Source: an uncultured Schlesneria sp. (GTDB lineage Bacteria > Planctomycetota > Planctomycetia > Planctomycetales > Planctomycetaceae). Taken from it: a stretch of 64,000 nt of DNA. The translations under genes were made by a program, and so were the position numbers. The number at the start of each line of letters is the position of its first letter. Position 1 is the stretch's first letter. A model generated the notes under the pieces. That model saw nothing but the letters and a program-made list of their open reading frames with translations. It was not told the DNA's origin and did no database searches. Shown piece by piece: positions 1 to 64,000 of this stretch. Location: assembly GCA_903899985.1 (NCBI GenBank), contig CAIULL010000080.1:1-64000 (forward strand), written 5' to 3'.

Positions 1-1
1 C

Positions 2-607
2 CTCGACATCTGTTTGTGTCATGATATCGAATTCGTTGAGATGCAGCAGATCATTGATGAAACATTGCCTGCGCTGATGAAAGTGCAACATCAGGGAAAG
101 GTCCGTTTTATTGGTGTTTCAGGCTACCCGATGAAAATGTTCAAATTCGTCCTTGATCAGACCAATCTGGATGTCGTCCTGTCATACAATCATTACACGT
201 TACAGAATACCATGTTCGGAGACTTGGTCCCGTACTTGAAAGCGAAAAATGTGGGCATCATGAACGCAGCACCGTTCTCAGCCCGACTTTTGACGAATGA
301 TCCGCTGCCCCCCTGGCACAAGGCGACTCCCGAAGTTCGCCGAATCGCCAAAGCTGCTGCCGACCACTGTGCCAGCCGTGGAAGTGATATCGCCAAATTA
401 GCTCTTCAATTTTCGATCGCAAACCCAGATATGACCACCTGCGTGACAGGCTCCGCACGGCCTGAGCGAATTAGAGAATGGGCAAAATGGGCAGAAGAAC
501 CAATCGATCAACAATTGGTATCGGAAGTCCAGAATATATTAAAGCCTATCCACAATTGGTTTTATATCGAGGGGCGTCCCGAAAACAATGACCCACTTCC
601 TCATTGA
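2..607 (+). CDS. Aldo/keto reductase, L-galactose dehydrogenase-like (5' end missing)
   Basis: This is the C-terminal two thirds of an NADPH-dependent aldo/keto reductase; the reading frame is open to the left edge, so the true start lies outside the window. The order of motifs resembles L-galactose dehydrogenases: CHDIEF, then a GKVRFIGVSGYP strand, then DVVLSYNHYTLQN, then a stretch resembling their YLKSKGVGVI segment (here YLKAKNVGIM) and a late CVTGSARPERI segment that in the family contacts the NADP phosphate. The catalytic Asp/Tyr half is not visible because it precedes the window. In planctomycetes such enzymes often belong to sugar catabolism rather than vitamin C synthesis, so the substrate is uncertain. 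The gene ends with TGA and no terminator-like hairpin follows. Confidence 0.85.
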   Translation, partial: LDICLCHDIEFVEMQQIIDETLPALMKVQHQGKVRFIGVSGYPMKMFKFVLDQTNLDVVLSYNHYTLQNTMFGDLVPYLKAKNVGIMNAAPFSARLLTNDPLPPWHKATPEVRRIAKAAADHCASRGSDIAKLALQFSIANPDMTTCVTGSARPERIREWAKWAEEPIDQQLVSEVQNILKPIHNWFYIEGRPENNDPLPH

Positions 608-1072
608 TTGAGCCGTTTTATCTGGATCAATCCTCCTGAAAAACGGAACTGCCGGACCCTTCAACAGCCTGAACATTTGTCCGATTCAATGAATTAATGG
701 GTTTGGAAGGTCCGTTTATAAGTCCGAAAGTGCTGCCGTTGGGGAAGATGGGGAATAAAACAGGGGCTGGCGGATTGACCCCGCTCCTATGATTTGTGAT
801 GATCGTTTCCCGTTTGAGAAGCAGTGTCTACTTTTGAAGTATCGGCGCGACTCAAGCAAACTCTCGTTGCTGGACCAATTCGTCACCAGGGTCACAACGA
901 GATCGTTGACGTCTTCGTCTGAAATTCAGCGTGTGCAGTTTCTGTTTCTGTGACGATTTGGATGAAATCCTTGTTACGAACCCTGCTGAAGTCGAGTTGG
1001 CATCAGCCTCATGGATTGGCATTTTTTCCGCGTCGGCCACCGCCGGCACCAAGCTAGAAAGAGAGCGTTTTG
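608..1072. other. Intergenic region, no gene seen
   Basis: These 465 bases hold no convincing reading frame or RNA gene. Short frames on both strands lack family resemblance. The right end carries a purine-rich GAAAGAGAG just before the speD-like start. Confidence 0.5.
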
Positions 1073-1462
1073 ATGGAGCACCTGGGCAGGCATGTTATTA
1101 TTGAATTGTGGGGATGTGGTGAAATGATCAATGACGCAGGTCTGGTCGAAAGCGCTATGCGCAGCGCCGTCCATGCCGCGAATGCGACGTTGCTCGATAT
1201 CTTTGTACATGAATTCAGCCCGCAAGGCGTCACGGGAGTCGCAGTGCTGGCTGAATCCCACCTTTCAATTCATACTTGGCCCGAATACGGATATGTTGCG
1301 GCCGACGTCTTCACTTGTGGTTCCACAACGAGACCAGACGCAGCTGCCGAAGTGCTTCGTAAAGCGTTTGAAGCGACAACAGCTGACATTCGGGAACTCG
1401 AACGGGGTGTAATGCCTCCCTCGTCCGGAATCAGTCGGCAACGTGAATTTGCGAACGTTTAA
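1073..1462 (+). CDS. speD: S-adenosylmethionine decarboxylase proenzyme (SpeD/SpeH class)
   Basis: Small prokaryotic-type pyruvoyl decarboxylase of 129 residues, which in its classic form makes decarboxylated AdoMet as aminopropyl donor for spermidine. The self-processing site is clear: SHLSIHTWPEYGY contains the Glu-Ser cleavage bond (AESHLS) whose serine becomes the pyruvoyl group, and DVFTCG holds the conserved acid/base cysteine. Length fits the family (about 115-135 residues). ATG 1073 is preferred over the adjacent in-frame TTG 1070 because a purine-rich GAAAGAGAG lies upstream. No spermidine synthase gene is nearby, and some SpeD homologues are known to act on arginine or ornithine instead, so the substrate is inferred. 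The next gene, folE, starts 15 bases later, suggesting co-transcription. Confidence 0.9.
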   Translation: MEHLGRHVIIELWGCGEMINDAGLVESAMRSAVHAANATLLDIFVHEFSPQGVTGVAVLAESHLSIHTWPEYGYVAADVFTCGSTTRPDAAAEVLRKAFEATTADIRELERGVMPPSSGISRQREFANV

Positions 1463-1477
1463 AATGGGGTTTTCGCT

Positions 1478-2149
1478 TTGAACGAAAAATCGTCGGTCGA
1501 TGAGGACGATTGCGTCCACGGTTCCCCGGTTAGCGGGGAACCGGGTTTGTATTCTGCTAAGCGCCCTGAGTTTCAGGTCGATCTTCCCCGGATGGAACGT
1601 GCTGTTCGTGAAATCCTGGCTGCCGTCGGTGAGGACCCCGACCGTGATGGATTACTCGAAACACCCGCGCGGGTCGCTCGAATGTATGCCGAACTTTTCA
1701 TGGGCCTGCATCTCAATCCCGGTCGGCACCTGAAAAAAGTCTTCGCCGAACAATACGATGAACTGGTTCTTGTTCGGGATATTTCATTCAACAGCATGTG
1801 TGAACATCACTTGCTGCCGTTTATCGGCGTGGCACATGTCGGGTATCTTCCACGTGGGAAAGTTGTCGGCCTCTCGAAGTTGGCTCGCGTCGTCGAAGAA
1901 GTTTCGCATCGGCCACAGGTCCAGGAACGGATGACTCATCAGATTGCTGACCTGCTTCAACAGGAACTGGACCCGAAAGGGGCCATCGTTGTCCTGGAAG
2001 CATCCCATTCGTGTATGACGATCCGAGGTATCCGAAAGCCAGGAAGCGTCACAATCACGAGTGCTGTGAGAGGCCTTTTCAAAACCAATCAGGCCAGCCG
2101 AGCCGAAGTCATGGCGTTCATTCAAGGGCAACGGAGCGATCTTCGTTAA
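1478..2149 (+). CDS. folE: GTP cyclohydrolase I
   Basis: Converts GTP to 7,8-dihydroneopterin triphosphate, first step of tetrahydrofolate (and in some bacteria queuosine) synthesis; a cytosolic homodecamer in the family. The 223-residue protein has an N-terminal extension of about 35 residues, then the standard core: [25 protein letters not shown] with the zinc Cys and the catalytic His pair, [21 protein letters not shown], and HSCMTIRG with the second zinc cysteine. The start is TTG 1478; no ATG lies upstream in frame, and the next in-frame ATG (1591) would remove the variable extension but keep the core, so the start is not certain. It follows the speD-like gene by 15 bases. Confidence 0.95.
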
Positions 2150-2174
2150 TTTTGTTGATTGGCCAGAATCAAAA

Positions 2175-2348
2175 ATGCGATTGAAACATAACCTGGGATT
2201 CCTCCTTCAATTCCTGGTCTTGACCCTCACACCATTGATTTCCTGGTGGCAACTTCAGTTTGGATTCAAACTGATCTGGATGCCTGGATTGCTGCTTGTT
2301 TCAATCGTGTTATTCTGGATTGGGACTTGCCTGCGAGAAACTTCGTAG
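2175..2348 (+). CDS. Small two-helix membrane protein (57 residues)
   Basis: A 57-residue frame begins with ATG 2175, 25 bases after folE. It has a short basic start (MRLKHN), a hydrophobic helix of about 17 residues rich in Leu/Phe/Thr, a WW-containing turn, and a second hydrophobic helix (around GLLLVSIVLFWIG) before a short charged tail. This reads as a hairpin inner-membrane protein. No family is recognised and no function can be assigned. Support comes from position on the same strand right after folE, clean membrane topology and a plausible length; the lack of a strong ribosome site keeps confidence moderate. Confidence 0.55.
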   Translation: MRLKHNLGFLLQFLVLTLTPLISWWQLQFGFKLIWMPGLLLVSIVLFWIGTCLRETS

Positions 2349-2430
2349 GTTTGAAGGCACGGTGAGCAGCAACCAGCCGGCCATCAACAACGCAACTGGC
2401 ATCGAAGTCGAAACGGCGGATTGTTCGGTC

Positions 2431-2449
2431 GGAGGAAGGAGGGACTCAC
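2431..2449 (+). promoter_or_regulatory. Strong double Shine-Dalgarno deciding a TTG start
   Basis: GGAGGAAGGAGGG at 2431-2443 ends 6 bases before TTG 2450. This unusually complete ribosome binding site fixes the start of the following 1548-residue protein at a TTG codon. Confidence 0.8.
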
Positions 2450-5400
2450 TTGGCGAAAGCTATTCGAGATCGATGCGGTCTCGTTTCTGCATGTGTGTTC
2501 GCTTTAGCCATTATTGGTGCAATCACAACCTCGAGCGGGGCACCCCCGGGACCACGGCATCCGTTTCGCGAGAACGCGACGCTGCCATTTGATCGCAATT
2601 TATTAAAACGCTTCGGAACGGTGGAAGACTTGATCGCCGATCAACGCTGGGTTGAGGCGATGGGGATTCTGCAAGAGATTGTCCAGACCGAAAATAAAGG
2701 CCTGGTTCTGGTCCGCCCCGGTACCGCTGGAAGCGTCGCATCGTATCTCAATGTTGCGGCGCGCTGTAACGTGCTGATGTCTCGAGTATCAAGGGAAGGC
2801 CGGCTGGCTTATCGGCAAAAAGTCGATCCCCAAGCCAAACGGTGGTTCGAAGCGTGGCAACGAACTCGTGACGATGCGGAACTTTTGCGAATTATTCATC
2901 AGGCTTTCTTGAGTAGCTACGGTGACGATGCGCTACTCGCACTGGGTGAATCAGCTTGGGATCGTGGAGATTTCTCCACAGCCCGTTCGTGGTGGGAACA
3001 ACTCATTCCCCTTCCAGAAAATGTCAATCCCGCAAATTATCCAACAGTGCTGCGATACCCCGATGCGGAATACGATCAACCAACAATTCTCGCACGTACG
3101 GTGATGTGCTCGATACTCGAGCGGGAAGCGGTACGGGCTGCTGAAGAGATCCGTCAATTTTCTGAAAAGTATCCAACGGCCGAAGGGTGGCTCGCGGGGA
3201 AACAAGGTCTCCTCGGCGAACGACTCAAAGAAGCACTCAACGACTCGAAACGTTGGTCTCAAAAAAAATCGATTGCAGAAGTTGAGACTTTCGGTCTGGC
3301 TTCGTCGCGATTCAGAAAAGTTACCGAATCAATTGATGTCGGAGCACTGCGATGGGCTCATCAACTGCGTCCCAACCTGCTTCGTCGTCCTGTTGATACG
3401 TTTCCATTTCAAAAGGAATTTCTCAGTTATTTTCCTGTGACCTATGGCAAGATTGTTCTCGTTAACGACTGGGATGCAATTCGTGCCTGGAATATTTTAA
3501 CAGGGGAGCCCGCCTGGAAATCCGACCTTCGCGATTCGGCAATTATCTATCCTTCGACCGCCATTGAACCATCGATCATTCCAGATCAGACGAGTGTCGG
3601 CGTTCCGTTTTATACGATGACAATCGACGGCCATCGCCTGTATGCGCGAATGGGTTCCCCGGTCACGAGTTCGTCCAACCGGCAATACCGTGAACTCGAG
3701 TCGGATCTGGTCTGTTTAGACCTTTCCCAGGAAGGAAAACTGATCTGGAAGATTTCGTCACGTGAATTGTTTCGCGAAGATTCGTGGCGTTTTGAAGGGA
3801 CCCCTGTCATTGTCGATGGGCGTGCCTATTTTGCTGCCTGCCGACGACGCCCGCAACTCGAATTGATTGTCGCCTGCCTGGATGCTACTGATGGTCGCTT
3901 ACTCTGGCAACGACCGGTTGGCGGCTTTCGATCGTCGGTGGAGGACGGCTTCAATCGAGTCAGTCATTTGCTACTGACCGCAGGAGGAGGACGAGTCTTT
4001 CTTTCGACGGATGTCGGCGCCGTCGTTGCTCTCGACGATCAGGATGGACGATTGGAATGGGCAGTCACTTATGAAAGTCGAACTGACGATTCTCCAGCCA
4101 CACAAAGTAATCCAGGCCGAAAAACTTTGTTGCCACCACTGTTCCATCAGGGATTATTATTCGTTGCACCCAACGATGCCGATTTCGCGATGTGTCTCAA
4201 GGCTGATTCCGGCCAGATTGAATGGAAGCACGACTACCTGACGAATCCGATGGGACCGAATTCGGAACTGGATCGACGTGAGTATGACGCACGGCAACGG
4301 AGGGACAATCAATGGCATCAGTTGCTTGGCATCGCCGACGGAGGTGTCGCGGGACGGCTGATTGTGAGCGGGAGCTCACTCTCGGCAATTGATGTCGTGG
4401 ATGGTTCCGTCGTCTGGACGACGCCAAAAAATGAGAATTCCGTATTTGGTCGTGGGCTTCTCGCCGGCGATCAGATCCTGTTACCGGGTCGCGAATCAAT
4501 CGAAGTCTATTCGCAGCAAACCGGTCAACCCACGCGGAAGATCTCGCTGAAAACTCCAGACTCCGCACAGCAAGGTGGCAACCTGACGTTCGCAAGTGGG
4601 ATGCTGTTAGTTGCTCAACCAGATCGCTTGTCGGCTTACTTTGAATACAGCGTCTTGAAAGAGCGAATTGAACGTGACGTCACTCAACACGCAGACAACG
4701 ACTCACTCCAATTGCAACTGGCAGAAATCGAAGCGGCAGAAGGACTGATTGAAAATGCTTCCCGGCGAATTCAGCAGATCATTGAACACCATGATCAGGA
4801 AGATCCCGATCGTTTGATCCCTCGACGTCTGCTTTCGAAGCTGTTTCAAGCCGCGGGTACCGCCGCTTTCCGCGAAAACAATCTGATTTCCACACGCGAA
4901 TATTGGCAGCGAGCAATAACCTTTGCCGATGATGACGCGCGTCGAATCGAACTCACTTTCGACCTGGCTGATGTCGAAGAAGCGCTTAATCATCCAGAGA
5001 ATGCGCTGGAACAGCTGCAGAAAATTCTCGGTGACGAACGACTGGCCAAGTCCCCTCGTGAACTTGGCAGCGCGGGGCAAGACGCGGCTGAAAAGATGTC
5101 TCGACTGATTGCTGAGCATGGTCGAGATGCATATCGCTCGATCGAAGCCACAGCCTTATTGGAATTGGAAAAGCTCAGGACGGTGCCCGATGCTGATCAA
5201 CTTCGTCAACTGATCCGTACCTATCCTCATGCGTCGATACTCACCGAGGCCCAGCAACAGCTCGCTCGGTACTACCGCGAAGCGGGTGAAATTTCCCAGG
5301 CGTACGCGGTTTTTGACGAGATTCGAAAAAGTGCTGTTAATCATCAGGCATTTGTTAAATCGACGATCGCGATGATTGAATTACTTCATGATTCAGACAA

Positions 5401-7096
5401 CAGCGCATTGAAATCGCGACTTCTGACAGAATTGGACGCCTGCGATCCGGCAACCGAAGTTGTTTTCGCCGGGCAAAAAACCAATCTGCGTGACTTGATA
5501 AAAACGTGCATTCGATTGAATCAATCTCTTTCGAGACCGCAACCGCTGAGTCTCGAACGAACCTGGTCTCTTCCGCTCTCTGACGATGCTCAAATCATTA
5601 TTCCGCAACGTGAGCCCCCTTCCGCAGAACTTGCATCACTATTGATTTGCACCAAACCAGAAACATTAAAAAACAAATGGTTGTGGCGTTGTATTGATTG
5701 GGCCACAGGTGATGTTCGCTGGGAGGAGACGGCTTCAAGCCCCATCCTGGTCGCCGGGTGGAATGACTTGGATTTATTGATCGGAACATCGTATGGATGG
5801 GAAGCACTGACGCCGGGCACCGGACGACGAGTGTGGACACACGCTGACAGCGAAAAGTCGTCGCCAATATTTGCAGGGAAGACGGATCACTTCGATGAAC
5901 CTTCTTTGTGGCCCGCGTCGTTTGATTTGAATCGAGGGGTTCGGCTATTTGACCCCCGCGACGGACGACTCGTCGTCAGTATCAAACCTCCCGGTCAGCT
6001 CAACTCATCAATCAGATTTGGCCGTGTTCCGAGAAACGAAGATTCGACAGCAGAATCCATCACGAATGACGAAACGACAAGTGAGCATCCGAGAATTCAG
6101 TCAGATGCCGTATCGCAGCATTCCGTCGCGGTCTTCATGCAAACAACAAATCCGACTCGCATCTGGATGGCAACGGCAGCAAACCCGCGTAGCCGATGGT
6201 CGATCGGTAGAATCGACGTTGATTTCGAACCGTGGCAAGCTGCTCCGATGATCATTCAGGATCGAATTGTTGGTATTACCAGCGAGTTGCACCTGGTCGG
6301 GCAGAAATTTACAAACCCGCGGACCGACTGGTCAGAGAGTGGAAAATCCGTTGTCACCGAGTCACTGCACGAGAAATCTGACTTCGTGAAATACTCGGCA
6401 AATGACGAAGTACTGAAATTTGCGACCCACCTTGATGACGAGGTTAAGGCCTACGTCTTGCAGCAACTTAATCGCTCGATGGCGCAAAGAATAAAAGAGG
6501 AATTAACACGAACAAATCGAAGTTTCTGGGAATATCAGAATTTTCCCATCGGCCAGGCCCTTCCCATTTCCTGGAGACAATCCGGCATTCTCGTCGCCGT
6601 AGCAGACGGATCGTTACTCATGTCATTTGACCCTGAAAATGGAACCCGGAGATACTCGTCCATTCTCACCGATTTTTCGATGCAGAACCCCGAAAATCAG
6701 ATCAGTACTCATCACGATCTGGTGTTCGCCACCAGTCAGGGAGTTTTACGCGGAATTTCGATTCGTGACGGTAAAGTCCGTTTTGAAAAGTATCTTGGCG
6801 ATGCAGCATCTCAATGGAAAACAACCGTCGCCTGGCCGCCTCGTCCTCGGCGGGAATTGGCAAACATGTCCGACGAAACACGAAGCGAGCATTGTCTTGT
6901 GGCTGTCTGGGCAAAGAGTGCTCCTGATCAGCGTCAGCACACAGTGCTGCTTTGCGACGGCGAGACAGGTGAAATCACTCAGCGACTTCGGATTGAATCC
7001 CCACCCCGAGAACTTGTATTGACGGAAGGTGGCCAGGGAATTCTCTGGACCGAAAAAAAACTGCTTGGTCTGCAAAGTTCTGACAACTGTCAGTAA
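2450..7096 (+). CDS. Giant exported PQQ-like beta-propeller / TPR protein
   Basis: A 1548-residue protein with an N-terminal signal sequence (basic start, hydrophobic residues about 12-30). Residues about 320-720 contain PQQ/BamB-like blades: repeats in which a strand such as VLVNDWDAIRAWNILTG or VVALDDQDGRLEW is followed by a Trp. Residues about 745-1035 are helical, with TPR-like segments. From about 1040 to the end a second set of propeller blades follows (for example CIDWATGDVRWEE and LLMSFDPENGTRRY). Such double-propeller/TPR proteins are common and poorly characterised in planctomycetes; they are presumed to sit in the periplasm or cell envelope as scaffolds. No enzyme motif is visible. 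It stands alone, convergent with the next gene, whose stop codon follows directly after this one with no space for a terminator. Confidence 0.8.
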   Translation: MAKAIRDRCGLVSACVFALAIIGAITTSSGAPPGPRHPFRENATLPFDRNLLKRFGTVEDLIADQRWVEAMGILQEIVQTENKGLVLVRPGTAGSVASYLNVAARCNVLMSRVSREGRLAYRQKVDPQAKRWFEAWQRTRDDAELLRIIHQAFLSSYGDDALLALGESAWDRGDFSTARSWWEQLIPLPENVNPANYPTVLRYPDAEYDQPTILARTVMCSILEREAVRAAEEIRQFSEKYPTAEGWLAGKQGLLGERLKEALNDSKRWSQKKSIAEVETFGLASSRFRKVTESIDVGALRWAHQLRPNLLRRPVDTFPFQKEFLSYFPVTYGKIVLVNDWDAIRAWNILTGEPAWKSDLRDSAIIYPSTAIEPSIIPDQTSVGVPFYTMTIDGHRLYARMGSPVTSSSNRQYRELESDLVCLDLSQEGKLIWKISSRELFREDSWRFEGTPVIVDGRAYFAACRRRPQLELIVACLDATDGRLLWQRPVGGFRSSVEDGFNRVSHLLLTAGGGRVFLSTDVGAVVALDDQDGRLEWAVTYESRTDDSPATQSNPGRKTLLPPLFHQGLLFVAPNDADFAMCLKADSGQIEWKHDYLTNPMGPNSELDRREYDARQRRDNQWHQLLGIADGGVAGRLIVSGSSLSAIDVVDGSVVWTTPKNENSVFGRGLLAGDQILLPGRESIEVYSQQTGQPTRKISLKTPDSAQQGGNLTFASGMLLVAQPDRLSAYFEYSVLKERIERDVTQHADNDSLQLQLAEIEAAEGLIENASRRIQQIIEHHDQEDPDRLIPRRLLSKLFQAAGTAAFRENNLISTREYWQRAITFADDDARRIELTFDLADVEEALNHPENALEQLQKILGDERLAKSPRELGSAGQDAAEKMSRLIAEHGRDAYRSIEATALLELEKLRTVPDADQLRQLIRTYPHASILTEAQQQLARYYREAGEISQAYAVFDEIRKSAVNHQAFVKSTIAMIELLHDSDNSALKSRLLTELDACDPATEVVFAGQKTNLRDLIKTCIRLNQSLSRPQPLSLERTWSLPLSDDAQIIIPQREPPSAELASLLICTKPETLKNKWLWRCIDWATGDVRWEETASSPILVAGWNDLDLLIGTSYGWEALTPGTGRRVWTHADSEKSSPIFAGKTDHFDEPSLWPASFDLNRGVRLFDPRDGRLVVSIKPPGQLNSSIRFGRVPRNEDSTAESITNDETTSEHPRIQSDAVSQHSVAVFMQTTNPTRIWMATAANPRSRWSIGRIDVDFEPWQAAPMIIQDRIVGITSELHLVGQKFTNPRTDWSESGKSVVTESLHEKSDFVKYSANDEVLKFATHLDDEVKAYVLQQLNRSMAQRIKEELTRTNRSFWEYQNFPIGQALPISWRQSGILVAVADGSLLMSFDPENGTRRYSSILTDFSMQNPENQISTHHDLVFATSQGVLRGISIRDGKVRFEKYLGDAASQWKTTVAWPPRPRRELANMSDETRSEHCLVAVWAKSAPDQRQHTVLLCDGETGEITQRLRIESPPRELVLTEGGQGILWTEKKLLGLQSSDNCQ

Positions 7097-8680
7097 TCAG
7101 AATTCAACTTTGATGTTTTCACGGCTATACATCGGGAGATGCCGGTAGTAAACCTCAAGCGTCATGACCGAAAGGCATGTCATATACAAACGGCCCCCTC
7201 CACCGTGCGGATCGGCCAGATCCCAGCTTCCCGCCAGATGCCCGTCCTTCAGCGGGTGCTGCGTTCGGACAAGTTGATCTCGCATCAATTCATTCCACCG
7301 GGTCCATTCTTCGCCACCCCAGTGGTGCATGACCTGCGTCGCGTAATAATTGAAATACATGTTGTTCGGCTGAGGTTTAATTTTGTCGAGGTATTGAACC
7401 CCTTCTGCCAGCTTTTTATTCTTGTGGTCCCATCCCAGGTACATCCGGCAGAGAAGTCCAACGGCGGTCATCGTCGGAGTCGGTGGCGCTTTATCAATGG
7501 CGGGATCGTAAACATATTGTGCCCCGCCTTCGGCTTGAGCCAGCTTAAGAAACTTTTCTGCATTCTTGAACGCCGTGGTGGGGAATTTGAGCTTGGCATT
7601 AGTACCGCTCTTCAGCGCCATTACCTCCCAACCAGTAACGGACATATCACCGGGATCGCGGGGATTATACCGCCATCCGCCGTCCTTAGGATTTTGCGCT
7701 TTTACAATAAAATCGAGCGCCCCCTCGGCCGCTTTGCGAACTCGTGAGTCTTTGGACATGGCCGCACACTCACAAAGAGCGATCGTACAAAGTCCCTGAA
7801 CGTACATCCCTTCGTTGGCGGTCACTTTGCCCCGAAGATCCAAACCGGTTTCTGTCGGCTGCCCGGCCTTAATCAGGAAATCAATCCCGCGCTTGACGCT
7901 CTTTTGATAATCCCCTTTCTGATGTGTATGCCCCCCACCCAGAAACGCCAGTAACGCCAATCCCGTCGCCCCTGTCGGACAATTGGTGAACGATCCATCT
8001 TGAGAACACTGACCTTTGCAGTCGGCATGCTTTGAATGCGCAAAGCTCCAGCTTCCGTCAGGTAATTGATGGTTCGTCAGCCATTTCATTCCCGATGCCA
8101 CCGACGCTTCGCTGGCGGAATTTCCGCCGAATTTCGTCACCATGGTCTTTTTGGCCTGTGCCGACATTCGCCCGGACGTTTCGTTACCAACTTTGATACC
8201 TGATAAACCTGGCAGGCCACCCGAATCCGCCGCCTCGAGCTGCGGAATACCGTCGCTGACGTTGAGGTCGATCGGCCCTTTGGTTTCAAATGCGAGGTTT
8301 GATGGCGTCTCTTGAGAAACGATCGACTGAGGCGTGGAGTCGTTGATATCCTCGGGCTGAAGCATGGATTGCTCGACGATCTCTTCAGCGGGCTCCTCTT
8401 GATCGGTGACCGTCGTGAAAACCTCTTCGACAAGTTTTGGAGTTTTCAGCACAACTAAAGCGAGGGCCCCAAGAACCATCGCATGCAGTGAAAGGCTGAT
8501 CAAAGTTACGGCGGGTAATCTCATCCAACCCGCTTCCGGCTGCTTCAGGACGACTTTTTCATCAATGGGCAGTGACAGTTTCAACGGCTTACCTGCAGAA
8601 GTTTTCACTGCCGTGGAGATGGCAACCGGGCTGTCTGTTGATGTCGGCTGGGACGAAGGTTCGAGGCGTTCAGTGCTCAT
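7097..8680 (-). CDS. Membrane-anchored prenyltransferase/squalene-oxidase-repeat (alpha-toroid) protein
   Basis: About 527 residues. A cytoplasmic head of about 53 residues is followed by one membrane helix (LPAVTLISLSLHAMVL and on), an acidic linker rich in Glu, then from about residue 190 a helical alpha-toroid with repeated GxxW-type motifs: a Gly-Met-Lys-Trp-Leu helix start with PDGSWSF, then FLIKAGQ, and FIVKAQNPKDGGWRY. These resemble prenyltransferase / squalene-hopene cyclase repeats, but the catalytic DxDD of hopene cyclases is not seen, so it is probably a structural or binding member. ATG 8680 is preferred over the in-frame TTG 8695. It is last in a leftward row of three proteins that share the anchor-plus-acidic-linker design. 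Confidence 0.8.
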   Translation of the reverse strand: MSTERLEPSSQPTSTDSPVAISTAVKTSAGKPLKLSLPIDEKVVLKQPEAGWMRLPAVTLISLSLHAMVLGALALVVLKTPKLVEEVFTTVTDQEEPAEEIVEQSMLQPEDINDSTPQSIVSQETPSNLAFETKGPIDLNVSDGIPQLEAADSGGLPGLSGIKVGNETSGRMSAQAKKTMVTKFGGNSASEASVASGMKWLTNHQLPDGSWSFAHSKHADCKGQCSQDGSFTNCPTGATGLALLAFLGGGHTHQKGDYQKSVKRGIDFLIKAGQPTETGLDLRGKVTANEGMYVQGLCTIALCECAAMSKDSRVRKAAEGALDFIVKAQNPKDGGWRYNPRDPGDMSVTGWEVMALKSGTNAKLKFPTTAFKNAEKFLKLAQAEGGAQYVYDPAIDKAPPTPTMTAVGLLCRMYLGWDHKNKKLAEGVQYLDKIKPQPNNMYFNYYATQVMHHWGGEEWTRWNELMRDQLVRTQHPLKDGHLAGSWDLADPHGGGGRLYMTCLSVMTLEVYYRHLPMYSRENIKVEF

Positions 8681-8806
8681 GGGAGACTCGCACAAGTTCG
8701 GCAGAAAAGATGAATTGTTCGAACGGAATGTCCGTTGAGAAAATGTAAAACGGTGTGTGATACGAAAATTATGTCAAACATGACGGTGAACTGCCAATGA
8801 TACATC

Positions 8807-8826
8807 TGGCGACCGGGAGATCGCCA
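8807..8826. other. Inverted repeat between anchored VWA and alpha-toroid genes
   Basis: TGGCGA (8807-8812) and TCGCCA (8821-8826) form a 6-bp stem around an 8-base loop. It lies 41 bases beyond the stop of the VWA gene. No T-run follows on the minus strand, so it is at best a weak terminator or RNA-stability element. Confidence 0.35.
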
Positions 8827-8866
8827 TGTGATGCATCATTTCGAAACTGACAATGACTGTCTTGAC

Positions 8867-10810
8867 CTACTGTTTGGGAATCTTAATGTCGTTGATTCTA
8901 TCGTAGTTTGGATTACGGTAAACCTCGACGAATTTCATCGCGAATCCGCTGTCAAGTTCCCATTGAGCTCGACGTGCCCAAGGTGTTTGCGGATGATTTT
9001 CGATCACCGCCTCTAACTCCTTTTTCGCAGTTTCACTTTGTTTCTTTAATTCTTCAAAGTCGACTTTGGTCTGTTTGATCTGTTCTTTATCTGGTTCCAG
9101 CAGTTGTTTTACTCGATGGATGTCCCAGCAATTGTTCATCGGATTTTTGGGAACGGGTCGTTGTTTGCGATGCTGGTCGAGCGAAAGCAGCAGTTGAAAC
9201 AATCGAACTCGAAACGCCAGCAATTGCCCGTGCATCAGGTCGTAGTTCGCTCTCCAGCGCTGCGAAGTTTCTTTTTCGCGCAACCTCTTGACGGAATCGA
9301 GAACTCGAGCCTGGTCGTTCAACATGCTCATGGCCCGAAGCGCTCTTTTAAACGTTTCCTCTCCTTGCCGGTCGAAGGTCGCCGGATCAACGCTGTAATG
9401 ATGCTGCTGCATATTCAGCTTTTCATCGGTGTGTGGATTAAGAGCGGCAACGACCTGCCACTGTGCTTCGCGGAATTTGTGCTCCATCCGATCTTTGATA
9501 TATGCCTGACGCGAGGTAAGGTCCGGCACATATTCGCGCATATCAAGCAAGTCGAATTTTCGCTTCTCGTTTGTTCCTGCTCCCGTCAGATTTTCTTCGT
9601 TCCCCGGCAGCATGAAAAAGATGCCACCTGTCTGCTTTGCGATCCGCACTTGCTCGTACGGTCCAAAGCCGCTGGAAAATACGTCCCATCGATGATGAAG
9701 GCCATCGAACTGCAGACATTCTGGTTCAGGCGTCTCTGGCCCCCGGTTAATGCGAATCCAGTGGTGCAGGCCATACTTCGGGTCGACCCAGTGGACGTGA
9801 GCGTATGGGTAACCAAACACAGAATAGTGCCCAAGCACGTAAACCGGTGCTTTCATCCGTTTACAGACATCGATTGTCTCTTCGACATTTTTGCCATCAT
9901 CGCCCGATTCGTCGGTCACTACGATAATCACAAGTTTTCGTCTTTGGCTACGGGCGGTGTCGCGAAACTTTGTCACGGCGGCCTGGATGGCACTGCAGGT
10001 GTTTTCGATACCAGATTCGTCGACCTTAATCCGGTCGATGGCCTTCTTGATTTCTTCGACGTTTGATGTTGGTTTTGATGTGTGTTCGTTGACCTTCTCG
10101 CCAAAGCTCATCACCGATGTCAGCAGCATTTCGTCTGAGACCTTCAATCGGGAATCACTTTTCTGGACAAGCCCCAGTTCTTCATAGACTTTGTAGAAAC
10201 GCTCGCGGATTTCCTTCTGATCGTCTTTCATGCTCTCTGATTCGTCGAACAACCAGACGACAAGCACTTTTTGTTCTCGCATCAGACGAACCAGTTCCTG
10301 TGTCATCTGCCCGAGAGCCGCTCCATATCCTTCGACAACACGCCCGATATCACCCGTCACCTGTCCAGAACCGAGATCCTGAGAAATCATATTCAGACCC
10401 GGCAAATTGATGTTGCTGATGTTCACTTTGACGTTGGGCATCTGCAGGCTTCCGGCTTCCTCAAGCTTGTATTGAGCCACTGCTGGACCGCCGGTTCCTC
10501 CACCTGTCGAAATGCCGCTCGCGGCCATATCACCCGCGACATAGTTGACGGTGTCTGCCGCAATGGTCGATTGTTCGACCTCGTCATGAAACTCTTCTTG
10601 CGCCCGTTCGTCGGTTAAGACGGAATCCACAATCATCTGCAGTTGAGCAAGTGGCGTTTTGAAGACGATCAGCGACAGTCCCGCCAGAATGAAAACATGG
10701 ACCAGAAACGAAACGGCCAGACCGGATACGATCGATCGGGTTGAAGACCGTGCTGAAGAGGGACCGGCAGTCTCTGGAGCCAATGCCGTTTCGGGAACCA
10801 ATTCGGTCAT
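8867..10810 (-). CDS. Membrane-anchored von Willebrand factor A domain protein (paralogue 1)
   Basis: 647 residues. Residues about 27-50 form a single membrane helix ending in VFKTP; the alpha-toroid neighbour has the similar VLKTP at the same place. An acidic linker and a Gly-rich patch follow, then a VWA domain at about 180-370. The metal-ion-dependent adhesion site is intact: DESES (DxSxS, Asp about 189), a conserved GIENT threonine and VTDESGDDG. The C-terminal third is helical with many Lys/Glu and probably coiled. By family knowledge, MIDAS-type VWA domains bind protein ligands with Mg or Mn. It is followed by the alpha-toroid gene and preceded by a paralogue, all on one strand with gaps of about 150-190 bases. 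The ligand is unknown. Confidence 0.85.
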   Translation of the reverse strand: MTELVPETALAPETAGPSSARSSTRSIVSGLAVSFLVHVFILAGLSLIVFKTPLAQLQMIVDSVLTDERAQEEFHDEVEQSTIAADTVNYVAGDMAASGISTGGGTGGPAVAQYKLEEAGSLQMPNVKVNISNINLPGLNMISQDLGSGQVTGDIGRVVEGYGAALGQMTQELVRLMREQKVLVVWLFDESESMKDDQKEIRERFYKVYEELGLVQKSDSRLKVSDEMLLTSVMSFGEKVNEHTSKPTSNVEEIKKAIDRIKVDESGIENTCSAIQAAVTKFRDTARSQRRKLVIIVVTDESGDDGKNVEETIDVCKRMKAPVYVLGHYSVFGYPYAHVHWVDPKYGLHHWIRINRGPETPEPECLQFDGLHHRWDVFSSGFGPYEQVRIAKQTGGIFFMLPGNEENLTGAGTNEKRKFDLLDMREYVPDLTSRQAYIKDRMEHKFREAQWQVVAALNPHTDEKLNMQQHHYSVDPATFDRQGEETFKRALRAMSMLNDQARVLDSVKRLREKETSQRWRANYDLMHGQLLAFRVRLFQLLLSLDQHRKQRPVPKNPMNNCWDIHRVKQLLEPDKEQIKQTKVDFEELKKQSETAKKELEAVIENHPQTPWARRAQWELDSGFAMKFVEVYRNPNYDRINDIKIPKQ

Positions 10811-10954
10811 ATTCCGTCTCGCAATGGTGCTCGTGAATCTGCTAAATCTCAGTCACCATCATTCAAATCGTGGCGTAAACCTTTGCGTGTTCGTTGATCG
10901 AGACACCTGTTGTCAAACGAAATCGAATTGTCTGTAGCCGTGCCGCAAAATCAA

Positions 10955-12892
10955 CTAGATATCGCGACGCTGAGGAGGCTCATTATTGACCTGTTTCTTC
11001 ACTTTTTTCTTCGTCACAGGATCGATTGTTTCGATGATCTTGGGCCCCGCAGCTTTCTGATTTCCCGCCGCCATCGGCGGATTGGCGTCATAGTGCGACT
11101 CTTTCCATTCCCAACCCAAAGGCACACCTAATTCTCGTTTCGCCAGTAATTCCCATGGCGTTCTGGGGTGGTCGTCGATCACATGGCTCAGGTACTCTTT
11201 GGCCTTACTCGCCATCTTCTTGGTCGTCGCACCAGACGTGATGTCATTGGCCGGAACGAGTCGCCACTGATTATTGCCCGCAGTTTCAAACTTCTTGGGA
11301 TTCGCCTTCATTTCTGCAAGCATCGTGTTGTAGCCAAAGGCACGAACTCGAAGAGCGAGCGTTCGTCCCATTGCCAGATCGTAGCTCGCCTTCCAGCGGG
11401 CTTCTTTAATTTTCGCGCGGTCCTTTTCGCCCTGTTCTAATAGTCTCAACAGGCTATCCAGACTCAGATCCAGATCGGCAATTGGTTTTTGAGCCTCGGT
11501 CAATTCCTGGCGCAAAACCGTGTCGTTATCGGCTTTGAAATCAAGCCGAGGCATGGCAATGCTGAGAACTTTTCGACGTTGAGTTTCACTGACCAATGCC
11601 GCACAAGCCTGCACCAGCGAAGATTTGGCCTTATTGTGACGTAAATCATTCTCCAGCGTTGGAATCGGACGATAATCGGGAGAATAATTCCGCATCACCG
11701 CAGCGTCGAACTGATGCTGTCCACGGCCATTGTCGGCGATAAAGTAAAGTCCGTTCGTTTCGGAACAGAGTCGCGTCAGTGCATACGGACCGAATCCGGA
11801 AGACATGTCATCAAGGTCGTAACTGTGTGTTCCCCAAAAGCCCAGTCGAACCAGTTCAGGATAAAATGACTCGGGCCCTTTTTGCATGACCCCGATGACT
11901 GTCTCGCCATTCTCCATTTCAAATTGAGATTCTACGGTTTCACGGCCAAACGGAGCCGAGTCTCCAACGCAATAACAGCGAATCTGGTATTTTCGACAGG
12001 TCACAATCGCCTGCTCGAGATTCACCGGATCACTGCCTGCTTCGTCTGTAACGACGATCATCATGACGCGATGATCCCGATCACTTTGGGACTTGAATTT
12101 GTTGGCAACCAGATTGACCGCTGCAAAGGTGTTTTCCGTGCCGGACGATTCCGATTTGATCTTACGAACCGTCTTCACAAGATCCTCGGCGTCGTCTAAC
12201 GGTTTATCTGTCACGATCGTACATTTTTCGCCGAAGACGGCGACCGCACTTCTTAACGCTTTGTCTGCGCCGACGTTCAGTTGGGTTAATTGCTTATAAA
12301 CATTTTCCACTCGGTCCGCGATTTGAGCTCGACGTCCGGATAACGACGGTGATACGTCGAAAACCCACACCACCAGCGTTTTCTTTTCCCTGAGCGAGTT
12401 CGCGATCTCCCAAGACAGACGATCGATCGCCCCATTGACGCCCCCTGCGTGTTCGGTGGTTCCGGATGTGGCGACTGAAGCGAGCACGTCCGTCTTGGAC
12501 GGACGGGGAAGTTCGTCAGTCGTCGGTGCTGAAACACTCACAACCACGCTCGAATCGACACTTCTTTCAATCTCAGCCTGAGTGTCTTTCGTGAGAACGG
12601 ATGAGGCTTCCTGCGAGGCAGAAAAGTTCGCGACATCGCCTTCTGTACCAATCTGATCTGACACAGTCGAATCAAATCGAGGCTGAAACGAATCATCCCC
12701 TTCGTTGTCAACAACCGTCGAAACCGACGCGACGGAATTGATGTTCTGAGCAAACTTGATGACCCCCAGGACACCCAGAGCCAGCACATGCACCCCAACA
12801 CTGACCAGACAGGCAATCAGCAACGTGCGCGGAATCCGAGTCGGCTCGATTTCCATGTCGAAAACTTCGGGCTGTGATGCATTTGTACTCAC
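10955..12892 (-). CDS. Membrane-anchored von Willebrand factor A domain protein (paralogue 2)
   Basis: 645 residues, GTG start with AGAGGAG about 7 bases upstream. Layout mirrors the next gene downstream: a membrane helix at about 23-46, a Ser/Thr/Glu-rich linker, and a VWA domain from about 170 with MIDAS residues DVSPS (Asp about 179), SSGTENT and VTDEAG. The two proteins share the blocks LVVWVFD / LVVWLFD, the AVFGEK / MSFGEK strand and a DDMSSGFGPY-like motif near the end of the domain, so they arose by tandem duplication. The C-terminal region is helical and basic, ending in a Lys-rich KKKVKKQV tail. The protein most likely projects from the inner membrane. No regulator is adjacent. Confidence 0.85.
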   Translation of the reverse strand: MSTNASQPEVFDMEIEPTRIPRTLLIACLVSVGVHVLALGVLGVIKFAQNINSVASVSTVVDNEGDDSFQPRFDSTVSDQIGTEGDVANFSASQEASSVLTKDTQAEIERSVDSSVVVSVSAPTTDELPRPSKTDVLASVATSGTTEHAGGVNGAIDRLSWEIANSLREKKTLVVWVFDVSPSLSGRRAQIADRVENVYKQLTQLNVGADKALRSAVAVFGEKCTIVTDKPLDDAEDLVKTVRKIKSESSGTENTFAAVNLVANKFKSQSDRDHRVMMIVVTDEAGSDPVNLEQAIVTCRKYQIRCYCVGDSAPFGRETVESQFEMENGETVIGVMQKGPESFYPELVRLGFWGTHSYDLDDMSSGFGPYALTRLCSETNGLYFIADNGRGQHQFDAAVMRNYSPDYRPIPTLENDLRHNKAKSSLVQACAALVSETQRRKVLSIAMPRLDFKADNDTVLRQELTEAQKPIADLDLSLDSLLRLLEQGEKDRAKIKEARWKASYDLAMGRTLALRVRAFGYNTMLAEMKANPKKFETAGNNQWRLVPANDITSGATTKKMASKAKEYLSHVIDDHPRTPWELLAKRELGVPLGWEWKESHYDANPPMAAGNQKAAGPKIIETIDPVTKKKVKKQVNNEPPQRRDI

Positions 12893-13312
12893 GAGCGGCT
12901 CCTCTGATCCCGTTTCCCGCCGGGTCTCACCGTGACTTGCTTGATCGATAATACTCTACCGCGTTGCCAGACCCCAAGCAATTCTTAACACTTTTACAGC
13001 ATTCTTGTTGAGTCTCCTGTTATAACCTCCGAATCTCGCAAAACCTTCGTTTTGGGGAGCGGATCGAGTTAATCGAAGAGGCAGGTTCTTCGGTGTAACC
13101 TTGCGTCGCAGCGAAGCGGACCAGGCAGTACCGCTTAAGAATTCTGACTCGGCATCGGTGGTTTGGGGAATTATTGAAATCAAGGCGGCCCTCATGGGGC
13201 ACAGCCGAACAACACAAATGCTTTCATTAAAACACGTTACGAAACCACCTGTTTAGAAGAAAACGTGTACGAACGAGAAATTGTCGTGATAAAGAGGGGC
13301 TTTATTTCGCGG
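12893..13312. other. Intergenic region upstream of the VWA genes
   Basis: This region separates the VWA gene start from the stop of the HAAS-type gene. On the minus strand TTGCTT, 17 bases and TAGAGT form a weak promoter-like pair near 12950-12980. A hairpin ATAAAG-AGGGG-CTTTAT at 13290-13306 lies just after the HAAS-type stop and could end its transcript, though no clear T-run follows. No gene is seen. Confidence 0.35.
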
Positions 13313-14668
13313 CTAGAAAAACCCGCCACCGCCTCCCAAACTGCCCGCTCCGCCCCCCATTCCCCCACCACCCATGCTGACCGCCGATCCGTGTTCGGAT
13401 ACTTCACGAATTTTTGACTGGTCGCGAATGCACATACTGACGTGGTCAGGCAATTGGATTGTCAACTCATTGAGTTTGCCGCTTTCCAAGTTGAATGTCA
13501 CGCTATTCTTTCGCAGCCAGACGCTGGTGGATGTTCGACCCGTTCCATCCAACCCGTTCCAATAGCCGTAATCCACCGGGTCTGGCTTCAATTTGGCCAA
13601 TCCAAATTGTGCCTCATATTCACCGGCTGGAACCAGCCATTCTTCAGATGAAACCCATTTTCCATGCCGGATGACATCGTCGATCGGGACGATCCATCGA
13701 TCATTTCCGGAATACGTCGGAGAAGAGCTTTCAGGTTCGACTGCAATCGTCAGATTCTTGTCTTTTCCAAGCAACAAAAGCGGCATTGAAACGTCAGGCC
13801 AACGACCTGTTGCTCGCCATGCTCGACCAGCAACGGTGCGAGATCCGCGGGGGCGTAACCGCATTACTAAACCCAGCGAGCTGAGATCCAGGTCGTCCGG
13901 CAAGTCGTCGACGCGGAATACGACTTTTGTCAGCTCGGGCATTTTCCCCGGGACGACAACGTGCTCAAGATGATCTTGATGATAAGGAATTGTGAAAGTT
14001 GACGTCGCAAGTTCATTAAACTGAGTTCTAATCGTGACTTCAAAACGCCCTGGTTCGGTCAGTCCACAATCGGCCATCCCCGAAGGATCAAGAGTAAATT
14101 GCTGAGCGTCACCCCCATTAGACACCGGCCAACCAAGCTCGGGTTGTTTCTTGACTGTCAATGTACATCGGGACGCGGGAGGGCCATCCTGAGTATCAAT
14201 TGTGACTTTCACCTGCAAATGACTCTTCTGCGGTTCACTATCAGAAGATGTTTCCACTGGCTGTGCGGGCTTGATGAGTCCAACGATCCGCTCCATCAAT
14301 TCCGCATTAGCCTTCTGCTGAAGAGCGGCACTTAACTGTTGCTGGTGCAGCATCCATCCCATCATGCCGACCAGGACTGCACAGACCACCATGGAAAACA
14401 GTGCACTTCCAACGGCAATTCGCTGTGACATGATTTTACTCCACATGGCCTGAAACCAAAGTTTTCGAGCAATCTCTCTGGGGTCACCAAACCGGCTCAA
14501 AACACGTTCTTTCGCGGAGGCTTCGTCACCTCCCTGAATCAATAGCTCCCGACGCAGTCCGCACTGCAGGTGGTCCAGGATTTCGTCGACAATATCCTGT
14601 CGTAATGATGTCGGCTCATCTTCACGCAAAGGTGGCAGTCGAGTCGTTATTTCACGAGCATCCATCAT
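13313..14668 (-). CDS. PadR-associated HAAS-type membrane protein with glycine-rich tail
   Basis: 451 residues from ATG 14668 (a second ATG follows directly). The first 75 residues resemble the helical HAAS / permease-prefix domain that is typically encoded next to PadR regulators: DEILDHLQCGLRREL, then AKERVLSRFGDPREIARKLW. One membrane helix follows at about 84-106, then a coiled stretch and an extracytoplasmic part of mostly beta character without recognised family. The C-terminus is a Gly-rich tail (GGGGMGGG pattern) ending in FF. The in-frame extension back to 14854 overlaps the PadR gene and is rejected. It lies 110 bases after padR on the same strand; by analogy with other PadR/HAAS pairs PadR probably controls it. 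Confidence 0.7.
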   Translation of the reverse strand: MMDAREITTRLPPLREDEPTSLRQDIVDEILDHLQCGLRRELLIQGGDEASAKERVLSRFGDPREIARKLWFQAMWSKIMSQRIAVGSALFSMVVCAVLVGMMGWMLHQQQLSAALQQKANAELMERIVGLIKPAQPVETSSDSEPQKSHLQVKVTIDTQDGPPASRCTLTVKKQPELGWPVSNGGDAQQFTLDPSGMADCGLTEPGRFEVTIRTQFNELATSTFTIPYHQDHLEHVVVPGKMPELTKVVFRVDDLPDDLDLSSLGLVMRLRPRGSRTVAGRAWRATGRWPDVSMPLLLLGKDKNLTIAVEPESSSPTYSGNDRWIVPIDDVIRHGKWVSSEEWLVPAGEYEAQFGLAKLKPDPVDYGYWNGLDGTGRTSTSVWLRKNSVTFNLESGKLNELTIQLPDHVSMCIRDQSKIREVSEHGSAVSMGGGGMGGGAGSLGGGGGFF

Positions 14669-14706
14669 TTGAACCTGATGTTGTGATCGTCGGGAGGCTT
14701 TCTTCG

Positions 14707-14775
14707 TAGTATGGGCTTCAGCCCGTACGCCATTAAGTCCAATCCGATTTCGGACGAGCCGAAGCCCGTAATACG
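14707..14775. repeat. Inverted palindromic repeat pair between padR and HAAS-type gene
   Basis: A 15-base unit at 14707-14721 recurs inverted at 14761-14775 with 13 of 15 matches. The first copy itself folds: GTATGGGCT-TC-AGCCCGTAC (14711-14730) is a 9-pair stem with one G-T wobble. The arrangement resembles REP/BIME-type dispersed elements and fills the gap between the two genes. Confidence 0.6.
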
Positions 14776-14778
14776 ATT

Positions 14779-15126
14779 TCAAAATGCCGGGATGGCTGTT
14801 GCCGAATGGCCTTCGCCGAGTACCCCTTGAATTCCACTCGCAAATGCCTGCCATTCCTGTTTCTTCGCGTCGAGCGCTTTAATACCCGCTGAAGTCAGTT
14901 CGTAATACTTCCGTCGTCGACCCTCGACTTCGTGCCACGATGACTTCACAAGCTTCTGAGTCTCAAGCCGATGCAGCGCCGGATAAAGGCTTCCCTCTTT
15001 CAGCGAAAAATATCCGTTCGATCGAGAATCGACCGTTTGCGAAATTTCATATCCGTAGGTCCGCCCGTGCGAGATCACTTCGAGCATCAGCATCTCGACT
15101 GCTCCCGATAGAAGGCGTGAATCCAT
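14779..15126 (-). CDS. PadR-family transcriptional regulator
   Basis: 115 residues. A winged-helix repressor of the short PadR class: the first helix (LLSGAVEMLMLEVI), then GRTYGYEISQTVD, the recognition segment LKEGSLYPALHRLETQKLV and the wing VEGRRRKYYELTSAGIKAL are all present. The start is placed at ATG 15126 because AGGAG lies 8-9 bases upstream; the earlier in-frame ATG 15135 overlaps that ribosome site. PadR proteins often repress a neighbouring membrane-protein gene and are released by small ligands or envelope stress; here the neighbour is the HAAS-type protein just downstream. The ligand cannot be told from the sequence. Confidence 0.9.
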   Translation of the reverse strand: MDSRLLSGAVEMLMLEVISHGRTYGYEISQTVDSRSNGYFSLKEGSLYPALHRLETQKLVKSSWHEVEGRRRKYYELTSAGIKALDAKKQEWQAFASGIQGVLGEGHSATAIPAF

Positions 15127-15301
15127 GATTGGCATCTCCTGACTTGATCTGCGAATCAATCACAGACACAACAAACCGCCATACATAAGCGGACTAGGCA
15201 TAAAGCATAGAAAGACTAGGTATGCATGTCAATCAAAATGCTTTGGACACTTTTTTTCCCCGAAATTCAACCTTAGAAAGCTATCACCCTGAAGATCGGG
15301 T

Positions 15302-16765
15302 TCACGTCAGGCCTTTGATTGGTTCACCATGATAGACATGATGCGGACGATCAAGCACATCTTTCCACGAAATGGTTGCGGGTAAACCGAGTGCTTCGTA
15401 GATCGTTGCTGCCATATTCTCAGGCGTTTGGGCATCCGACTTTGGATATGCGCCGAGACTGTCAGAGGCGCCAATCACTGTACCTCCGTTAATCCCTCCA
15501 CCTGCAAAGAAAACGGATTGAACGGCACCCCAGTGGTCACGCCCGGGTGTTTTCGTCTCGGCGCCGGGGAACGTAAAGATTTTCGGCGTGCGCCCGAATT
15601 CCCCGGCCATGACGATCAGGACATCATCCAGCATTCCTCGTTCAGCGAGATCATCAATCAGCGCAGATACGGCTCGGTCTGTCGGCGGAAATAGAAAGTT
15701 CTTCAGATTTCCAAAAGCCGCTTCATGTGTGTCCCAGGCTTCATCATTTCCCAGATTGACCTGAACCAGGCTGACGCCAGCCTCGACCAGTTGACGAGCC
15801 ATCAGCAGTGACCAGCCGAATGAATTACGACCATATCGATCCTGATCCTTCGCGTCAGCAGCATGAACATCGAGAGCCCGATGCACGCGTCCTTCGAGCA
15901 ACATCGAGACCGCCGTTTGCCGATGACGATCGAACTCAAGCACATCCGCCGCCTGATCCAGGGATTTTCGCTGTCGCTGGATTGTTTCCAGAAGTCGAAG
16001 GCGAGACTGGAACTGGTCCCTCAGCATGTTTTCCGAGAGCTCTATTTTCGGTGCTTCAAAACGATAGTCAGGTGGATTCATGCGACCCTTCTGCCTTTGG
16101 AAACCGTATTCCGGAAAGGCACCATGAATATACTTCGTATCTCGGTACTGACTGGCTTCGATGAACCAGGGCTCAAACCTGGGCCCCATTTCACCTGCAA
16201 ATTGGCCAGGGATGGTCCGACCAGTGACGTGAATCAGTTTTTCCGGCAACACGGCGGCAGGCGGAAGATTGTTTCTCGGCGGCACCACCCGCGTTACGAC
16301 AGATGCAATCGAAGGGAAATCTGTCGGCTTGGGGCGATTTCCGTCAAATCCAACAGGCAGCGGCGTGCGACCCGTCAACATCACGTGGTGACCTGCCGAA
16401 TGTTCGTTGTAGGGATGCGTTAATGACCGCACCAGAGCCCATTTGTCGCTTCGGGCGGCCAGCATGGGGAGGTGCTCACAAACGGAAATTCCAGGCGTTT
16501 TCGTTTCAATCGGAGCGAATTCACCCCGAATATTTTCCGGCGCATCGGGCTTTGGATCGAAACTGTCGTGCTGTCCCAGTCCCCCGGAAAGAAAAATATA
16601 AATCACTCCTTTCACCCGGCGTTTCGGTGTCGCGACTTGATTTTCAGCCGCCAGCGTATGAAGACCGTCAACGTGGTTCATACCGAGACCCAACAGGCCG
16701 ATCGACCCCACCTGAACCGCAGTACGTCGCGAAAATCGTGGATGAGCAAAACGAGTTCGGTTCAT
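15302..16765 (-). CDS. Tat-exported DUF1501 protein
   Basis: 487 residues. The N-terminus carries a twin-arginine signal (SRRTAVQVGSIGLLGLG), then the DUF1501 body with its alkaline-phosphatase/sulfatase-like fold: IYIFLSGGLGQHDSFDPKP near the start, HSAGHHVMLTGR, VNLGNDEAWDTHEA, and VIMAGEFGRTPKI late in the protein. Asp/His in these motifs resemble metal ligands of the alkaline-phosphatase superfamily. DUF1501 genes are highly expanded in planctomycetes, generally next to DUF1549/DUF1553 genes; here that partner is absent and the gene stands alone. Enzymatic activity is unproven. Confidence 0.9.
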   Translation of the reverse strand: MNRTRFAHPRFSRRTAVQVGSIGLLGLGMNHVDGLHTLAAENQVATPKRRVKGVIYIFLSGGLGQHDSFDPKPDAPENIRGEFAPIETKTPGISVCEHLPMLAARSDKWALVRSLTHPYNEHSAGHHVMLTGRTPLPVGFDGNRPKPTDFPSIASVVTRVVPPRNNLPPAAVLPEKLIHVTGRTIPGQFAGEMGPRFEPWFIEASQYRDTKYIHGAFPEYGFQRQKGRMNPPDYRFEAPKIELSENMLRDQFQSRLRLLETIQRQRKSLDQAADVLEFDRHRQTAVSMLLEGRVHRALDVHAADAKDQDRYGRNSFGWSLLMARQLVEAGVSLVQVNLGNDEAWDTHEAAFGNLKNFLFPPTDRAVSALIDDLAERGMLDDVLIVMAGEFGRTPKIFTFPGAETKTPGRDHWGAVQSVFFAGGGINGGTVIGASDSLGAYPKSDAQTPENMAATIYEALGLPATISWKDVLDRPHHVYHGEPIKGLT

Positions 16766-17100
16766 TTTGAATGCCCTGGTTTTTGATCGATTTGCTGGAT
16801 GCCGTCTTGTCCGTTACCGAATTCCGCGAAAAGCGGCTTTTCGAATTGCCAAGTTCACAATCGGATGATGCGATAATGACTGAAAATCATAACAAGCAAT
16901 CCCAATATGTGTCACCGCTAAATTGCCGAACGACATTACACGAATCATCCAGATGATTATTCTCATTCATAAGACATGTCGTTTTATTTTACAGTCTTCT
17001 TCAGTTATTCAATGTTATTCATTGCCTTTCAACAAACCACGATACTAGGATGATGAGGTTGCGTGACATTTTAAATCCCGCACAAACACTTAACAGACTT
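16766..17100. other. AT-rich divergent intergenic region
   Basis: The stretch between the DUF1501 start and the first stress-island leader is AT-rich, with no gene. A perfect 7-bp inverted repeat CGAAAAG-CGG-CTTTTCG lies at 16827-16843, close to the DUF1501 start. The promoter driving the first BON leader should lie in the AT-rich part around 16960-17090, but no textbook -35/-10 pair stands out. Confidence 0.4.
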
Positions 17101-17219
17101 CGTTGGACGACAAAGTAAAAGGCACACCGGAAATCCGGAGGGCCTGTTGCAGAGTAAGCCGACGTGATTGAATGCCAATTCGGCGTTCAGCACGTCGGCT
17201 TTTTTTTTCGCCATTGGCG
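17101..17219 (+). promoter_or_regulatory. Structured leader with terminator (copy 1) upstream of BON gene 1
   Basis: Parts in order: conserved 5' block CGTTGGACGACA-AAGT-AAAAGGC (17101-17123); stem CCGGA/TCCGG (17127-17131 / 17134-17138) closed by GGC/GCC; then an intrinsic terminator with arms GCCGACGTG (17158-17166) and CACGTCGGC (17191-17199) followed by nine T (17200-17208); then a short CGCC-ATT-GGCG hairpin. The BON start GTG is only 26 bases past the T-run, so the terminator must be read through for expression. Copy 2 before the second BON gene has the same parts, and the upstream stem differs by paired changes. Family: none recognised. Ligand or factor unknown. Confidence 0.7.
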
Positions 17220-17233
17220 AGATCGGCTTGATC

Positions 17234-17881
17234 GTGAAAACAGACGAACAATTGAAGCAAGACGTACTGCAGGAACTTCGATGGGAATCTTCCCTGAATG
17301 CGACCAACGTGAATGTCGCAACGCATAACGGCGTTGTGACACTGAGTGGTTCTGTCCCGCATTATGCCGAAAAGGGCGCTGCAGAACGGGCGACCCAGCG
17401 CGTTGACGGTGTCAAGGCCATCGCCGAGGAGCTGGATGTCCAGCTCACCGACGACCGAAATCATGCCGACACCGAAATCGCCGAAGCCGTCGCGAACTCG
17501 CTGAAATGGCACGTGTGGGTTCCGAGCAGCGTTCTGGCGACCATCGAGAAGGGCTGGGTGACACTCACTGGCAGCGTCACTTTTGGATTCGAACAGAATT
17601 CCGCCGTGAGCGCCGTGTCCTATCTTTCCGGTGTGAAAGGGGTCACTAACAATATTACGTTGAAGCCAAAGGTTCAGGCGAAGGCTGTCAAAGAGGCCAT
17701 TGAGGGCGCTCTGAAACGTAACGCCGAAGTTGACGCCGAACACGTTTCGGTTTCAGCAATTGGCGGCAAGGTGACTTTGACAGGAACCATCCCTTCCTGG
17801 AACGAGCGAGATGAAGCGGGGCGAGCCGCGTGGAGTGCCGAAGGTGTCACCGAAGTCCAGAACAATCTTGCCATTTTATAG
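17234..17881 (+). CDS. Triple BON-domain protein 1
   Basis: 215 residues, cytoplasmic or periplasmic without a signal peptide. Three BON domains (bacterial OsmY and nodulation) follow one another, each with an alpha-helix start and the VxLxGxV strand: [14 protein letters not shown] near 35, [14 protein letters not shown] near 110 and [17 protein letters not shown] near 180. BON domains are thought to bind membranes or polysaccharide and are typical of osmotic/stress proteins. GTG 17234 is chosen because the aligned paralogue at 20066 starts at the same residue (MKTD/VKTD); an upstream TTG 17168 would place the start inside the terminator hairpin. The gene opens the stress island. Confidence 0.9.
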
Positions 17882-17980
17882 CCCCGCAAGGGCCATTAAT
17901 GGCTCTACATTAAAACGATAACGATGGCTGTGGAGCGCTTTCGCGCCCAGCTAAACATATTTAACAGGAAACACAATAAC

Positions 17981-18520
17981 ATGACACATCTTAATTGCGT
18001 CGTCGGGATATTTGATAAGCACACTCAGGCTGAAGATGCTGTGAAACAGCTGCAAAAAGCGGGTTTCGAGATGAAGAATCTATCGATCGTCGGTAAGGGG
18101 TACCACACCGAAGAAAACGTCATCGGCTACTACAACGCAGGTGATCGGATGCTGTACTGGGGCGAGCAGGGTGCCTTCTGGGGTGGGTTCTGGAGCCTGC
18201 TGTTCGGGTCTGCATTTTTCATGATTCCAGGTTATGGTCCGTTGCTCGTTGCAGGCCCATTGGCAGCTTGGATCGTCGCAGCTCTTGAAAGTGCAATCGT
18301 CATTGGTGGGGTCAGCGCTCTCGGAGCGGCCTTGGCCAGCATTGGGATTCCCGAAAACAGTATCCTGCAATACGAGACATCGATTAAAGCGGGAAAGTTT
18401 ATGATGCTCGTCCACGGAACCCCGGATGAAGTGACTCGTGCAAAATCGATTCTCACGACATCCGGTGCATCAAAAATCGAGCTCAACCTGGCACAACATC
18501 CTGTTGCAGTACTTGCTTGA
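17981..18520 (+). CDS. Heat-induced stress-protein-like membrane protein
   Basis: 179 residues from ATG 17981, with AGGAA about 10 bases upstream. The N-terminal 65 residues look like the general-stress YflT / GSP17M fold: CVVGIFDKHTQAEDAVKQL, then LSIVGKGYHTEENVIGYY. The middle holds Gly-rich hydrophobic helices (about 70-130), and the end has a strand pattern (FMMLVHGTPDEVTRAKSIL) like the same family's C-terminus. It is probably membrane-inserted. It follows the BON gene by about 100 bases, a gap with a GGGCCATTAATGGCTC palindrome and a GC-rich hairpin (about 17930-17951). Dps follows. Function is inferred only from family and context: envelope or general stress. Confidence 0.75.
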   Translation: MTHLNCVVGIFDKHTQAEDAVKQLQKAGFEMKNLSIVGKGYHTEENVIGYYNAGDRMLYWGEQGAFWGGFWSLLFGSAFFMIPGYGPLLVAGPLAAWIVAALESAIVIGGVSALGAALASIGIPENSILQYETSIKAGKFMMLVHGTPDEVTRAKSILTTSGASKIELNLAQHPVAVLA

Positions 18521-18628
18521 AAAACGATTCCAACCGACGGGGGGTGATCCAACCTGCCCTGTCGGCCAATCAACATATTGCGAAGGCAATTTCCGCAGAT
18601 TTTCCACGTTCTACGTAGAAATCAAACA

Positions 18629-19222
18629 ATGTCACGTTCACTCATCACAAGAAATGGTGCATTCCCCATGAAAGAACCGATCACCGCCTCAAAGCGAGGC
18701 GAAACGCAAACATTCCATATGATTCGACGGACTCCGCTCGCCCTGGATGAAACAGCCGCAGTTGCCAGTATTAATGATTTGAACCAGCTTCTGGCCGACG
18801 TCATGACGCTGCGAGATCTCTACAAAAAGCATCACTGGCAGGCATCAGGACCGTCGTTTTATATGATGCATCTGTTGTTCGATAAGCACTTCGAAGAGCA
18901 GTCTGCACTTGTTGACCTGATTGCTGAGCGAATCCAGACATTGGGTGGCGTCACGATTGCGATGGCTCCTGATGTCGCTGAAGCGACCCTCATTCCACGT
19001 GCTCCGAAAGGACGCGAAAATACGGCGACGCAAATTGCGCGGCTGCTTCACGCTCACGAAGTCATCCTGCTGGAAACGAGGGCAATGGCCCGCGATTCCG
19101 CCGCCAATGGTGATCTGGGAACGAATGATATTCTCGTCTCGAATGTCCTCCGCACCAACGAATTGCAGGTTTGGTTTCTTGCCGAACATGTCCCTTGTAA
19201 ACCCATTTGCGACGAAGAGTGA
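18629..19222 (+). CDS. dps: Dps-family DNA-binding / iron-storage protein
   Basis: 197 residues from ATG 18629; an alternative in-frame ATG at 18668 or later would only shorten the basic N-terminal tail. Dps dodecamers bind DNA and oxidise Fe(II) with hydrogen peroxide. The four-helix bundle is evident, with the inter-subunit ferroxidase residues His in KKHHWQASGPSFY and Asp/Glu in LFDKHFEEQSALVDLIAERI. The N-terminal 40-odd residues are rich in Arg/Lys/Thr, which in the family helps DNA binding. It lies in the middle of the stress island, 108 bases after the heat-stress-like gene, and is expected to be induced in stationary phase or oxidative stress. Confidence 0.93.
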   Translation: MSRSLITRNGAFPMKEPITASKRGETQTFHMIRRTPLALDETAAVASINDLNQLLADVMTLRDLYKKHHWQASGPSFYMMHLLFDKHFEEQSALVDLIAERIQTLGGVTIAMAPDVAEATLIPRAPKGRENTATQIARLLHAHEVILLETRAMARDSAANGDLGTNDILVSNVLRTNELQVWFLAEHVPCKPICDEE

Positions 19223-19372
19223 CGTCTGGCATCGCGTTGATTGGATCAAAATTCATCGAAGTCATGGGACCAACCAGCTTTTGAGATGCGTCATAGAAAC
19301 AACGCCCCTTAAGGCAATGCCGTCCGGGGAGGACGATTGGCGCCTCAGAACTGAAATGAGAGGAGTCTGATA

Positions 19373-19882
19373 TTGAATACTCTCACACAGACAACGGATA
19401 AGACGAAAACAGCACCGACAGACCACCAGGTCATTGCTCTGGTCGGTTGGTTAGTCTTATGCCTTAGCGCGTCAGGCACTGCAGTCTTCGTCTCGACTGG
19501 AGATTGGTATGCACAATTGCAAAAGCCCGCGTGGAATCCTCCCGCATGGATCTTCGGCCCGGTCTGGACTTTGCTGTATGTCATGATGGGGGTCGCCGCA
19601 TGGCTGGTCTGGCGCGAGGGGGGATGGAAAAGCCAAACATGGCCCTTGGCGTTGTTCCTGCTTCAATGGCTGCTCAATGTCCTTTGGACACCTTTGTTCT
19701 TCGGGGCACACCGCCCCGGTATCGCCTTCGCAGATATTGTGATGCTTTGGTTGACACTGGCTGCGACAACGATTTGCTTCTTTCGAATCAGCCACCGAGC
19801 CGGGACATTGCTAATTCCCTATCTGGCCTGGGTCAGCTTTGCTGCTGTCCTGAATTTTGCCATCTGGCGTTTGAACACTTAA
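19373..19882 (+). CDS. tspO: TspO/MBR family membrane protein
   Basis: 169 residues with five predicted membrane helices. TTG 19373 follows GAGGAG by 7 bases. The signature WYAQLQKPAWNPPAWIFGPVWTLLY is the family's loop-1 sequence and NVLWTPLFFGAHRPGIAF its later conserved part. TspO proteins bind porphyrins and are induced in stress; they help degrade or transport tetrapyrroles. It follows dps by 150 bases. A Pro/Thr-rich N-terminal tail of about 20 residues precedes helix 1. Confidence 0.93.
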   Translation: MNTLTQTTDKTKTAPTDHQVIALVGWLVLCLSASGTAVFVSTGDWYAQLQKPAWNPPAWIFGPVWTLLYVMMGVAAWLVWREGGWKSQTWPLALFLLQWLLNVLWTPLFFGAHRPGIAFADIVMLWLTLAATTICFFRISHRAGTLLIPYLAWVSFAAVLNFAIWRLNT

Positions 19883-19934
19883 ATGCCCGTCAGTGTAAGA
19901 ACCTGATGTTCTCGCACAGACCATAAAGACGGGG

Positions 19935-20050
19935 CGTTGGACGACACAGTGAAAGGCGACCCGATTCATCGGGGGCCGGTTACCGAGTATGCCGACGTGA
20001 TCGAATGCTATTTCGGCGTTCGGCGCGTCGGCTTTTTTTCGCCTCAGGCG
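19935..20050 (+). promoter_or_regulatory. Structured leader with terminator (copy 2) upstream of BON gene 2
   Basis: Same order as copy 1. The 5' block CGTTGGACGACA-CAGT-GAAAGGC is at 19935-19957; the stem CCGAT (19961-19965) / ATCGG (19968-19972) replaces CCGGA/TCCGG at the same place and is closed again by GGC/GCC; the terminator has arms GCCGACGTG (19991-19999) and CGCGTCGGC (20024-20032, one G-U wobble) with seven T (20033-20039); then a CGCC-TCA-GGCG hairpin (20040-20050). The BON start lies 26 bases past the T-run. The paired base changes support a real RNA structure. Confidence 0.7.
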
Positions 20051-20065
20051 AAGACAGGTTGAGAA

Positions 20066-20719
20066 ATGAAGACAGATATTCAACTGAAAATCGATGTGGT
20101 CAATGAATTGCGATGGGAACCGAAGGTGAACGCAAACGACATCTCGGTCATCGTTAAGGATGGTATTGTGACGCTAAGCGGTATGGTTCCAACGTACGCA
20201 GAAAAATGGGCCGCCGAACGGGCCACTCAACGGGTCGAAGGGGTCAAGGCGATTGCCGAATCAATGGATGTCGAATTGACGGGAATCCACGAGCACAAAG
20301 AATCGGAAGTTGCTGCTGCCGTCATGAATGCTCTGAAGTGGCATGTGTGGGTACCGAGCGTCGTCAAGGCGACTGTCGAAAATGGCTGGGTGACTTTGAC
20401 AGGCACAGTGCCGTGGGACTACCAGCGAAATTCTGCGGTCCAGTCTGTGAAATACTTGTCTGGCGTAACAGGGGTTTCAAACGACATCACCATTACACCG
20501 AGCGTTCAGGCAACCGCAGTGAAGGACGCAATTGAACGAGCACTCGAACGCGATGCGGAACTTGATGCAGAAAATATCGACGTCTGCGCCGAAGGCGGCA
20601 AAGTGACACTATCGGGCAGAACGTCCTCATGGCATGAGCGTGACGAAGCTGGCTCAGCCGCCTGGAATGCACCAGGCGTTACGAATGTCGAAAATAATCT
20701 GACGGTTTCCGCTCTCTGA
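20066..20719 (+). CDS. Triple BON-domain protein 2
   Basis: 217 residues, ATG 20066. Three BON domains with signature strands: [14 protein letters not shown] near 35, [14 protein letters not shown] near 110 and [17 protein letters not shown] near 180. It matches the first BON protein along its whole length (for example [39 protein letters not shown] and YLSGV), so gene and leader were duplicated together. No signal peptide is seen. The role is probably envelope or osmotic stress, by family. Confidence 0.9.
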
Positions 20720-20843
20720 CGATCAGACAAAACTAGGTCGTGCCCATGTGGGGAAAATGCCAGTCGTCACAACGTTTAACGACCGGCCCCTGTCTCACTC
20801 TTTTTACACATTTAAAACCTCAACAGTTTCCAGGAACATTAAA

Positions 20844-21242
20844 ATGGATCTCAAAAAACGAGCGGGTTTCGAGTTGCAATTAAATGCTTTACGCGAGCGG
20901 CTGATTCACGAAGTTGATTCGGCGGAAGAGGCCTTGCGCGAGGATGTCGTCAAAGCGGGAGATATCACCAGTTTGCCCACTCACCCCGCCGACGCGGACG
21001 TTGAAGGTTTCGACGTTCAGGTTGCCATCGCTCAAAATGAAGAAAGAATGCTTGAACAGGTTGAAGCGGCCATTGAACGGATTCCAATCGGCACCTACGG
21101 CATTTGTCAGTCGTGTGGAAAATCGATTGACATGCCGCGTCTCTGTGCCGTTCCTTACGCGGCTAACTGCATTGATTGTGCACGTCACGAGCGAGTCTCG
21201 AACGTAAAACCCGTGCAGGGTGAGCCGCGGCGACGCTGGTGA
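20844..21242 (+). CDS. TraR/DksA-family zinc finger protein
   Basis: 132 residues from ATG 20844, with AGGAA upstream at about 20832. Residues about 5-45 form the first coiled-coil helix, a 20-residue linker with DADVEGFD follows, and then the second helix. The C-terminal C4 zinc finger is complete: CQSC and, after a loop, CAVPYAANCIDC. DksA-like proteins enter the RNA polymerase secondary channel and modulate initiation with or without ppGpp. The coil tip here lacks the DxxDxA pattern of E. coli DksA, so it may be a variant of the shorter TraR/YocK type. It lies 124 bases after the second BON gene. Confidence 0.85.
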   Translation: MDLKKRAGFELQLNALRERLIHEVDSAEEALREDVVKAGDITSLPTHPADADVEGFDVQVAIAQNEERMLEQVEAAIERIPIGTYGICQSCGKSIDMPRLCAVPYAANCIDCARHERVSNVKPVQGEPRRRW

Positions 21243-21328
21243 TCATTTCAATCCAGGCGACAATGCCACAAGAAGCCTGACGCTCAATTCAAAACTCAGT
21301 CCCCGAAATCGGGTAGTGTCTTTGGAAA

Positions 21329-22438
21329 ATGAAAATTCAATACTTTGGAAAATGTGTCGCTTCTCTGTTCGTCCTTTCGATGTTGGCGGGACCTGCTGCC
21401 GCCGAGGACTGGGGCGAGAAGATGTTTGACCGCCTGCAAATCAAATTTGGCACCGTTGCCCGTCTGGCGGACACCACTTTTACAGTGACCGTCAAAAACC
21501 CGTTCGCAGAGGAAATTCGAATTACCGGCCTCACGACCTCGTGCGGATGTATTTCGTGGACGGATCTAGCACCAATATCGATTGCGTCGCGGGCCGAACG
21601 CGTCTTGACGATCAGACTGGATACAGTTCGCCATGTCGGAGAAAAACGAGTTAAAGCGATCGTAAGTTTGCTCGAACCTGTCAAAGGACTGACATCGACT
21701 GTGACTCTGCCGGTCGAAGGGAGAATTCGAGACGATTTCGAAGTCAGACCGAGTTCTGTGGCCTTCGGTATCGTCGACCTGGGAAGCGGATCTACGCAGC
21801 GACTGTCGATCACTTACAAGGGACGTACAGACTGGACGCTTTCATCGGCCAAAGTGGAAGGCGCTCACCTGACAACACAAATCGTCGAAAAAGCTCGCAA
21901 CAATGGAACCGTTCAATACGACGTCCTGGTCGAGTTGAAACCCGATGCACCGGTCGGAGTCCTGCGAGATCGCCTGATTCTTACGACAAACGAGGTTGGT
22001 GGATCGGAAATCGCCATCCCCGTCGAAGCGCGCGTTGAAGATGACATCGTTGTCTCGGATGCTCAGTTCGGCCTGGTAGCCGTTGGAGACTCAAAGTCGA
22101 TCACCGTGATTATGCGAGGCAAAAAAGCATTTGAAATCGAGACGTTCGAACGTTTTGTTCGCAATGACAAAGCAGAGGCCCTCTCGCGTGGAAACGCTCA
22201 ATCGATAGCTGCTGATCCAATTGAATCACCGCCGAATGATCCGATCAAATCGTTCAAACCCGAATTTGCCTCGGGCGTCGCGCAGATTCATATGCTGAGG
22301 CTGACTCTGACGCCGCTTGACGAAGTGGGAATGTTCGACGAAACATTTGCGGTCACGATCCGTGGCCGAAATCTGCCAATCAAGTTTCATGCCAAGGGGC
22401 GGATTCAAAACCATGCCGTCACGAGTTCATTACGTTGA
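21329..22438 (+). CDS. Exported DUF1573 protein
   Basis: 369 residues with a signal peptide (CVASLFVLSMLAGPAAAE, cleavage likely after AAA). The first domain is a DUF1573-like immunoglobulin fold: FGTVARLADTTFTVTVKN, then the hallmark TTSCGC at about 72-77. Two further Ig-like units of the same type follow (ASVAFGIVDLGSGSTQRL-like strands and VSDAQFGLVAVGDSKSI). DUF1573 is common in planctomycetes and Bacteroidetes and is periplasmic or envelope-located; no activity is proven. It sits between the DksA-type gene and the kaiC leader. Confidence 0.8.
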   Translation: MKIQYFGKCVASLFVLSMLAGPAAAEDWGEKMFDRLQIKFGTVARLADTTFTVTVKNPFAEEIRITGLTTSCGCISWTDLAPISIASRAERVLTIRLDTVRHVGEKRVKAIVSLLEPVKGLTSTVTLPVEGRIRDDFEVRPSSVAFGIVDLGSGSTQRLSITYKGRTDWTLSSAKVEGAHLTTQIVEKARNNGTVQYDVLVELKPDAPVGVLRDRLILTTNEVGGSEIAIPVEARVEDDIVVSDAQFGLVAVGDSKSITVIMRGKKAFEIETFERFVRNDKAEALSRGNAQSIAADPIESPPNDPIKSFKPEFASGVAQIHMLRLTLTPLDEVGMFDETFAVTIRGRNLPIKFHAKGRIQNHAVTSSLR

Positions 22439-22483
22439 TTTGTTTTACATCGTTACACCGAGACCGCATTGCCATTGTTAGAT

Positions 22484-22612
22484 GCAAGGCTTATAGTCCT
22501 TGCTGCACGCGGAAGATTAAATGAGGAGCAGCCCGGCTGTATCGGGTGGCTCGTCAATAAATAAGCCGACGTGGTCGAATCCCTTATTGGGGGCGGCCAC
22601 GTCGGCTTTTTT
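22484..22612 (+). promoter_or_regulatory. Structured leader with terminator (copy 3) upstream of kaiC
   Basis: A hairpin GCAAGG/CCTTGC (22484-22489 / 22498-22503) and a longer stem GAGCAGCCCG/CGGGTGGCTC (22526-22535 / 22543-22552, two mismatches) precede a terminator with arms GCCGACGTGG (22565-22574) and CCACGTCGGC (22597-22606) and six T (22607-22612). The terminator stem and the following TCGAAT are nearly identical to copies 1 and 2, but the upstream half is different. kaiC starts beyond the T-run, so its transcript must escape this terminator. Confidence 0.65.
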
Positions 22613-22663
22613 CGTTTAAAGGAACGCCTTATTTCCAAGACCGTCGGTAAAAACAATTACTCA

Positions 22664-24379
22664 GTGCCAGGAAATTTGCCGAAATGTACGACCGGCATTC
22701 AGGGACTCGACGAGATCACGACCGGAGGGTTGCCCCAAGGGAGGCCCACGCTGGTGTGTGGCAGTGCAGGTTGCGGCAAGACTTTGCTCGGGATCGAGTT
22801 CCTCGTCCGAGGAGCCACTCTTTTCAATGAACCGGGTGTGTTCATCGCTTTCGAAGAGACGGCCGAGGAACTTGCTCAAAACGTTCGTTCACTCGGCTTC
22901 GACCTTGAAGCGCTGATCGAGAAAAAGAAACTGGCAGTCGACTACATCTATGTCGAGCGAAGTGAGATTGAAGAGACGGGTGAATACGATCTCGAAGCGC
23001 TGTTCATCCGCCTGGGCTTTGCGATCGACTCGATCGGCGCCAAACGGATCGTACTCGATACCCTGGAAACACTGTTCGCCGGTCTTCCAAGTCCTGCGAT
23101 TCTTCGTTCGGAACTGCGCCGGCTGTTTCGCTGGCTCAAGGAAAAAGGTGTCACAGCGATCATTACGGCCGAACGGGGAAGCGGAAGTTTCACGCGACAT
23201 GGCCTGGAAGAGTATGTTTCCGACTGCGTGCTGTTATTAGATCATCGCGTCGACGGGCAGATCTCAACCCGTCGCTTACGCATCGTCAAATATCGAGGTT
23301 CATCTCACGGAACCAACGAGTTTCCATTTCTCATCGACGAAGGGGGCATTTCCGTCTTCCCGATTACATCCCTTCAACGACAGCATGAGGCCTCTTCCGA
23401 ACGAATATCGATCGGCGTACCGGCACTGGATGCCATGCTGGGTGGTGAAGGAGTTTATCGTGGAAGCAGCGTCTTGCTTTCCGGTACCGCAGGGGTTGGA
23501 AAGACCAGTCTTGCCTGCCATGCCGCCGACGCATGTTGCCGGCGGGGTGAACGATGCCTCTATATCGCTTTCGAAGAACCAGAGGCCCAGCTGTTGCGAA
23601 ACATGCGCTCCATCGGCCTCAATCTGGAACCGTGGGTGAAGAAGGGGTTGCTTCGTTTTCACGCCGCACGTCCAACAATGAACGGTTTGGAAATGCATCT
23701 GGCGAGCATTCACAAACTGGTTGAGGGATTGAAGCCTTCGCTCGTGATCGTCGATCCCATTACCAATTTCATTTCGTCAGGAACGGTTTCTGAGGCCAGT
23801 TCAATGATGATGCGGCTGGTCGATTACTTGAAGGCCAGACAGATTACGACCCTGCTGACGAACCTCAACCGAAACGAAGGAGCCCTGGAGCATACCGAAC
23901 TTGATATCTCGTCCACGATTGACACCTGGCTGCTCTTACGGGACATGGAACTGAACGGTGAGCGCAATCGGGGATTGTATATCCTCAAGTCGCGCGGCAT
24001 GTCACACAGCAATCAGATTCGAGAATTTCTTTTGACCGATCGCGGAATTCTGCTGACGGAGGTCTATCTTGGCCCCGATGGCGTTCTCACGGGTTCTGCC
24101 CGCCTCGCTCAGGAAGCAAAAGAAATGGCAACAGCGGCACAGCGCAATCAGGAAATCGAAAGAAAACGAGGAGAACTTTCCCGCAGGCAACAAGCGCTCG
24201 AGGCCCAAATCGCGGTTCTTCAATTGCAATTCCAAACGGACAAGGAAGAGATGGAACGCGATATCGCGACAGAGCAGGTGTATCTAGAAAAGCTGGAACA
24301 GGGACGTCAGGAAATGGCGTTCAGTCGCAAAGCAGAATCAAACGGGGCACCGGGAAGTTTCAAGAAAGTTCGCAAATGA
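22664..24379 (+). CDS. kaiC: KaiC-family double RecA ATPase
   Basis: About 571 residues, hexameric ATPase/autokinase in the family. CI has Walker A GSAGCGKT (about 33-40) and the catalytic Glu pair in FIAFEET; CII has GTAGVGKT (about 273) and YIAFEEP. At the CII autophosphorylation site (cyanobacterial HISTITDT) it has DISSTIDT, keeping hydroxyl residues. After CII comes a Glu/Arg-rich coiled coil of about 90 residues instead of the A-loop tail. No ATG start exists after the terminator: GTG 22664 fits the family N-terminus ([12 protein letters not shown]), while ATT 22631 has a better ribosome site (AAAGGA, 22618-22623). The end overlaps kaiB1 by ATGA. With no kaiA seen, it is probably a stress or timing switch rather than a true clock. 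Confidence 0.9.
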
Positions 24380-24714
24380 AAAGGAAATCCACGTCGAATG
24401 GCGACACAACGTCTGTAGAAGTGCCCAAGAAATGGCAATTACGTCTGTATGTTGCCGGGAAAACCCCAAAATCCATCACGGCGTTCGAGAATCTCAAGCG
24501 AATCTGCGAGGAACACCTTGCGGGCGAGTTCGAGATCGAAGTAATAGACCTGATCGATCACCCCCGGTTGGCAAAAGACGATCAGATCGTGGCCATACCG
24601 ACTCTCGTACGAAAGTTACCGAAACCGATTCGCAAGATCATTGGCGATCTGTCGGATACCGAGCGGACGCTGGTCGGCCTGCAGTTGCGTTCTGGATTGA
24701 AAATAAGGGAATAA
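24376..24714 (+). CDS. kaiB: KaiB-family protein 1
   Basis: 112 residues. Thioredoxin-like KaiB fold: [58 protein letters not shown]; the IxxxPTL strand and the following Pro-rich turn are family hallmarks. Its ATG overlaps the kaiC stop codon (ATGA), so translation is coupled. In cyanobacteria KaiB binds the KaiC CI ring after a fold switch. An N-terminal extension of about 18 polar residues is present. It is followed by a second kaiB after 9 bases. Confidence 0.93.
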
Positions 24715-24723
24715 GGCGACAGT

Positions 24724-25071
24724 GTGAAAAGTAAGAAGGCAAAAGCAACGGACGAGGTGACGACGGAAGCGGTCGACCTCACGCAGGCCCCCGAATCGAA
24801 CGAATACTTTGTGCTACGTCTATATATTGCCGGGCTTTCGCCTCGTTCGACCCTTGCTGTGGAACGTATTCAGCGTATTTGTGATCTCTATCTGGCAGGG
24901 CGTTATGAACTGACCGTCATCGATCTTTTTGTTAACCCGGAAATGGCGCGACAAGCTCAGATCGTTGTTGCCCCGACGTTGATCAAACAGTCTCCGTCAC
25001 CGAAGCGTTTATTCATCGGAGACATGTCTGACGAAAAAAAGATCTTTCTTGGCTTGAACATCGTCGTTTGA
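24724..25071 (+). CDS. kaiB2: KaiB-family protein 2
   Basis: 115 residues, GTG start at 24724 with AAGG upstream. KaiB core: VLRLYIAGLSPRSTLAVERI, LTVIDLFVNPEMARQAQIVVAPTLIKQSPSPKRLFIGD. A 28-residue polar N-terminal extension precedes it. It is about half identical to KaiB 1 by eye but differs in the C-terminus (MSDEKKIFLGLNIVV). Tandem kaiB genes behind kaiC are known in other non-cyanobacterial genomes and may give two competing KaiC partners. The histidine kinase starts 30 bases on. Confidence 0.93.
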   Translation: MKSKKAKATDEVTTEAVDLTQAPESNEYFVLRLYIAGLSPRSTLAVERIQRICDLYLAGRYELTVIDLFVNPEMARQAQIVVAPTLIKQSPSPKRLFIGDMSDEKKIFLGLNIVV

Positions 25072-25101
25072 ACCATTCCTCACTGTTCTTGAGCATCCAC
25101 G

Positions 25102-27273
25102 ATGACCACGCCAAAAACCTACAGTGAGCTACTTCAGGAAAACGAGCGATTGCGTTGGCGCCTCGAAGAAGCCGAAGCGATCGTGGAAGCAATTCGTGAG
25201 GGGATTGTCGATGCTGTGGTCATCTCCAATCCCGGTGAAAGTGTTTACACGCTGGAAGGGGCTGACCGCCCGTATCGACTGCTGATCGAAGCCATGCAAC
25301 AGGGCGTTGCGGTGTTAAATCACGATGGCCTGATTCTCTACTGCAATCCCTGCTTCGCCAATCTTTTCGCCTCGTCGAGCCAGACGCTGATTGGAACGTT
25401 GCTGGATAGATTTGTCAGTGAAACGGATTACGCCATTTGGAAAGCGATGTTACGCGATGTTGAGAATTCGCCAACTCCTAAAGAGGTTCAGCTGAACCGG
25501 CAGAACGGAACTCGATTCCCCGCATCGCTCGCCCTGTTTATATTGCCGTTACAACGGGTTTGCTTGCTGGTCACGGATTTGAGTCAGCAAAAGATCTACG
25601 ACGAACTGGTCGTCTCGAAATTGGCACTTCGTGAATCAGAAATTCGTTATCGCAGGCTTTTCGAAACCGCCAAAGACGGAATCCTGATCCTCGATACGGA
25701 AACGGGAAGAATCACGGATGCGAACCCTTATATGAGCGAACTATTGGGGTATTCGAAAGAACACTTTGCCGGCAAGGAGCTCTGGGAAATAGGCTTGTTC
25801 AGTGACCGGTCGGCCAACGAGGAAGCGGTTCGCGAGCTGCAGGAGCAAGGCTACATTCGTTTCGAGCACTTGCCGCTGGAAACAAATCTGGGTGCACGAG
25901 TTGAAGTCGAAATTGTCGCTAACTCGTATAAAGAAGACGACCACAGCGTCATCCAGTGCAATATCCGGGATATCACGGAACGCAGCCGACTGGAAGCCGA
26001 GCGTAACCGACTGGAGAAGCGGATGCAGGAACAGTCTGCGTCGCTCGAGGATCTGCACCGCCGCAAGGACGAATTTCTGGCGATGCTCAGCCACGAACTT
26101 CGTAACCCTCTCTCTCCGATCACGAGTGCTCTGCAACTGCTGGGGCTGCAAAAGAATGAAGACCGGCTGCAACATCAGGCTCGCACAATCATCGAACGTC
26201 AAGTGGGTCAATTGACCAGACTGATCGATGACTTGCTGGAAGTCTCTCGAATTACGACCGGCAAAATCCACTTGAAACAGGAGCCGATTTTGCTGAACAG
26301 TGTCGTGCAAAACGCGATCGAAACAGCTCGACCCCTGATTGACCGGCACAATCACAGTCTCATGGTGTCGATTTCACAAAAGCCAATAAGACTTTTTGCC
26401 GACGCCGCGCGACTCGAACAAGTTGTCGTGAACTTGCTGACGAACGCCGCAAAGTTTACTCATGACGGGGGCCAGATTCATGTCGTCGTGACGATCGAGG
26501 TTCAGACAGAGACTGGCGAGTGGGTAGAGGCCCGCAGTGATCCATCAGACTCTTTTTCTTCAATCGCGCGTCCGACGTTCCCCGTCAGGACGTTCGCCGT
26601 GATACGCGTCCGCGACACGGGCATAGGGATCTCACCAGACCTGCTGCTTCATGTCTTCGACCTGTTTACGCAGGCAGAGCGCTCGCTTGCTCGATCACAA
26701 GGTGGATTAGGAATTGGACTGGCCCTTGTTCAGCGAATTGTCGAAATGCACAAAGGGGAAGTCCAAGCGCATAGCGTGCCGGGCCAGGGGAGTGAATTTA
26801 TCGTACGACTTCCATTAATGGTACAGCAGGAAACACAACACCCGGAATCGAAAGCGGTCGGTTCGAAATCCAACGGGCCACGCCTGAGAATCCTTGTCGT
26901 GGACGACAATGCCGACGCCGCACAGATGTTGGGGATGGTGCTGCTCGCATCGGGACACGACGTGTTAACGGTTCATGATGGTCCATCAACATTAGATGCG
27001 TCACTCGACTTTCATCCGAATGTTGTTCTGCTGGATATCGGATTGCCAGAAATGGACGGTTATGAAGTCGCCACAAGGCTGCGTCAACAGGCAATTTTTA
27101 AAGACATCGTTCTGGTGGCAATGACCGGATATGGACAGGATTCCGACCGAAAAAGATCGCACGATTCGGGCTTCGATCACCACCTGGTCAAGCCGCCCGA
27201 CTTCGAAAAATTGAACCTCATTCTCGCTGCCGCGTCCGAAACGTTACAGTCCACGGACTCGCAAAAGGAGTAG
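25102..27273 (+). CDS. PAS-containing hybrid histidine kinase
   Basis: 723 residues, soluble. A short coiled start is followed by PAS-like domains at about 50-165 and about 185-300 (second with GRITDANPYMSELLGYSKE). The HisKA helix carries the H-box DEFLAMLSHELRNPLSP (His about 330); HATPase motifs follow: N-box EQVVVNLLTNAAKF, G1 RVRDTGIGIS and G2 GGLGIGLALVQRIVEMHKGE. A receiver domain at about 597-712 has ILVVDDN, the phosphoacceptor in VVLLDIGLPEMDGYE (Asp about 644), MTGYGQ and VKPPD. Thus it can autophosphorylate and pass the phosphate to its own receiver. Its place behind kaiC-kaiB-kaiB makes it the likely output partner, in the role SasA plays in cyanobacteria, though it lacks a KaiB-like sensor. 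Confidence 0.95.
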   Translation: MTTPKTYSELLQENERLRWRLEEAEAIVEAIREGIVDAVVISNPGESVYTLEGADRPYRLLIEAMQQGVAVLNHDGLILYCNPCFANLFASSSQTLIGTLLDRFVSETDYAIWKAMLRDVENSPTPKEVQLNRQNGTRFPASLALFILPLQRVCLLVTDLSQQKIYDELVVSKLALRESEIRYRRLFETAKDGILILDTETGRITDANPYMSELLGYSKEHFAGKELWEIGLFSDRSANEEAVRELQEQGYIRFEHLPLETNLGARVEVEIVANSYKEDDHSVIQCNIRDITERSRLEAERNRLEKRMQEQSASLEDLHRRKDEFLAMLSHELRNPLSPITSALQLLGLQKNEDRLQHQARTIIERQVGQLTRLIDDLLEVSRITTGKIHLKQEPILLNSVVQNAIETARPLIDRHNHSLMVSISQKPIRLFADAARLEQVVVNLLTNAAKFTHDGGQIHVVVTIEVQTETGEWVEARSDPSDSFSSIARPTFPVRTFAVIRVRDTGIGISPDLLLHVFDLFTQAERSLARSQGGLGIGLALVQRIVEMHKGEVQAHSVPGQGSEFIVRLPLMVQQETQHPESKAVGSKSNGPRLRILVVDDNADAAQMLGMVLLASGHDVLTVHDGPSTLDASLDFHPNVVLLDIGLPEMDGYEVATRLRQQAIFKDIVLVAMTGYGQDSDRKRSHDSGFDHHLVKPPDFEKLNLILAAASETLQSTDSQKE

Positions 27274-27277
27274 GCCC

Positions 27278-28117
27278 ATGACGAAGACCGAAAAGTCGCT
27301 TCGATTTCTGATTGTGGACGATATTCGCAATGGTGCCGATGTCTTGAGGATGTTCGTTGAATCCCTCGGATATCAAATTCACGTCACCTGCAGCGAAACT
27401 CAGTCTCTTGCCGAGGCAGCGGTCTTTCGAGCAGATCGTTTGCTGGTCGATCGGGTGATGCCAGTCGTAAATGGTGGTCGTCTCGCTAAACGTTTTCGTG
27501 AAAGCCCCGGATTCGCTCATACGAAACGGATTGCTGTCAATGGCCACAAGGCCAGTGAACATGCCGCTCGGACCATGAAGGCCGAGGCCGATTCCTTGAT
27601 CGTTAAGCCGGTCGCTTTGGCAGCAATCAAAGTGATTCTGGCAAGCGTCGTCGTCGCCGAAACAATTCGACCCGCAGCTCTTCCGATTCAGCTCGAGAAA
27701 TCTAATGACGAGCGATGTCTCTCGATCGACGAAGCACGACGGATTCGAGCAGAACGCAAATCGAAAACATTAACTCGTACCGAATGCCCATCGGTTATCG
27801 GCCAGTGCTTCATGCGGTTTCAACAAGACTCAATGGGCTCGAAGTCTGAGCAGATTGATGCCTTCTTCATCACAGACCAACTGATAGTGCAGGCATTCGG
27901 AAATCTGATTCAAGTCGAGCGACAACCGGGTACATCCTCGGTTCCGGCCAAAGTCAATGATCTGGTCAAAGAGGTCATAACTGAATTACTGGAATTGCCA
28001 CGCACGATGTTAGAATTGCTGATCGCCGAAGTCACAGAAGTCAAAGCGATCAGCATGGACCATGACATCAGTACTGTGACGGGCGAAGATGTTGTCCTGT
28101 TCTCCCTCGCCGGGTGA
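27278..28117 (+). CDS. Degenerate receiver domain fused to a DUF2294-like domain
   Basis: 279 residues. It starts 5 bases after the kinase stop, with the ribosome site AAGGAG inside the kinase gene end. Residues 1-125 form a receiver: acidic pair IVDD (14-15), phosphoacceptor RLLVDRVMP (Asp 58) and VKPV (Lys 110), but the switch Thr/Ser position is Asn (IAVNG, Asn 88). A charged linker leads to about 165-279, which resembles DUF2294: IGQCFMRFQQDSMG, then DQLIVQAFGNLIQVE, then MLELLIAEVTEV and ISTVTGEDVVLFSL. DUF2294 has no settled role. The fusion, as the output end of a Kai/histidine kinase locus, is not one I recognise. Confidence 0.75.
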   Translation: MTKTEKSLRFLIVDDIRNGADVLRMFVESLGYQIHVTCSETQSLAEAAVFRADRLLVDRVMPVVNGGRLAKRFRESPGFAHTKRIAVNGHKASEHAARTMKAEADSLIVKPVALAAIKVILASVVVAETIRPAALPIQLEKSNDERCLSIDEARRIRAERKSKTLTRTECPSVIGQCFMRFQQDSMGSKSEQIDAFFITDQLIVQAFGNLIQVERQPGTSSVPAKVNDLVKEVITELLELPRTMLELLIAEVTEVKAISMDHDISTVTGEDVVLFSLAG

Positions 28118-28178
28118 ACGTTTTGAGTGACGGATTGATTCGGCATCTTTTGTTCAAAGTCAAAGGAAAACCAACACG

Positions 28179-30647
28179 ATGACGACACTGTCACCAGATC
28201 TGCTTCGCAAGATTGATGCCTATTGGCGAGCCGCGAATTATCTTTCGGTCGGACAAATTTATCTTTACGACAACCCGCTGTTAAAACGGCCCCTGGCGCT
28301 CGCCGATGTGAAACGGATGTTGCTCGGACATTGGGGGACAACACCCGGACAAAACTTCATCTATGCCCATTTGAATCGGGTTATCAAACAATATGACCTC
28401 GATATGATTTACGTCTCGGGTCCAGGACATGGTGGTCCGGCTGTCGTCGCCAATACGTATCTTGAGGGAACTTACAGCGAGATCTATCCCAACGTCAGCC
28501 AGGATGAAGCAGGACTACGTAAACTGTTTCTTCAGTTCTCGTTTCCCGGCGGCATTCCCAGCCATGCATCACCCGAATGTCCTGGGTCGATTCACGAAGG
28601 GGGCGAGCTGGGCTATTCACTCAGTCATTCCTTCGGGGCCGTGTTCGATAACCCCGATCTGATCGTCGCATGTGTCGTCGGCGACGGTGAAGCAGAAACA
28701 GGGCCATTGGCGACTGCCTGGCATTCCAACAAGTTTCTCGATCCTGCTACGGATGGTGCGGTCCTGCCGATTCTGCACCTCAACGGGTACAAGATTGCCA
28801 ACCCGACTTTGCTCGCCCGGATTACGCGAGAAGAATTGGAGCAGTTGCTCCGTGGCTACGGATGGACGCCCTATTTCGTGGAAGGTCACGAGCCAGATCT
28901 CATGCATGAGGCAATGGCCGAGACTCTGGACAAAGTTGTGCAGCAGATTCAATCGATTCAGCGCGAAGCGCGAGAATCGAAGGATGAAGTCAGAAGGATG
29001 AAGGATGAAAAAGGGACAGCAGAAGTTTCTGATTCCTCCTTCAGTCTTCCTACTTCATCCTTTCCTCGTCCTCGCTGGCCAATGATCGTGTTGAATTCAC
29101 CCAAAGGCTGGACCGGGCCCAAGATCGTTGATGGTCGCCAGATCGAAGGAACATTTCGATCGCATCAGGTTCCCATCTCAGCCCCTGCCAGCCATCCCGG
29201 ACACCTCGAATTGCTGGAAGAGTGGCTGCGAAGTTACCGGCCAGAAGAACTGTTCGATGACCAGGGCCGTTTGAATCAGGAGCTCGCCGAACTCGCTCCT
29301 GCGGGCCAGCGGCGCATGGGTTCGAATCCTCATGCCAACGGCGGCATCCTGTTGCGCGACCTGCGCATGCCCGATTTTCGTGATTACGCGGTCGAAGTCG
29401 CCACGCCCGGCATTCCCGGCATTGGCGATACACATGTCCTTGGCCGGTTTTTGCGAGACGTCACAAGGCTGAACGAACCTCAGCGGAATTTCCGAGTGTT
29501 CGGTCCGGACGAGACACTTTCTAATGGTCTGGAAGCTCTGTTTGAAGTCACAGAGCGTCAATGGGGCGCTGCGACCAGATCGAATGACGAGTTCCTCGCA
29601 CCGGAAGGTCGTGTGATGGAAATGCTCAGCGAACACCAATGCGAGGGCTGGCTGGAAGGTTACCTCCTGACCGGTCGGCATGGATTGTTCAATTGCTATG
29701 AAGCATTCATCCATATCGTCGATTCGATGTTCAATCAGCATGCCAAGTGGTTGAAGGTTTCGGCACAGTTGCCATGGCGACGGAAGATCGCGTCATTGAA
29801 CTACCTGCTTTCCTCCCACGTCTGGCGTCAGGACCACAATGGTTTTACGCACCAGGACCCCGGATTCATCGATCTGGTCGTGAATAAGAAAGCCGAAATC
29901 GTCCGGGTCTACCTGCCACCGGATGCAAATTGCCTTTTATCCGTAATGGACCACTGTCTGCGCAGTCGTCATTACATCAACGTTGTGATCGCGGGGAAGC
30001 ACCCATCACCTCAATGGTTAACGATGGAAGCGGCCGTGAAGCATTGCATTCAGGGGATCGGAGTCTGGCAGTGGGCCAGCAATGATCAGGGTGTAACACC
30101 TGACGTCGTGATGGCCTGCTGCGGGGATGTTCCGACGCTCGAAACCCTCGCCGCAGTCTCGATCATGCGCGAGCACTTGCCGCATCTCAGAATCCGCGTG
30201 GTCAATGTTGTCGACCTGATGAAACTGCAACCACAGTCAGAACATCCCCACGGCCTCAGCGATCGTGACTTTGACGACCTGTTCACGAAAGACAGGCCCG
30301 TGATTTTTGCCTTCCATGCGTATCCGTGGTTGATTCACAGACTGACCTACCGCAGAACCAACCACAACAACATCCACGTCCGAGGCTACAAGGAAGAGGG
30401 AACCATCACCACGGCCTTTGATATGACCGTGCTGAATAACCTGGACCGATTTCATCTGGTTATCGACACGATCGACCGACTTCCGCAGACGGGTGCCAAG
30501 GGGATCTATCTGAAAGCACTACTTAAAGAAAAGTTGCTCGAACATAAGCAATACATCGACAAATACGGCGAGGACATGCCAGAGATCCGGAACTGGAAAT
30601 GGACGCCCCCACAATCGCAATCAACACCCGTCCCAGATCTCTTTTGA
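28179..30647 (+). CDS. xfp: Phosphoketolase (xylulose-5-P / fructose-6-P)
   Basis: 822 residues, ATG with AAGGA upstream. TPP-dependent enzyme splitting xylulose-5-P or fructose-6-P with phosphate to acetyl-P. Motifs: [55 protein letters not shown] (TPP/Mg site), [18 protein letters not shown], and the C-terminal PP/PYR halves with GFTHQDPGF and [10 protein letters not shown]. An insertion of about 28 residues (rich in Lys, Glu, Ser) lies just before RPRWPM; its DNA is an imperfect inverted repeat (separate entry). It is next to the Kai/kinase operon. A conserved kaiBC-phosphoketolase association would tie central carbon flux and acetyl-P to this signalling module. Confidence 0.97.
28979..29063. 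repeat. Palindromic element inserted in frame in xfp
   Basis: Arm 28979-29008 (starts GAAGGATGAAGTCAGAAGG) and arm 29034-29063 (starts TCCTCCTTCAGTCTTCC) are imperfect inverted repeats of about 30 bases around a 25-base loop. The repeat keeps the reading frame open, adding about 28 residues to a site where phosphoketolases normally have a short loop. It resembles protein-embedded palindromic elements. Confidence 0.6.
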
Positions 30648-30657
30648 CAGGAACCCC

Positions 30658-30861
30658 GTGACCCACACCAAACATCATCCCGATCACGAACAACAGCAAA
30701 AAGGGAATGAGCCTTACTGGAAGCGAGCCCACCATGACTGGAAATTCTGGGTCGCGTTATCCCTGATGCTGACTTCGATGCTGATCTACATCGTGACCCT
30801 GGACGAGTCCGTTCAGCCAGAAACGAAAAACTCCCAGCAAGTTAAACAGCCACTTCCTTGA
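30658..30861 (+). CDS. Small single-helix membrane protein
   Basis: 67 residues, GTG start at 30658, 10 bases after phosphoketolase stop with AGGAAC upstream. A His/Gln/Lys-rich head of about 28 residues (THTKHHPDHEQQQ) is followed by WKFWVALSLMLTSMLIYIVTL, a single membrane helix, and a polar tail. No family is recognised. Same-strand adjacency with phosphoketolase and clean topology make it likely real and cotranscribed. Confidence 0.65.
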   Translation: MTHTKHHPDHEQQQKGNEPYWKRAHHDWKFWVALSLMLTSMLIYIVTLDESVQPETKNSQQVKQPLP

Positions 30862-31176
30862 AACACGCAGTTTTTTACTCGGTGTTGAAAACAATTGTAT
30901 TTCCAACCATCAATCGGGTGTCTCATTCGGCCGGCACTCAGGTTTCGGTAGAATCTTGGGATTATCAGCGTGCCGAGTTGTCGAACCAGGTTGAGATACT
31001 CGTCTCGAAGAAGTCGACGTTACAAACGTGAATTGGGCGAACAAAGTGACGTTCTGGCGAGCGGCGGCCCACAACGCGAGATTCCGTTAACCCGAATCGG
31101 AAAATAATTCGCTTATCGGAAAGTCTTGACCGATTGGTACAGACTCGATAAAATTCTCGACACGGAGAAATTGAGG
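30862..31176. other. Intergenic region, no gene seen
   Basis: About 315 bases before the TetR gene. No RNA gene or open frame with family resemblance is seen on either strand. Confidence 0.4.
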
Positions 31177-31758
31177 ATGCCTTGGGAAAAGCAGTTTGAC
31201 CAGAATCATGCGCTCGAACTCGCAATGGAGGCGTTCTGGTCGGGGGGATACGAAGGGACGTCGATGACCGAACTTCTGGATTCGATGGGAATTCAGAAGG
31301 GAAGTTTCTACGCCACTTACGGCAGCAAGCATCAGGTGCTTATTGATGCACTTGAAAACTACGTAAGCGATCGATTTAGCAGATTCGAGGCACTCCTCGA
31401 TGAACCCTCGCCCCGAACCGCCTTAGAAAAACATCTGCGAATGATCGCTGCCGACGCGTGCGGGAGCGGTCGCGACCTTGGTTGTTTTGTTGTGAATATG
31501 GCGATTGAACAATCCCCTAAAGATGATGTGATCCGGTCTTTTGTCCTGAAGACGTTTGAGCGACATGAAGGGCTTTATCGAAGACTTCTCGAATCCGCAA
31601 AATCGAAGGGGGAAGTTGCCGCAGCTCTCGATCCTCGGTCGGTTGCCCGCGGACTTTTGTCACTCGTGATCGGAATGCGCGTCCTGGCTCGAGCAGGTGT
31701 TAAGCCGGGAATGATCGAATCAATACGAGACCAGGCGCTGAAAATGTTGAACGATTGA
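31177..31758 (+). CDS. TetR-family transcriptional repressor
   Basis: 193 residues, ATG 31177 with GGAG 9 bases upstream. The helix-turn-helix is clear: ALELAMEAFWSGGYEGTSMTELLDSMGIQKGSFYATYGSKHQVL. The ligand-binding half (about 55-193) is all helical with CFVVNMAIEQSP and a MRVLARAGVKP stretch, as in the AcrR/NemR-like subgroup. It is the first gene of a same-strand set with SDR and peroxiredoxin; a perfect inverted repeat lies directly after it, which fits autorepression and repression of the SDR gene by a small reactive compound. Confidence 0.92.
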   Translation: MPWEKQFDQNHALELAMEAFWSGGYEGTSMTELLDSMGIQKGSFYATYGSKHQVLIDALENYVSDRFSRFEALLDEPSPRTALEKHLRMIAADACGSGRDLGCFVVNMAIEQSPKDDVIRSFVLKTFERHEGLYRRLLESAKSKGEVAAALDPRSVARGLLSLVIGMRVLARAGVKPGMIESIRDQALKMLND

Positions 31759-31791
31759 TGAAAACGACGCAAAGTGATTTTTCACAGTGAG

Positions 31792-31811
31792 TTTGTACTG
31801 TTCGGTACAAA
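31792..31811. promoter_or_regulatory. Putative TetR operator
   Basis: TTTGTAC-TGTTCG-GTACAAA, a perfect 7-bp inverted repeat with a 6-base spacer, lies between the TetR gene and the SDR start (34 bases before GTG 31846). Size and symmetry match TetR-family operators. Binding is inferred. Confidence 0.6.
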
Positions 31812-31845
31812 TAGATGGACGTCCCAAACACTTAAGGAGCAGATC

Positions 31846-32571
31846 GTGACGAAATCGGATGTGATTGTTTTGATTACTGGAGCGAATCGTGGTATCGGGC
31901 ACGCTTTCGTTGAAGCTTACCTTGCGCACGGAGCCAAAAAGATTTATGCGGCTGCGAGACGGCGAGCTGATCTGGATAAAGTCGTGGCTCTTGATCCCAC
32001 GCGAGTCCACCCGGTTGTTCTAGACGTGACAAAACCGGAAGAAATCAAAGCGGTGGCAACGACCGTTTCGGATATCAATGTCCTGATCAATAACGCCGGT
32101 GCACTGAGCTTCGGCGGACTCTCGGATATCTCGGACGAAAGCCTCCGCCGCGACATGGAGGTCAACTACTTCGGTTTGATTCACGTGACTCAGGCGATGG
32201 CTCCGTTGATCGAAAGAAACGGCGGTGGCGCAATTGCCAATCTTTTGAGCGTGGTCTCGCTGGCGAGCATGCCGGGCATCGGGGCCTACAATGCCTCGAA
32301 GGCAGCGGCATGGTCGGCAACGCAGTCGTTTCGCGTTGACCTTGCGAAAAAAGGAATCCGTGTGTTTGGAGTCTTTCCAGGGCCGATCGATACGGACATG
32401 GCAAAAGATTTACCCATGGACAAGACCCCGCCTCTTCACGTCGCCAACGAAGTCATTGCCGGAATTGAAGCCGGCGCCGAAGACATTTTCCCCGACCCAA
32501 TGTCAAAACAAGTTTATGCCGCCTGGTCCAAAGATCATAAAGCGGTCGAAAAACAGTTTGGAAGCATGTAA
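31846..32571 (+). CDS. Short-chain dehydrogenase/reductase
   Basis: 241 residues. NAD(P)-dependent oxidoreductase with Rossmann fold: TGANRGIG (cofactor binding), NNAG, Ser in SVVSLASMP, and the catalytic YNASK. GTG 31846 is chosen since AAGGAG lies 6 bases upstream and the family N-terminus begins here; an upstream ATG-type extension (from 31774) would read through the TetR operator. It follows TetR and precedes a peroxiredoxin. This suggests control of a reactive aldehyde or quinone, but the substrate is unknown. Confidence 0.92.
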   Translation: MTKSDVIVLITGANRGIGHAFVEAYLAHGAKKIYAAARRRADLDKVVALDPTRVHPVVLDVTKPEEIKAVATTVSDINVLINNAGALSFGGLSDISDESLRRDMEVNYFGLIHVTQAMAPLIERNGGGAIANLLSVVSLASMPGIGAYNASKAAAWSATQSFRVDLAKKGIRVFGVFPGPIDTDMAKDLPMDKTPPLHVANEVIAGIEAGAEDIFPDPMSKQVYAAWSKDHKAVEKQFGSM

Positions 32572-32653
32572 CCAAACCCTGGCTCAGCGCATCACATGCG
32601 TACGGTACATCGCCGTTTGATTTCCTGCGTCAATAAAAAAGAGGGAGTATTTT

Positions 32654-33394
32654 ATGAAACGACGATTAATTTCCTGGGTTTTGTTGAGCGTGTTCGCGTC
32701 CGGGCTGTCGGTCACGGAACTCTTCAGTGCCGAGACGTCGACGCGTCAGGTTGAAGCCGAGCTCAAAGCGATGTCAGACGGCGTTGCGGAGAAGGCCCCC
32801 GAAGCTGCAAAGATCTTCTCTGACGGGATTGTCGCAGTGGCGGAATCGGGAATCGTTGAACGCGCTCTTAAAGTCGGCGATAAAGTTCCAATGTTCGAAC
32901 TGCCAGATGCCTCAGGCAAAATTGTGAAGCTCAATGAACTTCTCATAAAAGGACCTGTCGTCCTCACTTGGTACCGTGGAGGCTGGTGCCCCTACTGCAA
33001 TATCGGACTCAAGGGACTATTAAAAGAACAAAAACAAATTGAGCAACTGGGCGGGACGATCATTGCGATCTCTCCAGAAACGCCTGATAGTTTGAACGAC
33101 ACAGTTAAGACGAATGCGATTTCATTTATTGCCCTGTCTGACAAGCGAAATGCGACAGCCCGCAAATTCAAGATCGCGTATGAAGTCCCCGAGAAATCGC
33201 TCACCATGATGAAGGCATTCAAAGTCGATCTCGAGAAGCGGAACGGAGACGACTCTGGCGAACTCCCGCTGAGCGCAACTTACATTATCGATCAGAGTGG
33301 TACGATTCGATGGTCGTTTGTTGATGCCGACTACCGAAAACGCGCCGAACCATCGGACATCGTCGCCGCATTGAAGAAACTTAAGACCAAATAA
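32654..33394 (+). CDS. Exported peroxiredoxin (AhpC/TSA family)
   Basis: 246 residues. An N-terminal signal sequence (MKRRLISWVLLSVFASGLS) is followed by a helical stretch and a thioredoxin-fold core: KVPMFELPDASGK, TWYRGGWCPYCNIGLKGL (peroxidatic Cys in WCPYC) and a C-terminal TYIIDQSGTIRWSFVDADYRKR. Peroxiredoxins reduce hydroperoxides. The WCPYC pattern, with two cysteines three apart, is that of the PrxQ/AhpC-TSA group that reduces by internal disulfide. GGAG lies before ATG. It is followed by a clear terminator. Probably periplasmic. Confidence 0.9.
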   Translation: MKRRLISWVLLSVFASGLSVTELFSAETSTRQVEAELKAMSDGVAEKAPEAAKIFSDGIVAVAESGIVERALKVGDKVPMFELPDASGKIVKLNELLIKGPVVLTWYRGGWCPYCNIGLKGLLKEQKQIEQLGGTIIAISPETPDSLNDTVKTNAISFIALSDKRNATARKFKIAYEVPEKSLTMMKAFKVDLEKRNGDDSGELPLSATYIIDQSGTIRWSFVDADYRKRAEPSDIVAALKKLKTK

Positions 33395-33425
33395 GTCGCA
33401 AAACGATGATGATGATTCCAGTGCA

Positions 33426-33459
33426 ATCTCCAGAGGCCATGACTCTGGAGATTTTTTTT
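33426..33459 (+). terminator. Intrinsic terminator after peroxiredoxin
   Basis: Perfect 10-bp stem ATCTCCAGAG (33426-33435) / CTCTGGAGAT (33443-33452) followed by eight T (33452-33459). It ends the TetR-SDR-peroxiredoxin transcription unit. Confidence 0.9.
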
Positions 33460-33535
33460 GGCAGGGGGATGAAGTAACTGTGTTCCTTTTGCAATTTGGT
33501 GACAACTCGTCCACGCCGAGGTTTGGTTCCATTAA

Positions 33536-34015
33536 TTATTGAATCCGTTTGAAGAAGATCACTTTTGCCTCTCCGATGCCATAAAAGTCGGGGACGCGTC
33601 CGCACTCAGCGTATCCGCGTTTGATGTAGAATTGCCGGACTGAGTCGAATGGCGTCAGCGAACTGGTTTCGATCAGCAACAGTCGACCGCCAGATGACTG
33701 CACGACTTCCTCAACGAACTTCAGCAGTCCGTCACCGATTCCTTGCCGCTGGCTATCAGCGGCAACACCAATCCACCAAAGATCCCATACGCCGTCGGCA
33801 TGTTCCGTCGGCGCGAAATAGACCCACCCCTTGGCCGGGCTTGTCGCAGTACTCGCCCAGACATGCGCCTGGTGGCCATCACCCAGGCGACCTGCGTGAA
33901 GTTCCTCCAGAACTCCTCCCAGCAATGCTTCGGCTTCATCTGGCGCGAAGATTCCCGTTGATTCAGCAAGTGATATAAGTGCAGCAGTTTCCGTTGGAGA
34001 TGCGGATCGAAACAA
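33536..34015 (-). CDS. GNAT-family N-acetyltransferase
   Basis: 159 residues. GNAT fold: VYFAPTEHADGVWDLWWIGVAADSQRQGIGDGLLKF contains the acetyl-CoA pyrophosphate loop (QRQGIG), and the end has a FYIKRGYAECGRVPDFY motif. TTG 34015 is used, with AAGGA some 8 bases upstream on the minus strand. The substrate is unknown. It is convergent with the peroxiredoxin gene, with the terminator between them. Confidence 0.85.
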   Translation of the reverse strand: MFRSASPTETAALISLAESTGIFAPDEAEALLGGVLEELHAGRLGDGHQAHVWASTATSPAKGWVYFAPTEHADGVWDLWWIGVAADSQRQGIGDGLLKFVEEVVQSSGGRLLLIETSSLTPFDSVRQFYIKRGYAECGRVPDFYGIGEAKVIFFKRIQ

Positions 34016-34425
34016 GAGGAATTCCTTAAATTTAAGTCGCTTCCGAAACGTTTCGCACTGATTTGTTAATCCTCGAAGCGCATTCGATGCCGCAAGGACA
34101 ACTTAGGATACATGGTCGCGCCCATGTTTCAGCGACCTGGCAAATTATTGGCGACTTCACGCCACCGATCTTTCGTTGTCGACAGACACACCGTGAGTGG
34201 CCACTGAAGTCTAATCGTTCAGCTCGCATCGCCAAAACGAATGAAATCAAGATTGCTTAATCAACGAGAATTTCCGCCGACAGCCAAATTCGCCAGCCAT
34301 CTTGCAGCTTCTGGGAAAGGATTAGAAGGATGACTAATGCGTGAGTCGCAATTGCAGGAAGCGCGGAACACGTCGCCGCGACTTTGCTAATGGTTTCGTA
34401 ATACTCCGCAAAAAGAACTCCTCTG
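34016..34425. other. Intergenic region, no gene seen
   Basis: About 410 bases between the GNAT start and the MarR-like fragment. Short frames occur on both strands but show no family resemblance and no ribosome site. Promoters for the GNAT gene should lie near its left end. Confidence 0.4.
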
Positions 34426-34710
34426 ATGATGACAGGGTTATCCAAGGGCGAGATCGACAACCGTATGCTGACACAAAACGTGGATCAGAAACACTTGTTT
34501 TCGGACTTGATCAAACTCAAGTTAATTCGGCGTGTTGACGGGATTCGATACGAATTCGAAATCACTTCTGGCGGGATTGTCATCATCAAAAAAACCGCGC
34601 GGTCAATTATTAACATGCATCGTCGTCAGTTAGCTCATCTCTCACATGGAGAATTGGCCGAGCTAACAGACTTCTCGACAAAACCAGGAGGCAGGAGCAT
34701 TAATAAATGA
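34426..34710 (+). pseudogene. MarR-like winged-helix fragment
   Basis: 94 residues. Segment LSKGEIDNRMLTQNVDQKHLFSDLIKLKLIRRVDG followed by YEFEITSGGIVIIKKT resembles the recognition helix, wing and wing strand of MarR proteins, and the last helix (QLAHLSHGELAELTDFSTKPG) matches their C-terminal dimerisation helix. The usual N-terminal 50 residues are absent, and a stop lies just upstream. I read this as a truncated MarR remnant or a very short variant; function is doubtful. Confidence 0.35.
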
Positions 34711-35261
34711 GAGGACCGCAACCCGAGCGTTTACTCTTTAGCGCGCCAGTTAAGTTTAGCAATCGTGTCAGAACTGAGTATCAGTTGTAGATCAGGTCCC
34801 TGCATGAGCGCGTCCTGCCCACTTTTTATTCGTCTTTCCGCATCATCAATTTCGCAAAACCGAAGAACTGGCGCCGATGGGATCTATCGTCGCATGTGCC
34901 GCTATTCAGGATTAGCGACATTCGCCTGACACGCGCGCTTTTTTGTCTGTCATCGCAGCATCAAGGCGCCCGCTTTGCCTATAAATTGTGCTGTCCTTTG
35001 AAGCGTTTGGCACCTTAAGTCCACCAGACAGACTTTTTAAACCCCGGGAAACTGTCGGACTTTATAACTTTTCCGTGAGGATTCCATTCACGAGAGACAT
35101 TCCTGCGGCACGCGGATTGCATAAATGACATTTGAATTGTTCTGCGCGAACGGTGTTGCCTTCGTTAAGACGTTGAACAAATTCGACGCGTGTTCGTCAT
35201 CGTGATGTTGTTAGCGCCTTGATGAGCCTTTTCCATTAATGTTCTCTGGGGAATTCTGCCA
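34711..35261. other. Intergenic region upstream of DUF1559 gene
   Basis: About 550 bases without a credible gene. It includes an AT-rich strip around 34974-35110 that could hold the DUF1559 promoter; no sigma-54 GG-N10-GC box was found. Confidence 0.4.
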
Positions 35262-36302
35262 ATGTCGATTTACCGAGCTCGTTCAAATCCTCGCAAACCG
35301 CCAACCGGATTCACTTTGATCGAACTGCTGGTAGTCATAGCGATCATTGGCGTCCTCGTCGCACTGCTGTTGCCGGCTGTGCAACAGGCCCGAGAAGCTG
35401 CGCGAAGGACGCAATGCCGAAACAACCTTAAGCAATTGGGTCTGGCCTTGCACAACTATGAGAGCTCGTATGGTCGGCTGCCTGCGTCGCGTATGAGTCT
35501 CGGATTCTGTCAAAATGCAACTGCCACCAACGTACCTGACCCGACCACTCGAAATGCCACGGGTCAAGCCACCTTGCTTCCGTACCTGGATCAAGCCCCA
35601 TTATATAACAGCCTGAATTTTGGGGCCGCATTCGGGAATCTCGTTCAGACCGGGGGGAAACCCGTCTCACAACCAGATGCCACTGCTTCCGGGCACGCGG
35701 CGCTGTCGGCAACAGTGATCCCGGCATTATTCTGCCCGTCTGACTCGGGTCCTCAGCGGGACCAGTCAGTCGCGTTATACGGCCCGGATCTGGGTGCGAA
35801 CAGCTCTTTGTCCTACGCCAAGACATGTTATGACTTTGTATCTCCATGTCTTTCATTGAGATACTACAATTATCATAATTCACTCACGACTGACACACGT
35901 TATCTCTTCGGTGAAAACAGCTTTGTCCCCTTCTCTAACTGCACCGACGGTCTTAGCAACACGTTGATGATGGCCGAGATTACCTTACAGACGTTTAACG
36001 GCAGATCTCCCGGGTGGTCTTTCGCTGGTTGGGTTTCCGTCGGTGTCGATCCGGTCGGCAAGTTTAATGTGACATTCCCCGCGACCGGCATCAACGTCTG
36101 GAACTACAACAACAATACCAGCGCCCTCAACAAGACCCCTGGACGACGCGCTAGCTGGTACAACTGTGCCAGCATGCATACGGGTGGTGCCCATGCTGTT
36201 CTCGGCGATGGTGGAGTACGTTTCCTCTCAGAAAATATCGATTTGAGCATTCTGACTTATCTCTGTCGTGCAGCCGATGGTCAGGTCATGGGCGACTTCT
36301 AA
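35262..36302 (+). CDS. DUF1559 pseudopilin-like protein
   Basis: 346 residues. An N-terminal prepilin site and helix ([21 protein letters not shown], cleavage at G-F) is followed by [31 protein letters not shown], the DUF1559 start, and the C-terminal H-X9-DG block ([17 protein letters not shown]). DUF1559 proteins are the most expanded family in planctomycetes; they are exported, minor pseudopilin-like, presumably processed by a prepilin peptidase such as the PilD encoded at 52958-54235. The gene is followed by two lipoprotein genes, a frequent arrangement. Confidence 0.95.
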
Positions 36303-36516
36303 AGTAAAGTTCACGGGGCTGCGCGATCACCTGTCAGGATCTAGCGGTTTTGTGTCCTCGACAGAATCCGTAAGTGCTCGCCAGAAAGCGGATCTGTCGA
36401 GATTGACTGTCCGGATTTATGACGTTCGCGACTGCGTGTCGTCGCAGTGGCCCATTAAGTCAAGTATCTTGGTGTAGAAGATGCGTGAGGCATTTCCATC
36501 TCTTTGGAGCTTCAAC

Positions 36517-36990
36517 ATGATCCGTAAATTCACTTCAACGATCTGTTCGCTTCTGATCGTTGTGTTGCTCGTTGGATGTGGTCGAAAGAGTGACGGCCTG
36601 AAGCGTGCTCCTCTGGTGGGATTATTGACGCTTCAAGGTTCCCCCCTTGCGGGAGCGTCGGTCGAGTTCACGCCCGTCAAAGGAACACTCGGTCCGGGAG
36701 CGATCGGCGTGGCTGACGCTGATGGCAAATTTCAGGTAATCAGTTCCCGGCGGGGACACGAAGGGATTCCGCCAGGCGAATATACCGTCCGAGTCAGCCT
36801 GTTCGCGGACGAGGATGGAACGCCCCTTGATCCCGAAGCGACGCAGGCGGACAACCCTTTTGCTTATGAAGCGATCCCTCATCCATATTCTGGCGTCGGC
36901 TCACCACTAAAAGTCTCGATTCCGGAAGAGGGGGGTGAAATAGAAGTCGACGTCCCGGCAAAACTGATTCCCCCGCGAAAGATGAAATAG
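36517..36990 (+). CDS. Small lipoprotein with carboxypeptidase-regulatory-like fold
   Basis: 157 residues from ATG 36517, with GGAG 7 bases upstream. A signal of about 24 residues ends in the lipobox LLVGC. The body is a single beta-sandwich: VGLLTLQGSPLAGASVEFTP, then GKFQVISSRRGHEGIPPGEYTVRVSLFADEDG, which is the usual carboxypeptidase regulatory-like pattern. It follows the DUF1559 gene by 214 bases, a common pairing. No catalytic motif. Confidence 0.8.
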   Translation: MIRKFTSTICSLLIVVLLVGCGRKSDGLKRAPLVGLLTLQGSPLAGASVEFTPVKGTLGPGAIGVADADGKFQVISSRRGHEGIPPGEYTVRVSLFADEDGTPLDPEATQADNPFAYEAIPHPYSGVGSPLKVSIPEEGGEIEVDVPAKLIPPRKMK

Positions 36991-37029
36991 CAGATCACCC
37001 CCGGTTTTCACTCCAAGAGAACGCAATCC

Positions 37030-37533
37030 ATGGCTTGTCGCTCACACCGGGAAATTCTGGTGCAAACTGTACTTTTGAACTCGGTTTCGTGTTGGATCGT
37101 CATCGGTAGTCTGGTGGGCTGTAACACCGAAATCGCCAAACCGAAGTCCGTGGCATCAGCACGGAACATCACAGTGACGTTAGCCGACCCGACACCCGGT
37201 GTCGTGGAGATCACGAGCGTTAAGGCCCAGCGGAGACCGGAAAACATCGTCTACTTTGAAGTCGGGTACAAGTTCACTTCAGGGTCGCCCGTCAAGAACT
37301 ACATGCTGAATCTCGGTTTCCCCGGCACGTCGATCGCCGGACATAAGCCGATGGACGCATGGGAAGTGAAACCCGAGGGGATAATCAAAACCGGGATGCC
37401 AGTTCCCGATCCTTCAGCGAAAGATTACGAAGTCACTTTCGCAGAAGCCGATTCCCCGGACCGTGGCTATACCACAATTTCAAACAAGTTTGCGGGAGAA
37501 ATCGAACCCGCCGTCGATTCCGATCCGAAGTGA
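37030..37533 (+). CDS. Lipoprotein of unknown function
   Basis: 167 residues. The N-terminus ends in a lipobox-like GSLVGC after a hydrophobic stretch, so it is probably membrane-anchored by lipid. The rest is polar and beta-rich with a VVEITSVKAQRRPENIVYFEVGYKF strand block. No family is recognised. It follows the previous lipoprotein by 39 bases on the same strand and may be co-expressed. Confidence 0.6.
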   Translation: MACRSHREILVQTVLLNSVSCWIVIGSLVGCNTEIAKPKSVASARNITVTLADPTPGVVEITSVKAQRRPENIVYFEVGYKFTSGSPVKNYMLNLGFPGTSIAGHKPMDAWEVKPEGIIKTGMPVPDPSAKDYEVTFAEADSPDRGYTTISNKFAGEIEPAVDSDPK

Positions 37534-37727
37534 TTATGTCGCCTGATGTACGGTGTGTTCCGCCCGCCGTTCCAGTGAGAGGGGCTGCACGCGACAACAA
37601 TTCTTTCTGTTGCGAACGATAATCCAAGGTCGAAAGGATAGGGGCAGGACTAACTAACACTGGTTCTACCGACGATCTGCGGAACTTGAACGGGTTGTCC
37701 ACATCCCACCGCATCGCGCCAACTTCG

Positions 37728-38405
37728 CTAGCGTTTCCCGTGTACCGTTGACCTCGATCGACCGGCAGCAGCATCAAGTTCTTGCGACTGTCCCCAGAAG
37801 TAGAGGATAATTCCGGCAACGATGCCGGCGGCTGTTGCCGACAGGACGGCGGCTGGACTTTGAGTGAACGTCGAGTTTTCGGCCGCCGCCTGTGTCGTCA
37901 GCACCAGCCCGACCACGCTGATTGCCAAACCGACGGCATCAGACACGATTTCTTTCGGGCTAAAACCTAGTCGTGTCAGCACTACCAGCTTTCCCAGACC
38001 AAGCTGTAGTGCGTAGCTCACAACTCCAGCAGCCATCAGTGCAAATGCCACCCAGTGAAATGCCGGGAATGCCAGTTTTTTCGCGACGACGTAAATCGGC
38101 TGCAAGACTCCGGCGGCAACGTCTTTGGCCTGCGGATTCTGGTCGAGTTGACGAGCAATTTTTGAGACTTCTTCCGTGGTGATTTCCAAACCTTTTTCGG
38201 CGGCTTCTTTGACTTTGTCTGTCGCTGAAGGACCGGATGAGGGAACTTCAGATTTGTCTGATTCTGAGGATGAGGCTTCGGATTTTTCAGGGGCTGAGTC
38301 AGTCGGTAAAGACGGTGCCCGTGGGGTCGTCGAAGTCTCTTCCTGAGCGTATGCAAACCCAGCACAACTGAACGCGAGCGCCAATAAGATGATGCGAGAA
38401 GTCAT
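37728..38405 (-). CDS. Exported membrane protein of unknown function
   Basis: 225 residues. Signal peptide (IILLALAFSCAGFAYAQ), then a Ser/Glu/Pro-rich acidic stretch (about 22-75), a helical segment, and three hydrophobic helices (about FHWVAFALMAAGVVSYAL, AVGLAISVVGLVLTT and SATAAGIVAGIILYFW). No family is recognised. It is divergent from the protease gene, so promoters for both lie in 38406-38566. Confidence 0.6.
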   Translation of the reverse strand: MTSRIILLALAFSCAGFAYAQEETSTTPRAPSLPTDSAPEKSEASSSESDKSEVPSSGPSATDKVKEAAEKGLEITTEEVSKIARQLDQNPQAKDVAAGVLQPIYVVAKKLAFPAFHWVAFALMAAGVVSYALQLGLGKLVVLTRLGFSPKEIVSDAVGLAISVVGLVLTTQAAAENSTFTQSPAAVLSATAAGIVAGIILYFWGQSQELDAAAGRSRSTVHGKR

Positions 38406-38566
38406 TTTGACAGTTCCTGGTTCAGTCTTAAAGAATTCGACACATGCTCATTATAACTCTCCAGCTCTAATTTGGGTACATTTAGGCGAAAGTCGCCGGC
38501 GTGCCGTGAGTGGTCACCAGAAGGCGATTCCTGATCCGACATGAATGATGAATAGAAACGTACGAC

Positions 38567-39616
38567 ATGAAACGACTCGCTGCTTCGATTGCCTGTGTCA
38601 CGTTCGCCGCTCTTTTATTGGCGTTGTTGAATGGGCAGAAAGCTCGTCCGCAACTGGACGCTCAAGAATTACCCCGAGCTGCGACAAACGAAAATCGGCC
38701 GAAAACAACAGTCATAGTGACCCCGCAAAACGGGGACGGGACAGATTTGTCGCCGCCCGAATTCTCTGTCGAAGACGTGATCAAGATCTTGAGGACCGCA
38801 GCGGAAGAGATGATCGAAAAGAAGATTTCCAAAACGGCCGTCGAATTACACGAGGAACTCGACCGGACGGAATTTACGCTGGAACTTCCGAAAGCCTCAA
38901 CGACTCCGCTGACGTCGCAAGAACTTTATCGCCGTGCGACAGAAAGCGTATTTCTGGTTGCAGGACTGACGAAACCAAGCGAAGACGAGACTGCCTGGCA
39001 AACGTCGTTTTCAACAGCGTTTGTTGTGCACGAGGACGGAATCCTGTCGACCAGCGCACATGTTTTCGATCACGATGATCATGACGATGCGGTCGTTGTT
39101 ATGGATGTGCGAGGCCGGGTTTATCCAGTTCTCGAAATCCTGGCGGCCAATCGAACTGGCGACACGTGCTTGTTCCGAATCGGCAAAAAGGGGTTAAAGC
39201 CTCTGGCCCTGGGACAAGTGGCCCATCCAGGATCGCAAATCAGCGTGGTCGGCCATCCTGGCGATAGTTTTTTCTATTTTTCGGCCGGTCATATCGCCAA
39301 TTATGAACGGGACGAAGAAGGCCTGCTCTGGTTAAACATCACTGCTGATTTTGGACAGGGTTCCAGTGGCGGTCCCGTTATGGACGCGGCGGGTAATGTC
39401 GTTGGTCAAGTCAGCCGGACGTATACGCTCTATGCCGGGGGGGATGCATCTAACCGCCGCAGACGTCCGAGAACCGCAAAACAAACGACAGACCATCAGC
39501 CAGATGTTGGACCGGCCGAATCTGACGAAGACGCGAACGTCAAAAAGCGAGCCGATACACAAATGGTCTTCAAGTCCTGCACCCCCGTCTCATCGATTCG
39601 AGCGTTGGCAAAATAG
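38567..39616 (+). CDS. Trypsin-like serine protease (exported)
   Basis: 349 residues. Signal peptide (SIACVTFAALLLALL), then a helical pre-region with a VIKILRTAAEEMIEKK stretch, and a trypsin-type domain from about 125: His in TSAHVFD, Asp in NRTGDTCLFRI and the nucleophile in DFGQGSSGGPVM. Gly-His-Pro-Gly (VVGHPGDSF) before the nucleophile resembles the S1C/HtrA-like group. No PDZ domain follows; the C-terminus is charged and disordered. It probably acts in the periplasm. It is convergent with the dienelactone hydrolase gene. Confidence 0.8.
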   Translation: MKRLAASIACVTFAALLLALLNGQKARPQLDAQELPRAATNENRPKTTVIVTPQNGDGTDLSPPEFSVEDVIKILRTAAEEMIEKKISKTAVELHEELDRTEFTLELPKASTTPLTSQELYRRATESVFLVAGLTKPSEDETAWQTSFSTAFVVHEDGILSTSAHVFDHDDHDDAVVVMDVRGRVYPVLEILAANRTGDTCLFRIGKKGLKPLALGQVAHPGSQISVVGHPGDSFFYFSAGHIANYERDEEGLLWLNITADFGQGSSGGPVMDAAGNVVGQVSRTYTLYAGGDASNRRRRPRTAKQTTDHQPDVGPAESDEDANVKKRADTQMVFKSCTPVSSIRALAK

Positions 39617-39619
39617 GCT

Positions 39620-40414
39620 CTACTTGCCAAGCGTTTCTTTGAACAATTTCCGCATGTCTGCCCAGCTCTTTTCATCGGCCTCTTTGTTGTAACGAAGTCC
39701 ATCGAGATTAAATTTCTTCGCTGTTGCATCTGCGTCAGGTACAGTAAAGCTGTGACGTGCTCCCGGGTACGACATGAACCCATATTTTCCACCGTTGGCA
39801 TCGAGTGCCGCACGGAATTGTTTCACGGTGTCCGGACTGATAAATGAATCGTCGGCACCATGACAGATCAACATTAAACCCTTGACCGATTTCGCTTGCT
39901 CGGCTGTCGGAATCACAAGTCCACCGTGGAAGCTGACGAACGCTTTCAGGTCTGTTCCTGCAAATGCCAGTTGCTGAACCGTTGATCCACCCAGGCAGTA
40001 ACCGATCGCGGCAATCTTCGACTTGTCGCATTGAGGTTGTGACTTCAAAACATCCAGCGCTTCCAGTCCCCGCTGTTTCCAATCGTCAACATTCGAGCGA
40101 AGTTGACCTGCCATCGCACCGGCATCTTTAGGATGATCAACGAGCTTTCCCTCGCCATACAGATCCGCTGCGAATGCGACATAACCGAGTTTGGCAAGCT
40201 GGTCCACTCGTTGTTTTGCATAGGCATCCAAGCCCCAGAATTCGTGGAACACCAGCACGCCAGGGCGAGGCCCTTCGATCGCGTCATCCCAGGCAAGATA
40301 GCCAATACAATCGAGGTCACCGTGTTTGTAAGTCAACTTTTTCGACTGGATGGCTCCTTCCGCTGAGGCGGCGAATAGACTCAATCCCAGTAGCAATGCG
40401 AACGAACGCAACAT
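39620..40414 (-). CDS. Exported dienelactone hydrolase-family protein
   Basis: 264 residues from ATG 40414, chosen because AGGAGG lies just upstream (about 40420-40427). Signal peptide (FALLLGLSLFAASAEGA) is followed by the alpha/beta-hydrolase DLH domain: PGVLVFHEFWGLDAYAK, GYCLGG with the nucleophile Cys, HGADDSFI with the Asp, and ARHSFT with the His. The Cys-Asp-His triad is complete. Substrates of exported DLH homologues are unknown. It is leftward and convergent with the protease gene. Confidence 0.9.
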   Translation of the reverse strand: MLRSFALLLGLSLFAASAEGAIQSKKLTYKHGDLDCIGYLAWDDAIEGPRPGVLVFHEFWGLDAYAKQRVDQLAKLGYVAFAADLYGEGKLVDHPKDAGAMAGQLRSNVDDWKQRGLEALDVLKSQPQCDKSKIAAIGYCLGGSTVQQLAFAGTDLKAFVSFHGGLVIPTAEQAKSVKGLMLICHGADDSFISPDTVKQFRAALDANGGKYGFMSYPGARHSFTVPDADATAKKFNLDGLRYNKEADEKSWADMRKLFKETLGK

Positions 40415-40706
40415 GACAATTCCTCCTGAACGAAACATGGAAACGTACCTGACTGAATCCGATCGTAACGACCGTCGAACAAGTTTTCATTAACACGGCT
40501 GATCAAGCGGAATGTTTGGCGGTTTGAAAACGTCGTATCCCACAAAATCAAGCAAATCCATTCTGGTTTCACCCCAAAAATCGAAACATGGAACATCACG
40601 ATTTTGAACCGAGACTCATTCATCAAGAATTCGATCAGCGACGCTGAATGAAAATCGCGTTAGAATCAGATCGCATCCAACATACTTCGACCTTGGAGCC
40701 TTAAAA

Positions 40707-41564
40707 ATGCCTCTCGTTCAAACGCATTCAATTCGTGTCTTGATGATACTGTTGATGGGTTGCCTGATCGTATCAGCTAACTGTCAAGCAGAAGACAAGC
40801 GGACGACGATGCTTTTGCAGACATTCGTTAGCGAGTTGGTATCGATCACACCGGGCGAATCCAAGTTTCCTGCAACGTTCAAAATGGGAAGCGATTCGGG
40901 AAGCCCCAGCGAGCAACCGCAGCATCTGGTGAAGATGTCACGCCCATTCTCGATGGCCAAATATGAGGTCCCGCAAAACCTGTATGAAGCGGTGATGGGA
41001 TCAAACCCCAGTCGATGGAAGGGGCCAAGAAACTCCGTCGAAATGATGACTTGGGACGAAGCAAATGAATTCTGCGCGAAAATCACTCAGTTACTACACG
41101 CGGAAAAGTTGATCGAAGCTGATGAACAAATCCGGCTGCCGACAGAAGCGGAATGGGAGTATTGCTGTCGCGCAGGAACAGAAACAAAATACAGTTTTGG
41201 CGACAAGCCCCAGAACGAAAAAGACAAGGCTCCGATCGCCACGATCCTCAACGAATTTGCATGGCATACGGGAAATGCTGCGGGGAATGACCCGCAGGTC
41301 GGTGCGTTAAAACCCAATCCCTGGGGCTTGTATGATTTTCACGGTTATTTATGGGAATTCACCGCTGATTCCTGGTCACCGGACTACACTCAGGCTGCAG
41401 AAAACAAACCCGGTCCTGTCGTAAACGACGAGACAAAACTGCTGGTGATTCGTGGCGGCTCATGGAAAGATCATTATGAAAAGTTGACGAGTACCTCAAG
41501 ACGGAGTATTTCTCGTACAGGGAAAGACGATGCCGTTGGATTTCGTTGCGTGAAATCAAAATAG
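40707..41564 (+). CDS. Exported FGE/SUMF1-domain protein
   Basis: 285 residues, GGAG before ATG. Signal peptide (IRVLMILLMGCLIVSANCQA) then a formylglycine-generating-enzyme-like fold: FKMGSDSGSPSEQPQHLVKM, MTWDEANEFCAKI, IRLPTEAEWEYCCRAGT, NPWGLYDFHGYLWEFTAD and GGSWKDHYEKL-FRCVKSK at the end. The WEY/WG-LYD pattern marks the FGE/SUMF1 fold; whether it is a true FGE or a binding variant such as those in signal transduction is unclear. Planctomycetes contain many sulfatases. It is followed 14 bases later by the DUF4145-like gene. Confidence 0.85.
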   Translation: MPLVQTHSIRVLMILLMGCLIVSANCQAEDKRTTMLLQTFVSELVSITPGESKFPATFKMGSDSGSPSEQPQHLVKMSRPFSMAKYEVPQNLYEAVMGSNPSRWKGPRNSVEMMTWDEANEFCAKITQLLHAEKLIEADEQIRLPTEAEWEYCCRAGTETKYSFGDKPQNEKDKAPIATILNEFAWHTGNAAGNDPQVGALKPNPWGLYDFHGYLWEFTADSWSPDYTQAAENKPGPVVNDETKLLVIRGGSWKDHYEKLTSTSRRSISRTGKDDAVGFRCVKSK

Positions 41565-41578
41565 TGGGAGCGACCACG

Positions 41579-41989
41579 ATGACGGAAAGTGAAAGGCGTT
41601 TCACGGCATCGCAACGTTGCCCTCATTGCGGCGTTGAAGCCCCAATGGAAATCGTTGGCAGCCATACTCGGGTCAAACGAGAAGTGCGCGAACGAGATTC
41701 AAGTCAGTCGATTCGGACCGCCACTGTTTATGAATTGATTTCCTGCCCGACCTGCGAGGAAGTCTCTCTTCGTTCAGACAGCGAATCGTTTCCGAAGTAC
41801 CAGCACCCGCACGACTTTCAAGCGCCTTCACTTGAATCCACAAAACCCCGCTCGACTCTGATTTCCGATCCATTCAGAATCGTATACGCAGCCACATCTG
41901 CCGCTCGAAAAATCGACCCCGTCGCGTACGCCGCCATGCTTGGTCACCTGGCGACGATCCGCGAGTGCAATCGATTTAAGCGGTTTTGA
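41579..41989 (+). CDS. DUF4145-like protein, C-terminally short
   Basis: 136 residues from ATG 41579. Two zinc pairs (CPHCGVEAP and, later, CPTCEEVSL) match the start of DUF4145, and PFRIVYAATSAARKIDPVAYAAML resembles the helix that begins its second half, but the usual following segment of about 60 residues is missing; the frame stops at TGA 41987. It is either a natural short form or a truncated gene. Role unknown. Confidence 0.5.
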   Translation: MTESERRFTASQRCPHCGVEAPMEIVGSHTRVKREVRERDSSQSIRTATVYELISCPTCEEVSLRSDSESFPKYQHPHDFQAPSLESTKPRSTLISDPFRIVYAATSAARKIDPVAYAAMLGHLATIRECNRFKRF

Positions 41990-42003
41990 CAACGTGTCGA
42001 TCT

Positions 42004-42483
42004 TCAGATTCCGTGTGACTTCATCTGTGCAAGCAGATTAATCGTCTCAATTGCCGCCAACGAGGCTTCAATCCCTTTGTTTCCGGCCTTGCCTCCCGCG
42101 CGATCAAGGGCCTGTTCCATCGAACTGCAAGTCAGCACACCAAACGTGACCGGAATACCGCTTGACAGTGATGCCTGCATGATGGCAGATGCCATCGGGT
42201 GGTTGATGTATTCATGATGAGAGGTTTCACCCTGAATGACCGCCCCTAAACAGACGACAGCATTGTATTTGCCACTTTCGGCAAGCCGTTTCGCTGGCAA
42301 CGGAATTTCGAACGCGCCCGGTACGCGGACCACTGTAATTCGGTTGTCAGCAAGTCCGTGACGACGAAACGTATCGATCGCACCAGCCAGTAAACGATCT
42401 GTAACAAGTTCGTTAAAACGTGAGACGACGATCGCAACATGAATGTCGCCGGCAAGCAGATTTCCATCAAGAAGATTCGGCAT
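42004..42483 (-). CDS. ribH: 6,7-dimethyl-8-ribityllumazine synthase
   Basis: 159 residues. Joins the pyrimidine and butanone-P to form lumazine in riboflavin synthesis; forms icosahedral or pentameric shells. Motifs: [40 protein letters not shown] with the catalytic His pair, [30 protein letters not shown] 42483 is preferred over GTG 42492. It follows rho by 31 bases on the same strand, so the two may be cotranscribed. No other rib genes are visible. Confidence 0.97.
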
Positions 42484-42514
42484 CAAAAACACCCAAGGAT
42501 GAAGACGTAATACA

Positions 42515-44047
42515 TTAATTCAGATTCATGGTCTGCAGGAATTCGTCGTTACTCTTGGTCCGGCGCATGCGACTGGTCAGCAATTCCATCGCTTCGACCG
42601 GATTCATATCGTTCAGAACTCGACGAAGTAACCAGACCCGGCGAAGTTCGTCTTCTGACATCAGCAGTTCTTCGCGGCGCGTTCCTGATTTATTCACATC
42701 GATTGCGGGCCAGACACGTTTTTCGACCATCCGACGGTCCAGGTGCAATTCAGTATTTCCCGTCCCCTTGAATTCTTCGAAAATGACGTCGTCCATCTTG
42801 CTGCCCGTGTCAACAAGTGCCGTTGCCACGATCGTCAAACTTCCCCCTTCTTCAACATTGCGCGCTGCGCCGAAAAATCGCTTCGGATGCTGAAGGGCAT
42901 TGGCATCAACACCACCGGTGAGGATTTTTCCGGAATGAGGGCATTCTGTATTCCATGCGCGAGCCAGCCGTGTGATCGAATCGAGGAAGATCACTACGTG
43001 CTGGCCGTATTCGACCATTCGTTTGGCTTTTTCGATGACCATTTCCGAAACCTGAATGTGTCGGCTGGGAGGTTCATCGAAGGTACTGCTGATGACTTCG
43101 CAGTTTTTCCCCTTCACCTGCCGTTCCATATCTGTCACTTCTTCCGGACGCTCGTCGATCAGCAGGACAATGACGTAGACGTCCGGATCGGCGGCGAGAA
43201 CCGCCTTTGCCATCTTCTGCAACAGGATCGTCTTACCTGCTTTTGGCGGGGAAACAATCAGACCTCGCTGGCCCATCCCGATTGGAGCGACCATGTCGAC
43301 AACTCGCGTACTGAGTTCATTCGGATCGCTGCAGAGTTTCAGGCGTCGAGTCGGATGCAAGGGGGTCAAATCATCGAAGAAGACCTTCTCTGTCAGGAGA
43401 TTCGGATCTTCGTTGTTGATTGCTTCGACTCGCAGCAACGCAAAATATCGCTCGTTTTCTTTCGGCGGCCGAATCTGACCGGCCACCATGGCGCCGTTGC
43501 GCAATCCGAACCGACGAATCTGGCTGGGTGACACGTAGATATCATCAGGGCACGGAAGGTAGTGGTAGTCTGCGGCACGAAGGAATCCGAAACCATCTGG
43601 CAGGATTTCTAACGTTCCCTCGCCGAACATGAGTCCGTTCATTTTCGTCCTCTCTTTGAGGATCTTGAAAATGAGGTCCTGTTTCTTGAGCCCCGTATAT
43701 TCTGAAATGTTCTCTTTCTTGGCGAGAACAATCAGGTCTTTCATCGTCAAACGTTGCAGTTCGGCGATGTGAATGTCGGATGCACCTCGCTTGATCTCTT
43801 CGTAACGCTCATCGGCGACGAAATGACTGGAGTCATCGTCTTCTTCAACATCGACAATTTTGGAGGGTGCTGCTGGAGGGGCCACTGGTTCCCGCTGCAA
43901 CGGTGTCTCGCGAGCAATCGGTGCGGACTCGCGACCGACCGAACTCGAAAGAGGAGCCTCTTCTGCGAAATCCCATCCAGCCGGGGCTGATGGCGCCGAA
44001 GAAGCGGGGGTTGTACGCGGATAAGAAGGACGAGGTTTCATGTTCAT
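42515..44047 (-). CDS. rho: Transcription termination factor Rho
   Basis: 510 residues. Hexameric RNA helicase. An N-terminal Pro/Ser-rich low-complexity extension (about 1-80) precedes the Rho N-domain ([18 protein letters not shown]), the RNA-binding OSB fold ([28 protein letters not shown]), Walker [18 protein letters not shown], Walker [16 protein letters not shown] and the Q-loop / R-loop region ([28 protein letters not shown]). Extended N-termini on Rho are known in several phyla. ribH follows downstream. Confidence 0.97.
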
Positions 44048-44516
44048 GATGTTTTTGGGAAATGCTTTGAGGAGGGGGGTGATTGTTTGAAACTTAATGT
44101 CGGTAACGGAATCGTTACGACGAACTCGTTTCGATTGTGGATTCTTCTATACGTAACTCGGGCGGACATGCCGAAATACAAAACGCCGAACCGTGATTTG
44201 CAACGAATTTTGCTTACACCAAACAGGGGCAAGCACATGATTGTTCAATGGATTGGGATTCAGTAGACGGTAAACAACGGAGGGTGACTTTCAAGCAGTA
44301 GAATTGTTTTGGCGATTTTGCGACCGGAATGCAACTGAAAAATTCAGACTTTTGCAGAATCTTTAAAACCCGTCGTGAAACCCGTTCCCTGAATTTTTGC
44401 CGGATTCAACTTGCCGAACCAGGTTTGGCTGGGTAGTCTTTCAGACGCTTTGTCTCTGAATACCCGTGGAATCCTTATTTCCACGGCTTTACTGATCATC
44501 GTGGGGGAGACGGACA
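44048..44516. other. Divergent intergenic region, rho / membrane protein
   Basis: About 470 bases between the rho start and the membrane protein. It should hold two divergent promoters; no operator-like palindrome or RNA was identified. GGGGGAGACGG sits just before the GTG start at 44517. Confidence 0.4.
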
Positions 44517-46016
44517 GTGACCGAAGAACTTCGTTCAAAGCTACAACCTGTGCAGCGCCGCCAACTGCTGCAGGTCATGACAACCTGGATGATCTCTGGT
44601 TTACTGTGTGGTGCCGCCGTCGCAATCGGCTGTGCAATCGCTCGCCTCTCACTGAATTGGCTCGATGGCGGTTGGATGGCTGGGCTTGCGCTCCTGATGG
44701 GCCCGTTACTCGCCGGTTTATTTGCGACCGTCTGGTACTTACCTCGACCAAATTGGATTGCCGCAGCCCAGGCCGTTGACCGTCACTATGGATTGAAGGA
44801 CCGTACCGAGTCGGCGCTGGATTTCGCCGGACGAAAAATTCCAGCCGACAAACAGGGCTTTGCGGAACTGCAGCTTGCGGACGCTATGCAGCATTTGAAT
44901 CATGTCGACGCTGACGTCGTCGCTCCTTTGAAACCCCCAAGACTGTTGCCCGGCGCACTCGTAGCGACCGCGGCCGCCGTGATTTTCTCGTTACTCCCTC
45001 TGAGACAAGAAGAAGCTTCCGCTGGAGCGGCTGCCCCGGACGAGCAGATCGTCGCGGAAGCCCAGGCGATGGAGGAAAGCATCAAGGAATTAGAGGACGA
45101 ATTCAAGAAGGATTCAGACCCGGAACTGGAGCAGTTGCTTAAGGAGTTGAAGCAAAAGGCAGAGGAGCTTAAAGAGCCTGGTGTCGATGTGAAAGAGGCG
45201 CTTGCCAAGATTTCCGAAATGCAGGCGGCGATTCAGTCAGCTCAAAGCCAATCCAGTCTCGAACAGGTTGATCAGCAGCTTCAGGAAATTGGTGAGGCCA
45301 TGGCGTCTGCCAAGGCTCTTGAAGGGGCTGGCCAGGCGCTGGCAGAAGGCAAATATGACAAGGCCATGAAGGAACTCACTGAACTGAGTGACCTTGAATT
45401 TGATCGTAACGAAGCCAGAACAACTGTTGAAAAGCTTAAGAAAGCAGCAAATCGGTCCGGGAACGGTGCTGATGGAGCGATCAGCGATGCGGCCAAAGAT
45501 CTCGCTGAAGGGATTGAAGATGACGATGATGACAAGGCAATGAGTGGTGCCAGACGTCTGGGAGATAAAGTCGGCAAACAAGCTCGGAAGAAGAAAATCA
45601 ACGATCTTTTAAATGCCGAACTGGCCGAATTAAGCGATCGTAAATGTAACTGTCAGAAGAACAGTACCGCTAAATTCAAGAAAAAGCAGAAGTCAAATAA
45701 TTCCTCTGAGAATTGGGGAATGTCAGAAAGCGGAAATATTGATGGCGATGCAACTAGCCTGAATTCCAGTGCAAATCGAGAGCAGGTCACCGGCATTGGC
45801 GGCGATGGAGATTCCGACTTTGAAACCAGTTCTTCGTCCGAAGGGCGTCAAGAAGCTCAACGTGGTTACAAAGAGGTCTACCAGAAATATAAGAAAATGA
45901 GTGAAGCGGTTTTGGAGAACGAACAAATTCCGTTAGGTCATCGCCAGACGATTCGTCGTTATTTCGAATCCATTCGTCCTCAACAGGGCGAAGAGGCTCC
46001 TGCGAAAACCGAGTAA
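44517..46016 (+). CDS. Membrane protein with long coiled coil
   Basis: 499 residues; GTG start with GGGGGAGA some 8 bases upstream. N-terminal helices near 25-45 and 53-73 plus one near 145-165 are membrane spans (ISGLLCGAAVAIGCAIA; AGLALLMGPLLAGLFATVWY; LPGALVATAAAVIFSLLPL). From about 180 to 360 lies a Glu/Lys/Gln-rich coiled coil (KELEDEFKKDSDPELEQLLKELKQKAEEL) and then a polar Ser/Asn-rich tail with a helical end. No family is recognised; similar anchor-plus-coil proteins occur in planctomycetes. The palindrome cluster follows. Confidence 0.65.
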   Translation: MTEELRSKLQPVQRRQLLQVMTTWMISGLLCGAAVAIGCAIARLSLNWLDGGWMAGLALLMGPLLAGLFATVWYLPRPNWIAAAQAVDRHYGLKDRTESALDFAGRKIPADKQGFAELQLADAMQHLNHVDADVVAPLKPPRLLPGALVATAAAVIFSLLPLRQEEASAGAAAPDEQIVAEAQAMEESIKELEDEFKKDSDPELEQLLKELKQKAEELKEPGVDVKEALAKISEMQAAIQSAQSQSSLEQVDQQLQEIGEAMASAKALEGAGQALAEGKYDKAMKELTELSDLEFDRNEARTTVEKLKKAANRSGNGADGAISDAAKDLAEGIEDDDDDKAMSGARRLGDKVGKQARKKKINDLLNAELAELSDRKCNCQKNSTAKFKKKQKSNNSSENWGMSESGNIDGDATSLNSSANREQVTGIGGDGDSDFETSSSSEGRQEAQRGYKEVYQKYKKMSEAVLENEQIPLGHRQTIRRYFESIRPQQGEEAPAKTE

Positions 46017-46081
46017 CAGCGTTCTCTTCTAGGTTTTCGCAGGAATGTTCTACCGCTGAAACACTCCTTCAAGCCATGTGC

Positions 46082-46290
46082 CACTGCTTGATCGTCTTCG
46101 ATCAAGCAGTGCTCTTTGATCCACGAAACTGAAGCCAATGCGTCTCCAATAAAGCCGATCCGTGCACTCTTCCAAGTCTTGTGCCACTGCTTGATCGTCC
46201 TCGATCAAGCAGTGCTCTTCGACCAGAAGCAGTACGCAGACCAGCAGGGGAGAAGACACTGCTTCTCCGAAGACTCCGATGCAGTGGCAC
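46082..46290. repeat. Palindromic repeat cluster next to gyrB
   Basis: CACTGCTTGATCG-TCTT-CGATCAAGCAGTG (46082-46111) is a perfect 13-bp stem; a second copy with TCCT loop lies at 46185-46214. Both are followed by CTCTT. A diverged, inverted third copy around 46252-46290 ends in GCAGTGGCAC. Between convergent genes, these could end both transcripts. They look like dispersed REP-type elements. Confidence 0.75.
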
Positions 46291-46315
46291 AAAAGGGATT
46301 GGCATCCGCCCCCCG

Positions 46316-48949
<2,634 letters not shown>

Positions 48950-49255
48950 TTACATTCCACTCAATTTGAATTTCAGAGTTCGAATCTTCAAATGGGGGTA
49001 TTGTTGTGAAAGCCGTTGTATCAGTTCCGGTCCCTGGAATGAGTTCAGTTCATTAAGAAGCGGGGCGTTTTCGACCGAGACCGTCAGGGTCCCTCGACTG
49101 ACCTTCTGAGGCCGCGTTTGAGCTGCCAGCTCGGGGCCGGCAACCTGTTTCCAGGCCTCTTCCAATTCGCTGTCACTACGAACCCGCGCAAAGCCTCGGA
49201 TCGCGATCAGTTCGCTGAGTGCCGCAGAGAGTGGAAGTGGATCACGAGCAACCAT
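48950..49255 (-). CDS. dciA: DciA-family (DUF721) protein
   Basis: 101 residues. DUF721/DciA proteins load or recruit the replicative helicase in most bacteria lacking DnaC. The family pattern is present: helical lead-in, EAWKQVAGPELAAQTRP and the strand-helix SRGTLTVSVENAPLLNELNSF, ending with LKIRTLKFKL. It sits between dnaN and gyrB (59 bases after dnaN). Confidence 0.85.
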   Translation of the reverse strand: MVARDPLPLSAALSELIAIRGFARVRSDSELEEAWKQVAGPELAAQTRPQKVSRGTLTVSVENAPLLNELNSFQGPELIQRLSQQYPHLKIRTLKFKLSGM

Positions 49256-49314
49256 GCGTGCGATCTAAGCTAGACGTTTTTCGGTTTGAGTTTGCTTCGA
49301 AGCTATCCGGATTC

Positions 49315-50427
49315 TCAGCGATCTCTGGAAAGTGGCATCACCACATAGGTGTAATTGTCGTCCGTAACCAATGCCGCTCGATCATCGTGGCTGATCAGTT
49401 TCAAGTGAAATTGCGACCCCGCATCCAGGACCTTGAGGAAGTCGGCAACGTACCGGGGATCGAATGTAATCGTCATTTCCGGGCCGTCATACGCGATTGG
49501 CATTTCGATCTTGGACTGTCCGATGTCGGCGGCCTGACTGTTCAAGCGCAGCGTTCCTTTGCCAAATTCAAAATCGACTCCTCGACTTTCTTCGCTGGTG
49601 ACAATCATCGCCTGCCGAACCGATGAGAAAAACGGCGCGACAACCATGTCAATCGTCGAGTTATAGGAATCGGGAACGACCTTTCGGTAATCCGGGAACC
49701 TGCCTTGAACCAGTTGACTGGCAATCGTCGTTCCCATGCAGCGGACAACGATATCGTTCTGGTGTAATGCGATATGAGCTTCACCCGTCCCGTCACCGAG
49801 ACTCTTTTCGATCAGCCCCATCGCTTTCGATGGAATAACAGGCGAAACCGCTGGAATCTCGGGCCTTCCAACAACACTCGAAGCGGTGGTCACGACCGCG
49901 AGACGGCGACTGTCCGTCGCTGCCAGAGTGAGCTTTTCGGGACCGAGTTCCATTTGAATCCCACCCAGTGCATAGCGAGTGCTCTCGCTATCCGTGGCGA
50001 AAATGGTACGACGAATCATCATTCTGAGCGCGGCCGCTGGAACGACGAAATAATCGGTGTCCTCAAACACGGCAACAGGAGGAAAGTCGGCAGGGTCTTC
50101 GGCCGACAATCGAAATTCGCTATACCCGCAACGAATCCAGGTGGCATCCCCGGTCACCTCTAATTTGACGACATCGTCCGTCAGTTCACGAAGGACAGCA
50201 AGCACACGCGAGGTCGGAAGTAGTGCTTCGCCGCGTGAATCGGATTCCACATCGGGAACATCACATCGCATTCCGATTTCGCTATCGTTGCCGATGAGCG
50301 TTGCCTTGCCGCCACCCACCTGCAGTTTGACATTTTTGAGAATGTCTTTCGTGGTGCGAGTCGGTACGACACCAGACACGGTTTGAAATGCCGCCGTCAA
50401 TGAGTTTCGCTGGCAGGTCAGTTGCAT
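49315..50427 (-). CDS. dnaN: DNA polymerase III sliding clamp beta subunit
   Basis: 370 residues, typical length. Three clamp domains: QLTCQRNSLTAAFQTVSGVVPTR start; middle LRMMIRRTIFATDSESTRYALGGIQMEL; DSRRLAVV; and the C-terminal peptide-binding end YTYVVMPLSRDR (the hydrophobic pocket signature close to VxMPMR). It begins the operon dnaN-dciA-gyrB; dnaA and recF are not next to it. Confidence 0.97.
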   Translation of the reverse strand: MQLTCQRNSLTAAFQTVSGVVPTRTTKDILKNVKLQVGGGKATLIGNDSEIGMRCDVPDVESDSRGEALLPTSRVLAVLRELTDDVVKLEVTGDATWIRCGYSEFRLSAEDPADFPPVAVFEDTDYFVVPAAALRMMIRRTIFATDSESTRYALGGIQMELGPEKLTLAATDSRRLAVVTTASSVVGRPEIPAVSPVIPSKAMGLIEKSLGDGTGEAHIALHQNDIVVRCMGTTIASQLVQGRFPDYRKVVPDSYNSTIDMVVAPFFSSVRQAMIVTSEESRGVDFEFGKGTLRLNSQAADIGQSKIEMPIAYDGPEMTITFDPRYVADFLKVLDAGSQFHLKLISHDDRAALVTDDNYTYVVMPLSRDR

Positions 50428-50780
50428 AGTTATGAATGGATCTCGAGGAGTATTGACGATCCCGCTGCACGGGGCGTTTGACCAGAGTTCGGCATCGGTT
50501 TTGTCCCGTCCGCCGGACCATGAATTCTATCAGAAATGGACCGAATTCGCACCCAATCCGACTCCGCAAATTCGAGTTTTCCACGACGAAGAAGAAATTC
50601 GTCCAGTCGCCGATGATTTCCACTGCCAACTGGTGAAATTTCCGTTTCATCGAGACTCAATTCTGGCGGTTGTGTTGTATTCAACAAGCTTCCAAGTTAC
50701 GAATTTAAACCGCTTCCCTACAACCTTGATGAATTCACACAAAACACTCAATGCGACGATTACTTTTTGAAAGTCTCTTA
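50428..50780. other. Divergent intergenic region, dnaN / uppP
   Basis: About 350 bases with divergent short frames that are not convincing. Only single near-matches to a DnaA box are seen (TTTTCCACG near 50578), no cluster or AT-rich unwinding element, so there is no evidence for an origin here. Confidence 0.4.
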
Positions 50781-51722
50781 ATGAATACTCGGCTGCAGGT
50801 TCTGATTTTCGCGTTTCTGATGTGCTCGATTGCCACGGGAAGTGCATGGGGAGAGCCACCATCTGCGAACACGCCTCAAAGCGCGACGCAACCGTCCCTC
50901 ACGCTGACCCAGGCGATTGTTCTTGGATTGGTCGAAGGAGCGACTGAATACCTTCCAGTCAGCTCCACCGGGCACCTGGTGATCGTGGAGCACCTGATGG
51001 GGATGAGTGGGGACGAGAAGAAAAAAGACGCGGCCGACTCGCTGGCAATTTGCATTCAACTCGGGGCAATTTTTGCGGTCGTCGTGTTGTACTTCAACCG
51101 AATCAAGCAAATGGTCACAGGGATGCTTGGCAGGGATAAAGACGGTTTCCAGTTGCTCGTCAATTTACTGATCGCTTTTTTGCCAGTGGCGGTTATTGGC
51201 GTGCTATTCAAAAGCTTGCTCAAGAAACACCTTCTTCACGTTCTTCCGGTCGCGGTGGCACTTTTCGTCGGCGGCGTCATCATTTTGTTGCAGTCATTCA
51301 TGAGTAAAAAGTCCGACGAAGAAACCGGGAAAGAACTCACGCAAATGTCTTGGAAAGATGCATTGTTTGTCGGTGTTCTTCAATGTCTGGCGCTATGGCC
51401 CGGGTTCAGTCGCAGTCTTGCGACGATCCTTGGTTGTCGATGGGCAAACGTCCGCATGACGGCCGCCGTGGAATTCAGCTTCCTGCTGGGGTTGCTCACC
51501 TTGTCGGCGGCCACAGTCTATGAAGGATTGAAGCACGGAAAAGAGATGATCGCAGAATATGGCGTCACGATGCCGATGGTCGCTTTGGTAACAGCGTTCA
51601 TCGCAGCCGTAATCAGCGTGAAATTCATGGTCACGGCACTTGGTAAATACGGGCTGACGCCATTCGGTTACTACAGAATCGTGCTCGCCTTTGTGTGCCT
51701 TTGGTGGATTAAAACGCCATGA
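50781..51722 (+). CDS. uppP: Undecaprenyl-diphosphatase
   Basis: 313 residues from ATG 50781; an in-frame ATG 50751 would add 10 residues and no ribosome site discriminates between them. Removes a phosphate from undecaprenyl-PP to recycle the lipid carrier. Signature motifs: ILGLVEGATEYLPVSSTGHL, where Glu and Ser residues are active, and LALWPGFSRSLATI. At least seven hydrophobic helices. It has a leading hydrophobic/signal-like stretch and a 15-residue Pro/Ser linker before the first motif, longer than in E. coli. The sialidase-like gene follows after 21 bases. Confidence 0.95.
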   Translation: MNTRLQVLIFAFLMCSIATGSAWGEPPSANTPQSATQPSLTLTQAIVLGLVEGATEYLPVSSTGHLVIVEHLMGMSGDEKKKDAADSLAICIQLGAIFAVVVLYFNRIKQMVTGMLGRDKDGFQLLVNLLIAFLPVAVIGVLFKSLLKKHLLHVLPVAVALFVGGVIILLQSFMSKKSDEETGKELTQMSWKDALFVGVLQCLALWPGFSRSLATILGCRWANVRMTAAVEFSFLLGLLTLSAATVYEGLKHGKEMIAEYGVTMPMVALVTAFIAAVISVKFMVTALGKYGLTPFGYYRIVLAFVCLWWIKTP

Positions 51723-51743
51723 ACCTGGTTTCAAGTCGACATT

Positions 51744-52952
51744 TTGGATGACCGCATGCACCAGTTTCTGTCTGATCACAGGTTATCACGCCGCGCCTGG
51801 TTAAAATCGGCTGCTGGTTTCGTGTCGTTGAGTTGCGCAGCGAGTCTCCCTTTATTTGCGGCCGAGCCTTCCAACGTCATCATTGAGGACATTCGCGTCA
51901 TCAGTTGGAAGCCACCACTTTTTCATGGTTGGCCGACATTGGCTCGACGCAAGAACGGCGAGTTGCTGCTTGCATTTTCCGGGGGGCGAGAGGCACATGT
52001 CTGCCCCTTTGGTCGATTGGAATTGATGCGATCCAAAGACGACGGCAGGACCTGGGGCTGGCCACAGGTAGTCTATGATAGCCCGATCGATGATCGCGAT
52101 GCGGGAATCATGGAAACGCCTCAAGGCTCGATTCTGCTCACGAACTTTACTTCGCTGCACTACGCGAAAGAGTTTGAAGCGGCCCTAAAAATCCCTGCGG
52201 GTCAGCCCGGTTCATGGGAGTCAGTGAAACGTGCCGAATGGCACGCCGCCCATTACCGGCTTAATGCCGAAGATCGTCAACGAGAACTGGGGACCTGGAT
52301 GTGGAGGTCAACCGACGGTGGCGTGACATGGTCGTCGCGGTATCGAGCACCGTGTCACAGCCCTCATGGCCCCACCGCGACCCATGATGGGCGTCTGGTC
52401 TACTGTGGCGTGACAATGTGGACAGAAGATCGAATTATCGGGGCATGGGAGTCGACCGACGACGGTCAGAGCTGGAAACTTCTCGGGACCTTGCCGACGC
52501 GACCTGGTGATGATTCAAATAGTTATCACGAGCTGCATGCTGTTGAATCGGGATCAGGAAAGCTGATTGTTCACCTTCGAAATCACAACCAAAACAATCA
52601 ACTTGAGACCCTTCAATCCGAATCAATCGATGGAGGAAAGACCTGGTCCGTGCCCCATTCGATCGGCGTCTGGGGCTTTCCGTCACACCTGCTTCGCTTA
52701 AAAGACGGTCGCCTGTTGATGACTTACGGGCATCGTCGAAAGCCGTTTGGTAATCAGGCCCGACTCAGTCACGACGGAGGGTCAACCTGGAGCGATCCGC
52801 TGACGATAAGCTCCGACGGAATCAACTCCGACCTGGGCTATCCGTCGACAATCGAGTGTGACGATGGAACATTGGTCACTGTCTGGTACGAAATTCTCGA
52901 AGGATCGGAACTGGCACAATTGCGCCAGGCTCGATGGAGAATTCGCTGGTGA
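51744..52952 (+). CDS. Sialidase-like (BNR/Asp-box) exported protein
   Basis: 402 residues with a twin-arginine signal (LSRRAWLKSAAGFVSLSCAAS). A six-bladed sialidase fold is indicated by Asp-box repeats SKDDGRTWG, STDGGVTWS, STDDGQSWK, SIDGGKTWS and SHDGGSTWS. The start is TTG 51744 or the in-frame ATG 51756. Such proteins hydrolyse terminal sialic acid or act as neutral carbohydrate binders; catalytic Tyr/Glu were not securely placed. It follows uppP and precedes convergent pilD. Confidence 0.85.
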   Translation: MDDRMHQFLSDHRLSRRAWLKSAAGFVSLSCAASLPLFAAEPSNVIIEDIRVISWKPPLFHGWPTLARRKNGELLLAFSGGREAHVCPFGRLELMRSKDDGRTWGWPQVVYDSPIDDRDAGIMETPQGSILLTNFTSLHYAKEFEAALKIPAGQPGSWESVKRAEWHAAHYRLNAEDRQRELGTWMWRSTDGGVTWSSRYRAPCHSPHGPTATHDGRLVYCGVTMWTEDRIIGAWESTDDGQSWKLLGTLPTRPGDDSNSYHELHAVESGSGKLIVHLRNHNQNNQLETLQSESIDGGKTWSVPHSIGVWGFPSHLLRLKDGRLLMTYGHRRKPFGNQARLSHDGGSTWSDPLTISSDGINSDLGYPSTIECDDGTLVTVWYEILEGSELAQLRQARWRIRW

Positions 52953-52957
52953 CAGAC

Positions 52958-54235
52958 TTAGTTCGTCCCACGCCACCGATTCGTGTGAGAAGTTCCCTGA
53001 CCTGCTGAGTTTCCCGGCCACGGGGTATCAAACGCTTTCTTACTGTCGAAAAAAGAAAGTTGATCAGCCGATGTCCATTCTTCCACGATTAATGGCTCGT
53101 CCTCAAATCCAAGCAACTGCTTAACGTATCGCATCAGCACTAAGCCCGGAGCGAAAAGCATCCCGATCAGCAGGAACTCAATGGGTAGCAGTAATCCCTG
53201 GCTGAATACGGTTTCAAAATATCTCGAAAAAAATCGGTTCCAGAAGAGCGCGACAAGAAGGGCAGCGATACTCAGATAGGGGCCATACGGAATTTCCCGT
53301 GTCGACCGAAATGTGAATGTGACCGCCGTCGCAACCAGAGCACACACTGGAGCCACCACAAAAAAGACAATCAGCGAGGCTTGCCAACCGAGAAAGCTGC
53401 CGATCATCGCCATGAGAACGACATCGCCAAACCCCATGGCTTCTCGCTGAAAAGCCCAATGACCAGCGATGCGAACCAGCCAGACCGTGCCACCGCCGAT
53501 GACGAGTCCAAGCAGACTTGAGATTAATCCGTGCCAATGTGGATGCGAGGCCAGCCAGGGGATTTGCACTGGAAGGGACGTAATCCAAACAAGCCAGGTG
53601 GGCAGCACGGCCTGCAGTCCATTCAATTCTTGCGGCGAGAAAAACCAGGCTGGCCATAACGTGGGTGCACCCAGAATGAAGGCACCGATGCACCCCAGAA
53701 TCATTCCTGGAACCGTGACGCCGTCAGGGATGATCATCAAATCAAAATCGATGAACGTCGCAACCAGCAGTGCTTCCGCAAGGATTAAAAAATAAATGTA
53801 TTCGGCATTCACTAGCCAGACGTGTGTCTGGAAACTCAATCCCTGCTGCCCCAAGGCTCCCAGTGGTGAGTAAAGAGCACTCGTTTCAACCTTCGCATAA
53901 AAGCCGGCGGGGACGATGGCCACATACAGCACAACCCACAACAGGCCATTGAAAAACTCGATCAGGGCATATCGAATGGAAATTGAATGTCGACAGAATC
54001 GACAGCGCCCCCCCAGAATCAACCAACCGATGATCGGAATGTTGTCGATGGACCAGATCCGCTTTTTACAATACGGACACGATGAGGGAGGGTGGTTCAA
54101 GCCCTTCAGTTGGTCCCATAAACGCTCTTGCTGGGGAATCCGATAGATGCAGACATTCAGAAAGCTGCCGACAACGGCGCCGAAGACGAACAACCATACC
54201 AGGACGATCACGAGCGGAATATCGTAAGGAATCAT
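52958..54235 (-). CDS. pilD: Prepilin peptidase (PilD/GspO)
   Basis: 425 residues, longer than the 280-residue norm because of a 100-residue expansion and extended tail. N-terminal zinc motif: CPYCKKRI and CRFCRHSIS (four cysteines); catalytic Asp pair in FIDFDLMIIPD and in GFGDVVLMA. Multiple membrane helices. It processes pilin signal peptides, so it should cleave the DUF1559 pseudopilin. The ATG overlaps the aroK stop codon by ATGA, so translation is coupled. Leftward, convergent with the sialidase gene. Confidence 0.9.
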   Translation of the reverse strand: MIPYDIPLVIVLVWLFVFGAVVGSFLNVCIYRIPQQERLWDQLKGLNHPPSSCPYCKKRIWSIDNIPIIGWLILGGRCRFCRHSISIRYALIEFFNGLLWVVLYVAIVPAGFYAKVETSALYSPLGALGQQGLSFQTHVWLVNAEYIYFLILAEALLVATFIDFDLMIIPDGVTVPGMILGCIGAFILGAPTLWPAWFFSPQELNGLQAVLPTWLVWITSLPVQIPWLASHPHWHGLISSLLGLVIGGGTVWLVRIAGHWAFQREAMGFGDVVLMAMIGSFLGWQASLIVFFVVAPVCALVATAVTFTFRSTREIPYGPYLSIAALLVALFWNRFFSRYFETVFSQGLLLPIEFLLIGMLFAPGLVLMRYVKQLLGFEDEPLIVEEWTSADQLSFFDSKKAFDTPWPGNSAGQGTSHTNRWRGTN

Positions 54236-54771
54236 GAACAAATCTCCTTTCGATATTCAGCAGGAAGTTGAAGGAGAATCCGCTGGACGAGTGCTTCAAC
54301 GGACGAACCCTCGGACACAACCGTAATTGTGGCACATTCTTGATAAAGTGGTTCGCGCTGTGTGACGAGTGTCCGAATCTCGTCAAATCCTCCCGTGGCA
54401 GTCAGGTTTGGCCGATGAAGTGATGGAGAACCGTCCCTCAGAATGCGTTTCGCAATCGTTTCTACGCTAGCCTGAAGCCAAATGACGGGTCCCGCAGCAC
54501 GAAATTCTTTTCGCGTCAACTCGTTTAAGATCGCACCCCCACCCGCCGCCAGGACCAGCCGATCCCGTTTCAGCAGTTGCGACAGGACTTCTCGTTCAAG
54601 ACGACGAAATTCCGGTTCGCCATCGGTGGCGAAGATTTCGCGAATCGACCGACCCGTGTAATTTTCGAGCTCGATATCGGCGTCGACCCAATCGAACTTC
54701 AACTTCGATGCTAATCGAGGCGCAACTGTGCTTTTCCCGGTGCCGCGGTAGCCAATCAGGGTGATAAGCAT
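54232..54771 (-). CDS. aroK: Shikimate kinase
   Basis: 179 residues. Phosphorylates shikimate in aromatic synthesis. P-loop GYRGTGKST; DADIELENYTGRSIREIF for shikimate binding; RRLEREVL and LAAGGGAIL; the lid segment with RPNL. Followed directly by pilD with a 4-base overlap. No upstream gene shares its direction closely. Confidence 0.95.
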   Translation of the reverse strand: MLITLIGYRGTGKSTVAPRLASKLKFDWVDADIELENYTGRSIREIFATDGEPEFRRLEREVLSQLLKRDRLVLAAGGGAILNELTRKEFRAAGPVIWLQASVETIAKRILRDGSPSLHRPNLTATGGFDEIRTLVTQREPLYQECATITVVSEGSSVEALVQRILLQLPAEYRKEICS

Positions 54772-54963
54772 GTCAGCGAAACGTCAATAAAAATGAGGAA
54801 TGGCATCGCTAACCGATGTGAAATAGCAGGCTCGTTACGAAGAAGCCTGTGCGATGAAACGATTAGAGCGCATCGGGCTAGCGGGTGGAAGCACGAGGAT
54901 GCGATTTCTGTGTGGAATTGTGAAATTCCCGAGTTAAGCGGCTACGACACAACCGAGTCCGAA

Positions 54964-55926
54964 TCAACTGGACTGCCGAGATCGCAATTGGAGCCGGAGT
55001 TGTGAGCACAGGTCATTAAGTTGAATTGCGTCATAACTCGACAAATCCTCGCGACCCGGTTCGGTCAATCCGAGAAGCTCTTGAAGAATTACGATCTGAC
55101 CGATCAACTCCCCCTCTTTCAGCCCTTCATTACGACCTTCCTTCTTGCCTTCCTTAATTCCTTCTTTAATACCTTCTTTAATTCCTTCCTCACGGCCTTC
55201 CTTCAGTGCTTCGGCACGGGTGCTCTCAATCCTCCAACCTTCGTCGAGTTTGTACTTCAGTCGCGAAATGTAATCGCTCATCTGGTCGGGGTTGTCTTTG
55301 ATCATTTCCAAAACTCCTGCCGCTTCCGCAAATTCCGGCTCGGGAAGCAGTTCCCGAATCTCAGCTACCGTCAGATTTTCGGCGTTCAAAAGAAAATATG
55401 CCCATTGTTCAGCAGGCGTCGCCGACATCAAATTCTCTCGTTTCGCTGTCAGCTTCGTCAATTCCAGTAGATGAATCTGCAAATCGTCGGTAAAAACGCG
55501 ACCGAATTCATCTCGAAGCCGAAAATCCGTATGCAGGTTGTCCCAGACTGGAAACAATGGTTTGTCCAACACACAAATCACGATGGCTGGCCGGAGCTCG
55601 TGATACTGGTCTCCTTGGCGCATTTGTTCTACGTACAATCGGGCATCGTAAAACGCGAGTCGCTGACGTAATCCTGGGGGAATTGACGTCTGCATTTCGA
55701 TATTGAATTTCCGACCTCGTTCATCCGTAGCCAGGATGTCGAGAACAACCCACTTGTCCCCCTCAAAATCAGGGCCGACATAGGGATTTTCAATTTCAAT
55801 ACTCACGATCCGGACTTTCTCGCCGAGAATCGCATTCAGGAAGTGGATCGTCACCCGCTCGTGCCCTCGACTGGCCAGCATAAGCTTGAATGCAAAATCG
55901 ACGAGCGGACTAATTCCAATCGGCAT
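54964..55926 (-). CDS. Rpn family nuclease / PDDEXK transposase-like protein
   Basis: 320 residues. The N-terminus SPLVDFAFKLML, then the active-site region DILATDERGRKFNIEMQT fits the Rpn / PD-(D/E)XK transposase fold (Asp, Glu, Gln in the second strand). A linker leads to a helical half and a C-terminal repeat of eight x-x-E-G units before the last 48 residues. The start is at ATG 55926, with GGAA 8 bases before; an in-frame extension to 56088 is unlikely. Rpn proteins promote RecA-independent recombination; no insertion ends or target duplication are visible. Confidence 0.85.
   Translation of the reverse strand: MPIGISPLVDFAFKLMLASRGHERVTIHFLNAILGEKVRIVSIEIENPYVGPDFEGDKWVVLDILATDERGRKFNIEMQTSIPPGLRQRLAFYDARLYVEQMRQGDQYHELRPAIVICVLDKPLFPVWDNLHTDFRLRDEFGRVFTDDLQIHLLELTKLTAKRENLMSATPAEQWAYFLLNAENLTVAEIRELLPEPEFAEAAGVLEMIKDNPDQMSDYISRLKYKLDEGWRIESTRAEALKEGREEGIKEGIKEGIKEGKKEGRNEGLKEGELIGQIVILQELLGLTEPGREDLSSYDAIQLNDLCSQLRLQLRSRQSS
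55111..55206 (-). repeat. 12-bp tandem repeat in Rpn gene
   Basis: Eight 12-base units encode L/R/I/K-x-E-G tetrapeptides (LKEG, REEG, IKEG three times, KKEG, RNEG, LKEG). The reading frame is kept because each unit is a multiple of three. Copy number likely varies by slippage. Confidence 0.8.
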
Positions 55927-56140
55927 CGATTCAATTCCGCAATGAAGGGATCGTCGTATCAGAAAGACTACTGAGACGACAGGAGAATGACATGACGTGT
56001 TTTTTAGTTTTCCGGTAGCCACGTATGTGTCTAGCACAGGAACAACGCAAAAAAACAGAAGCATTCTTCCTTTGGGAAGTTTCGGCATGCGCGTTGAGCG
56101 CCACGCGGTAAAGATCCTTCAACGCGTTGCCCACGTCACC

Positions 56141-56998
56141 CTAAGACATGACCGAACAGACGTCATCCATCAGCCAATGATTGATGTCGCTGAGCATCTT
56201 GCTGGTTGGTGAGGTTCCTGCTTCGTTGTAGACGCGGGTGCCAATCTGCATTCCCGAAGAATACAGCAGTCGACCTGTCGCAACGACATCACCGACTTTG
56301 CAGGTTCTCGAGTTTGTTGATGTCGCCAAAAGCATCCGCTTGTTTCGAAGTTCGCGAAAGCGTGGATGCGGGATTTTTAATTCCGGAAACGAACCACAGA
56401 AACAGGCGGCGCCGCCAAACCATTCCGGCTTTTGCAGGATTAATTCCATGGCCGCCGATGCACCGCTGCCAAATCCTGCGAGGTAAATTCGTTCGCTGTG
56501 GATGTGGTATTGACGCCGCATATCAAGTACGAGCGATTCCACATCGTGGATCAGCTTTTTGAGCTCTTCGCCGGAAGTGGACCAGCCAAACCCTTCGCCA
56601 CAGCTCAGATTTCCCCTCAGTGCCAGTCCGATATAGTTTCGTTCGCTGATATTCGGCATCACAGACGAAACTTCGGTTTCATCAAGGCCATCTCCGTGAA
56701 ACCAGACGACCAACGGGTAGGCGTAGCCTGCTTCGTAATGATCAGGCAGATGAATTGCATGCGGACGGTCGGTCGTCGGGCGATGCAGAAATGGACTCGT
56801 TTCGCCTGCGTGAAGAGTTTCAATCAGTTCGATGATTTCGCCATGAGTCGGCAACTCGTCCTCATCGAAAGTTCCCTCGATGACCGTATCTTCAGCGGGA
56901 TTTTTCAAGTCCTGGAACCGTCGGCCCCACGGGGTGGATTCGAAGCGTTCGGAATCACCAGCAGGCGAATCAAAGTCAAAAAAGGAGTCGTCGATCAT
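56141..56998 (-). CDS. Alpha/beta-hydrolase esterase-like protein, non-canonical nucleophile elbow
   Basis: 285 residues from ATG 56998, which overlaps the amidase stop codon by ATGA. The fold resembles phospholipase/carboxylesterase hydrolases: AYPLVVWFHGDGLDETEV (oxyanion hole), NYIGLALRGN, SERIYLAGFGSGASAAMEL (nucleophile elbow) and INHWLMDDVC at the end. In the elbow the sequence reads GFGSGA where active family members usually have GFSQGG, so the Ser is displaced by one residue and activity is uncertain. The N-terminus is acidic. Cotranslated with the amidase gene, so a cell-wall or envelope role is possible. Confidence 0.8.
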   Translation of the reverse strand: MIDDSFFDFDSPAGDSERFESTPWGRRFQDLKNPAEDTVIEGTFDEDELPTHGEIIELIETLHAGETSPFLHRPTTDRPHAIHLPDHYEAGYAYPLVVWFHGDGLDETEVSSVMPNISERNYIGLALRGNLSCGEGFGWSTSGEELKKLIHDVESLVLDMRRQYHIHSERIYLAGFGSGASAAMELILQKPEWFGGAACFCGSFPELKIPHPRFRELRNKRMLLATSTNSRTCKVGDVVATGRLLYSSGMQIGTRVYNEAGTSPTSKMLSDINHWLMDDVCSVMS

Positions 56999-57834
56999 TT
57001 CCGCGAATCTCCAGACGGGTTGTTCAATGAAACGCTGGTACGATCGGTATTGAGGACAAGTTGTCGATGCTCGAGAGAGCTTTTCCATGACGGATTAGTC
57101 GCAGCGTCCACAGCCGCATGCTCATCCAGAAATGCGATGCTTTCTCGTACTTCGCTCATGGGAAAATGCTTTCCTGGGCATTCGGTCGCCTTCACGTCAC
57201 CATGCCCCACGATCTTGCTTTCCACAATGCTGTATTCTCGTTTCAAAATTCCAACCAGGCGTTTGATCGATGCTGTTTGAGCCGCCGTCGGCGGCGCATT
57301 CTCAAAATTTCCTACGAGGACAATTCCAATCCCGCGTTGATTGAAGTCAGCAACACCGGCATGAGCTCCCTGCATCTGCTGTCGCCAGCGAAATGTTGGT
57401 TCAATCTCACCGTCGGCCATTCCTTTGCCGTTGCCGACGACAAAATGGTATCCGATCCCCAGCCAATGCTTGCCATTCTTGTCTTTTCGCTTCAAATGCT
57501 CTTCATGAATGCTGTCAACGCTTCCGCTGTCGGAGGCGGTATGGTGCAGGACGATGTAGTTCCATTCTCTCGATTCAGAATCCGGTTTCCACGGATTGGT
57601 TCTTGTGATCGGGTCAATTGGATGCGTTGTCGGTGGACTGAAAGGCTCCGCCGGTACAGGAATTACGGGGGCGGGTCTCATGGGAGGCGCAATCGAGGTT
57701 GTCGGTGGCACGACAGTCGACTGGTAACATCCAGAACAACCTAATCCACAGACAATCAACCATGCCCCCCACACAACTCGCCAGGAAATCCCCTGCGAAA
57801 GACGAGCCTCTTGATTAGCCAGCGCGTGCATCAT
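56995..57834 (-). CDS. N-acetylmuramoyl-L-alanine amidase lipoprotein
   Basis: 279 residues. The signal sequence ends in a lipobox-like LGCSGC, then a Pro-rich linker and an Amidase_2 domain: YIVLHHTASDSGS (zinc His), GYHFVVGNGKGMADG, QQMQGAHAGVADFNQ (second zinc His) and GHGDVKATECPGKHFP (Cys/His zinc end). It cuts the muramoyl-alanine bond in peptidoglycan. Two ATG codons (57834, 57831) are possible starts. It is followed by the esterase-like gene with ATGA overlap. Confidence 0.92.
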   Translation of the reverse strand: MMHALANQEARLSQGISWRVVWGAWLIVCGLGCSGCYQSTVVPPTTSIAPPMRPAPVIPVPAEPFSPPTTHPIDPITRTNPWKPDSESREWNYIVLHHTASDSGSVDSIHEEHLKRKDKNGKHWLGIGYHFVVGNGKGMADGEIEPTFRWRQQMQGAHAGVADFNQRGIGIVLVGNFENAPPTAAQTASIKRLVGILKREYSIVESKIVGHGDVKATECPGKHFPMSEVRESIAFLDEHAAVDAATNPSWKSSLEHRQLVLNTDRTSVSLNNPSGDSRK

Positions 57835-58278
57835 GCTGCGATTCTTGCCCAGTCCGTCGGGTCGTTCAGCTCGCCCAAGCGTGGGTGCCAAGGCGAAAGG
57901 GACTGTAGTTTTCTCATGAAATCATGTCAACGTAGAGTGTTTTGACCACAGGGTTTCAGGCGGTGGAAGACCGCAAAATGTTGTGAAAAAAGGCGGAATT
58001 TACCGGCTGTAAGCCCCTTTTGAGGGGCCTAAAACTCGATGCAGCTTCCGCCAGCTTCGCAATTGTCACGATACACGCGAATTTCGAGTGTTTTCAACAT
58101 CACTTCTCGATTTGATCAAGTTTCGCACGAGAACGGTCATGTCCGTAACATGTGAATCAATAAAACCGATTCGAGATTCAGTTCTTGAATGGCTCGGTCA
58201 GTCCCGATAAGATCGCGGTGTTGCCAATACGTGTAGCCGACAATTTGTTCTCCCCTCTATCAACAAAGCTTCGAGGTT
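57835..58278. other. Intergenic region with hairpin
   Basis: About 440 bases between divergent genes. A hairpin with GCCCC (58013-58017) and GGGGC (58024-58028) is seen; no gene or obvious promoter is confirmed. Confidence 0.35.
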
Positions 58279-59634
58279 ATGTCGAAAGCGACGGACATCC
58301 GAATCAAGAGTGCCGCGTGCGCCGTAGAGTCCCTTCCATTTCGGGCTCCGCTGAAATTCGGCGGTCGTGTCATTCAAAGCACGCTTTTGATCAACGTTGA
58401 CGTGGAAGTCGAATCACGTGACGGAAAGCGCCATGCCAGCGGCTTCGGAAGCATGCCACTGGGAAATATCTGGTCCTGGCCATCCGAAAAAGTGACACCC
58501 GAACAAAGCGAAGGGATGATGCGCCGCTTCGCCGAAGAGGTCGTTGATCTCGCCGGTGAATGCACGGAGTATGGGCACCCGATCGATCTGGTCTACCATT
58601 TGTCTGCCGAGTATCACCATCTTTCAAAACACCTGGCGACTCAGCTGAAACTGCCTGAGCCAATGCCCGAATTAGCCCAACTGGTCGCCGCCAGCCCTTT
58701 CGATGCAGCTCTGCATGATGCTTACGGCCGAATTCATAACCTGAACAGTTTTGACACCCTGTCATCAAAGTTCATGAATTACGACCTGTCGGAATACCTC
58801 GACGTCGAATTTAAAGGTGATTATCTCGACAAATACACGCTTCGTCAGCCGAAGGATCGAATGCCGCTGTATCATCTTGTCGGAGCACTCGATCCGTTAT
58901 CAGAAGAAGAGATCACGAAGAAAATAGGGGATGGACTTCCCGAAACGTTGCCTCAATGGATCGCGTTCAACGGCCTGACACATCTGAAGATCAAGCTGGC
59001 AGGCGACAATTTTGACTGGGATGTCGCACGAACGCTGGCCGTGAACAGTGCCGCTGAACCCGCCCAGGCAAAGCGTGGTTGCACACACTGGAATTACTCG
59101 GTCGATTTCAACGAGAAATGTCCCAACGCGGCTTATGTCGTCGATTTTCTCAACAAAATAAAGTCTGAATCGCCAGCCACCTTCGATCGGATTCAATACG
59201 TCGAACAACCGACTCATCGCGACTTACGAGCTCATCCAGAAAACAAGATGCACGAAGCGGCGAGAATCAAACCGATCGTGATCGATGAATCCCTGGTTGA
59301 CTTCGACACATTGCTGCTGGCCCGGGAACAAGGTTATACCGGAGCCGCGTTGAAAGCCTGCAAGGGACAAACGGACACGCTATTATTGGGCGCAGCGATC
59401 CAGAAGTACGGGATGTTTCTTTGTGTGCAGGATTTGACCTGTCCTGGTTATTCATTTCTCCATTCCGCCAGTATCGCCGCTCACCTTCCCGGCGTTGCAG
59501 CCATCGAAGGAAACTCCCGGCAGTTCTGCCCCGCAGGCAACAAACCCTGGGTGAAACGCTTCCCGTCGATGTTCGAAATCACCGACGGAACAGTTGGAAC
59601 CGGAGCATTGAACGGAATCGGCCTAGGGATTTAA
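58279..59634 (+). CDS. Enolase-superfamily enzyme (mandelate racemase/muconate lactonising-like)
   Basis: 451 residues. TIM-barrel enzyme that abstracts an alpha proton next to a carboxylate with Mg. Motifs: LTHLKIKLAGDN (KxK catalytic base), SVDFNEKCP (metal Asp), YVEQPTHRDL (metal Glu), IVIDESLVDFD (metal Asp) and a C-terminal SFLHSASIAAHLPGVAAIEGNSRQFCP block. N-terminal domain supplies the substrate loop. The substrate cannot be told. No close same-strand partner. Confidence 0.85.
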   Translation: MSKATDIRIKSAACAVESLPFRAPLKFGGRVIQSTLLINVDVEVESRDGKRHASGFGSMPLGNIWSWPSEKVTPEQSEGMMRRFAEEVVDLAGECTEYGHPIDLVYHLSAEYHHLSKHLATQLKLPEPMPELAQLVAASPFDAALHDAYGRIHNLNSFDTLSSKFMNYDLSEYLDVEFKGDYLDKYTLRQPKDRMPLYHLVGALDPLSEEEITKKIGDGLPETLPQWIAFNGLTHLKIKLAGDNFDWDVARTLAVNSAAEPAQAKRGCTHWNYSVDFNEKCPNAAYVVDFLNKIKSESPATFDRIQYVEQPTHRDLRAHPENKMHEAARIKPIVIDESLVDFDTLLLAREQGYTGAALKACKGQTDTLLLGAAIQKYGMFLCVQDLTCPGYSFLHSASIAAHLPGVAAIEGNSRQFCPAGNKPWVKRFPSMFEITDGTVGTGALNGIGLGI

Positions 59635-59850
59635 CCGCGACTCGAAGATCTGGACTGAACGCCGATCCGTCTGCGCCGTTGGCTTCATATCGTTTAACCG
59701 CGCCTCGCAGAGAAGCGGGAACAAATCGGCGAAATTGCCGTTAGCCGGGTCGTCATTTCTCGTTGCGGCAGTGCGGTAACGCGAGCTCGGCAACATTCGA
59801 AGGGATCGGCTGGACGCCGATCTGCCTTCGCCGCTGGCTGCGGGTTAAAC
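59631..59850. repeat. Short interspersed repeats between enolase-like gene and purA
   Basis: TTAACCGCG(A/C)CTCG(A/C)AGA occurs at 59631-59649 and 59694-59711. A second repeat ACGCCGATC-(C/T)G-(T/C)CT-(G/T)CGCCG-(T/C)TGGCT occurs near 59659-59684 and 59814-59838. The gap between convergent genes is thus made of diverged short units. Confidence 0.45.
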
Positions 59851-59895
59851 TAAGATTTGGCTGCTTCTTATCATCCCGTTTCACCCGAAATCGAA

Positions 59896-61674
<1,779 letters not shown>

Positions 61675-63063
61675 ATGAGTGGAACAGAGACCAATAATCG
61701 CGGTTTATCGGCAACAAGCTTCTTGAACCCGGAGTTTCTTCCAATCGTTCGTCCAGAGACGAATTTAGAACAGATTCAAGATTGGGTGCGAAGCGTTTTC
61801 CATCGATATGCCAGTTTATTGGTTTTCTTTGTCATGGGAGGTCTGTTTTCCGTTGCGCCGATCATCAACGCGGTGCTTTATGAGAACGACAATAAGGATT
61901 ATTCGCACTGGTATCTGATTGGTCAGTCAGTGCTGGCTGGACAGCCACTTTACGAAGATGTGCGACATGGCGAGCCAGAGTACATGTATCCTCCGACGGC
62001 AGCGGTGCTGTTCTACGCTCCATTATCAACGCTTGGTCACACAGGTTTCGTGGCAATGCTCTGCTTTTTTACCGCGACGTCTTGGGCCTTCACCGTCTGG
62101 GCGGCAACAATCCTTATTCGCGGTAAATGGGATACCAACTTACAAATCGAGACCATCCTTCCAGGGTTAGCTGTTGCACCTTATATTTGGGACATTCAGC
62201 TTCTCGGCCAGACAAACTTGTCATTGCTTGCGTTTACGCTCGGTGCGTTTGTGTTCGTTCGAACCAGACATCTTGCGACAAGTGGTTTCCTCTTCGGGAT
62301 GGCCGTCGCCTTAAAAGCCTTCCCTTTGCCCGCCATTGCTTATTTCATCGTGCGAAAACAATGGACCTCGGTTGCTGCTTCGATCCTCAGCATTTTCCTG
62401 CTCGTCTGGTTCCTGCCAGGCGTTTATCGTGGTTTTGAGCGTAATTCGCGAGAACTGAATCAATGGGCCTCGCTGATGATTCTCGATCAGTCGGGTGAAA
62501 CGATGGCAGGTCGTTCGAGCATCGGGTTTACACGACGAAATCAGTCACTTGTTTCCGTCAGTCACCGACTGCTTCGCCATGTCGACGCTGGCGACAATCC
62601 CCAGAAGCCTCTGTTTGTTAATCTGGCAAACATCACCCCTCGAAACGCCCAATTTGTCGGGTACGGAGCCTGTTTACTGTTGGGTTTGGTGCTTTTATTG
62701 GCTTGCCGTTTCCAATTCGCGCCGTCTCCCGGATGCGAAGGTTTGGAAGTTGCCATGGTTTGCACGCTGGTGCCTCTGTGCTCGCCTCTTGCATGGACCT
62801 ATTTCTTTTGCTGGCTACTCCCCGCCTGGACCGCAGTGATTTTCTGGTTGAATAACCGATCCCTCGACCCCAAGACACGTCGAGTCGTCAAAATGGGCAC
62901 CATCGTCGCCGGAATTCTGCTCGCCAGTGCGATCACCGAACAATTCGATCCGACATTGCAGGCATGCGGAATGACCGCGTGGGGATCCGTGATGCTGTTC
63001 CTGACGTTGACATTCGTCCGTTTTCATTTACCGAACAAAAGCCCCCAAGTCGCGGTCAACTAG
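61675..63063 (+). CDS. GT87 (DUF2029)-like polyprenyl-phosphate mannosyltransferase
   Basis: 462 residues, GGGAGTGGCAGG before ATG. About ten membrane helices. The pattern of the PimE/GT87 family is seen: an early loop DYSHWYLIGQSVLAGQPLYED (Asp is the presumed catalytic residue), YPPTAAVLFYAPLS, LLGQTNLSLLAFTLGAF and FALKAFPLP-type positions, with PWS/PLAWTYF later. Enzymes of this fold transfer sugars from polyprenyl phosphate in the membrane. The acceptor is unknown. Confidence 0.75.
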   Translation: MSGTETNNRGLSATSFLNPEFLPIVRPETNLEQIQDWVRSVFHRYASLLVFFVMGGLFSVAPIINAVLYENDNKDYSHWYLIGQSVLAGQPLYEDVRHGEPEYMYPPTAAVLFYAPLSTLGHTGFVAMLCFFTATSWAFTVWAATILIRGKWDTNLQIETILPGLAVAPYIWDIQLLGQTNLSLLAFTLGAFVFVRTRHLATSGFLFGMAVALKAFPLPAIAYFIVRKQWTSVAASILSIFLLVWFLPGVYRGFERNSRELNQWASLMILDQSGETMAGRSSIGFTRRNQSLVSVSHRLLRHVDAGDNPQKPLFVNLANITPRNAQFVGYGACLLLGLVLLLACRFQFAPSPGCEGLEVAMVCTLVPLCSPLAWTYFFCWLLPAWTAVIFWLNNRSLDPKTRRVVKMGTIVAGILLASAITEQFDPTLQACGMTAWGSVMLFLTLTFVRFHLPNKSPQVAVN

Positions 63064-63421
63064 AATCGCGTTTCCCAATTTGGGCCGGATTCTGCCAAAG
63101 ACGCCAAAAGCCTGATCACCAGTTGTTTTCAGGTTATCAAATCTCGTTTTACAAGACGCACGGGCTGTATCGAGAATAACCTCCGCATTCCAGCGGTTCG
63201 ACTTTGGCGCAAACGATTCGCCAAGTAGTCAAATCGGCGAACTCCACCGATTAACGCTGGTAATCTGCGTTAGATGCGGTTTACCCAGCTTCAATAGCCG
63301 ATGTATTTCCTAACTGAGAACGATCGGCGGGATTGGCGTTCGGAAGAACTCCGGCACTTTTAACCGCTTTTTGCTGAAATCCCCCATAAAACGCCGGCGA
63401 CAGTGAGGGAGAACCTTCGTC
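63064..63421. other. Intergenic region, no gene seen
   Basis: About 360 bases with no credible frame or hairpin terminator. It should carry the promoter of the following partial gene. Confidence 0.4.
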
Positions 63422-64000
63422 ATGTCAATGTGCTCTGTGGACCTACTTTCACGTTTCAATACGATTCGTGCAGTGACCGTATTCTTTTGCTTGTTCTGTT
63501 TGCTGACGGAAATGAGAATCGCACGCGCTGACGATGACGCTGGAAAAGCGAATCGGATGCTTGAGGTTCTTAAGCAACGTTCCGCCACAGAAAGATGGCA
63601 ACGGGTCAAGCAACAATATCCGGCGAGTTCGCAGTCACCAACTCGTAATGTTCCCGAAGCGCTTCCACAGGACCAGGAACGTGTTCTTAGGGAGACCGAG
63701 CTGCCTCCTTTGCCTTCAGACGGGCTTGTGATTCCCCGAATATCAGCCAATCCCGCCGCAAATCCTGACGATTGGGTTTTACCCGCTCGTCCATCCGAAT
63801 TTGTCGAATCATCAGAATCAACCTTGGCGGTCCCCAATTTAGATCGTAGAAGCGATCTTGAGTCAAAAGGGAATCAGACCGGGAAAGCAATGGAAATGCG
63901 TGTGGCGAGTCAGAATGCGGACGCCAAATCCGGCATGTCAGACAAGAATGCCAGCGACTCGCCACGATCACCGATTGAACGAATGATTGGAAGTATTAAC
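63422..64000 (+). CDS. Exported protein of unknown function (3' end missing)
   Basis: An open frame runs from ATG 63422 to the window end (193 codons, no stop). A signal peptide is clear: hydrophobic TVFFCLFCLL with a cleavage-type ARA before DDD. Then a helical part with LEVLKQRSATERWQRVKQQY and a Pro/Ser-rich disordered stretch. No domain is recognisable in this piece. It continues past the window. Confidence 0.6.
   Translation, partial: MSMCSVDLLSRFNTIRAVTVFFCLFCLLTEMRIARADDDAGKANRMLEVLKQRSATERWQRVKQQYPASSQSPTRNVPEALPQDQERVLRETELPPLPSDGLVIPRISANPAANPDDWVLPARPSEFVESSESTLAVPNLDRRSDLESKGNQTGKAMEMRVASQNADAKSGMSDKNASDSPRSPIERMIGSIN

Follow-up and report, generated by a model that had tools for sequence, protein, structure and literature searches.

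Several described systems resemble parts of the leaders analyzed here. ANTAR antiterminators such as EutV and NasR are receiver-type regulators whose RNA-binding output holds an antiterminator that overlaps the terminator, with one regulator serving several leaders; their target consensus consists of two hairpins with hexaloops in which A1 and G4 are conserved. In the RAT leaders of LicT/BglG, the 5' arm of the terminator is overlapped by a hairpin that has purine internal loops and is weak without the protein, and the targets are sugar operons. The c-di-GMP riboswitch classes combine an aptamer with a terminator, and one genome can carry many of them before unrelated genes. For general stress regulons, sigma factors or DNA-binding regulators are the usual explanation, and planctomycetes are a phylum with little known regulation. 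We consider it rather likely that the leaders described below form one planctomycete family of cis-acting transcription attenuators, with an MpsC/DUF2294 protein as the most likely trans-acting factor. RNA polymerase is probably either halted or let through at the element, ahead of stress and other genes, and the protein family MpsC/DUF2294, a domain of no known function, possibly controls this choice.

The window, the whole 64-kb stretch of DNA analyzed, contains the two leaders before BON genes that a first-pass annotation had described, and they have the features it listed. A 67-base repeat is common to both (87% identity, spacing 2833). Their 5' blocks of about 23 bases, CGTTGGACGACAAAGTAAAAGGC (17101-17123) and CGTTGGACGACACAGTGAAAGGC (19935-19957), differ at 2 of 23 positions, a stem of different sequence stays paired in each (CCGGA/TCCGG and CCGAT/ATCGG), and the terminators, with GCCGACGTG...CGTCGGC stems and T-runs, end at 17208 and 20039. 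The CGCC/GGCG hairpin directly after each T-run is also present, yet we left it out of the family definition because most of the other copies inspected lack it. The annotated distance of 26 bases from T-run to gene is correct for BON gene 2, while for BON gene 1 it is 25. Missed at first was a third copy before kaiC. The features, all on the + strand, are:

17098..17208, +, element copy 1, before BON gene 1 (R1 model, 94 bits; copy used in model building)
17103..17162, +, rod hairpin (proposed antiterminator) of copy 1; covariation-derived structure placed on the sequence
17158..17208, +, terminator hairpin and T-run of copy 1; CCGA (17159-17162) common to rod and terminator
17209..17219, +, small CGCC/GGCG hairpin after the T-run of copy 1 (BON-copy trait)
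17234..17881, +, BON gene 1; GTG start (17234) by alignment with copy 2; BON E 1.7e-45 (frame 17228-17881)
19932..20039, +, element copy 2, before BON gene 2 (R1 model, 78.8 bits; also a model row)
19937..19995, +, rod hairpin (proposed antiterminator) of copy 2; same consensus structure placed on the sequence
19991..20039, +, terminator hairpin and T-run of copy 2 (sequence and fold)
20040..20050, +, small CGCC/GGCG hairpin after the T-run of copy 2 (sequence and fold)
20066..20719, +, BON gene 2; ATG at 20066; BON E 3.2e-47
22469..22497, +, promoter-like TTGCCA-17-TATAGT before element copy 3 (score 9.55 when every copy is used to train the motif; cross-validated shuffles have their 99th percentile at 9.1)
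22504..22613, +, element copy 3, before kaiC (R1 model, 98.3 bits; also a model row)
22664..24379, +, kaiC (PF06745 E 3.8e-108; start uncertain)
24376..24714, +, kaiB 1 (PF07689 E 4.4e-27)
24724..25071, +, kaiB 2 (PF07689 E 5.4e-22)
25102..27273, +, PAS histidine kinase with receiver domain
27278..28117, +, response regulator with MpsC/DUF2294 output domain (proposed switch effector); ATG at 27278

Both BON leaders fold better than all of 200 dinucleotide shuffles (z -6.85 and -4.27), although much of this value is obtainable from the terminator alone and recurrence in the genome is the better control. With two antisense overlaps removed, the model search at E <= 2.1e-7 finds at least 17 copies in the 8 Mb genome; six of them were used in model building and 11 are independent of it. 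Across genomes we collected 196 distinct copies with compensatory changes, so the absence of structural homologues that would have spoken against the original proposal is excluded. Matches for this set were picked by hand and identical elements merged; antisense overlaps, which arise from the near-palindromic terminator, matches truncated at locus ends and most of those under about 45 bits were dropped. A pattern scan over 84,980 species' genomes gave at least 118 loci, 117 of those listed having planctomycete titles, and the covariance model matches at least 46 of 149 genomes of one family sample; counts in scans of more than 40 genomes are lower bounds because few candidates were scored per genome and filters were stricter. 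Divergent copies occur in several families and classes, and the cultured planctomycete Bythopirellula polymerisocia Pla144 is among the carriers of the element. The search of planctomycete genomes that had been suggested places copies before BON, kaiC and other stress genes.

The annotation had recognized no described RNA family, and Rfam agrees: none of the 4227 models of Rfam 15 reaches its gathering score in the window, and at a relaxed threshold the window stretch and eight loci give matches only far below gathering scores. The exact element pattern had no match in viral_contigs, and by this pattern alone we set aside a virus origin. One tabulated candidate, the Rhodopirellula-1 motif (Weinberg 2010, PMC2864571, Table 1), is a probable cis-regulatory motif of Proteobacteria and Planctomycetes with RNA status '?' and no Rfam entry; the comparison covered this table line, and the motif may or may not be identical with our element. 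In the literature searched, which did not extend to supplements or to a 2017 survey of 224 candidate RNAs, we found no publication that treats this leader or gives DUF2294/MpsC a role involving RNA. Among the literature matches, a fungal secretome study was alone in using the term 'DUF2294'.

The 5' part of the element is a long rod with the consensus UCGG-AWG-ACU-AAA-UAA-AG-RGC-AA-CCCGG-loop-CCGGG-AG-GCY-CG-UUA-ACG-AGU-AAG-CCGA, in which helices alternate with conserved purine-rich internal loops. In the 124 rows kept below 85% identity, pair 24-72 covaries with z = 26.8. Both partners change in 14 of the 18 rod pairs and 94.7% of cells are paired, and none of 500 shuffles reaches either value. 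The UCGG/CCGA helix is nearly invariant, with double changes in none of its four pairs, and its support is conservation, not covariation. Its CGG/CCG base forms in 119-121 of the 124 predicted folds of the 5' part alone. For the ACU/AGU helix, which is not in the model, the signal is modest: pair 14-85 changes from CG to UA in two rows (z 3.3) and pair 15-84 from UA to AU in eight (z 3.4). This helix is imperfect (ACA/AGU) in copy 1, and likewise in copy 2. The internal-loop letters G12, A22, A27, G69 and G74 are conserved at 85-93% of the 124 rows, and the apical loop (columns 35-61) varies in length and letters. We inspected the lower internal loop by eye for a kink-turn and found no fit. 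A universal 5' hairpin upstream of the rod was also rejected, as the 55 upstream bases show only a mild folding advantage over their 20 mononucleotide shuffles (mean z -1.25; 38% below -1.5).

A GCCGACG...CGTCGGC stem followed by a T-run is present in the 55 aligned copies, which had been chosen with a terminator pattern; the terminators average -33 kcal/mol, and their stem base is nearly invariant. The CCGA at the rod base also supplies the first bases of the terminator 5' arm, and because it is common to both, rod and terminator are mutually exclusive on paper, as in an attenuator. Two hallmarks of attenuators are found here: an intrinsic terminator in a gene's leader and, at the level of predicted structure, an alternative that excludes it through the shared CCGA. 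The element resembles RAT leaders in having a hairpin with purine internal loops that overlaps the terminator 5' arm, but it differs from the RAT hairpins in sequence, length and number of internal loops. With the c-di-GMP riboswitches it shares the many copies before unrelated genes, whereas no Rfam model matches it in the window or the eight loci. The likeness to ANTAR systems would lie in a receiver regulator and an antiterminator overlapping the terminator, both as proposed here. In contrast to ANTAR targets, the element is one long rod with internal loops and not two hexaloop hairpins, in a comparison that covered the rod and the 55-base upstream fold, and the candidate output domain is MpsC/DUF2294.

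In the mechanism we propose, the nascent RNA would fold into the rod soon after transcription start. With no factor bound, the terminator would win over the rod because it is stronger, and the gene would be off; a trans-acting factor holding the rod would lead to read-through by RNA polymerase. That the switch works by antitermination, that MpsC binds the RNA and that the signal is stress are what we infer. The factor would most likely be an MpsC/DUF2294 protein, acting alone or as a response-regulator output domain fed by histidine kinases, and MpsC2, often encoded directly behind an element, would give feedback. Many genes without evident relation to one another, for stress, sensing and other functions and including the kaiC-kaiB operon, appear to be under the control of one repeated RNA structure, and the family can be used directly through its covariance model. 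Should the partner be MpsC/DUF2294, a domain that also occurs in Firmicutes (a control search matched Bacillus subtilis) would gain a function, and a second class of RNA-binding response-regulator output would stand beside ANTAR.

The case for MpsC comes from co-occurrence and adjacency. MpsC is found in 12 of 14 strong-element genomes and 16 of 378 others (p 1.1e-13), or 12/18 and 16/374 (p 1.9e-11) when the four weak element genomes left out of the 14 (G389, G428, G112 and G409) are included; among relatives, 11 genomes have both, three the element only, two MpsC only and 24 neither (p 1e-5), all p values that overstate independence because the genomes are related. Among 292 distinct copies, MpsC lies downstream within 1.6 kb in 58 and divergently within 600 bases in 56. 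Each with a single element match, G452 has MpsC, the element and MpsC2 side by side and G449 has an adjoining divergent MpsC. The element was found in 6/7 phylum-sample genomes represented in the MpsC2 rows of the tree, while 10 of 11 MpsC1 rows outside the element-linked sub-clade come from genomes without an element match. Receiver-MpsC fusions account for 7 of 11 long MpsC proteins scanned, and in the window the response regulator frame 27215-28117 matches Response_reg (E 3.2e-14) and MpsC (E 2.8e-12), both above cut-off. Its PF10057 score of 47.1 bits, like those of G000 MpsC1 (132.3) and MpsC2 (66.4), exceeds the cut-off of 23. This receiver-MpsC gene sits in the kaiC operon.

Three protein families, MpsC, ANTAR and KaiC, were compared for co-occurrence. 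KaiC, counted at best E < 1e-25 (34 of 154 genomes) and excluding RadA/RecA-like matches, shows no association with the element (p = 0.35), which rules it out as the driver. ANTAR proteins are mildly enriched (5/14 strong-element genomes, p 0.007), with none at E <= 1e-5 in the window's genome or in 9/14 strong-element genomes, G000 included; we rejected ANTAR as effector for this weak association and its absence from the window's genome.

It is rather unlikely that the element is a small-molecule riboswitch. In that case a second messenger or a metabolite of stress would bind in the internal loops and thereby block the terminator, and MpsC would be just a frequent target. The conserved internal-loop letters, the order of aptamer, terminator and gene, the genomes with elements and no MpsC, and tandem pairs such as that in L054, an arrangement known for riboswitches, would all suit it. 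Yet the downstream genes share no metabolite, so that a broad second messenger would be required, and the co-occurrence of MpsC is left unexplained; between riboswitch and protein-controlled attenuator, the evidence leans to protein. That the protein is some other RNA-binding one, with MpsC just a member of the regulon, seems rather unlikely to us. The A.G mismatches every 5-6 bases of the rod would look like a protein site, and even a sensitive profile finds no MpsC in the element-bearing genomes G011 (four elements), G010, G020 and G273, but ANTAR and KaiC track the element less closely than MpsC does.

MpsC could itself be merely a favourite target or fellow traveller of the element. In element-bearing G090 the best MpsC match has only E = 0.097, and G291 has an MpsC2 relative and no element match. 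A strong element is missing from 16 of the 28 MpsC-bearing phylum genomes, so the family does something else too. No structure compared with the MpsC model (pLDDT 95) is a convincing relative (no PDB match at E <= 0.001; best fold match VIA, Z 6.9, a level rated common by the tool), so the fold search gives no hint of RNA binding, and a missing fold match says nothing about it. Returning to MpsC as the effector, we tentatively suggest, at somewhat less than even chances, that MpsC/DUF2294 is a new class of RNA-binding antitermination domain that acts in planctomycetes alone, paired (MpsC1/MpsC2) or as phosphorelay output and, by holding the rod antiterminator, switches on a stress and KaiBC regulon of about 17 leaders in the window's genome, its own genes' included.

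The surroundings of the copies bear on explanations without attenuation. In 157 of 192 cases the element and the nearest ORF downstream share a strand (35 opposite, p 1e-19), with a median distance of about 53 bases, and upstream ORF orientation is random (97 versus 85, p 0.41). A family of small RNAs acting in trans, with their 3' ends at the terminator and a chance position before genes, would agree with the strong terminator, the promoter-like motif upstream and the many copies. It is very improbable given this orientation and the retention of bases shared by rod and terminator, for which a small RNA would have no use. The least credible reading is that of constitutive terminators or a REP/MITE-like mobile repeat with no regulatory role. 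Clustered copies, the near-invariant terminator stem base and two weak matches showing only a terminator might speak for it, but compensatory rod changes are needless for a terminator and divergent copies occur in several families and classes. These two matches (35 and 34 bits) are at L033 3910-4008 and L038 12252-12364.

The proposed order of aptamer-like part, terminator and gene is upheld by the compensatory changes, the same-strand genes and the promoter-like motif, which in cross-validation lies upstream of 90 of 173 copies above the 95% level of shuffles. A promoter downstream of the terminators, named earlier as a possible objection, finds no support in the sequence, given the motif upstream of about half of the copies tested, but the two BON copies are ambiguous. 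The downstream genes are varied and many are stress-related or sensory, with products including BON, KaiC, CheB/CheR, CsbD, TspO, a cation ATPase, acetate kinase, phosphoketolase, a type III PKS and an ice-binding protein. Copies also occur in clusters, and some form tandem pairs, for example at L054 2948-3060 and 3072-3179.

Both BON leaders fold better than 200 of 200 shuffled sequences, and the features ascribed to them in the first-pass annotation were borne out. The two have in common a 23-base block with two differences, a stem that varies between copies and keeps its pairing through the changes, near-identical terminators and a CGCC/GGCG hairpin, and in each the BON gene starts 25–26 bases beyond the T-run. 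A third copy lies 5' of kaiC, and the copies sit in a stress cluster of genes for BON, YflT, a ferritin-like (Dps-type) protein, TspO, BON, a DksA/TraR zinc finger, DUF1573, kaiC, kaiB, kaiB, a histidine kinase and a receiver-MpsC protein (MpsC denoting the MpsC/DUF2294 domain, PF10057).

17098–17208, plus strand: element copy, leader of the first BON gene
19932–20039, plus strand: element copy, leader of the second BON gene
22469–22497: promoter-like motif of the kaiC copy, 5' of the element
22504–22613, plus strand: third element copy, 5' of kaiC

From 22664 to 28117, kaiC, two kaiB genes, a PAS histidine kinase gene and the receiver-MpsC gene make up one apparent planctomycete operon.

The leaders are a family, more than a duplication, and we are nearly certain that it is an RNA family. 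A DNA search of the window's genome and its relatives returned numerous partial matches to the leaders, and RNAalifold proposed 27 pairs for 55 copies chosen by terminator pattern, and one or more double changes occur in 20 of the 27. Building a covariance model and searching planctomycete genomes with it, as the first-pass annotation had suggested, yielded structural homologues. The model (R1) matches 17 places in the window's own genome (E <= 2.1e-7, leaving out two antisense overlaps), of which six are rows of R1 and 11 are not. Matches also occur in 14 of 40 relatives (E <= 1e-6), in at least 18 of 392 phylum genomes (E <= 1e-3; a lower bound, with few candidates scored per genome), and in 46 of 149 genomes from the family of genome G445, probably the window's own family because the coordinates of G015, G004 and others recur in that set. 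An exact pattern run against the genomes of 84,980 species found at least 118 loci; among the matches listed, 117 carry planctomycete titles, with Phycisphaerae among them, and the other title is that of a Kiloniellaceae bin (L205). The same pattern had no match in viral contigs. Rfam gave no match to the window at gathering score, and at a relaxed threshold the window stretch and eight loci had matches far below gathering only. The element could be the Rhodopirellula-1 motif listed in PMC2864571; the planctomycete names looked for do not occur in the main text of a 26-genome survey (PMC8632094) or of an attenuator survey (PMC2965389). At L205 the element (550–660) adjoins a partial MpsC match, and this contig, titled as alphaproteobacterial, may be a misbinned planctomycete one.

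The rod hairpin and the terminator are quite probably alternative structures. Among 124 rows below 85% identity, the top covarying pairs are 24-72 in the rod (z 26.8) and 106-130 in the upper terminator (z 20.4). Across 150 rows the 18 rod pairs are 94.7% paired, with 221 double-change cells versus 37 in shuffles and a covariation score of 0.33 versus 0.009–0.097 when slid, figures favoured by an alignment fitted to 11 of these 18 pairs. An ACU/AGU helix absent from R1 covaries with modest scores (14-85, CG to UA in two rows, 3.3; 15-84, UA to AU in eight rows, 3.4) and is flawed in both BON copies, where ACA stands opposite AGU. The rod base UCGG/CCGA, of which CCGA is shared with the terminator 5' arm, is near-invariant with no double changes; its support comes from the CGG, which lies outside the terminator and is almost invariant (pair 8-91 is GC in all 149 of 149 rows). 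When the 5' part is folded by itself, this CGG is predicted to pair with CCG in 119–121 of 124 cases. Mean energies are -25.8 kcal/mol for the rod stretch and -33.2 kcal/mol for the terminator hairpin.

The element is very probably a cis-acting leader. With ORFs called mechanically, which adds noise to these counts, the nearest downstream ORF of 196 distinct elements shares the element's strand in 157 cases, runs on the opposite one in 35 and is lacking in four (p 1e-19); the corresponding upstream counts are 97, 85 and 14 (p 0.41). Expectation maximisation found a -35/-10-like motif, TTGCTTTTCC followed by GTATAAT, starting mostly 70–100 bases 5' of the conserved CGG. In two-fold cross-validation it exceeded the 95% dinucleotide-shuffle level in 90 of 173 upstream regions and the 99% level in 62; the two BON copies score an ambiguous 5.4 and 2.6.

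We propose that the leader would act as an ON-type attenuator whose rod is stabilised by a factor, a mode of action like those of ANTAR and LicT antitermination. The features tested rule out an ANTAR target. The factor is rather more probably a protein than not, and MpsC would be the likeliest candidate, although this identification is tentative. Element and PF10057 agree in 35 of 40 relatives (11 with both, 24 with neither; p 1e-5), and in the phylum sample MpsC occurs in 12 of 14 genomes with a strong element versus 16 of 378 others (p 1.1e-13), p values that overstate independence because the genomes are related. The corresponding counts are 5/14 versus 33/378 for ANTAR and 2/14 versus 32/378 for KaiC. 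A repeated layout places the element between a divergent MpsC1 and a downstream MpsC2, the two domain types (e.g. L270, L271, L275 and L281). Among 292 distinct elements, at loci partly fetched for MpsC and so not giving frequencies in the wild, MpsC lies downstream within 1.6 kb in 58 and within 250 bases in 37, a divergent MpsC lies within 600 bases in 56, and 27 have both neighbours. The single match at E <= 1e-5 in each of G449 and G452 adjoins MpsC. Against MpsC as the factor, four genomes have elements but no MpsC (G011, G010, G020 and G273), the best MpsC match in element-bearing G090 has E = 0.097, and a strong element is missing from 16 of the 28 genomes that carry MpsC. For the fold predicted for MpsC (helix, two strands, two helices, two strands; pLDDT 95), the solved structures compared likewise offer no clear relative.

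In a tree built from 78 MpsC domains on 112 columns, with the bootstrap unsettled, MpsC2 (38 rows, 100/100) and MpsC1 (40 rows, 100/100) form separate clades, and 29 of the MpsC1 rows group in a sub-clade (95/99). Most rows come from element-fetched loci, which leaves only those from genome searches as independent. Seven genomes of the phylum sample contribute an MpsC2 row (G054, G372, G370, G168, G015, G180 and G291), and six of them have the element. Eleven MpsC1 rows fall outside the sub-clade; 10 of these come from genomes without an element match and the other from G404, which has one. Among 11 long MpsC proteins scanned, the one in the window and six others are response regulators with MpsC as their output domain. 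Tandem double-MpsC proteins are encoded at L195 3208–4167, L229 1370–2305 and L188 5464–6324. The family name says nothing of function, since PMC6689103 reports that mpsC deletion in S. aureus had no growth phenotype and that mpsC does not adjoin mpsAB outside staphylococci.

Downstream proteins, for each element the longest ORF on its strand with a start no more than 350 bases away (n = 193), fall into 103 clusters. The largest, named from the Pfam match of one member apiece, are MpsC (21), KaiC (11), BON (9) and CheB/CheR-PAS (7); copies do precede BON and kaiC, as first suspected. Further products include CsbD, TspO, a sigma factor, a P-type cation ATPase, acetate kinase, phosphoketolase, carbohydrate phosphorylase, fatty acid desaturase, ice-binding and PEP-CTERM proteins, a type III PKS, an MCRA-family protein and HlyD/CusB. 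Pfam was scanned with 73 of the 193 and 30 of these had no match, and the regulon is therefore described in part.

A BON2-type rod at L042 (~3985–4034, minus strand, genome G005) stands directly 5' of a DksA/TraR-looking gene without terminator or BON gene and is apparently a deletion remnant. In the weak matches at L033 3910–4008 and L038 12252–12364, the terminator half alone is discernible by eye. Tandem element pairs on one strand, with 9–13 bases between, occur at L054 (2948–3060 and 3072–3179), L132 (6195–6306 and 6320–6429), G443:C2 216261–216489 and G441:C210 1312–1542. Two islands, L244 (G450:C557) and L245 (G453:C91), hold six elements on both strands within ~12 kb and ~6 kb, respectively.
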